A stretch of DNA of 32,555 bases from Acidithrix ferrooxidans (GTDB lineage Bacteria > Actinomycetota > Acidimicrobiia > Acidimicrobiales > Acidimicrobiaceae). Made by a program: the position numbers and the translations under genes. The first letter of the stretch is position 1, and each line of letters begins with the position of its first letter. The stretch covers positions 1 to 32,555 of the forward strand of contig NZ_JXYS01000032.1 of the NCBI RefSeq assembly GCF_000949295.1, read 5' to 3'. Shown piece by piece: positions 1-32,555 of the stretch. The notes under the pieces are model-generated. The model made no database searches. It was not told the DNA's origin and was given only the letters and a program-made list of their open reading frames with translations.

Positions 1-739
1 TTTGGCAGAGCCTTTCTAAATACGGCTTTGTAACCACCAGATAGATCGAGGGTTCCCCATTTAACTCCATCACGCCAGCTTTGTTCTTGACTTTCAATCC
101 AAGCCTTTGGATTGGCTCCGCCTCGACCCGCTACAACATCTAAAGCTACACCACGTCTCACATCTAGAAATAGTTGTAGCCCAATTCTGTTTGTGATACT
201 TACCTTCACGGTAGAACAAGACCTCGTCTAGTCCCAGAGCATCCACAGCACCAAAACGTGAAGGATCATCCACCAATGCAGCTCCATAGGCAACGACTGC
301 GTCATTTATCGTATGCCAATCACAGCCAAGTTCCTTAGCCACACAAGAAACGCTACGACGCTGGGCTCCAACAGCATAAGTTGCCCATCTAGCCGCCCGA
401 TCACTTAGGCGAAGACGACCTTGTGGGTATTTGAAATTGAGCTATTTTTGGATCATCATCACTAAAAGACGGTTGGGGGCAGTGTTTGTTTGCACATCGC
501 CATCTGTGCTTAGACCAAAAAAGAATAACCTTGCGACCAAAAGACGGTAGGTCTACAACCTCAACAACTCTGAGGCCATTATGGTGAACTTTGCCTTCAC
601 AAGTTGGACATTGCTTTTGTGAATTAGAACACTCAATGTGAACATGGAGCGGTTCACCAAGATTATCTTCAACGCCTATCAAATTAATATCAACTAAACC
701 AACCAAGATTTTAGAAATTGCTTTATGATCTTTTTCCAC
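1..739 (-). pseudogene. ISL3-family transposase, frameshifted and cut by the window edge
   Basis: Read right to left, this stretch gives the N-terminal zinc-finger part of an ISL3 transposase. Four cysteines are visible in the pattern CPTC...CANKHC at about 739-420. A helix-turn-helix/linker region (LSDRAARWATYAVGAQRR, then ELGCDWHTIN) and the start of the DDE domain (LGLDEVLFYREGKYH, then WGTLDLSGGYK) follow. The parts lie in three frames. One shift falls near 420-430, where the first frame would otherwise stop at 401, and another near 163-172. After the second shift the family motif DVRRGVALDVVAGRGGA continues in a new frame. The first codon is a GTG at 739. Zinc-finger spacing and motif order fit ISL3; the rest lies outside the window. 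Two separate frameshifts make it very unlikely to be active, unless they are sequencing errors. Confidence 0.8.
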
Positions 740-1145
740 AGGGGCTCTCCATCATGAGTTGTTCAAATCCCATTCTGGCAGAACCCCTGTACCACTTCCA
801 AAGCGACTTTATAAAAATGGAACTTTAACCTCTAGCCACCGTTAAATCCGAAGTGCCCTTAACAGGTCATAGTCGGCTAGTAGTCACGAGTGGTGTTTCT
901 TTGGAAATCATAAAATTGGATACGGTGTCAAATCCGTGCATGTCGAGTCTGTCCTGTGTGCATAGGTCAAAGGCTCTAAAGCAAGTCCAGAGATGACGTG
1001 AAGGCCACACCTATGCTTGTTCGGTGGGGGATCGTCATGTGGTTGACTCGTTAGATTGGTTACACCAATGCGCTAACGTCATGGTATCGATTCGCCGGTG
1101 GTTGTTCTATTGGAGCCTTGGTCTATCTTTATCAAAGGAGGTTTC
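740..1145. other. Non-coding gap, probable end of the ISL3 element
   Basis: No credible coding region is visible. The stretch at about 760-790 (ggttctgccagaatggg on the minus strand) lies just upstream of the transposase start and may be the terminal part of the ISL3 element. I could not pair it with the other end, which is off the window, and saw no target duplication. The last 20 bases hold the Shine-Dalgarno site of the next gene. Confidence 0.35.
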
Positions 1146-2600
1146 GTGAGTTTCCGTCGAACTTCGGTATTTTTAGTCGCTCTGCTTGGCCTTTTTGTTA
1201 CAAGCTGTGGTTCGGCTACTTCCCTGGCAGGTTCTAGCGTCTCTTCGACGACGCTAGGAGTTAGGAGTTCGGTTTCTACGCGCCCTAAATCGCATAAAAC
1301 CTCGAGTAACGTTTCATCTAGCTCAACCACCAAAGCATCCCCTGTTAGCTCACCTTCAACATCGGCGGCGACGACTATTCCAACGTCGGCTGCGGCGACT
1401 ATTCCAACGTCGGCTGCGACCGCGGCTTCAAATGGTAAAACTACCTTTATTGCGGAGCCACAAGATGGCCTTGGCCCCTGGAGCAGCTTGATCTCTTCGG
1501 CAAGTGTATCGATCTTTGTAAATGAATATCTATTTACAGATCAAACGCTGGCATCCGCGCTTATCTCGGCGGCAAGAAGAGGCATATTGGTTGAAGTAAT
1601 CGTCGCCGGAAATCCCTACAAAGATTCGGCTGCGCCCGGAAATGCGATGGCACTCTTTAGTGGCTCACCTGTAAAAATCAAGGTTGCTCCGGCTAGGTTT
1701 TCGGGATCTTACTCATTTGATCATGCTAAATATATGGTTGTCGATCCTGGTAGAGCATCACAAGGGGCGATCTTTGGCTCTCCTAATGCCACCTATAGCG
1801 CGATGGGGACATACAACCTAGAAGATGCCGTCGATACTACATCACCACTGCTTGTATCTAGTTTGTATAAGATCTTTGAATCGGACTGGATTGGCGTCAC
1901 TGCGGGAAACTCAGTTCGCAGCGCACTGGTGGTGTCACCCGGCGCATCTGCAGCGATATCGTCGATTTTATCATCGCCTGGCCCATTAGCGATTATGGCT
2001 GAAGAGTTGGGTTCTGCATCCGCACTCTATAGTTTGATTAGTGCTCACTCCTCAAGCGCTCGAGTGCTATTGCCTGATAATCTGAGCTACTCCGAATTGC
2101 AATATGCCAACGCTATGCTTCAAGGTGGGGTAGCAGTTAGGATCCTCAAGAGTCCCTACGTCCACGCCAAACTTATCATAAACGCCAATGAGACCTTCAT
2201 AGGATCGCAGAACTTTTCCAGCGTCTCATTGGATAATAATCGTGAAGTTGGCGTAATCCTGAGCGATCCAGCTATCCGTAGCGCGGCTCTAGGGTGGTTT
2301 AACACCGAGTGGAATCTTGCGACTCCCCTTGGACAGACTGCTTCATCTTTCACTTCGACACCGACAACCACAACTACCTCGACTATTCCAGTTACCGCGA
2401 CTCAAAGTGTTTCAGGAACTGGACAGTCGATTCCATATCTTTCAGATGGAATCTCAGAGAGTCAAGTTTTAGCGCTTTGGGGTTCCCCGACATCAACGGG
2501 ATCAGACGTCTACAACTCGATTCCTGAGTTAATTTGGATCTATTCATTTGGAAAGGTTTATTTTCAAAATGGTCAAGTGGTCTACGTGACACGGAGCTAG
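1146..2600 (+). CDS. Phospholipase D-fold lipoprotein with C-terminal BamE/SmpA-like domain
   Basis: A 484-residue secreted protein. The open frame continues upstream to 1098, but the GTG at 1146 is chosen because AAAGGAGGT ends 3 bases before it and the protein then opens with a lipoprotein signal: SFRR, a hydrophobic run, and lipobox VTSC. A Ser/Thr/Ala/Pro-rich linker of about 80 residues follows. Two phospholipase D half-domains come next: HAKYMVVD at His193 with downstream GSPN, and HAKLIINAN at His340 with GSQNFS. The first motif is a full HxKxxxxD; the second has Ala where Asp is expected. A Thr-rich linker leads to a C-terminal segment of about 55 residues (DGISESQVLALWGSPTS ... WIYSFGKVYFQNGQVVYV) with the look of SmpA/OmlA (BamE) folds. 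Members of the family cleave phosphodiesters in lipids or nucleic acids; the substrate here cannot be told. It stands alone on its strand. Confidence 0.8.
   Translation: MSFRRTSVFLVALLGLFVTSCGSATSLAGSSVSSTTLGVRSSVSTRPKSHKTSSNVSSSSTTKASPVSSPSTSAATTIPTSAAATIPTSAATAASNGKTTFIAEPQDGLGPWSSLISSASVSIFVNEYLFTDQTLASALISAARRGILVEVIVAGNPYKDSAAPGNAMALFSGSPVKIKVAPARFSGSYSFDHAKYMVVDPGRASQGAIFGSPNATYSAMGTYNLEDAVDTTSPLLVSSLYKIFESDWIGVTAGNSVRSALVVSPGASAAISSILSSPGPLAIMAEELGSASALYSLISAHSSSARVLLPDNLSYSELQYANAMLQGGVAVRILKSPYVHAKLIINANETFIGSQNFSSVSLDNNREVGVILSDPAIRSAALGWFNTEWNLATPLGQTASSFTSTPTTTTTSTIPVTATQSVSGTGQSIPYLSDGISESQVLALWGSPTSTGSDVYNSIPELIWIYSFGKVYFQNGQVVYVTRS
1371..1418 (+). repeat. Two tandem 24-bp units in the lipoprotein linker
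   Basis: Two adjacent 24-base copies differ at one position and encode the repeated octapeptide ATIPTSAA (first copy TTIPTSAA) in the Ser/Thr/Ala linker between lipobox and enzyme domain. The unit length keeps the reading frame, so copy number could vary without breaking the gene. Confidence 0.85.
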
Positions 2601-2990
2601 GGCGACCTGCTCCTATATCTGCCGTCCGATAAGTATAGTGATCTCAAAGAGCGAGCTGATAACTCCGCCAGGTCGTTGAGAGTCAATTAGATCTATGGGA
2701 TTTCAAGATCGCAGATAACTTTTCGCCCCGCTTTTAATGACACATTGTCGATTATTAAAGTTCAAGATTGACAGCTCTAAATTGCTCTTTCTAATTTAAA
2801 TGGCCTACAAGTAGCCTTGTAGGCCATTTCTTGTAGATAACCTTGTCTTTTATCGACGAGATTTTTCATTGATTTATAATGCAACAGAGCAACAGGGCTG
2901 AGATAAACAAGATAGAGAATGCGCATTCGAAGTTGCGCGGAAAATGTTTTAGTGTTCGCTTGCGCGACATTTTGATTCACTTCGGCTTAT
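2601..2990. other. Gap between convergent genes
   Basis: No gene is supported in this 390-base gap between the lipoprotein gene and the convergent ribbon-helix-helix gene. Its one clear feature is the perfect hairpin at 2798-2829. Short open frames at 2777-2980 and 2879-3061 lack ribosome sites and recognisable sequence. Confidence 0.5.
2798..2829. terminator. Perfect 14-bp hairpin, likely bidirectional terminator
   Basis: AAATGGCCTACAAG and its exact reverse complement flank a 4-base loop (TAGC). The hairpin lies about 200 bases after the lipoprotein stop and about 160 bases after the convergent ribbon-helix-helix stop, as expected for a shared terminator. Neither side has a run of Ts, so it would have to act as a U-poor terminator. 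A protein-binding dyad is the alternative. Confidence 0.55.
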
Positions 2991-3212
2991 TTACCAGGCG
3001 TCACCCAAATCTTGGGTTTGTTCGCCGGGCGGACGGCCACGTTGAGGTAGTGGTCGTATAGTTGTAGGCACTCGTCCTGCTTCGACAAAAGCTCGTCGAA
3101 GTATCATCTCGATCTGTCCATTTATGCTTCGAAGCTCATCTAACGCCCAATGAGTTAGTGCATCATGAACCGCTGGATCTATGCGCAGTAGAACCTGCTT
3201 ACGTCTTTCCAC
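2991..3212 (-). CDS. Small Arc/CopG-type ribbon-helix-helix protein
   Basis: A 73-residue protein. The first half has the ribbon-helix-helix pattern: a basic strand (RRKQVLLRIDP), helix 1 (AVHDALTHWALDELR) and the turn plus helix 2 (SINGQIEMILRRAFVEAGR). The tail is basic and Pro/Arg-rich. Such proteins bind DNA as dimers through the N-terminal strand; some are antitoxins, but no toxin gene is adjacent. In actinobacteria this type commonly sits directly after an SPFH/band-7 gene (recalled, not searched). Here the upstream frame is only the last part of such a gene, ending 3 bases before this GTG start. There is no Shine-Dalgarno site, so translation would normally depend on ribosomes finishing the upstream gene. 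Loss of that gene's body may have left this one poorly expressed. Confidence 0.75.
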   Translation of the reverse strand: MERRKQVLLRIDPAVHDALTHWALDELRSINGQIEMILRRAFVEAGRVPTTIRPLPQRGRPPGEQTQDLGDAW

Positions 3213-3215
3213 TGC

Positions 3216-3359
3216 TTAAGAATAAAGGGTCCCGGCGTTAACTACCAGAGAAACCGGTTGGTCATCACAGAGAACAACCATTAAATTACTCACCATTGCC
3301 GCTTTAGGCTCTTCGTCGAGTTCGACGATGCCTCGTTCGCTAAGGCGGGTGAGTGCCAT
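3216..3359 (-). pseudogene. C-terminal remnant of an SPFH/band-7 protein
   Basis: On the minus strand a 47-codon frame reads [20 protein letters not shown], then [20 protein letters not shown], and stops at 3216. This matches the C-terminal end of actinobacterial SPFH-domain proteins as I remember them ([18 protein letters not shown] ... VVNTGTLY), and it sits in the usual place, just ahead of the ribbon-helix-helix gene. An in-frame TAA directly precedes the ATG at 3359, and no SPFH core is found further upstream. About 85-90 percent of the usual protein (300-plus residues) is therefore missing. The homology is confident; whether the short frame is still translated is unknown. Confidence 0.7.
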
Positions 3360-3987
3360 TTAACCATCCCTACTGCGCCATCGACAATTCGAGAGCGAGC
3401 GACTTCTCAACACATGTGTGTTTGCGTCTCCACATCCGCTTATCCGCGAATCAGAGTCTGAAATGGCTATTGCTTACGAAACTTGATAAGTATGAAACCA
3501 AATCAACTAAACCCAGTTCGAAGAGGTGGCCCACTAAAGAAGGGGATTTGAATCGTCCTGGATTACCCTGACAAACTTTGGTGTCGGTTTTTGTCTTTAT
3601 GGTCTGGGTGAGAAAAGAGCCAACGTGTAGTAGGGGGTAATCCTGTGGTGGTCTAAGTGCGAGAGCCTTGCGTAGCGTTTCCTTGTCAGGTACGAATTAA
3701 GTGAATGAAGCCTAACAAGGCTGACTTTAGTGAATTTGATTTAATGGCTAGATGGCATCAGAGCAAAGGCCGAACGGTCTCTCTTCTTCCACAGGGCCTA
3801 TTTTCACACGAGTTAGTTTTCGGATCAATGGCGATGGGCGGTTGTTTCTGAGGCGTTTTGTCAAAGCCGCATTCGTCAGAACCCGAAAGCAATAAGGCTA
3901 AATGAGATCTAGTCGTCGCATGCTAGTTTTGGATACAAAGTTGGCGGTAGGGCTGTTTGAAGCAAGCCTACCGCCAACCTGTTTTGT
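3360..3987. other. Gap where the SPFH gene body is missing
   Basis: No gene is recognised in about 630 bases. The rest of the SPFH gene would be expected here on the minus strand but is not visible in any frame, so a deletion or replacement joined unrelated DNA at about 3360. Two short plus-strand frames (3353-3571 and 3705-3851) lack ribosome sites and family resemblance. The katG terminator lies at 3940-3978. Confidence 0.5.
3940..3978 (-). terminator. katG terminator
   Basis: GTTGGCGGTAGG and its perfect reverse complement CCTACCGCCAAC (12-bp stem, 15-base loop) lie immediately downstream of the katG stop on the minus strand. The following minus-strand bases (TTTGTATCC) are only mildly T-rich. 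Position and GC-rich stem support a terminator. Confidence 0.75.
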
Positions 3988-6189
3988 TTAGGCTTTGCCG
4001 AAGCGGTCAAGATTCATGACTTTGACCCAAGCTTTCGCAAAGTCAGCCACGAACTTTTCTATGCCATCTTCGCTGGCATAGACTTCTGCAATAGCGCGCA
4101 ATTGAGCATTCGAACCAAAGATTAGATCTACTGGCGTAGCGGTCCAAGTTACTTCGCCAGTCGTTCGATCATGTCCCACAAAGACGTTCTCAGACGATGA
4201 GGAACGCTTCCAATCAATATTCATGTCGAGTAAGTTGATGAAGAAGTCATTGGTTAGAGCCTCCGGGTTTTTTGTGAAGACTCCGAGGCTAGAACTGGCG
4301 TAGTTGGCACCAAGGACTCTTAGTCCGCCTATTAACAGCGTCATCTCCTTCGAAGTTAGAGTCAATAGATCCGATCGTTCGACTAAGAGATGCTCGGGAG
4401 CTAGCTTGTGGTTGCTTTGGTAGTAGTTGCGAAATCCATCGAAAGTTGGCTCCAACACCGAGAAGGAGTCGACATCGGTATCGTTTTGGGTCGCATCGCC
4501 TCGTCCTGGAGTAAATGCAAGACTGATGTCGATTCCTGCCTTCTTTGCGGCCTTCTCAATTGCCGCACACCCTCCAAGGACGATTAGGTCCGCCAGAGAG
4601 ATTGCCCTATTGGAGGTCTGATCTTTGTTGAAGGATTCTTGGATCTCTTTGAGGACCTGTAGACGATTGGCCAATTTATCTGGCTCATTCACCTCCCAGT
4701 TTTTCTGGGGCTCGAGGGCAATTCGCGCACCATTTGCACCACCGCGTCGATCTGTTCCACGGAAGGTCACAGCCGAAGCCCAAGCAGTCGAGACTAGTTC
4801 AGAGATAGTTAGGCTCGAATCTAGGATTCTTTGCTTCAGCTCATCAATATCGCTGCCTTCGATGAGCTCATAGTCTCCCTTAGGAATAGGGTCCTGCCAA
4901 ATCTCTCGCTCACTTGGGACAAGGGGTCCGAGATATCGCGAAATAGGCCCCATGTCACGATGGACTAGTTTGTACCAAGCTTTTGCGAAGGCTATCTCCA
5001 ACTCGTATGGATTTTCTAAGAAGCCTCTAGAGATTGGTCCATAGATTGGATCTAACTTGAGGGCTAGATCTGTAGTGAGCATCATTGGAGCGTGGCGCTT
5101 TGTTACATCGTGGGCATCGGGCACATCTCCCTTGGCCGACGGGTCACTTGGTGTCCATTGCTTGGCACCCGCCGGACTTGTGGTGAGTTCCCAGTCGTAT
5201 TTAAAGAGGTTTACAAAGAAGCCGTTATCCCACTTCGTCGGATTGTTAGTCCATGCTCCCTCTAAGCCGCTGCTCATGGTGTCGTCTGCATTGCCCTTTC
5301 CAAAGGAGTTTTTCCACCCAAGGCCCAGCTCTTCAATGGACGCACCCTCTGGCTCTGGGCCAACATAGGTTTGAGCGTTTGGTACCGCGCCATGGGTCTT
5401 TCCGAAGGTGTGACCACCAGCAATTAGGGCCACAGTCTCCTCGTCGTTCATGGCCATACGGGAAAAGGTCTCCCTGATATCCTTTGCTGCGGCTAGGGGA
5501 TCTGGATCTCCATTTGGTCCTTCGGGATTGACATAAATGAGCCCCATCTGAACAGCCCCAAGGGGGTTTTGTAGCTCTCTATCTCCGCTATATCTTTCAT
5601 CGCCAAGCCAAGTCTCTTCGGGGCCCCAATAGGTATCGTCCTCTGGTCCCCAAATGTCTAGACGTCCAAAACCAAAGCCGACAGTTTTTACGCCCATTGC
5701 CTCTAGCGCGCAGTTGCCAGCAAAGATAATCAGGTCGGCCCATGAGATGGTGCGACCGTACTTCTTCTTTATCGGCCAAAGTAGCCGTCTCGCTTTGTCT
5801 AAATTGACATTGTCTGGCCAACTATTCAAAGGCGCAAAGCGCTGCGTTCCACGACTACCTCCTCCGCGTCCATCAAAGGTTCGATAGGTGCCGGCGCTGT
5901 GCCATGCCATCCGGATAAAAAGTGGTCCGTAGTGGCCATAGTCTGCTGGCCACCAATCTTGTGAAGTGGCCATAACCTCAAAGATGTCTCGTCTTAGACC
6001 TTCAATATCGAGGGATTTGATCGCCTCTGGGTAATCGAAGTCGTCACCTAATGGAGTTCGAGTTGCTTCGTGCTTGTCCAGGTGGCGTAGATTAAGTTGG
6101 TCGGGCCACCATTCTTGGTTCGGTCGAGCTTCGAGAGTCGTAGATGGCTTTGGTATGGGACATTCATTCGTCACGCCTTGGTCCGTCAT
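3988..6189 (-). CDS. katG: Catalase-peroxidase KatG
   Basis: A 733-residue bifunctional heme enzyme that breaks down hydrogen peroxide and has a broad peroxidase activity; normally cytoplasmic and dimeric. The N-terminal active domain shows the distal triad Arg93-Trp96-His97 in [13 protein letters not shown], the [14 protein letters not shown] segment, the tyrosine and methionine of the Met-Tyr-Trp adduct (Tyr219 in [10 protein letters not shown], Met245 in RMAMNDEET), and the proximal heme ligand His260 in [10 protein letters not shown]. The second, heme-less domain runs to the end with typical motifs ([18 protein letters not shown]). Length is normal for the family. A longer frame opens at a TTG (6240), but ATG 6189 is preferred: it has AAGGAGAAAGGCG upstream, and the extra residues are Lys/Glu/Gln-rich and non-conserved. 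It appears monocistronic, with its own terminator. No adjacent furA gene or Fur/OxyR site was recognised. Confidence 0.97.
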
Positions 6190-6798
6190 TATTTTTTCGC
6201 CTTTCTCCTTGGTTTCCTGAGATGACTCTTGGGATCTCAAAACTGAATCCTTTTGACTTAGCTCTCTTTTACGGGTTGCTTGCTTATCTTTTGGTTATTT
6301 AATTTCTAGTCGATGAGAAGTGAGATCCTGTTGCTCTTAGTGTGGAGGATCTTGTACGGAAGGTTGATGGTTAGAAGGTCGATGCTTAGGTTGCTTGCAC
6401 CTTTCATAACAGCCGAATCCTCTAAAAAGTTCGCGTTTTGGCTCTTTTGTAGATAAAGCCCCTCAAAACCAATAGATCGTATGTGGAAATAGTTTTCATA
6501 TGATCTAAGTTATCCTTGGTTTTGGTCGGGTTCAATACCCTGGGAATCATTTGAGTTAAATGATCTTCTAGTCGTTGTATCTGCCAAGCCCAGAGGGGCC
6601 AACCGTTTTCGAGCTATAACCCTGAAGAACAGCTCAACAGCACCACTTTGCAAATACCAAATAGCACGGAGCGATATTTAAAGCTCCAATTGACAACAAA
6701 TCTCCCGTGGCGCGGCGTTGTAATTGAATGTTGAGTGGTGCCACTAGCTCAGACCTGCTGGGGCCATTGTGGTCAATTGTTTACAGTTCGCAACTGAG
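6190..6798. other. katG upstream region, no gene seen
   Basis: About 610 bases without a supported gene. The part next to 6190 must carry the katG promoter and ribosome site (AAGGAGAAAGGCG). I could not single out -35/-10 boxes or a peroxide-regulator operator. CAATTGAC near 6687 and GTCAATTG near 6772 form a widely spaced inverted pair of uncertain meaning, just beyond the end of the glycosyltransferase gene. Confidence 0.4.
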
Positions 6799-8271
6799 TT
6801 AGCTTTTTATGGAGTTCAAATAGAGGGCGGCTTTTGCCTTAGCGGCCTTTGCGAGCGACTTTGAAAATGATAGATTGAAGGTTGGTTTGATCGCTGTCGG
6901 AGTTTGAGCCGTTACCATTCCTGCTACCACCCCCATCGAATAGGAGATGTCATCTAGCACTGAGATTGCTAAAAGCGATATTTTATGGTTGTTTTTTTTG
7001 TTGACCCATAGATTTGAAATTCCATATAACACAGCAATTTTGATGCTCCATTGTCGCAACCTTGGGGACACTAAGGATCCTATTAGGAGAAATGTTCCTC
7101 TCGATCTTATGATATTTTTGGTCGATCGGCGCATTTCGACCATTGAGATGTCGATCAGTTCCTTACTATTAGGGCGCGTATTTATGTTTAGTAACTTAAT
7201 TGTTCGTCTTCGATCTAGGCAAACAGCCGCTGCCCTGAGTGCCTCGCCTAGAAGAGGCGCAAACATAGAGATCAGAGCAAATTCATCTACTACCTCATGG
7301 CTGATTTGGCGACCATATAATTTTGCGAGTGGTCCACTGGAGCGTCCATAGCCAAAGCGTTGTTTGCAAAGGGATATAAGGCTATCTCTACTTGGGTGGG
7401 AGACGGTATTCTTGGCGTTGTAATAGATCGTTCTTTGATCCAGCAGTGCTCTTTTGATCAGATCGACGTCTTCGCCCAAACGCATTGATTCATCAAAACC
7501 CCCCAAAGCACAAAAGGTCTCCTTGACTATCGCTATGGCAGTTGAGGGCAGATAGCTACAGGATCGTTTCGATCCAACAAAACCTTCTCGCTCGCCTAGA
7601 TCTAGCGCGGAGTTGGTGCTTTCGTAGTTATCTATCAGTTTTTTAATGGACCTACCTGGCGCCGTGTCCCAAGAGTCAAGGGTTCGGATCCTGGGGGCAG
7701 CGATCTCGATTAGCCCTGGCAAAACAAGGGCGACTGTCTCATCTAGAGACGAATCAAAACTAAGAGCGCAATCTAAAAATAGAAGCAGTGATCCGCTGGC
7801 CTTTGCAGCACCGGCATTTCGTGCCCGTGCGGGACCATAATTTTTATCTAATGCTATGAACTTTGCTCCAAATTGCTCCGATATAGCTCTATTTTCGGAC
7901 ACAAAGCAAGAGCCGTCATCGACGACAATTATCTCCAATGCGCATCTGAGTTCCTTTGCGCATTTCAAGGTGTTTCTTAATCTATCTGGCGGATCAAAAC
8001 AAGGAATAATTACAGATGTATCTCTGGCTTTTAGTTGTTTGGACGGCATGGGGGAGACAGCGACGAGGCCAAAGTTCTGCAACCTCTCAAAGAGACGTAT
8101 CTCGGCCGGGGTTGAGATAGAAATAGGTGATTCAAGTGCGCGTTTGATCACAAAAGTGCCCGCCTCGGAGAGCTTGAGGGCTATCCTGGCGGGCACAGAG
8201 ATGAGGTTTGGGCCGACTAGCTCACATTCGCGTAGCGAAAAGTTGTAGGAGTCCCAAAGTCTATTAATCAA
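6799..8271 (-). CDS. mftF: MftF-like family 2 glycosyltransferase (mycofactocin type)
   Basis: 490 residues. An N-terminal region of about 85 residues (SVPARIALKLSEAGTF) precedes a GT-A family 2 domain. The domain shows TSVIIPCFDPPDRLRNTL, EIIVVDDGS, NYGPARARNAGAAKASG, LLFLDCAL in the DxD position, and GGFDESMRLGEDVDLIKRAL. The C-terminal part has helices and hydrophobic stretches. This arrangement resembles MftF, which adds a chain of glucose to mycofactocin, a peptide-derived redox cofactor. The neighbour supports this: the gene starts with a TTG inside the last codons of an NDMA-type alcohol dehydrogenase (8-base overlap), so the two are translationally coupled. Other members of the mft cluster (mftA, B, C, D, E) are not in the window. 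A generic surface-polysaccharide glycosyltransferase is the alternative. Confidence 0.72.
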   Translation of the reverse strand: MINRLWDSYNFSLRECELVGPNLISVPARIALKLSEAGTFVIKRALESPISISTPAEIRLFERLQNFGLVAVSPMPSKQLKARDTSVIIPCFDPPDRLRNTLKCAKELRCALEIIVVDDGSCFVSENRAISEQFGAKFIALDKNYGPARARNAGAAKASGSLLLFLDCALSFDSSLDETVALVLPGLIEIAAPRIRTLDSWDTAPGRSIKKLIDNYESTNSALDLGEREGFVGSKRSCSYLPSTAIAIVKETFCALGGFDESMRLGEDVDLIKRALLDQRTIYYNAKNTVSHPSRDSLISLCKQRFGYGRSSGPLAKLYGRQISHEVVDEFALISMFAPLLGEALRAAAVCLDRRRTIKLLNINTRPNSKELIDISMVEMRRSTKNIIRSRGTFLLIGSLVSPRLRQWSIKIAVLYGISNLWVNKKNNHKISLLAISVLDDISYSMGVVAGMVTAQTPTAIKPTFNLSFSKSLAKAAKAKAALYLNSIKS

Positions 8272-9373
8272 AGAGGATCATGCCACGAACGTTCTTGCCG
8301 TCACGCATATCCTGATATCCTTGGTTTACTTGATCTAGAGTGTAGGTCGCGGTCACCAATTCATCGAGCTTTACGATGCCGTCCATATAAAGGTCAAGGA
8401 TCTTTGGTATGTCGAATCGGGGATTAGCCGAGCCAAAGAGCGATCCGCGAAGTTGCTTTTGATAGAGCGTCATATCCAAGAGGCTTAGCTTTACATCGAC
8501 TTGTGAGAATGGAGAGATGGATGTGATTACGGCTTTTCCGTTCTTGCCCAGCAGAGCCATTACTGGAGCTACCAAGTGACCCTCGCCGACGCCGGTAGTG
8601 ATTACAGCTGAGTTAGCCATAAGGCCATTGGAGATTTCAGTTATAAGTCCGAAAGCTTCGTCTAGGTTGGCGGCTGAGTGGGTAGCGCCGAAGAACTTTG
8701 CGGAATCTCGTCGTGCTTCGACCGGGTCGATTGCAACGATGAACTTTGCGCCAGCCAATCTAGCCCCTTGGATTGCATTTGTGCCAATGCCTCCAACGCC
8801 TACAACAGCTACGATGTCTCCGGCTCTTACTTCAGCAGAATACAGAGCAGATCCGATTCCGGTAGTTACGCCACAACCCACCAAGGAAGCCTTGTCCAGT
8901 GGTACGTCATTTCGAATCTTGATCGCCGAACTCTCATGGACGACAACATAAGGTGAGAAAGTTCCAAGGCAGCACATGGTCCCAATTCCTTGGCCCCGCG
9001 CTGTAATTCTTTGGCCCCCGGCAACTTCTTGACCTGACATGATCAACGCGCCTAGTTCGCAGAGGTTCTGATGGCCCGTAGAGCAAGCGCTACAGCGACC
9101 GCAAGACGGTATGAATCCTAGAACGACGTGATCGCCTTCTGCCAAAGAGGTAACGCCAGGTCCAACTGCTTCTATGATGCCAGCCCCTTCGTGACCACCA
9201 ACGATTGGCAATACTGCTGGTAAGTCACCGGTAACTAGGTGTTCATCCGAGTGACAGAGGCCGGATGAGGCTAGCTTTACCCTGACTTCTCCATAAAGTG
9301 GATCGGCAAGTTCTACTTCTTCGACGCTCCACTCCTGATTGGTCCCCCATAATACTGCTGCACTTGTCTTCAA
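8264..9373 (-). CDS. Zinc-dependent alcohol dehydrogenase, NDMA-dependent (mycofactocin-linked) type
   Basis: 369 residues of the medium-chain dehydrogenase/reductase family. Cys40 in GLCHSDEH and His61 in GGHEGAG are catalytic zinc ligands, with the third cysteine in LVGCGVTTG. Cys91, Cys94, Cys97 and Cys105 (CGRCSACSTGHQNLC) bind the structural zinc. The nucleotide fold follows at VGVGGIGTNAIQGARLAGA. The opening MKTSAAVLWG and overall pattern fit the actinobacterial group measured with the artificial acceptor NDMA. In that group NAD is held tightly and recycled by mycofactocin instead of exchanging freely. It probably oxidises an alcohol to an aldehyde; the substrate is unknown. The start is TTG at 9373, 4 bases after a run of six Gs; the nearby ATG is out of frame. 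The MftF-like gene overlaps its stop by 8 bases. Confidence 0.88.
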   Translation of the reverse strand: MKTSAAVLWGTNQEWSVEEVELADPLYGEVRVKLASSGLCHSDEHLVTGDLPAVLPIVGGHEGAGIIEAVGPGVTSLAEGDHVVLGFIPSCGRCSACSTGHQNLCELGALIMSGQEVAGGQRITARGQGIGTMCCLGTFSPYVVVHESSAIKIRNDVPLDKASLVGCGVTTGIGSALYSAEVRAGDIVAVVGVGGIGTNAIQGARLAGAKFIVAIDPVEARRDSAKFFGATHSAANLDEAFGLITEISNGLMANSAVITTGVGEGHLVAPVMALLGKNGKAVITSISPFSQVDVKLSLLDMTLYQKQLRGSLFGSANPRFDIPKILDLYMDGIVKLDELVTATYTLDQVNQGYQDMRDGKNVRGMILFD

Positions 9374-10528
9374 CGGTCCCCCCGTTCATTTGAGGGATCA
9401 CAGCGACCCCATACCTGAATTAATAATACGCAATAGATGCATCTTAAGATGGTCAATTTTCTATACGAGTTATTAAATATTTTCACAAGAAGGCTCGATG
9501 GAAAGATCTTGCGCTACCTTGACTTGGCTATTTTGAGATAAATCAGTCACATTCAGACCAAGTAATTTATTCGGGGGGGGTAATTTTTGCCCATTTAGTC
9601 TTATTTGCCTCTTGGAGGTGACGTTGCCACCACGCCTTGAAAGTGATGTGTTGCATCTAGTTGCGACAGTCGAGATTTGTGTATTTGGAATTCGATGATC
9701 CCTCTGGAGTGACCCATTTGGGGGCAATCTGTTTTCCAGATTGAATTGGATGCAATTAGAGCGAGAATTTGTTTTGACTAATTCGATCACAACAGGGGTG
9801 CCTCCGTGGATCTTGAGACAATTGTTATGTCAGCCCGATTGTCATTGCTCGGCGAATTCTTGATGATTCACAATTGTTTGCATTGTTTGGCTTTTTCATG
9901 CTTGCTCTTTTGAATTGACGCTGTTTGGTTCTGTGGTTGCGGGTTACTTTTTTTTGTATGGATTGAAGATCTATCTGCCAGACCTAGCTGACAGATGTCA
10001 ATGTTTGATCCCAAGGCCTAGGCCTCTTGTCGATATGTGGATAAAAGCAAGCTGCCACGCAGTTTGGATAATGGCGTCATGAGATCTGATGGCAGATTCT
10101 GGTTCGCCAGAGGTTTTTAGGAGGTGTTGTCTGATCAACTTGTTGGTTCACAAGGGATTTTCGTTGTTTTTTGGGTGACTTTGGCAATTGGGGTTGCCAT
10201 GGAGGAGGGTGGTCGGGGCGGAATCTGACTCTTTGATCAATTTGATCGATTCTTTGGCAAAGTGCTTTTCGGTTTATATCTTCGAGGCGAAGTCCTTTGG
10301 GCAATAGGTTTCTTGTCATATCTTTGAGAGGACGGATTTGATAAAAGTCCATATCTCAAGGGTGCTTGTCGCAGTTGAACCTATGATCATGGTTGATTCT
10401 GGCACTTTGCTATCGACTAAATGTCGTAGAGGTGATTTTTGTCGAGGTCTTGAAAGTTAGTGTGGTAGCTAAGGAAAAAGTCGCGACCTCTATTACGTGC
10501 TTGACTCAGAGGGATGGAGTAGCCCAAA
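9374..10528. other. Long gap between dehydrogenase and dnaE
   Basis: More than 1.1 kb without a convincing gene. The plus strand is rich in G and T. It contains a run of eight Gs at 9573-9580, an imperfect inverted repeat at 9973-9996 (ATCTGcCAG / CTGaCAGAT around ACCTAG), and a 12-base perfect palindrome AGGCCTAGGCCT at 10014-10025. A minus-strand frame at 9473-9790 has a GGAGG ten bases before its GTG but an unusual Asn/Gln/Ser/Arg-rich product. I did not accept it. Promoters for both flanking genes must lie here, but I cannot place them. Confidence 0.4.
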
Positions 10529-13500
10529 ATGGACTCGTTTGTACACTTGCATAATCATACCGAATATTCAATGCTCGATGGTGCGGCGCGAATCGAAGAT
10601 GCCGTTAAAAAGGCGGTTTTAGATGGCCAACCAGCGATGGCAATTACGGATCACGGCAACATGTTTGGCGTGCTTCCGTTTTACGAGACGGCGCGCAAGA
10701 AAGGGATCAACCCCATAATTGGCATTGAAGCTTATATGGCCGGGGGTTCTAGGTTTGAGCGACCTCCTCGTCGGGGTAAGGTAGACGAATCTAACGAGCG
10801 CGATGCCAAAGAGAAGCTTTATTATCACATTATCTTGTTGGCTGAGAACAACCAGGGATATAAAAACCTTATCAAACTCTCTTCGGCGGCCTTCCTGGAG
10901 GGTTACTACTATAAGCCTCGTCTTGATTACGAACTTTTAGAGAAATACCATGAAGGTGTAATCGCAACAACTGGCTGTTTGGGTGGTCTGGTACTACAAG
11001 CACTAGCGAGAGATGATATCAAAGGTGCCTATGATCACGCCTCGAAGTTAAAGGATATCTTTGGACCGGAGAACCTTTTTGTTGAGCTCCAGGACCATGG
11101 AATCGCACTTCAAAAGAAGACCAACCCACTTTTAATTGAATTGGCCAAGAAGCTAGAGCTTCCACTTTTAGCGACAAATGACGCCCACTATACCCATCGA
11201 GAAGACCACCGTGCCCACGACGCTCTTCTTTGTATTCAAACGGGTCAAGCACTCTCTGACGAGAAGCGCTTTCGTTTTGAAGGTGAGGAGCACTTCATAA
11301 AGACCTCACAGGAGATGCGTGAGCTATTTAGCGAAGTTCCAGAGGCATGTGACAATACATTGCTAATAGCAGAGAGGGCCAATGTTGAGATCGAGTTTGG
11401 AAAGCCCAAACTGCCTGAATTTCCTGTGCCGATTCAATATCAAAAGGAGCGCTACGATGAATCTGCATCGGCCTATCTGCGCGAACTAAGTTATGAGGGG
11501 GCGCGAGGGCGTTATGGACAGGAGCTCTCCGAAACCGTTATTGAGCGTATAGATTACGAACTCGATGTCATCTCAAGGATGGGATTCAGCGCCTATTTCT
11601 TGGTCGTTTGGGACTTGATCCAATTTGCTAAAAGAAGCAAGATACGTGTGGGTCCCGGTCGTGGATCAGCGGCGGGGTGTTGCGTAGCATATTGTTTGGG
11701 TATCGTTGATTTGGATCCAATTCGGTACGGCCTTCTCTTTGAACGCTTTTTGAATCCAGGACGAATTCAAATGCCTGACATTGACATGGACTTCGACGAA
11801 CGATATCGCCAGGATATGATACGTTACGCCTCTGAGAGATATGGCTATGACCACGTGGCCCAGATCGTGACATTTTCTCGAATCAAGGCGCGAGCCGCTG
11901 TTCGGGACGCTGCGCGAGTTCTATCGATGCCATATGCCCTCGGTGACAAGATTGCAAGAGCAATGCCGCCATTGGTTATGGGGCGAGATACACCACTTTG
12001 GGCTTGTTTGACTGAGACCGAGGCTTATAAGGATGGATATCGGATCGCTGCTGAATTACGCGAAATAATCGCGAGTGATCCAGATGCTAAGACGATTGTG
12101 GATGTTGCATCGGGCTTGGAAGGACTTCGACGACAAGATGGAATCCATGCCGCAGCGGTTGTAATTACCCATGAGGCATTGACTGAATATCTACCGATTC
12201 AACGCAAGCCAGATGCTGGATCGAGTTCGGATTCGGCTCCAGTGGTGACTCAATACGAGATGCATGGTGTTGAAAATCTAGGCCTTTTGAAGATGGACTT
12301 TTTGGGCCTTCGAACCTTATCGGTGATTGAGCGCGCCCTTGCATTGATAGCTGAGACAACTGGTGAAGAAGTCGATATCGATAACATCGAGATGGCAGAC
12401 GAAAAGACTTTAGCTATGTTGCGCGATGCGGATTCAATTGGAGTCTTCCAACTTGAAAGTAAGCCGATGCGGGCCCTCATGAAGTCCCTAGCGCCAACGG
12501 CCTTTGACGATATTGCAGCGCTCGTCGCCCTCTATCGTCCAGGTCCGATGGCAGCTAATATGCACAACGACTATGCGGATAGAAAAAATGGTCGCAAGCC
12601 AATCAACTATGAGCATCCGGATCTAGAGGAGATCTTGGGCGACACCTATGGACTGATGATCTATCAGGAGTCTGTCATGAAGGTGGCGCAGAAGTTTGCC
12701 GGCTACACCCTAGCTGAAGCAGATGACTTGAGAAAGGCCTGCGGTAAAAAGGTTCGAGAATTGATTGCTGCGCATCGAGAGAAGTTTGTCAACGGGTGTG
12801 ACGTTGCTGGGTATGGCCGGGCCCTCGGAGATACACTTTTTGACATTATCGAACCCTTTGCAGACTACGCCTTCAACAAGTCTCACTCTTTCGGCTATGG
12901 ATTTGTGGCATATCAAACTGCCTATCTAAAGGCTCATTTTCCATCTCAATACATGTCAGCCATTTTAACGTCGGTCATGGACGATAAAAATAAGACAGGG
13001 ATGCTCCTAGCCGATGCCAAAGAACATGGCATTGCAATCTTGGTACCTGATATAAATGAGTCTCGTTCGGACTTTTGGCCCGTTATCGATGGCGACAATC
13101 TGTCGATTCGCTTTGGTCTATCTGCAATTCGAAACGTTGGGGAAAACGTTGTCGGACTTATTGTTGCAGAGAGGAAGGTAAATGGGCCATACGAGAACCT
13201 AGAGAACTTCTTCGCTAGGGTTGACCCCAGCGTGCTAAACAAGCGATTGATTGAATCTTTGATAAAAGCCGGCGCTTTTGATTCCTTTGGCCACACCAGA
13301 AAGAGCCTCATGGCCGTCTATGAGAATGTGATTGAACGAGCCATCCGAAAGCGTAAGGAAGATTTAGACGGCATAATGAGCCTCTTTGATGCCCCATCTG
13401 ACGATGGCAAGCCTTCACTTGGATTTGATATCGTACTGCCAGATCTTCAAGATACGAAGGGAGATGTCCTCAGCTTTGAAAAAGAGATGCTTGGCATGTT

Positions 13501-14083
13501 CGTTTCTGACCACCCAGTCAGTGGATATGAGAAGTTCATAAAGAGCAAGACTGATAACATCATTGCTGAACTCTCGGATCTAAAGGGCACCCCACGTGAG
13601 AATGAGATGATGGTAATTGGCGGTGTTGTCACCAACCTTTCAAAGAGGTATACAAAACAGGGTGCACTAATGGGCAATTTTTCATTGGAGGATCTGACCG
13701 GCTCTATGGACGTCTTTGTCTTTGCAAGGGTCATGGCTGACTATGGAACGATGCTCGAAGATGACAAGCTTGTTTTGGTAAAGGGACGGATGGATTTCAG
13801 GGAAGATGAAGCCAAATTTATCGCCTCTTCCTTCGAGGAGATAGATCGTTCTAGTGAATTTAATGATTCGCTGACGATTCGCTTGGATGCATCCCAGGTA
13901 ACGTCAGAGTTACTTGGGGCCATTCGCGCGACTCTGGAGCGCCATCCTGGGAATTCCATGGTGCGACTTCAGGCAGGAGGTCTCCTCTATGACCTAAGTG
14001 GAGAGATTAGGGTCAAGGTCGACTCCGGAAGCTTAATTGGCGAGCTCAGGGAGTTTTTAAATTCCGAAAGTATCGTTCTTTAG
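10529..14083 (+). CDS. dnaE: DNA polymerase III alpha subunit (replicative)
   Basis: 1184 residues, the catalytic polymerase of the replisome. The N-terminal PHP domain begins at residue 5 with HLHNHTEYSMLDG and continues with ITDHGNMFG and TNDAHYTHREDHRAHD, so its metal-binding histidines look intact. The palm has Asp417 and Asp419 in PDIDMDF and Asp590 in KMDFLGL, the three catalytic aspartates. GPGRGSAAGC lies just before, and the fingers region includes IMIYQESVMK-like GLMIYQESVMKVAQKFAGY. A helix-hairpin-helix segment (KRLIESLIKAGAFDSFG) and an OB-fold (MVIGGVVTNLSKRYTKQG) complete the C-terminus. Length and intact PHP favour the essential DnaE1 over the shorter mutagenic DnaE2. The ATG at 10529 follows GGATGGAG by nine bases. 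A gene of unknown function follows 182 bases later on the same strand. Confidence 0.96.
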   Translation: MDSFVHLHNHTEYSMLDGAARIEDAVKKAVLDGQPAMAITDHGNMFGVLPFYETARKKGINPIIGIEAYMAGGSRFERPPRRGKVDESNERDAKEKLYYHIILLAENNQGYKNLIKLSSAAFLEGYYYKPRLDYELLEKYHEGVIATTGCLGGLVLQALARDDIKGAYDHASKLKDIFGPENLFVELQDHGIALQKKTNPLLIELAKKLELPLLATNDAHYTHREDHRAHDALLCIQTGQALSDEKRFRFEGEEHFIKTSQEMRELFSEVPEACDNTLLIAERANVEIEFGKPKLPEFPVPIQYQKERYDESASAYLRELSYEGARGRYGQELSETVIERIDYELDVISRMGFSAYFLVVWDLIQFAKRSKIRVGPGRGSAAGCCVAYCLGIVDLDPIRYGLLFERFLNPGRIQMPDIDMDFDERYRQDMIRYASERYGYDHVAQIVTFSRIKARAAVRDAARVLSMPYALGDKIARAMPPLVMGRDTPLWACLTETEAYKDGYRIAAELREIIASDPDAKTIVDVASGLEGLRRQDGIHAAAVVITHEALTEYLPIQRKPDAGSSSDSAPVVTQYEMHGVENLGLLKMDFLGLRTLSVIERALALIAETTGEEVDIDNIEMADEKTLAMLRDADSIGVFQLESKPMRALMKSLAPTAFDDIAALVALYRPGPMAANMHNDYADRKNGRKPINYEHPDLEEILGDTYGLMIYQESVMKVAQKFAGYTLAEADDLRKACGKKVRELIAAHREKFVNGCDVAGYGRALGDTLFDIIEPFADYAFNKSHSFGYGFVAYQTAYLKAHFPSQYMSAILTSVMDDKNKTGMLLADAKEHGIAILVPDINESRSDFWPVIDGDNLSIRFGLSAIRNVGENVVGLIVAERKVNGPYENLENFFARVDPSVLNKRLIESLIKAGAFDSFGHTRKSLMAVYENVIERAIRKRKEDLDGIMSLFDAPSDDGKPSLGFDIVLPDLQDTKGDVLSFEKEMLGMFVSDHPVSGYEKFIKSKTDNIIAELSDLKGTPRENEMMVIGGVVTNLSKRYTKQGALMGNFSLEDLTGSMDVFVFARVMADYGTMLEDDKLVLVKGRMDFREDEAKFIASSFEEIDRSSEFNDSLTIRLDASQVTSELLGAIRATLERHPGNSMVRLQAGGLLYDLSGEIRVKVDSGSLIGELREFLNSESIVL

Positions 14084-14265
14084 ATTAACCCGGCCATAGA
14101 ATGATTACCCAGCTCAAGGGCTCCTTGGGCACATTGGAGAGGTCTAAGACCCTGGCTTTAGCCATTGGATGGACGCCTAACGATGTGACATTTGGCATTT
14201 CGGACTAGGCTTGTAGAAGGGAACGTTTCGATTCCTGGTCTTAATCCAAGGAGACTGTGGGGCTT

Positions 14266-14943
14266 ATGTCTGTCGAGATAACGACTCGTGATTGCTCACT
14301 TTTAAGCGATGGCGAACTTGACGCAATGGCGGAACTTGTGGCATCCAGTGAAGTCAACCTAGATTTTGGTTACCTCTCAAAGGCTCGTGAAGAGTGGGTC
14401 TTAGTTACAGAGGTCAAAGTTGATGGTCGACTTAGGGGTTTTTCATTTTACACTCTTGAGCGAATTGGTGGAACGCCTGCAATTATTATTGGTGCTCTCG
14501 TAGTCGAGAGAGGTCCTCAGGCACGAGAGACGCTCTATCGGGTCAGAGAGGGTCAATTCAAAAAGGCGCTGTTAGCCTTTCCTGATGAAGATGTTTTGAT
14601 GGGATCAAAGCTTCTTGATGTTGGAGCTTTTGAGATCTTCGAAGATCTCGAAGATATAGTTCCAAAACCAGGTCATAAACCGACTGGTGAGGAGCGAGCT
14701 TGGGCTCGACGCCTAGCCCGGCGATATGGAAGTGAAAATAGGGTAGATGATCGCACATTTATCTTTTCTGGAACGGGTGAGATTACTGGTTATTCCGGTT
14801 ATGAGCCAGCGGTTCGATCTTCGGTCTATGCAGATTTTGCAGATTTTTTTACACCACTAGAGTCTCAAAAGAATGACTCGCTGATTGCATTTGGATGGAT
14901 TATGGCTGAAGAATTGGCCAAGTTCGTAGCTACTGACGACTGA
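14266..14943 (+). CDS. Conserved-looking protein of unknown function
   Basis: A 225-residue soluble protein with no signal peptide or membrane segment; I cannot name its family. Residues 1-95 have an alternating strand/helix pattern (VLVTEVKVDGRLRGFSFYTL, then TPAIIIGALVVER) reminiscent of an acetyltransferase-like fold, but no acetyl-CoA loop is evident. The middle (ALLAFPDEDVLMGSKLLD, FEIFEDLEDIVPKPGHKPTG) and EERAWARRLARRYG look strongly constrained, and I recall similar hypothetical proteins in actinobacteria. The C-terminus is acidic and aromatic. An ATG at 14266 is preferred over the GTG at 14257, because AAGGAG ends only 3 bases before the GTG but 12 before the ATG. It follows dnaE on the same strand and may be co-transcribed. 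Two hairpins lie just after its stop. Confidence 0.75.
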   Translation: MSVEITTRDCSLLSDGELDAMAELVASSEVNLDFGYLSKAREEWVLVTEVKVDGRLRGFSFYTLERIGGTPAIIIGALVVERGPQARETLYRVREGQFKKALLAFPDEDVLMGSKLLDVGAFEIFEDLEDIVPKPGHKPTGEERAWARRLARRYGSENRVDDRTFIFSGTGEITGYSGYEPAVRSSVYADFADFFTPLESQKNDSLIAFGWIMAEELAKFVATDD

Positions 14944-15015
14944 TCTTTTACGGGCCAGGTTGCCTAAAAGATGATTTGCTTGCCCCGAAAATGTTTGAGA
15001 AGACGCGTTTCGGGG
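14943..15015 (+). terminator. Two consecutive hairpins after the unknown gene
   Basis: ATCTTTTA at 14943-14950 pairs with TAAAAGAT at 14965-14972. CCCCGAAA at 14983-14990 pairs with TTTCGGGG at 15008-15015 and is followed by TTGGTAGCTTCTCTTT. The second stem is GC-rich with a T-leaning tail, so it is the better terminator candidate for the dnaE-side transcript. Confidence 0.5.
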
Positions 15016-15132
15016 TTGGTAGCTTCTCTTTAGCTGATATTTATCTCATTTCAGCAGATTAATGCCAAGGTAAATTAAATTATGAGTATTATTCTTTTTC
15101 TCTAATAAAAAATTAGAGGCAGGGGATAATTG

Positions 15133-15522
15133 TTATTGGGACTTCATTGTGCTCGTTATTGAGAGCTCCCCTAAGAGCGCCGATAGTTTTTCCTGAACCT
15201 CACTCACCGTCCTTGTTCGCTTGAGCTCCTTGGAGAGGCGCTCATTTGCCTTCTCCAGCGTTTTAGCCTTGGAGTTATTAGATTTGGGCCTTGGTCCCCG
15301 TGGCTTGGCAAGTGATAGATCGACCTTCAAGCCCAAATGCTTGCACCATCTCGACATGTGGGAGCTATGCAACCCTTCCCATCTAAGTAGGGGACTTTTG
15401 CCTTCGGAGTCTAGAGAATCGTACTCTTTGAGTATCCGAGCTTTGTAGCTCGTGGAAATTAATCTTCTGGTGGCCTTTGGGGGAAGCTATATTGCTGAGG
15501 TATCTTCTTTATGGTTGTCCAT
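15133..15522 (-). pseudogene. IS3-type transposase OrfA with an internal amber codon; OrfB absent
   Basis: From ATG 15522 the minus strand reads MDNHKEDTSAI, then TAG (15489-15487), then continues in the same frame. The continuation has a transposase helix-turn-helix (RRLISTSYKARILKEYDSL, LLRWEGLHSSHMSRWCKHLG), a Pro/Arg hinge (KPRGPRPKSNNSKA) and a coiled coil (LEKANERLSKELKRTRTVSE, then VQEKLSALLGEL). This is the usual DNA-binding OrfA of IS3-like elements, about 130 codons in full. OrfB, the DDE integrase that should follow at its 3' end, is missing; after the stop at 15133 only A/T-rich DNA remains. The piece is therefore a dead IS remnant. A TTG at 15372 could restart a shorter product, but that product would lack most of the helix-turn-helix. 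Confidence 0.75.
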
Positions 15523-15732
15523 AGATCCATCCTAGGATCGATCCGACGATGCGTTATCTAATTGCATTGTTGAATCATCAACTTCTCCGCCCTTACCAAA
15601 TACTTTTAAATAACTGTCCAGGGTGAGGTCGACACTGAGGGTCGTCGGCTGATTACTTACCATTCTGGAGGTTGAAATAAGTAGTTAGCTTGTGGTTGCT
15701 CAAATCCTACATCAGGAAGTGTTTCGCTTTAG

Positions 15733-16201
15733 TACGATGGGATAAATCGACCCGCCTGCGACGAGACCCTCGCGCAATACTATGGTGGAGGCGGGAATTA
15801 CCCGAATGCTTTTGAAGCAGATTTCCTTTGGGGAGCCTGTGCATTTTTCAACGTTCCCACACTTGCGGCTCTCGCCCAAGCAATCCAGGAGAACGGTGCC
15901 TACCTAAATAACTGGCTTCGAATAAGCCGAACTGTATTTGACGATTTCGCAAATCAGTTTAAGACTCCAAATAAAGAAATAGGAGTAGGGTTTTCTATTG
16001 GAGATCCGCTTACTGCTGACTCAATCAACGCTGCCGTATCTATGTGGCATATGCCTTCGAAACTACTTATTGGAATCAGCTACCCTTTGTGCTACTCCTG
16101 GCTTAGAGTCGTCCATAATCCTCAGAAAAGCCGAAGATGACTTTCTGATCCAACAACGGGAGGACTATGTGCCAATAAATATCAAAAAACCAGCCATCTA
16201 G
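15733..16201 (+). pseudogene. Startless, frame-broken coding fragment of unknown identity
   Basis: One frame is open from 15733 (just after a TAG) to 16140 with coding-like sequence (LAQYYGGGGNYPNAFEADFL, WGACAFFNVPTLAALAQAIQ, LNNWLRISRTVFDDFANQF). It contains no ATG, GTG or TTG until after residue 90. Near 16020-16110 the protein-like signal seems to move to another frame (RIYVAYAFETTYWNQLP). At 16110-16201 it moves to a third (ILRKAEDDFLIQQREDYVPI), which stops at 16199-16201. This fits a 5'-truncated gene that has gathered frameshifts. I do not recognise the family. It lies between two IS remnants, which fits truncation by transposition. The first 290 bases are the most convincing. Confidence 0.5.
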
Positions 16202-16775
16202 CCATTAAATAAGGGACCTTGGAAATAGGCTTGACGGATCAGGAAAGTCTGGTCCAAAGATTTCGGCGAGATGGTTAAAAGTACTGGTGCTGTGTTCAAA
16301 GATTTATGCGAGATGGTCCAAAGAATAGGAATAGTCAGCCGACTTATCAAGAAATATAGGTGGTAGACAAAATGAATGCTCCACCACTGGTTCTTGGGCG
16401 CGATCGCAGCATCAATTACTTTACTGGCATATGGTTCTGCGTTACTCGAATTAGCGGCCATCTTGGAATCTGAAGAAGCCCTTGTGCTAATCAGTTTGTA
16501 GGGATTCTGACCAATCGATAATTTATGTCGGTTTATGCCCGATCGACGATCACATTTACGAATTGAGTTAACTCTGATAAATCGTTGATGCTACGCCTGA
16601 CCTATCTTGAAGTAGCGATTGGCCCAGAGTACGGTAGCAATATTGCTTGAATAATCAGACAAAAGTGCAGTTGATTGGACTGCTCATTGGACCTGTGGAT
16701 AACCGGGGTCATCTATCATCATGGTTGTTAGGATCTAAATTCATCTCGCCGATCGGTAATTTATCGATAGATAAT
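16202..16775. other. Gap with IS-end-like repeats, no gene
   Basis: No supported gene in about 570 bases. The first part holds the direct repeats at 16252-16317. Frames at 16198-16461 (minus) and 16647-16880 (plus) have no ribosome site and no recognisable product. The end of the gap lies just downstream of the CAP-protein stop; no clear terminator was found for that gene. Confidence 0.4.
16252..16317. repeat. Direct repeat pair resembling transposon ends
   Basis: A 24-base unit at 16252-16275 recurs at 16294-16317 with three differences (core CAAAGATTT..GCGAGATGGT), period 42. A third partial start, GGTCCAAAGA, follows directly. Short, regularly spaced direct repeats are typical of the multiple terminal binding sites of some insertion sequences, such as IS21-like elements. 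No transposase of that kind is adjacent, so this would be an orphan end. The assignment is inferred. Confidence 0.4.
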
Positions 16776-18125
16776 TTAGAAACTGGCGCCGGCAGCAACC
16801 GCTTGGCTCCAGGTATAGCTATAGTCGCTAGCTGGTATCACGTCGTTTTGTGGTATCGCGATAAAAATCTGAGCGAGTGAGACCATTCCGTTCATGGCTT
16901 GGTATCCGGCCCCCATGATGAGTTGGTAACCGGGAGCGGAATGAAGAATATTATCACGATGGCCCCAACAGCCACTGGTATTATTCGCAGTACAATCTAG
17001 GTTTCCGCTTCCTAGTCCATCGTTGTACATCCAGTCGTAGTCAGCAGCTAGGGCGCTGTAGTCTTCGGCCCAAATTGATCCGTAGCCATAGTAGCCAGTC
17101 ACTCCTGGTATGGTCTCCATTGCGTAATTGGGATCAGTTGCCATAGCGGCTCCTCGGGATGCATCAACGTTGAGTTGGTTGACGAGGCCGACAAAGATTG
17201 GAAGGCCTCGGGAGCCCCTCTCTATGTCGATAATCACGAGCGTCTGTTCGGCTGGGTTCAAAGTTGCAAAGTTGCTAGGTAAGGTGAAAGGAGCGAGTCC
17301 CTCGGAATTCAGCCTTGCGCTGTCCAATGCAGCTACCTCGAGATTTTGACAGGCACCAGAGTTGGGGCTTTGCCAGCATGTAGTGGCAAAGTTCGGAGAG
17401 GCCGCGATGTTACCTGTAGGATTTTTGGGTGGGAGCAATAACCTGGGGTTTGTGGTCGGTGTTGGCGTTGTTGGGCTGCCAAATACAACTGGAGCGCCAG
17501 CTATAACTTTCGCGTCGCCCAATGAGGTTGGGGAACCTTGGTCGTCTAAGATAAGGTACCCTTTCCCATCCTTGCTGGCAATTAAGGCTTTTCCAGCGCT
17601 GGCAGTACCATAAAAGCCAGCATCTCCAAAGGTAAATATCCCACCATCTGCCGCCACTAGCCAGTATCCCTTTCCATCTGGAGTAGCTGCCATTCCAACG
17701 ATTGGTTGATTTAGCTTGATTGCTCCAGTTGATCCATAAAAGCCAGCATCTCCAAAGGTAAATATCCCACCATCTGCCGCCACTAGCCAGTATCCCTTTC
17801 CATCTGGAGTAGCTGCGATTCCAACGATTGGTTGATTTAGCTTGGTACCAGCCAAGGATCCATAACCAAGAGCGCTTCCGTAAGTTTTTAAAGTTCCGTT
17901 GCTCTCAACTGCCCAGTACCCGTTTCTACCAGGTGTCGGGGCTACTCCTACCACTGCATTTGAATAACTATTGCTTGATGGCCGGTACGCTACGTGGGTG
18001 GTTGAGCTAATTTGTTCGCCAGCGCTAAGGTAGTTGGTATTTTGCGGTAGCGAGGGCGGGTTTACTATCGACGCAGCACCAAGGAGAAGGCTTGCTCCTA
18101 GGATTGGTTTTTTCAATGCTCTCAT
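16776..18125 (-). CDS. Secreted protein with GYWLVAADGG repeats and a CAP domain
   Basis: 449 residues, starting at ATG 18125. Residues 1-25 form a signal peptide (MRALKKP, then ILGASLLLGAASIV). Residues 55-185 contain about three repeats of 42 residues (QPIVGIAATPDGKGYWLVAA, DGGIFTFGDAGFYGS), a type abundant in surface proteins of Acidimicrobiia and thought to form propeller-like folds. A Pro/Thr linker follows near 220-240. The C-terminal 200 residues look like a CAP/SCP domain: an N-terminal helix (EVAALDSARLNSEGLAPF), the acidic-site region (GSIWAEDYSALAADYDWM) and CWGHRDNILH, the usual metal-binding His motif. Paired cysteines fit an extracellular location. CAP proteins act variously in cell-surface or defence roles; no specific one can be assigned. 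It stands alone, with gaps on both sides. Confidence 0.82.
   Translation of the reverse strand: MRALKKPILGASLLLGAASIVNPPSLPQNTNYLSAGEQISSTTHVAYRPSSNSYSNAVVGVAPTPGRNGYWAVESNGTLKTYGSALGYGSLAGTKLNQPIVGIAATPDGKGYWLVAADGGIFTFGDAGFYGSTGAIKLNQPIVGMAATPDGKGYWLVAADGGIFTFGDAGFYGTASAGKALIASKDGKGYLILDDQGSPTSLGDAKVIAGAPVVFGSPTTPTPTTNPRLLLPPKNPTGNIAASPNFATTCWQSPNSGACQNLEVAALDSARLNSEGLAPFTLPSNFATLNPAEQTLVIIDIERGSRGLPIFVGLVNQLNVDASRGAAMATDPNYAMETIPGVTGYYGYGSIWAEDYSALAADYDWMYNDGLGSGNLDCTANNTSGCWGHRDNILHSAPGYQLIMGAGYQAMNGMVSLAQIFIAIPQNDVIPASDYSYTWSQAVAAGASF
17608..17844 (-). repeat. Near-identical 126-bp tandem repeat inside the CAP gene
   Basis: Bases 17608-17718 recur at 17734-17844 (period 126, 42 codons) with a single difference in 111 bases. 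Each unit encodes one GYWLVAADGGIFTFGDAGF module. Third codon positions match as well, so the copies arose recently or are kept alike by recombination. Confidence 0.9.
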
Positions 18126-19080
18126 GCCGTCCCTATTTCTTTTTCGCGGGGCTATGCACCATATATCGGCATGAATTCACTATTAGTAATAAATTTCGGA
18201 GATTTGACTACATATTTGAGTGAAATGCACCGATTTCAACGGTTTGGGAGGTTTTCCCACCAGTTGCTGTGGAAAGATAAGCCATTTTCTTCTTCGGGGC
18301 CGTAACCAAGAGTGACCAATGAAAAAGCCCAATCTAAAGGCGATAAAACTACCATGACAAGGAGCCAAGCTTTTCTTTGAAGTGGAGATGCGGAAGCCGA
18401 ATCTTTTTGGGGTTGGGACGATCGAATGTGCCATTGCTTTAATCTTTGCAACTGGGGACTTTTTCGAGTTTCTTGACCGCGACGCAAATCACTAGACGTT
18501 AAAGGCTTATTTGGATGCTCTGCCTATCTGGTAGTGCGATTGATTTTTGTTCGTTGAATCGACCTATTAGGTTCGCTATCGTGATGAGTCGACGATTTTC
18601 TCTTGGCTAACTTTTTGTAATAGGTAAATGCGACCATTGCCTCTAACACCACTTGGAAAAACCAGATCGTTTCTCGGTTTGCTAACATAGTGGTCCGCCG
18701 GTGGATCGCATGGTGGTCTGGGAATTTGCTTTAGTCGATCCTTGGATCAAGGGAATGTTCTTTTCTTTGGTATCGTATATCACCTAGATATTCAGCAACT
18801 TGCCGATTTCTATCTCGTAATGGATGCCTTTTTTTGTGGTAGTTGCCATTGCGAACGCCAAAGTTGGACTGAGAGTGATCTTTCAAGATGTGGCTATGAG
18901 CTTGTGATCTCTTGACTGCTTTGATCCCTTGAAATCTGATTTTCACATGAGTTATTTCATGGTGATTAAATCTTGCACCATTGACATGTATAGTTTGCTT
19001 TACCTTGATAATATTTATGGAATGGAAACTTTACCTAAATGGCACTGCATTGGGATAGAGCGAACTTCTGGAGGATTTTA
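18126..19080. other. Gap upstream of the mod regulator
   Basis: About 950 bases without an accepted gene. A minus-strand frame at 18236-18487 (TTG start) encodes one hydrophobic stretch (AWLLVMVVLSPLDWAFSLVT) but has no ribosome site; it is left as a possible remnant. The last 100 bases carry the putative promoter and the Shine-Dalgarno site of the XRE regulator. Confidence 0.4.
18981..19012 (+). promoter_or_regulatory. Possible promoter of the mod regulator
   Basis: TTGACA at 18981-18986 and GATAAT at 19007-19012 lie about 70 bases before the TTG start of the regulator. The 20-base spacer is longer than the usual 17, so this is only a candidate. Confidence 0.3.
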
Positions 19081-20067
19081 TTGCTAGATATTGCGACAAG
19101 GCGAAAGCAGTTAGGGATATCCCAACGCGAGATGGCGGCCACCCTTGGTGTCACTCGTCAGACGTTGTCCAACATCGAAAGAGGTGATGAGAATCCAAAA
19201 GTTGGTCTAGCTTTGGGTATAGCCCGAATACTTTCTTCGACAGTGGAGGAGGTCTTTGGTGTCGGAAGTCCAGCTCTAGAGACGAACCCTGTTGACGGTC
19301 CAGCTGCCTGGGGCGAGATCAATGGTCTCAAGAAGTTTCGCGCTATGCCAAAAGGAGTATTGGATAGCGCGTGGCAGATTCCAAATGCCAGGTTGAGCCA
19401 GTCCGGTGACTACCAAGCGAGTGAGAGTGGCGCGCTCTTCTTTGACGGTTGTGATCCAATTCTTGGAGCGATAGTTAATTTTTTGTCCCATCGGATCCCT
19501 GTCAGTTGCCTTTGGTGGTCAGTTCAAAACAGTGAGGCTTTGGCGCGAGTTCGCGGAGGTGACTCTCACTTTGGTCTGATTCATCTACCTTTTGGGCGCC
19601 ATCCGCAACTAGGAGCATTCCCGGGTTATTTGACCCTTGAGGTTGCTAGTTGGAATCTGGTAATGGTTACTAAGGACGGTAATCCTAATCACCTTAGGAG
19701 ACTTGAAGATATCTTTCGTCCGACTGTCAATTTTGCATATCGGTCGATAGGATCTGGAGTTCGAGAATATACCGATGAGTTGGCTAATCGTTTTGGGGTA
19801 ACGCCCAATCCAGAATTATCCTTTGACTCTCATATCTCTGCTACCAATGCAGTTCGTTTTGGGATCTATGACGCCTCTTTGGTTGCCGAATCTGTCGCGC
19901 GACTTTGTGGCGCATCCTTTATCACCCTCGATCGACAGACCTCTTGGTTGGTCGTTCCGAGCTCTTCGCTAGATGACCTAGATGTTTCAAGAGCTTTGGA
20001 GGAGATTCATGGCGGCGACTTTCGGAAGCTATTATCCGGCGTGCCAGGCTATGCCGTAGCAGCCTAG
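19081..20067 (+). CDS. XRE-type regulator with a C-terminal periplasmic-binding-protein-like domain
   Basis: 328 residues. An N-terminal helix-turn-helix of the Cro/C1 type (RRKQLGISQREMAATLGVTR, QTLSNIERGDENP) is followed from about residue 90 by a type-2 binding-protein-like domain (GALFFDGCDPILGAIVNFLS; HFGLIHLPFGRHP; LVMVTKDGNPNHLRRLEDI; GSGVREYTDELANRFGV). Proteins of this build sense a ligand that their partner transporter carries, most often molybdate or tungstate. The ATG at 19039 opens a longer frame, but the TTG at 19081 has GGAGG six bases ahead and begins the protein right at the helix-turn-helix, so it is preferred. A ModA-like binding protein starts 105 bases downstream on the same strand, followed by the fused transporter. 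A role in controlling the locus is inferred. Confidence 0.82.
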   Translation: MLDIATRRKQLGISQREMAATLGVTRQTLSNIERGDENPKVGLALGIARILSSTVEEVFGVGSPALETNPVDGPAAWGEINGLKKFRAMPKGVLDSAWQIPNARLSQSGDYQASESGALFFDGCDPILGAIVNFLSHRIPVSCLWWSVQNSEALARVRGGDSHFGLIHLPFGRHPQLGAFPGYLTLEVASWNLVMVTKDGNPNHLRRLEDIFRPTVNFAYRSIGSGVREYTDELANRFGVTPNPELSFDSHISATNAVRFGIYDASLVAESVARLCGASFITLDRQTSWLVVPSSSLDDLDVSRALEEIHGGDFRKLLSGVPGYAVAA

Positions 20068-20105
20068 AGGCTGGGCTTGATCTATCTCCAATTCTGGAAA
20101 ATTTA

Positions 20106-20134
20106 TTGACACCTTGAAGTCCAAGTGACTTATT
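20106..20134 (+). promoter_or_regulatory. Possible promoter of modA
   Basis: A perfect TTGACA at 20106-20111 is followed 18 bases later by TTATTT (20130-20135; shifting one base gives TATTTA). The modA ATG lies about 40 bases further on. It would allow modA to be transcribed separately from the regulator. The -10 match is weak. Confidence 0.35.
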
Positions 20135-20172
20135 TACCACCTATCTCGGATCGAATTTGGAGCGTTTTTTTA

Positions 20173-21084
20173 ATGAATGGAAAATTAAAAGTAGTATTTA
20201 GTGCGGTGGCACTAAGTTCAGTTTTGGCGGCGTGTGGAAATGGAGCTGCCTCTTCGGCGGCCTCTTCTCCGGCTACCACATCATCACCGACGACGACCTC
20301 TATTGGAGGAACAGTTAAGGTTGCCTATGCGGGGTCGTTGGTGGGAGCCATGGTCCAAAAGATAGGCCCCGCCTTTCAAAAAGCTACAGGCGTAACTTTT
20401 TCCGGGTTGCCAGGTGGTTCAACGGGGTTGGTAAATCAAATCAAGTCCGGAACTTCTTCCTTTGACGTCTTTATCTCAGCGGCCAGAAGCGCTAACGATC
20501 CTCTTATGGGGGCTGCCAATAAAAACCTTGAGACCTGGTATGCCGCTTTGGGTACTGCTCCCTTGGTAATTGGATACAATCCAAGTTCATCTTTTGCTCC
20601 GGCGCTAAAGAGCCAAAAGTGGTACACGGTGCTAGCTAAACCAGGTATCAAGATTGGTCGAACTGATCCAGCTATAGACCCCAAGGGCAAACTAACTCTT
20701 GAGTTATTTGCTAAGGAATCGGCCATCTTGGGCAATCCGTCTTTGACATCGTCGATCTTGGGAGCAGCAGAGAATCCAGCTCAGGTATTTCCTGAAGAGG
20801 CACTTGTGAGTCGCCTCACCTCTGGTCAGTTGGATGTGGGCTTCTTCTATTCGAATGAGGCAGCATTTGCCAAGATCCCAACGGTGCCGACGGGGCTAAA
20901 CCTTGGGGCCAACTTTACGATAAGCATTTTGACAGGAGCACCTGATTCGGCCCAAGCAGTTGCTTTTGTGAACTTCCTTTATTCGCCCGAGGGCCAGAAG
21001 CTTCTAAAAGAGGTTGGCCTTGTCCCTGAATCTCCGACTGTTACGGGGAGTCTAGCAAAGGCACCTAAGGGCCTTGCCTTGTAA
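20173..21084 (+). CDS. modA: ModA/WtpA-like oxyanion-binding lipoprotein
   Basis: 303 residues. ATG 20173 is chosen because GGAG lies ten bases upstream and it opens directly on a lipoprotein signal with lipobox LAAC (Cys21); the longer frame from 20125 adds 16 residues with no role. A Ser/Ala/Thr linker leads to a type-2 solute-binding fold: VKVAYAGSLVGAMVQKIGPA; GGSTGLVNQIKSG; FDVFISAA; IGRTDPAIDPKGKLTLELF; VGFFYSNEAAFAKI; LTGAPDSAQAVAFVNFLYSP. The AGSL opening, the GRTDP..DPKG motif and the closing segment are shared with molybdate/tungstate-binding ModA/WtpA proteins. It would capture the oxyanion outside the membrane and pass it to the downstream transporter. Which oxyanion is bound cannot be settled from sequence; sulfate is less likely. 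Confidence 0.82.
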   Translation: MNGKLKVVFSAVALSSVLAACGNGAASSAASSPATTSSPTTTSIGGTVKVAYAGSLVGAMVQKIGPAFQKATGVTFSGLPGGSTGLVNQIKSGTSSFDVFISAARSANDPLMGAANKNLETWYAALGTAPLVIGYNPSSSFAPALKSQKWYTVLAKPGIKIGRTDPAIDPKGKLTLELFAKESAILGNPSLTSSILGAAENPAQVFPEEALVSRLTSGQLDVGFFYSNEAAFAKIPTVPTGLNLGANFTISILTGAPDSAQAVAFVNFLYSPEGQKLLKEVGLVPESPTVTGSLAKAPKGLAL

Positions 21085-21154
21085 GATACTTCTGCGTAAA
21101 TCTCAAGTTCAGATCTTATCCATCAAAAAAGGTGGGAGTTCTTGTGAGGGCTGC

Positions 21155-21193
21155 GATGGTACTTTCTTGGGATAATCTCAAGAAAGTACCATC
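21155..21193. promoter_or_regulatory. Perfect 15-bp hairpin between modA and the transporter gene
   Basis: GATGGTACTTTCTTG at 21155-21169 and its exact reverse complement at 21179-21193 enclose a 9-base centre (ggataatct), itself partly symmetric (GAT/ATC around A). The whole forms a 39-base dyad. There is no T-run after it on either strand. It lies 70 bases after the modA stop and 129 bases before the transporter start. It could end part of the modA transcripts, protect the modA mRNA 3' end, or bind a regulator. Confidence 0.6.
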
Positions 21194-21322
21194 CAAATGT
21201 GGCTCAGTGTGGCTAGGTCGGAGCCGATTTTCAATTTGAAGGTATCTTTTTCTTCGTCAAAACCCGTTTTACAAATAGATTGTCTTATTGTTGGTATTGG
21301 GCTTGTAGCCACAGGAGGTAGA

Positions 21323-23164
21323 TTGCGCGCGGAGTTTATCACTAGAGATAGAACGGGGAACTCTCTATCTTTTGGTGTCTTGGCCCTTATCTGTATCGCC
21401 TTTGTTGTTTTTCCAATCCTGGGACTCGCATATTACTTTTTGATACATCATTCCGCGCCTATTCTGTGGTCGTCTCTCTTTAGTGCAGTGGTGAATTCAG
21501 TAGTTCCGTCTCTGGTCGCCATCACCATCGGAATGATAATCGCAATTCCAACTGGTTTTTTCATCTCCCGAGCGACTAGTAAGGGCGTGGCATTTCTTGG
21601 ATTTGTTCTTCGTTTGCCGCTAGGAGTTCCACCGCTGGTTGCTGGTATAATGCTGTTGATTGTCTTTGGCCCGAATTCTCCGATCGGCAAGGTTTTTCAC
21701 GGACGCCTCACCAATACGCTAATCGCCATCACCATTGCCCAGCTCTTTGCTAGTGTCCCATATGTCATAGAGGGATCACGCGGCGCATTCGCCCTTTTGG
21801 ATGAGGAGGTAATGGTAGTTGCAGATTCGCTGAAGATGAAGTTGAATCGACGCCTCCTCTCAATCTATCTGCCTATGGTATGGTCAGCGATTCGATCTTC
21901 TTTGGTCCTTGGTTACCTAAGGGGATTTGGCGAATTCGGGGCAGTCCTTTTGGTTGCCTATAACCCTACTTCACTCCCTATCTACACCTATGTCTCCTTC
22001 GAGGGAGCTGGACTACCATCGACGGTCACACCGGTTCTTGTGACTCTGGTCATCTCCGGCACCGTTGCCTATTTGATATCTCGAATTGCATGGCCCACCA
22101 AGTTTATTGAGGGTGGATTTTCCTACTTCCGCAACCAAGCTAAGAAGCGATATCAGTCCAATTCAAAGGTCGAACGCGGTGACTTTGTGGATGGTGCTTC
22201 TTTTATATCGGTCGAGGGAACTGTAGGCGGTTTTGAGCTGGACATCAATTTCACTATCGAACCAGGATGCAGCGTAATCTTGGGTCCAAGTGGATCGGGA
22301 AAGACTCTTACCCTGCATTCTCTGGCCAACCATCGCATAAACGGCGTGAAGCTCTCCATCGATGGTCCTCTATCTGGGGCCCTTCAATCTTCTATTGGTT
22401 ATGTACCACAGCGCCTTGGCCTATGGCCACATATGACTGTGGAGCAAAATCTGCGCCTTTGCATTGATGTCTCTGGTTCGGATCTGGAGATCTCTGAAGT
22501 ATTAGAGGGGTTAGATATTTTGGAGCTACGGGGGCGTATGCCAAAGGAGCTCTCAGGCGGACAGTACCAACGAGCAGCGATCGCTAGGGCAATGTGCAGT
22601 GGTGGCAAGCTGCTTATTTTGGATGAACCCCTCTCCGCATTGGACCTCGCACTCAGGCGCTCTTTTTTGTCGCTATTAGCCGAGCACGTCAAGTCAAAGA
22701 CCCCATATCTGATCATGGTGACCCATGATGTGGATGAGGCACTTTATCTGGCGGATTCCATCGTGGTTATGAGTCACGGTGAGGTTCTACAGCAAGGGAC
22801 TCCCTCAAAGATTATCGACTCTCCTTACAATCGGGCTGTAGCGGGGATAGCCGGATTTGATAACATCATTATCGATCGCGACCAACAAGGAAATGGTTCA
22901 TTGGGTGATCGGGCCTATTTCTACTCGAGTGATGTTGTGCTAGCTCCCATTGATGTACTTGTCGAAGTAGGGCTAAAGGTTCTTGGAGATTATCAGGTGG
23001 TTGAGACACGTCCTTCAACCCGTGGTCGATTGGTTACCCTTAGCAATGGGGAAAATACTATTTCAGGATGGATTCCACCTGAGCGCATTACCGCTTATCA
23101 AAATGGCGAGATCGTCGGTGTCGGTATAAGAAAAGAGAGATATTTTAGGTTTCCCCCAGAGTAA
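21323..23164 (+). CDS. Fused ModB-ModC: ABC permease and ATPase in one chain
   Basis: 613 residues. TTG 21323 is chosen because AGGAGG ends four bases before it; the longer frame adds 42 residues with no family features. The first ~270 residues are a permease with about six membrane segments and the coupling-loop region (EEVMVVADSLKMKLNRRLLS; LGYLRGFGEFGAVLLVAYNP). After a linker comes an ABC ATPase: Walker A GPSGSGKT at residue 321, the Q-loop (IGYVPQ), signature LSGGQYQR at 410, Walker B LLILDEPLSALD, and H-loop VTHDVDEA. Residues ~530-613 resemble a TOBE-type oxyanion-sensing domain. It should import molybdate or tungstate with the upstream ModA. Fusing permease and ATPase ensures equal amounts; homodimers would supply both of each. 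Separate ModB and ModC are the more common arrangement. Confidence 0.88.
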   Translation: MRAEFITRDRTGNSLSFGVLALICIAFVVFPILGLAYYFLIHHSAPILWSSLFSAVVNSVVPSLVAITIGMIIAIPTGFFISRATSKGVAFLGFVLRLPLGVPPLVAGIMLLIVFGPNSPIGKVFHGRLTNTLIAITIAQLFASVPYVIEGSRGAFALLDEEVMVVADSLKMKLNRRLLSIYLPMVWSAIRSSLVLGYLRGFGEFGAVLLVAYNPTSLPIYTYVSFEGAGLPSTVTPVLVTLVISGTVAYLISRIAWPTKFIEGGFSYFRNQAKKRYQSNSKVERGDFVDGASFISVEGTVGGFELDINFTIEPGCSVILGPSGSGKTLTLHSLANHRINGVKLSIDGPLSGALQSSIGYVPQRLGLWPHMTVEQNLRLCIDVSGSDLEISEVLEGLDILELRGRMPKELSGGQYQRAAIARAMCSGGKLLILDEPLSALDLALRRSFLSLLAEHVKSKTPYLIMVTHDVDEALYLADSIVVMSHGEVLQQGTPSKIIDSPYNRAVAGIAGFDNIIIDRDQQGNGSLGDRAYFYSSDVVLAPIDVLVEVGLKVLGDYQVVETRPSTRGRLVTLSNGENTISGWIPPERITAYQNGEIVGVGIRKERYFRFPPE

Positions 23165-23284
23165 TAGCTAAGGGCCGTGATTAACGAATCTGCTTGGCCT
23201 CAATTTGGGTTTATCTGATTGGCTTGTAGCACTGAAGGGGACCAGGTAAGTCTGGCATTAGATATGGCCGGGATGGGATTTCGC

Positions 23285-23307
23285 CAAGGCTTTACTTTGG
23301 GGCCTTG
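23285..23307. terminator. Weak hairpin between convergent genes
   Basis: CAAGGC (23285-23290) and GCCTTG (23302-23307) form a 6-bp stem with an 11-base loop between the transporter stop and the convergent GntR stop. It could end transcripts from both sides; the stem is short and lacks a T-run. Confidence 0.3.
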
Positions 23308-23324
23308 ATTCCATATTGACTGTC

Positions 23325-24035
23325 TTAGATGTTTCCATCCAAAAGGGCGTCGCGTGTCAATCTAGCATGGTCGGTGATGGCTATGATTAAATTCTCACGA
23401 TCGTTTTGCCGCAAAAGAGTGGCAAAGCCTTTGTGTTCTTTTACTATCGTCTCGACTCGAACAGGGTTCAAATAGAGGAGAATATTGAACATTCGAATCT
23501 GGCGATCGCGAAGCGATGAATAGAGATTTGCCAAAATAGAGTTTGCTGTCGCATTCAAAATTGAAGTATGAATAGTTCGATCCAATTCGGCAAATTCAAT
23601 TGGATCTTTGTCTTCTAACGCCTTCATTTGAAGTTGAACGAGGGAGTCAATTTCGTCGGCTACAAAGACAGCCATCTGGGTATCGAAGACTTTTTCTACC
23701 GCGAAACGCTCCAGTAAAAGCCTAGTTTCAAAGACCATCTCAATTTCTTGTTTAGAGACCGGAACCACCATCGCACCTTTTTTGGGGTACAGACGAAGAA
23801 GGCCCTCCGATTGAAGGCGCAGAAAGGCTTCACGAACAGGAGTTCTTGAGATTTGAAGTTGATCGGCAATCTCTCCTTCAGAGATTAATTCGCCTCCAGG
23901 GAAGGTACCAACCAAGATCTTGTGTTTCGCAAGGTCATAGGCTTGGATTGACGCAGGTATTGTCGTTGATCTCCTTGTCGCAGCCGATTTTTTAGGCGGA
24001 TTACCATTGCCTGTAATTAGGCCTTCACTGTCCAT
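23325..24035 (-). CDS. GntR-family transcription regulator, FadR/FCD subfamily
   Basis: 236 residues. A basic N-terminal tail is followed by a winged helix-turn-helix (residues ~30-95: LISEGEIADQLQISRTPVRE, AFLRLQSEGLLRLYPKKGAM). An all-helical FCD ligand domain follows (~105-230: EIEMVFETRLLLERFAVEKV; FAELDRTIHTSIL; ITDHARLTRDAL), with Asp/His residues at the usual metal or carboxylate-binding positions. FCD regulators usually respond to organic acids, fatty acids or sugar acids and are normally repressors. The ATG at 24035 follows AAGGTGAG at proper distance. It is transcribed away from the divergent acyl-CoA ligase gene, with a 593-base region between them, so regulation of that ligase is plausible but not shown. 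Confidence 0.9.
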   Translation of the reverse strand: MDSEGLITGNGNPPKKSAATRRSTTIPASIQAYDLAKHKILVGTFPGGELISEGEIADQLQISRTPVREAFLRLQSEGLLRLYPKKGAMVVPVSKQEIEMVFETRLLLERFAVEKVFDTQMAVFVADEIDSLVQLQMKALEDKDPIEFAELDRTIHTSILNATANSILANLYSSLRDRQIRMFNILLYLNPVRVETIVKEHKGFATLLRQNDRENLIIAITDHARLTRDALLDGNI

Positions 24036-24628
24036 CTTTTAAACTCACCTTCGTGCTTATCTGTGGTCTTTTTGCTCAGGCAATTGGTTGCCGGGTGTGG
24101 ACAAGAAGCAATCATATTTACGTATATTAGGGTTTATCAAAATGCCAATACGCCTATCAGGTGCGTTGATACCTTTAAAGTTCTGTCAGCTATTTTAGCA
24201 TGGCGACTTTCTTTGGCATGCATGTCGCCATTGGCGGCGTGATATCTTCGATTCTTGGCTAAAGCCAAGGCGGTGATGAGAGGTCTTGGAACCTTTTTAA
24301 CTTTGGATAAGAAGAGCCTTCGCTAATTGATTGGAATAGAGATTTTCCGCCCGTGGAAGACCAATTGTGATGGGATCGCTCCTTGGTGCTTTGACTTTGG
24401 TTTTTGAGATACCTTTTGGGGAGCGGGATGTGCTTTCTTTTTGATCTACCCCGACTTCTATCGACAATTGCATGGTTGGATATCAATTGGGCGTGACTTT
24501 TAGGATCAGAAAGAGAGAGTCAAAGCCGATTACGTTGCGTTTCCGGTGGTTTTTTAATCGGCGAAAGCTATGTTATTTCGCAATACCTTTGGTCGCAATA
24601 GTATCTCTGTAGAATAGGAAGTGTTTTA
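24036..24628. other. Divergent regulatory region
   Basis: No gene is supported in the 593 bases between the GntR gene and the divergent acyl-CoA ligase gene. ATGGCGAC (24200-24207) and GTCGCCAT (24224-24231) form an inverted pair with a 16-base centre containing GCATGC. It is a possible regulator site or hairpin. No consensus GntR operator or promoter was identified. Confidence 0.4.
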
Positions 24629-26764
24629 GTGGATCGTACAGCTCTGGATGCCCTATTTAGTCCAAGGTCAATAGCGATCGTAGGTGCCTCTAACGATCCC
24701 AAACGCATTGGAGGTCGGCCTCTAAATGCGACTATCAAGGCGGGATTTGAGGGGCCTATCTATCCAATAAATCCTAATTATGACGAAGTTCTCGGGCGCA
24801 AATCCTATCCGCGCCTTTCTGACCTTCCAGAGGCAGTGGACTTAGTTGTGGTGGCAGTTGGCTCTAGGTATGTAGAGAGCGTTATAGAAGACGCTGCGAT
24901 GGCGGGGGCTCGTTCCCTTGTGGTCTTTTCCTCGGGCTATTCGGAGCTTGGTCCCGATGGACGGATTGCTCAGGATCGAATAGCTTCACTGTGTCAGTCG
25001 AATCAAATGGCGATGCTCGGCCCTAACTGTTTGGGAGTAATCAACCAAAAAGCCAAAGCCATGGCCTCTTTCACAGCGGCTCTCGATCTTGATCTCATCA
25101 AAGGCGGAAATATTGGCTTTGCCTGTCAAAGCGGTGCCTTTGGCTCCTATTTTTTGACCCTGGTAAGCCGCAGGGGTCTTGGGATCAACCTATGGGTGGC
25201 AACTGGAAATGAAGCCCAGGTTTCGGTGGCGGATGCTATCGAATATATGGCGGATCTCGATGAGATAAGCGTAATTGGAGGATACATCGAAGGCGTGCAG
25301 GACTGCGATCGTCTTCGAAGTGCCCTGATCAAGGCCCATGATGCGAAAAAGCCGGTGGTATTGATGAAGGCCGGCGTCACCGAAGCTGGCGCCAGGGCGG
25401 CAATAAGCCATACTGGATCGATGGCTGGGGACGATCAGGTCTTTAGTGCCTTCGTCGAACACTATGGTGGCTATCGCGTTTCTGACCTTGATGAGATGAT
25501 CGATCTGATCCAGGGTATCTCTCTGGGTGCATATCCCAAGGGTAAGAATCTCTGCCTTTTGACTATGTCTGGGGGTGCTGGGATATTGATGGCAGATGCC
25601 GCTGGTGAGGCCGATTTAGCTCTGCCGTCACCTTCTCCTGAGGTTAAGGACCATCTCAGTGCGCTCGTTCCCTATGCTGCACTAGACAACCCAGTTGACT
25701 TTACCGGTCAGTTCATAAATGACCCAACCCTGGGTGGACAGTTTCTAACAAAATTGTCCGATAGCAATCTTTATGATGCATTCGTCACCTTCGTCGGCCA
25801 CACCGCTCTCGATGAAACAATTGCAACTCCAGTGCTAGAGACTATTTCTACGCTGTCGACGCAGGGCGGAGCTCCCCATTTTTTAGTGGGCTTGACGACC
25901 CCGCCGCTTGAGAAGCTTCTCTTGCAAGCTAAGGTTCCGTTTTTGACTAATCCAGCCAAAGCGGTAAAACTGGTTCGCTCGCTCTATGAGGTAAGTGAAA
26001 CTTTAGCTCGTCCGATCGAATCGCTGGCATGGCAGGGTGATCCTCATATTGAAGCACTTTTTGACTTATTGGTCGCTAGCCAAGCTGGGGCCGAAGTCGT
26101 ACCTGAGGTTGCTAGCCTCTCGTTTTTTAGATCTTGTGGGATCTCAACTGTGATGGCGATTCGAGCCACCTCCCCACAGGAGGCCCTTAAAGCTGCCCAA
26201 GAGATCGGCTTTCCGATTGTCTTGAAGATTGACTCCCCGCAAGTACCACACAAAGCAAAGGTTGGAGGGGTGATGCTCTCCATAAATAGCAAACGAGAAC
26301 TCGAACACGCTTGTTATGAGATGATGGGCAAGGTGGCTAGACGAGTTTCTGGTGCTGAGATAAGAGGTTTCGTGGTTGAGCCTATGGTCTCGGAGGGGCT
26401 TGAGGTGATATTGGGGGTGCGACGTGACCGCGACTATGGATGTGTGATCATGGTGGGAAGCGGGGGAGTCATGGCGGAGACCTCTAGTGATATTCAAATT
26501 CGCCTAGCTCCGATAACACTTCAAGGGGCGATCTCAGCGATTGAAAGGACCGAATTTGGTAAAGCTATCCGAAGTGGGGTTCTAGCCCGAGATTACGACT
26601 TTGAGGGATTGGCTCAATTGATGGTGACCCTCTCAAAGATAGTGGTCTCAAATAAGCGAATCTCTGAGATAGATTTAAATCCGGTCCTCTTTCGCCAACG
26701 AGACAAGGATCCCATAGTTTTAGATGCGCTCGTCGTCTTGGCCCCAGAAAAGGTTCCTTCGTGA
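24629..26764 (+). CDS. ADP-forming acyl-CoA (acetate-CoA) ligase family protein, fused alpha-beta form
   Basis: 711 residues. Domains in order: CoA-binding Rossmann fold (SIAIVGASNDPKRIGGRPLN; VFSSGYSELG; MLGPNCLGVIN), succinyl-CoA-ligase-like domains (IGFACQSGAFGSYFL; GGYIEGVQDCDRLRSALIKA; SHTGSMAGDD with His261, the phosphorylated histidine; SGGAGILMADAAGEADLALP), and a C-terminal ATP-grasp domain (GFPIVLKIDSPQVPHKAKVG; DYGCVIMVGSGGVMAE; ISEIDLNPV). Such enzymes join an acid to CoA, or make ATP from an acyl-CoA, with a phosphohistidine step. Close relatives are acetyl-, propionyl- or feruloyl-CoA ligases and protein acetyltransferases of the Pat type; the ligase is favoured because no GNAT domain is present. 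Substrate unknown. The GTG start follows AGGAAG. The GntR gene lies divergently upstream. Confidence 0.88.
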   Translation: MDRTALDALFSPRSIAIVGASNDPKRIGGRPLNATIKAGFEGPIYPINPNYDEVLGRKSYPRLSDLPEAVDLVVVAVGSRYVESVIEDAAMAGARSLVVFSSGYSELGPDGRIAQDRIASLCQSNQMAMLGPNCLGVINQKAKAMASFTAALDLDLIKGGNIGFACQSGAFGSYFLTLVSRRGLGINLWVATGNEAQVSVADAIEYMADLDEISVIGGYIEGVQDCDRLRSALIKAHDAKKPVVLMKAGVTEAGARAAISHTGSMAGDDQVFSAFVEHYGGYRVSDLDEMIDLIQGISLGAYPKGKNLCLLTMSGGAGILMADAAGEADLALPSPSPEVKDHLSALVPYAALDNPVDFTGQFINDPTLGGQFLTKLSDSNLYDAFVTFVGHTALDETIATPVLETISTLSTQGGAPHFLVGLTTPPLEKLLLQAKVPFLTNPAKAVKLVRSLYEVSETLARPIESLAWQGDPHIEALFDLLVASQAGAEVVPEVASLSFFRSCGISTVMAIRATSPQEALKAAQEIGFPIVLKIDSPQVPHKAKVGGVMLSINSKRELEHACYEMMGKVARRVSGAEIRGFVVEPMVSEGLEVILGVRRDRDYGCVIMVGSGGVMAETSSDIQIRLAPITLQGAISAIERTEFGKAIRSGVLARDYDFEGLAQLMVTLSKIVVSNKRISEIDLNPVLFRQRDKDPIVLDALVVLAPEKVPS

Positions 26765-26812
26765 GTAATTTTGCCAAGGGTCCAAGGGACTTTTAGAGGT
26801 CGTTTAGAGTGA

Positions 26813-27403
26813 TTAGTCTTTCTTTGTGAATGATCTTCCCATTGTATAAAAAGCTTCATTGGGCTTCATTTGGGTAAAACCTGCCAGTCGATTCGACAAA
26901 GCAAAGAATGCGGTAATTGCACCTATATCCCAGATGTCATCGTCGCTTAGACCGATCTCGGTCAAGAGCGCGTAGTCGTCGGTGGTAATTTGATCTGCAT
27001 TATCAGCAACCTTGAGGGCAAATTCGCAGATGGCGACCTCTCTTTGGCTTAGTGGTGCAAGGCGATAGTTGATCGCCACGGCATCGGAGATAGTTGGGTC
27101 TTTGGAGTAGATCCGCAAAATAGCACCATGAGCTATAACACAGTAGAGACAGTTGTTCTTCGCTGAGGTGACGACCACGATCATCTCTCGCTCTTTTTTG
27201 GAGAGTCCCGAATCGCGCAACATCAATGCATCGTGATAGGCGAAAAAGGCTCTAAATTCATCGGGTCGTAGGGCGAGCTTTAAAAAGACATTGGGAATGA
27301 AGCCACTTTTAGCCTCTACTTCGGTGATTCTTTGAGCAATATCTTTATCTAGGGTGGATAGGTCTGCTAGTGCAGTTGTGAAGTAGGGACTGGATTGGCT
27401 CAT
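26813..27403 (-). CDS. AhpD-like peroxidase-related enzyme (carboxymuconolactone decarboxylase fold)
   Basis: 196 residues, all-helical AhpD/CMD fold. The active site shows KKEREMIVVVTSAKNNC and the redox pair Cys85-x-x-Cys88 with His92 in CLYCVIAHG. The long N-terminal segment (KSGFIPNVFLKLALRPDEFR) and the C-terminal NRLAGFTQMKPNEAFY fit the 'uncharacterised peroxidase-related enzyme' subgroup. AhpD itself donates electrons to the peroxiredoxin AhpC as an alkylhydroperoxidase. The substrate here is unknown, and no ahpC is nearby. The ATG at 27403 follows AGGAG by five bases. It converges on the acyl-CoA ligase gene, with 48 bases between stops, and lies downstream of two genes on the same strand. 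Confidence 0.88.
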   Translation of the reverse strand: MSQSSPYFTTALADLSTLDKDIAQRITEVEAKSGFIPNVFLKLALRPDEFRAFFAYHDALMLRDSGLSKKEREMIVVVTSAKNNCLYCVIAHGAILRIYSKDPTISDAVAINYRLAPLSQREVAICEFALKVADNADQITTDDYALLTEIGLSDDDIWDIGAITAFFALSNRLAGFTQMKPNEAFYTMGRSFTKKD

Positions 27404-27607
27404 TGTCGCTCCTATTGGTCTTTAATAATTGGCTCTTTATCTAATTTCTAAAATAGTGCATTAAAATTTTATAAATTAGCCGCTATGGCTATGGCCTCTT
27501 TCGCTGGGCATTCTTGGCTCTCTCTTCATCCTTTTTGCGCCGGAGCCCCGAACTCCTACTTCGAAGGAGGTAGTTGCACGCAGTGACTATGTATACCCAG
27601 TGATCTG

Positions 27608-28258
27608 CTATGGTTCTGGTAAAACCGAGACTACTACCTTTTTGCAATAGCCTTTGTTTACCCGGGCTAGTGCTAGCAGGAGGAAGTGTGGTCGATATCC
27701 AAGGTGCGATTCGATCTCTTTGGAGTTTTCGAGGCGAGGCAACTCATTGGGGTAGGTTGCAATCACACGCGGATCTCTAACTGGGAAGAAGTGGACGCTG
27801 GGGCCGAATGGGAATGTTACACCTAAGAGGCCAGATTTCTGATTTCTCTCCATGGCCACATGCTTGTCAACTTGTATTATCGTGGTTGATGCGAAGTTGC
27901 CACTCAGTTGAGCATAGGCAATCGAAGGTCCCAAGCCACCCAAAATCTTCATCCCCTGGGCCAGGAGATTTCGCTCAATCGATGTGGTAATTTTTTTGGG
28001 ACTAGTTGCGATAGGCGCTAATTTGTAGGTTCCCCCGAAGATTACATCAGGGCGGGAAGCATCTGGTGGGCGATCTCTTTGAATGCCATCTAGTCGATAG
28101 GTCTGATAGGCATGGAGGCCCAATGGCACCTCATTTTCATCGAGTTCGATTCGGTTTATGAATCCACTTTTAAGGTTTAATCCAAAGACCTCAGATCCGA
28201 GTCGACCAAGGTGCACAAAGTCGATGGTATTTACTTGTATTTGGTGCTTAGCGGGCAT
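27608..28258 (-). CDS. Unrecognised protein
   Basis: 216 residues with a strong ribosome site (GAGGTGAG, five bases before ATG 28258), so it is very probably real, but I do not know its family. It is soluble, with no signal peptide. The composition is beta-rich with several basic and glycine segments: INRIELDENEVPLGLHAYQT; LDGIQRDRPPDASRPDVIFG; KILGGLGPSIAYAQLSGNFA; TTIIQVDKHVAMER; VTFPFGPSVHFFPVRDPR. The latter part (YRPHFLLLALARVNKGYCKK) is helical and basic. No catalytic motif is evident. It lies between the AhpD-like gene (204 bases downstream) and the YyaL-type gene (103 bases upstream), all on one strand, and could form a loose operon with them. Confidence 0.75.
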   Translation of the reverse strand: MPAKHQIQVNTIDFVHLGRLGSEVFGLNLKSGFINRIELDENEVPLGLHAYQTYRLDGIQRDRPPDASRPDVIFGGTYKLAPIATSPKKITTSIERNLLAQGMKILGGLGPSIAYAQLSGNFASTTIIQVDKHVAMERNQKSGLLGVTFPFGPSVHFFPVRDPRVIATYPNELPRLENSKEIESHLGYRPHFLLLALARVNKGYCKKVVVSVLPEP

Positions 28259-28361
28259 TATTTCTCACCTCAAACGGAAATTTTCAATAGATTGGTCGGC
28301 TGTTCTCGTTGGCGGGATTCGCTCAAGGTAGAACTTGATCCATGCCAAATGGCTAATCTGC

Positions 28362-30383
28362 TCAGGCTGATTGTCCTTCGCGCATCGCATGCAATTGCTC
28401 GGCTAGAGATTTTGGATCGTTAGTCGGAGCTGAGCAGGCAAAGTCTTTGCAGAGATAGGCATAAGAATCAACTTTGCCCTCCCAAAGTGGACCAATTCCG
28501 CCCGAGCCATATGTGATGTATAGGTTTGGTATGTACTGACTTCTCACTGACGCAAGGAGCTCATCTTGTGTACCCACTACAACTAGTTGACCAATTCCTG
28601 CGCCCAGCTTGGCCAACTCCCTAACTACCACAGGAAAGGCACTTGGGTGTTTGGTGGTCATCTCCGCTAAGTTTTCGACCAACCCCATTGCTAGGGTCAT
28701 TGGTTCTTCGTCACCAAGGAGTTCGCTAAGGGAAATTAAGCTAGAGATAATGGTGGATGTAGCAGATTCATAGGCTGAATCGAAGATGTCGTTGGACTGT
28801 GCGATCAACTGCGTAGAGGAACGCGCGGTTGTGTTGAAGTTTCCAGATTCAGGGTCGAAAAATTCCTGGGTCATCTTATTGAAGATCGTTTCGGCATATT
28901 CAATGATCGCAAAGTCACCACCAAATTGGACTAGCGCTAGAGCGGCATTTAGCATTTGGGCATAGTCGCCAAGTACAGCAGGAGCTTTTGAGTAGTTCTC
29001 GCCAGATGGCGCTAGCCGTAATCCTTGGCCACTTAGGTTGCAGGAGTCGAATAAGTGCAGAAAGACCGCTCTAGCTCTCTCTAGATAGTCGGGCCTATTG
29101 AGGTAAAAGCCAGCTTCCGCCAAGGTGGCAACCATCATCGCGTTCCACTCTAAGACAGCTTTTGAATCTTTTCGAGGGGCATTTCGACTATTTCGAAGTG
29201 CTAGAAGAAGCTGACGTGCTTCGTCAATTTGTGGAGTTGTGGCAAGGTCATCACGATTTGGGCGATGTAAGATGTTGCGCCCCTCGAAGTTCCCAGAGTG
29301 CGTTATGCCATAGGCGGAAATAAATTCTTCAGCTTTGTCTCTTAGGGTCTCGCGTACCTCTTCGATTCGGAAGATATAAAATGCTCCCTCTTCTCCATCG
29401 CTGTCAGCATCGAAGCTGGAGGCAAAAAGGCCGTCGGAGCGAGACATCTCTAAGATTACAAAGTCTAAAGTTTCTACAGTTGTTCTTAGGTAGTTTTGAT
29501 TTTTGCTTGCAAGATAGGCTCTCAGGTAAAGTCTGCTATTTAGGGCTTGATCATAGAGCATCTTTTCGAAGTGTGGCACCATCCAAAATGCATCTGTTGA
29601 GTATCGCGCAAAGCCACCGCCAAGATGGTCGTAGATCCCACCTGCAATTACCGCATCGAGGGTCGTGGTCAGGGCGTTCATGAGATCCTTGGAGACATCA
29701 ACTTCTCTCGACATCAGTGCGATGTCGAGAACGCTTTGCCAGAAGTGTGGTTGGATAAACTTAGGTGCTCTAGCTGTTCCGCCCCATTGGTCGTCGTAGA
29801 TCCGATAGAGGGCGTCGCAGAAGTCGCGGGTAAGTTTCTCGGTATCGAGGGTCTCTATCGATCCGTTATTTTGAAGGGTAGAACGTGCTGCAATCGATGC
29901 TCGAAGTGATTGCGCTTGGGATTCAACTTCTCCCCGGGACTCTTTGTAGAGGCGAGAGAGCTCCAAAAGGACTCGACGAAAGCTCGGCATTTGGGTGCCC
30001 TCTTTGGGCGGGAAGTAGGTACCGCCATAAAAAGGTAGTCCATCTGGCATTAAAAAGACAGACATGGGCCAACCACCGTGGCCGGTCATGGATTGAACTG
30101 CTTCCATGTAGATGGCATCGACATCGGGATGTTCTTCTCTATCGACCTTGATCGAGATGAAGTTTTCATTGAGGATGCCAGCAATCTCGGGGTCTTCAAA
30201 GGATTCATGGGCCATCACATGACACCAATGACACGCTGAATAGCCAATGGATAGAAAGATTGGCAGGTCTAGTTCCTTGGCTTTGTCTAAGGCCTCTTGA
30301 GACCAAGGCCACCAATCGACAGGGTTATTTGCGTGCTGTAGAAGGTATTCACTTTGTGAATTGGATAATCGATTACTTACCAC
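28362..30383 (-). CDS. Thioredoxin-domain protein of the YyaL/DUF255 (SSP411) family
   Basis: 673 residues. The N-terminal ~170 form a thioredoxin-like DUF255 domain: [20 protein letters not shown], then [20 protein letters not shown] with Cys51 and Cys54 (CHWC), [20 protein letters not shown], and [20 protein letters not shown]. The rest is a (alpha/alpha)-barrel region like N-acylglucosamine epimerases ([39 protein letters not shown]). Its role in bacteria is not settled; thiol-disulfide or carbohydrate chemistry have been proposed. The frame can begin at GTG 30413, but the GTG at 30383 has GGAG eight bases ahead and starts close to the conserved domain, so it is preferred. It is divergent from the SDR gene, with a 247-base region between. 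Confidence 0.92.
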
Positions 30384-30630
30384 TTGTGCGACTCCGTGTC
30401 TATTGCCCAACACAGTCTAGGCAATAGTGCTTGAGAATTTCTAGATATTTTTTCTCACGTCAATGATCCAAGTATGGATCAATGAGGTGGAGGTTTGCTT
30501 AACATGCTAATTGAGCTTGTGCGATAGTTCGTAGATGGTTGCCGCTTAGGAGGCTATTTTTTGGAGCTATTGGGTCACTTCTTTATAAAGTTCAAGCGCT
30601 GGCTTCTGGTTTGTGCCATTGTTTTTAACT

Positions 30631-31395
30631 ATGGAAATAACTTTTAATGATTCGGTTGTGCTTGTTACCGGTGGTTCTAGAGGAATTGGCAAGGCGATAG
30701 CCACTGCCTTCGCCCAGGCTGGCGCTCGAGTAATGATTACATCGAGAAAAGCTGATGCCCTAGAAGTGGCAGCTGCCGAGATAGCCAGCGGAATCGATGC
30801 CTCAAACATCTCTTTCGTCGCTTCAAATGCAAGTGATCCTGATGAGCCAGAGCGAGTGGTCAGCGAGACGGTTGAGCATTTTGGCCATGTAAACGTTGTG
30901 GTAAACAATGCCGCTACGAACCCTTATTTTGGTCCTTTGATCGACATTGATGCAAAGCGCATGGACAAAATCATAGAGGTCAACCTACGAGCACCACTTT
31001 TGTACAGTCAAGCGGCATATAGAAAGTGTTGGATGGACAAGACCACTCCCGGCAATATCATCAATATTGCTTCGATCGGTGGCATGGGCGTCGAGCCAGC
31101 AATCGGATATTACAACATCTCCAAAGCCGGAGTTATCCATCTTACCAAGCAGTTGGCGAATGAGCTTGGTCCGAATGTTCGTGTGAATGCCATCGCCCCA
31201 GGGCTCGTTCGGACCGACTTTGCTAGGGCGCTTTGGGAAAATCACGAGAATTCAGTCGCATCGCGTCTTCCGCTGCGTCGAATCGGTGAACCCACTGATA
31301 TAGCAGGTGCTGCGTTATTTTTAGCGAGTAGCTATGCCAGCTGGATCACTGGTGAAACTCTGGTAGTTGATGGAGGAGCACTCGTACAGAATTAG
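30631..31395 (+). CDS. Short-chain dehydrogenase/reductase (SDR)
   Basis: 254 residues, a classical SDR. The cofactor motif TGGSRGIG lies at residues 13-20, NNAAT replaces the usual NNAG, and the active site is Ser in NIASIGG followed by Tyr161-x-x-x-Lys165 (YNISK). IAPGLVRTDFA and GETLVVDGG close the fold. It probably reduces or oxidises a carbonyl/alcohol with NAD(P). The sequence resembles the FabG and DHRS4 groups, but the substrate cannot be named. An Arg in the first loop (TSRKADAL) suggests NADPH. The ATG at 30631 is preferred over a GTG at 30613; neither has a Shine-Dalgarno site, so a leaderless transcript is possible. It is divergent from the YyaL-type gene. Confidence 0.9.
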   Translation: MEITFNDSVVLVTGGSRGIGKAIATAFAQAGARVMITSRKADALEVAAAEIASGIDASNISFVASNASDPDEPERVVSETVEHFGHVNVVVNNAATNPYFGPLIDIDAKRMDKIIEVNLRAPLLYSQAAYRKCWMDKTTPGNIINIASIGGMGVEPAIGYYNISKAGVIHLTKQLANELGPNVRVNAIAPGLVRTDFARALWENHENSVASRLPLRRIGEPTDIAGAALFLASSYASWITGETLVVDGGALVQN

Positions 31396-31422
31396 CTTCT
31401 TTCCCCGACGTGTTGATCCTAC

Positions 31423-31462
31423 CAGGATGGGACCCTCAATCGATCAGGATGGGACCCTCAAT
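31423..31462. repeat. Direct repeats like IS21-family termini
   Basis: CAGGATGGGACCCTCAAT occurs at 31423-31440 and again, identically, at 31445-31462 (period 22), starting 28 bases after the SDR stop. I recall arrays of CAGGATGG..CCCTCAA sites at the ends of actinobacterial IS21-type elements (from memory, not searched). No istA or istB gene is present here, so this is probably a leftover or solitary end. Confidence 0.5.
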
Positions 31463-32138
31463 ATAGTGCAATACCTCTAGGTGCTGCATGCTATTGGAGA
31501 CCTGACATTGACTGTGGTGCTTGGTGTGAGGTTTCGCCTTGGTCGTTGGGTTGCGGAAAGGAACTATTGGAGGTGACGTGAAATAGAGAGGTGGAGACGT
31601 TGATTTGTGGCACTGGCCATAGCTGTCTTCATCTCTCCTAGGGCTATCGTGAATATCTTGAAGAGGCGGACGCTGATAATCCAGAATTGTAATTTTGGGA
31701 TCTTGCTAATCCTTTCTTTGAGAAGTGTTCGTGTTGCCTTTAGAGAGTTTGCTCCAAGGATGTCGCGATTACTCTCGCCTTATGTGCAAAACCCACAAAT
31801 TGCTCCCGGTCCAGATGGGTTCGAAAGGTAATAGACACCGAGCATCGCGCATTGGTAGAGTGATTTATCGTTCTAGGGGTTGCCCCTGTTAGATTCTGGG
31901 CCATCGTGGTTTTGGTTTTCTTTCTCGTCGCACTCTCTTTTGATTGCCATGGTACGCGCGCATTCTATATCTGTTTTGGTTTTTACGCTACGGTTTCATA
32001 CCATAAAAGCCAAATCGACCCAAGTGCTTTCGACTGAGGTGAAAATGAGGATTCCTAGGTCGTTATATATGGCTGACCTCTAATGATGACGTGGTCAGGT
32101 TCTGTTGGTTTGTTTTGGCCCATCTTTCGCAGATTTCC

Positions 32139-32189
32139 CGAAAAATCGCCCTAATTGGTCCCTTTTGAGGGGATTTTGGGCGATTTTCG
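32139..32189. repeat. Imperfect inverted repeat
   Basis: CGAAAAATCGCCC (32139-32151) and GGGCGATTTTCG (32178-32189) are complementary apart from one A in the left arm. The 26-base centre contains CCCTTTTGAGGGG, a second small hairpin. A third GGGCGATTT follows at about 32195. It lies ~130 bases before the transposase start and could be a terminator or part of a mobile element. Confidence 0.45.
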
Positions 32190-32319
32190 ACTTGGGCGAT
32201 TTATAGATGCCCTGGTAGATGGGTATTAGGTCTTTTTGGGTCGCGAATGTAGTGTCCTAATTTTTGAGTAGTTTTGATTATGACTTGCATTAGCTCTGAC
32301 ATGGTGCTATTGTCTTGTT

Positions 32320-32555
32320 GTGTTTATCCGTGAAACTCCAACAGTTAATAAAAAAGACCGGCGTTAGCTACAGTAAGTACCAACTCGTTGAGTCCTACCG
32401 CTGTGAAAAAGGTCCCCGTCAACGTATAGTAATGACCTTGACCGAACTGGACCTGGATAAGTCATTGTGGCCAGCTCTGGCCAATGCTATAGCCCAGAGA
32501 CTCTCTGGAGTAACCTCACTCTTTGAATCAGATCCTATTATTGCCAGATACGCCG
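32320..32555 (+). CDS. N-terminus of an IS1634/IS4-type transposase, cut by the window edge and with a frame break
   Basis: From GTG 32320 the frame reads MFIRETPTVNKK and then would stop at a TAG. The next frame carries on with KKTGVSYSKYQLVESYRCEK, GPRQRIVMTLTELDLDKSLW and ALANAIAQRLSG to the window end. Joined, they give the N-terminus usual for IS1634-like DDE transposases (MxIRxxxTxNKKTGxxYxxYxLVESYR). The break lies in a run of six As (32350-32355), where one A fewer would restore a single frame. Alternatively, translation may begin at GTG 32330 in the second frame (MKLQQLIKKTG). The catalytic domain is outside the window. Confidence 0.6.

Follow-up and report, generated by a model that had tools for sequence, protein, structure and literature searches.

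An alcohol dehydrogenase gene of the mycofactocin-associated TIGR03989 family overlaps an MftF-like glycosyltransferase gene in Acidithrix ferrooxidans

MftF (TIGR03965; Rv0696, MSMEG_1426) is the glycosyltransferase that extends the glucose chain on mycofactocin precursors. M. smegmatis lost every glycosylated form, together with the aglycons PMFT and PMFTH2, when mftF was deleted, and the authors of that study consider it possible that the MftF protein is itself required (PMC7491314); MftF can therefore matter beyond its own sugar transfer. A 2011 survey places the zinc-dependent dehydrogenase family TIGR03989 only in species that have the mycofactocin system and describes MftD as present in most, not all, mycofactocin species; for PQQ, it notes that a lone dependent gene is usually clustered with the cofactor genes and that multi-member families scatter (PMC3023750). 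Linkage of client dehydrogenases to cofactor genes is known, as is a mycofactocin system with FadH/OYE oxidoreductases and Etf (TIGR03996, TIGR03997, NF038209). Our literature search found no paper combining mycofactocin with Acidimicrob- names.

We report a dehydrogenase gene of the TIGR03989 family in the acidophile A. ferrooxidans that overlaps a glycosyltransferase gene away from the other mft genes, an unusual but understandable variant of the known system. As in the described linkages, a client dehydrogenase is linked to a cofactor gene; unlike in those cases, no cofactor gene other than that for the glycosyltransferase was seen on the contig, and the two genes overlap by 8 bases. We read the two genes, with a probability of about 0.72, as a translationally coupled pair encoding a mycofactocin-dependent client dehydrogenase and a divergent MftF. 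The first-pass annotation had described a mycofactocin-type pair separate from an mft cluster; its observation is confirmed, and its interpretation is partly supported.

The stretch analyzed (the window) is the entire contig C32, 32,555 bases with 47.5% G+C, of the A. ferrooxidans genome (G000; 4,019,867 bases, 183 contigs), for which the published Py-F3 draft gives 4.02 Mb, 183 contigs, and 47.8% G+C (PMC4417699). The genome, at 4.0 Mb, compares with 1.9 to 2.8 Mb listed for 11 same-genus genomes. We used a family sample of 25 genomes (G000 and 24 others), searched at E ≤ 1e-40 for the glycosyltransferase (GT) and E ≤ 1e-100 for the alcohol dehydrogenase (ADH); a sample of 149 genomes drawn from the phylum, with MftF called at E ≤ 1e-60, a threshold that leaves G000 narrowly outside; and 80 named loci retrieved with the ADH as the query.

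The overlapping gene pair

The pair, its overlap, and the neighboring gene are as follows.

8264..9373, minus strand: NDMA-dependent (mycofactocin-associated) zinc alcohol dehydrogenase, TTG start, 369 aa; TIGR03989
6799..8271, minus strand: MftF-like GT2 glycosyltransferase, TTG start, 490 aa; TIGR03965, Pfam PF00535
8264..8271, minus strand: 8-base overlap TTGATTAA, with the GT TTG start within the last ADH codons
10529..14083, plus strand: dnaE (DNA polymerase III alpha), a divergent syntenic anchor, not part of the pathway

The ADH matched TIGR03989 over its full length at 535.3 bits, over the cutoff of 440, which bears out its first-pass identification as an NDMA-type enzyme. The family is linked to mycobacterial Mno/Mdo. 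Like other members, this ADH occurs in a genome with mycofactocin genes (mftA, mftC, and mftE); it differs in that its gene overlaps a glycosyltransferase gene. It is the sole TIGR03989 match in its genome at E ≤ 1e-100, compared with three or four copies in the four f44 genomes with MftF in the phylum sample. No TIGR03971 SDR was found in the genome at E ≤ 1e-60.

The GT TTG start sits inside TTTGATTAA, and if translation begins there, bases 8264 to 8271 are common to both open reading frames, as the first-pass annotation had it. The same-position TTG overlap was found in six genomes (G000, G002, G003, G004, G005, and G011), and half of the 12 adjacent pairs lack it. Our GT is about 30 to 33% identical, over the aligned parts, to those of the other five overlap genomes. 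The overlap requires TTT GAT (Phe-Asp) as the final two ADH codons. From local codon use, the expected frequency of this combination is 0.02 to 0.07 in the four of these six genomes with the highest G+C content, 0.17 in G005, and 0.37 in G000, with terminal codons included and with small counts for G002, G003, and G005. The rarity of TTT GAT in those four genomes suggests that the overlap may be under selection. A promoter scan of the window returned 4 sigma-70-like sites versus 6.0 in shuffles and found none upstream of the ADH on the ADH strand. The scan was uninformative and speaks against the coupled-pair reading insofar as cotranscription of the pair is putative.

The glycosyltransferase and its relation to MftF

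The best family for the GT is TIGR03965 (MftF), at 201.8 bits, with a match spanning positions 19 to 465 of the 467-position profile and thus extending beyond the GT2 domain into the additional N- and C-terminal parts that MftF carries. The runner-up NCBIfam family scored 64.4 bits, so no other GT2 family in that collection outscored MftF, the outcome that the first-pass annotation had named as fatal to its assignment. The score is below the cutoff of 280, however, and the same is true of all 13 family genomes with a match (144 to 243 bits); we therefore call the protein MftF-like and do not file it as MftF, a narrower form of the first-pass label. We rejected the possibility of a better MftF elsewhere in the genome, where the next match reached 81.5 bits over profile positions 72 to 281. 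Of the 13 other MftF-model matches in the genome, 12 were confined to profile positions 60 to 281, and one spanned 71 to 403 at 59.7 bits.

A predicted model of the GT had a mean pLDDT of 82 and a helical C-terminal part. A PDB fold search with this model retrieved GT2 enzymes, hyaluronan and cellulose synthases among them, with TM scores by query length of 0.30 to 0.46 in the 50 rows listed; the predicted fold is GT2-like, and the search says no more than that. In a tree of 46 glycosyltransferases, the 13 family sequences grouped together with support of 92/89 (below the tool's mark of 95), and the cutoff-grade MftF proteins of G040 and locus L174 did not join the main MftF group. Several branches were long, and the tree did not settle the deepest splits among the family GTs, MftF, and other GT2 enzymes.

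The DxD motif is the metal-binding motif of GT2 enzymes. Residues 167 to 169 of the GT read D-C-A, with Ala in place of the second Asp, and the glycosyltransferase activity is consequently putative. This replacement, along with Gly at the same position in G007 and G008 (D-C-G) and in L174 (D-S-G), sets these proteins apart from all 24 alignment rows labeled MftF, a few of which are under the cutoff or without a TIGR03965 score. It would fit a degenerate MftF scaffold that lost metal-assisted sugar transfer and was kept because the maturation complex, or the transfer of the cofactor to the ADH, requires its presence, as would the loss of unglycosylated PMFT upon mftF deletion in M. smegmatis (PMC7491314). 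We find this doubtful: the DDG, ARN, and GEDVDL motifs are intact, the frame is open, the fold is predicted with fair confidence, D-x-D is kept in 10 of 13 family rows, and L174 also lacks the Asp yet scores over the MftF cutoff. The score under the equivalog cutoff and the long branches and unsettled deep order of the tree would also be compatible with another GT2 enzyme that lies beside the ADH and acts on a different acceptor. That is very improbable given the near full-length MftF match, when most other matches in the genome stay within profile positions 60 to 281; LD[LM]G and YGxS stretches are common to the GT and most MftF rows, and at E ≤ 1e-40, the GT is confined to mftC-positive family genomes. 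Our preferred reading is a divergent MftF coupled to its client.

The pair and the mycofactocin genes

The other mycofactocin genes of A. ferrooxidans lie on other contigs, so the GT resembles MftF in co-occurring with mftA and mftC and differs in adjoining a client ADH gene on a contig separate from that of mftABC. On C107, a 7.5-kb contig, mftA (C107:1288; 45.5 bits, over the cutoff; frame ending in IDGMCGVY) is followed by mftB, named from its position and tblastn relatives, and then by mftC (522 bits, over the cutoff). This contig also carries an IS630-type transposase (L027, 6658 to 7437). mftE lies at C78:26922 (230.6 bits, over the cutoff), adjoined by a mycofactocin-coupled-SDR-like gene (178.7 bits; cutoff, 250). 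The genome also has OYE2 (816 bits, over the cutoff) with an OYE1-like neighbor at C78:56.5-60.5 kb, a feature shared with the FadH/OYE-Etf system. In G004, OYE1-like, OYE2, EtfA-like (below the cutoff), and FixC-like genes lie between mftC and mftE, whereas the OYE genes of A. ferrooxidans are about 29 kb from mftE, and mftABC are on another contig. The genes are thus spread over C107, C78, and C32 and do not form a canonical mftABCDEF cluster.

Own-genome searches, each at its own E-value limit, found no mftA, mftC, mftE, OYE2, or MftD-model match on C32, and tblastn found no mftB match of ≥60 bits in the window. A hidden mftA in the window was considered and rejected, since neither the mftA profile search nor a scan for stretches encoding IDGMCGVY with up to 2 base mismatches found one, in agreement with the first-pass reading of the gaps. 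The absence of mft genes near the pair also held; the 32,555-base contig limits the proven separation to 6.8 kb in one direction and 23 kb in the other. Separation from an mft cluster, as originally claimed, is right in that mftABC and mftE are on other contigs, but the contig ends make the distance a minimum, and the separation does not extend to five close relatives, in which the same pair lies about 5 to 7 kb upstream of mftA.

In the family sample, mftC was present in 19 of 25 genomes, the ADH in 14, and the GT in 13. All ADH and GT genomes were among the mftC-positive ones, and none of the six mftC-negative genomes had either gene (Fisher's test, 0.005 for the GT and 0.003 for the ADH, with genome relatedness ignored). 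Five mftC-positive genomes had neither (G001, G006, G009, G010, and G019; listed completeness, 73 to 91%), and G014 had the ADH with no GT match at 1e-40. The two genes were adjacent in the same order (ADH, then GT) and on the same strand in 12 of the 13 genomes with both, their matches at most 490 bases apart; the exception, G020, had a 144-bit GT match and its ADH on a different contig. Because adjacency was kept in 12 of 13 genomes, we rejected chance neighbors as an explanation. A whole or partial dnaE was divergent beside the pair in 9 of the 12 pair-bearing genomes; the G002 contig begins in the ADH, and none was seen in the stretch read of G007 and G008. Between the ADH and dnaE, window positions 9374 to 10528 comprise 1.15 kb without a convincing gene, and G004 has at this position a gene for a 524-aa protein with no Pfam match at 1e-5.

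In G002, G004, G007, G008, and G011, mftA follows the GT on the same strand, and the intervening 5 to 7 kb hold a PucR-type regulator, an aminotransferase, and a quinone-oxidoreductase-type gene. This arrangement in the closest relatives raises the alternative that the separation in A. ferrooxidans is only apparent, with the pair and mftABC close on the chromosome and the contigs broken between them. The small size of C107 and its IS630 transposase are in keeping with such a break, and in G003 a quinone-oxidoreductase gene split across two contigs suggests likewise. However, the dnaE-ADH-GT block of A. ferrooxidans is followed by katG and a gene that weakly matches DrmC where the relatives have the PucR/aminotransferase/oxidoreductase run, and the 1.2 kb before mftA on C107 has no match to that run. 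In G012, G013, and G018, which belong to other genera, mftC and the pair are on different contigs, and the pair is no closer than 19.8, 26.1, and 73.6 kb, respectively, to either end of its contig. We regard an apparent separation as rather unlikely. The pair and the mft core thus act as two blocks: the ADH and GT genes stay together, in most genomes next to dnaE, and their distance from mftABC varies between lineages. Separation from mftC is demonstrable over only 4.6 kb in G024, and genomes with the pair distant from mftC retain the mftC-OYE-Etf-FixC neighborhood, whole or in part.

Outside the family, the arrangement is uncommon, as the first-pass annotation had supposed. MftF was found in 18 of the 149 phylum genomes, and in none of the 18 did a TIGR03989 match (E ≤ 1e-120) come closer than 1 kb to mftF; the nearest was 3.6 kb away, and the ADH was present at E ≤ 1e-120 in 16 of the 18. 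A GT frame directly followed the ADH in 8 of the 80 loci, namely, seven loci that probably belong to the family and L174, and an MftF-like frame lay 2.1 to 3.6 kb from the ADH in three others (L195, L225, and L238). In L174, from a MAG outside the searched genomes, some 100 bases separate a 66%-identical ADH from the cutoff-grade MftF (324 bits) that follows it, and the order is mftE-like gene (by tblastn), mycofactocin-coupled SDR (348.8 bits; cutoff, 250), ADH, MftF. L174 bridges the divergent family GTs to MftF. Scatter of mft genes is not peculiar to A. ferrooxidans: in the one-contig genome G030, mftC, mftE-mftF, and mftD lie at least 0.7 Mb apart.

Proposed coupling and the question of MftD

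Under the coupled-pair reading, the ADH and GT would be transcribed as a single mRNA, and ribosomes finishing the ADH would restart at the overlapping TTG, so that the GT would be made in proportion. The GT would then glycosylate the MftC/MftE product, presumably by the beta-1,4-glucose addition that is the role of MftF, and the glycosylated cofactor may reoxidize the NADH bound in the ADH. With such coupling, production of the finishing enzyme would go along with that of the single TIGR03989 enzyme in the genome. Because gene order joins the mycofactocin glycosyltransferase to a single client dehydrogenase, the sugar chain or the MftF protein may be important to the enzyme that uses the cofactor as well as to cofactor synthesis. 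The lineage is a natural test of the purpose of the oligoglucose chain.

The genome search for mftA to mftE that had been proposed as a check recovered mftABC and mftE but no MftD-grade protein by profile search; a genome devoid of mft genes, the second outcome that the first-pass annotation had named as refuting it, was therefore not what we found. The only MftD-model match at 1e-50 (C25:76014-77114, L162) scored 218 bits against a cutoff of 470.85; we rejected it as MftD because the L-lactate dehydrogenase model scored higher (286.6 bits, itself below that model's 376). The genome therefore has no complete canonical cluster that we could find, and its end product may not be canonical mycofactocin. 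Mycofactocin genes without a recognizable MftD raise the question of how the redox center is made. In the phylum sample, MftD was over its cutoff in 15 of 18 MftF genomes. Among 22 mftC-positive relatives, MftD was over the cutoff in five (G005, G014, G020, G030, and G040; G005 is 65% complete, with MftD on a 3.5-kb contig), and OYE2 reached at least 764 bits in 14, of which 9 were over the cutoff and 5 at most 30 bits below it. The two never occurred together, and three genomes had neither (Fisher's test for exclusion, 0.002, with genome relatedness ignored). This pattern suggests that the redox center is formed or used in another way. We offer as a speculative and rather unlikely extension an Acidithrix-type variant without MftD in which an OYE pair, with Etf/FixC-like partners, forms or recycles the redox center and the divergent MftF, in some lineages without the DxD Asp, is a client-dedicated finishing or delivery enzyme kept in lockstep with the single TIGR03989 ADH.

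The remainder of the window gave minor observations. No Rfam family was found in it at the gathering score. Positions 1098 to 2600 encode a 500-aa protein, a short part of which matches DrmC, a phospholipase D-like protein of DISARM, below the cutoff. Positions 21197 to 23164 encode a 655-aa permease-ATPase fusion, its first half resembling a molybdate/tungstate-type ABC permease and its second half an ABC ATPase, and a gene for a substrate-binding protein precedes it.
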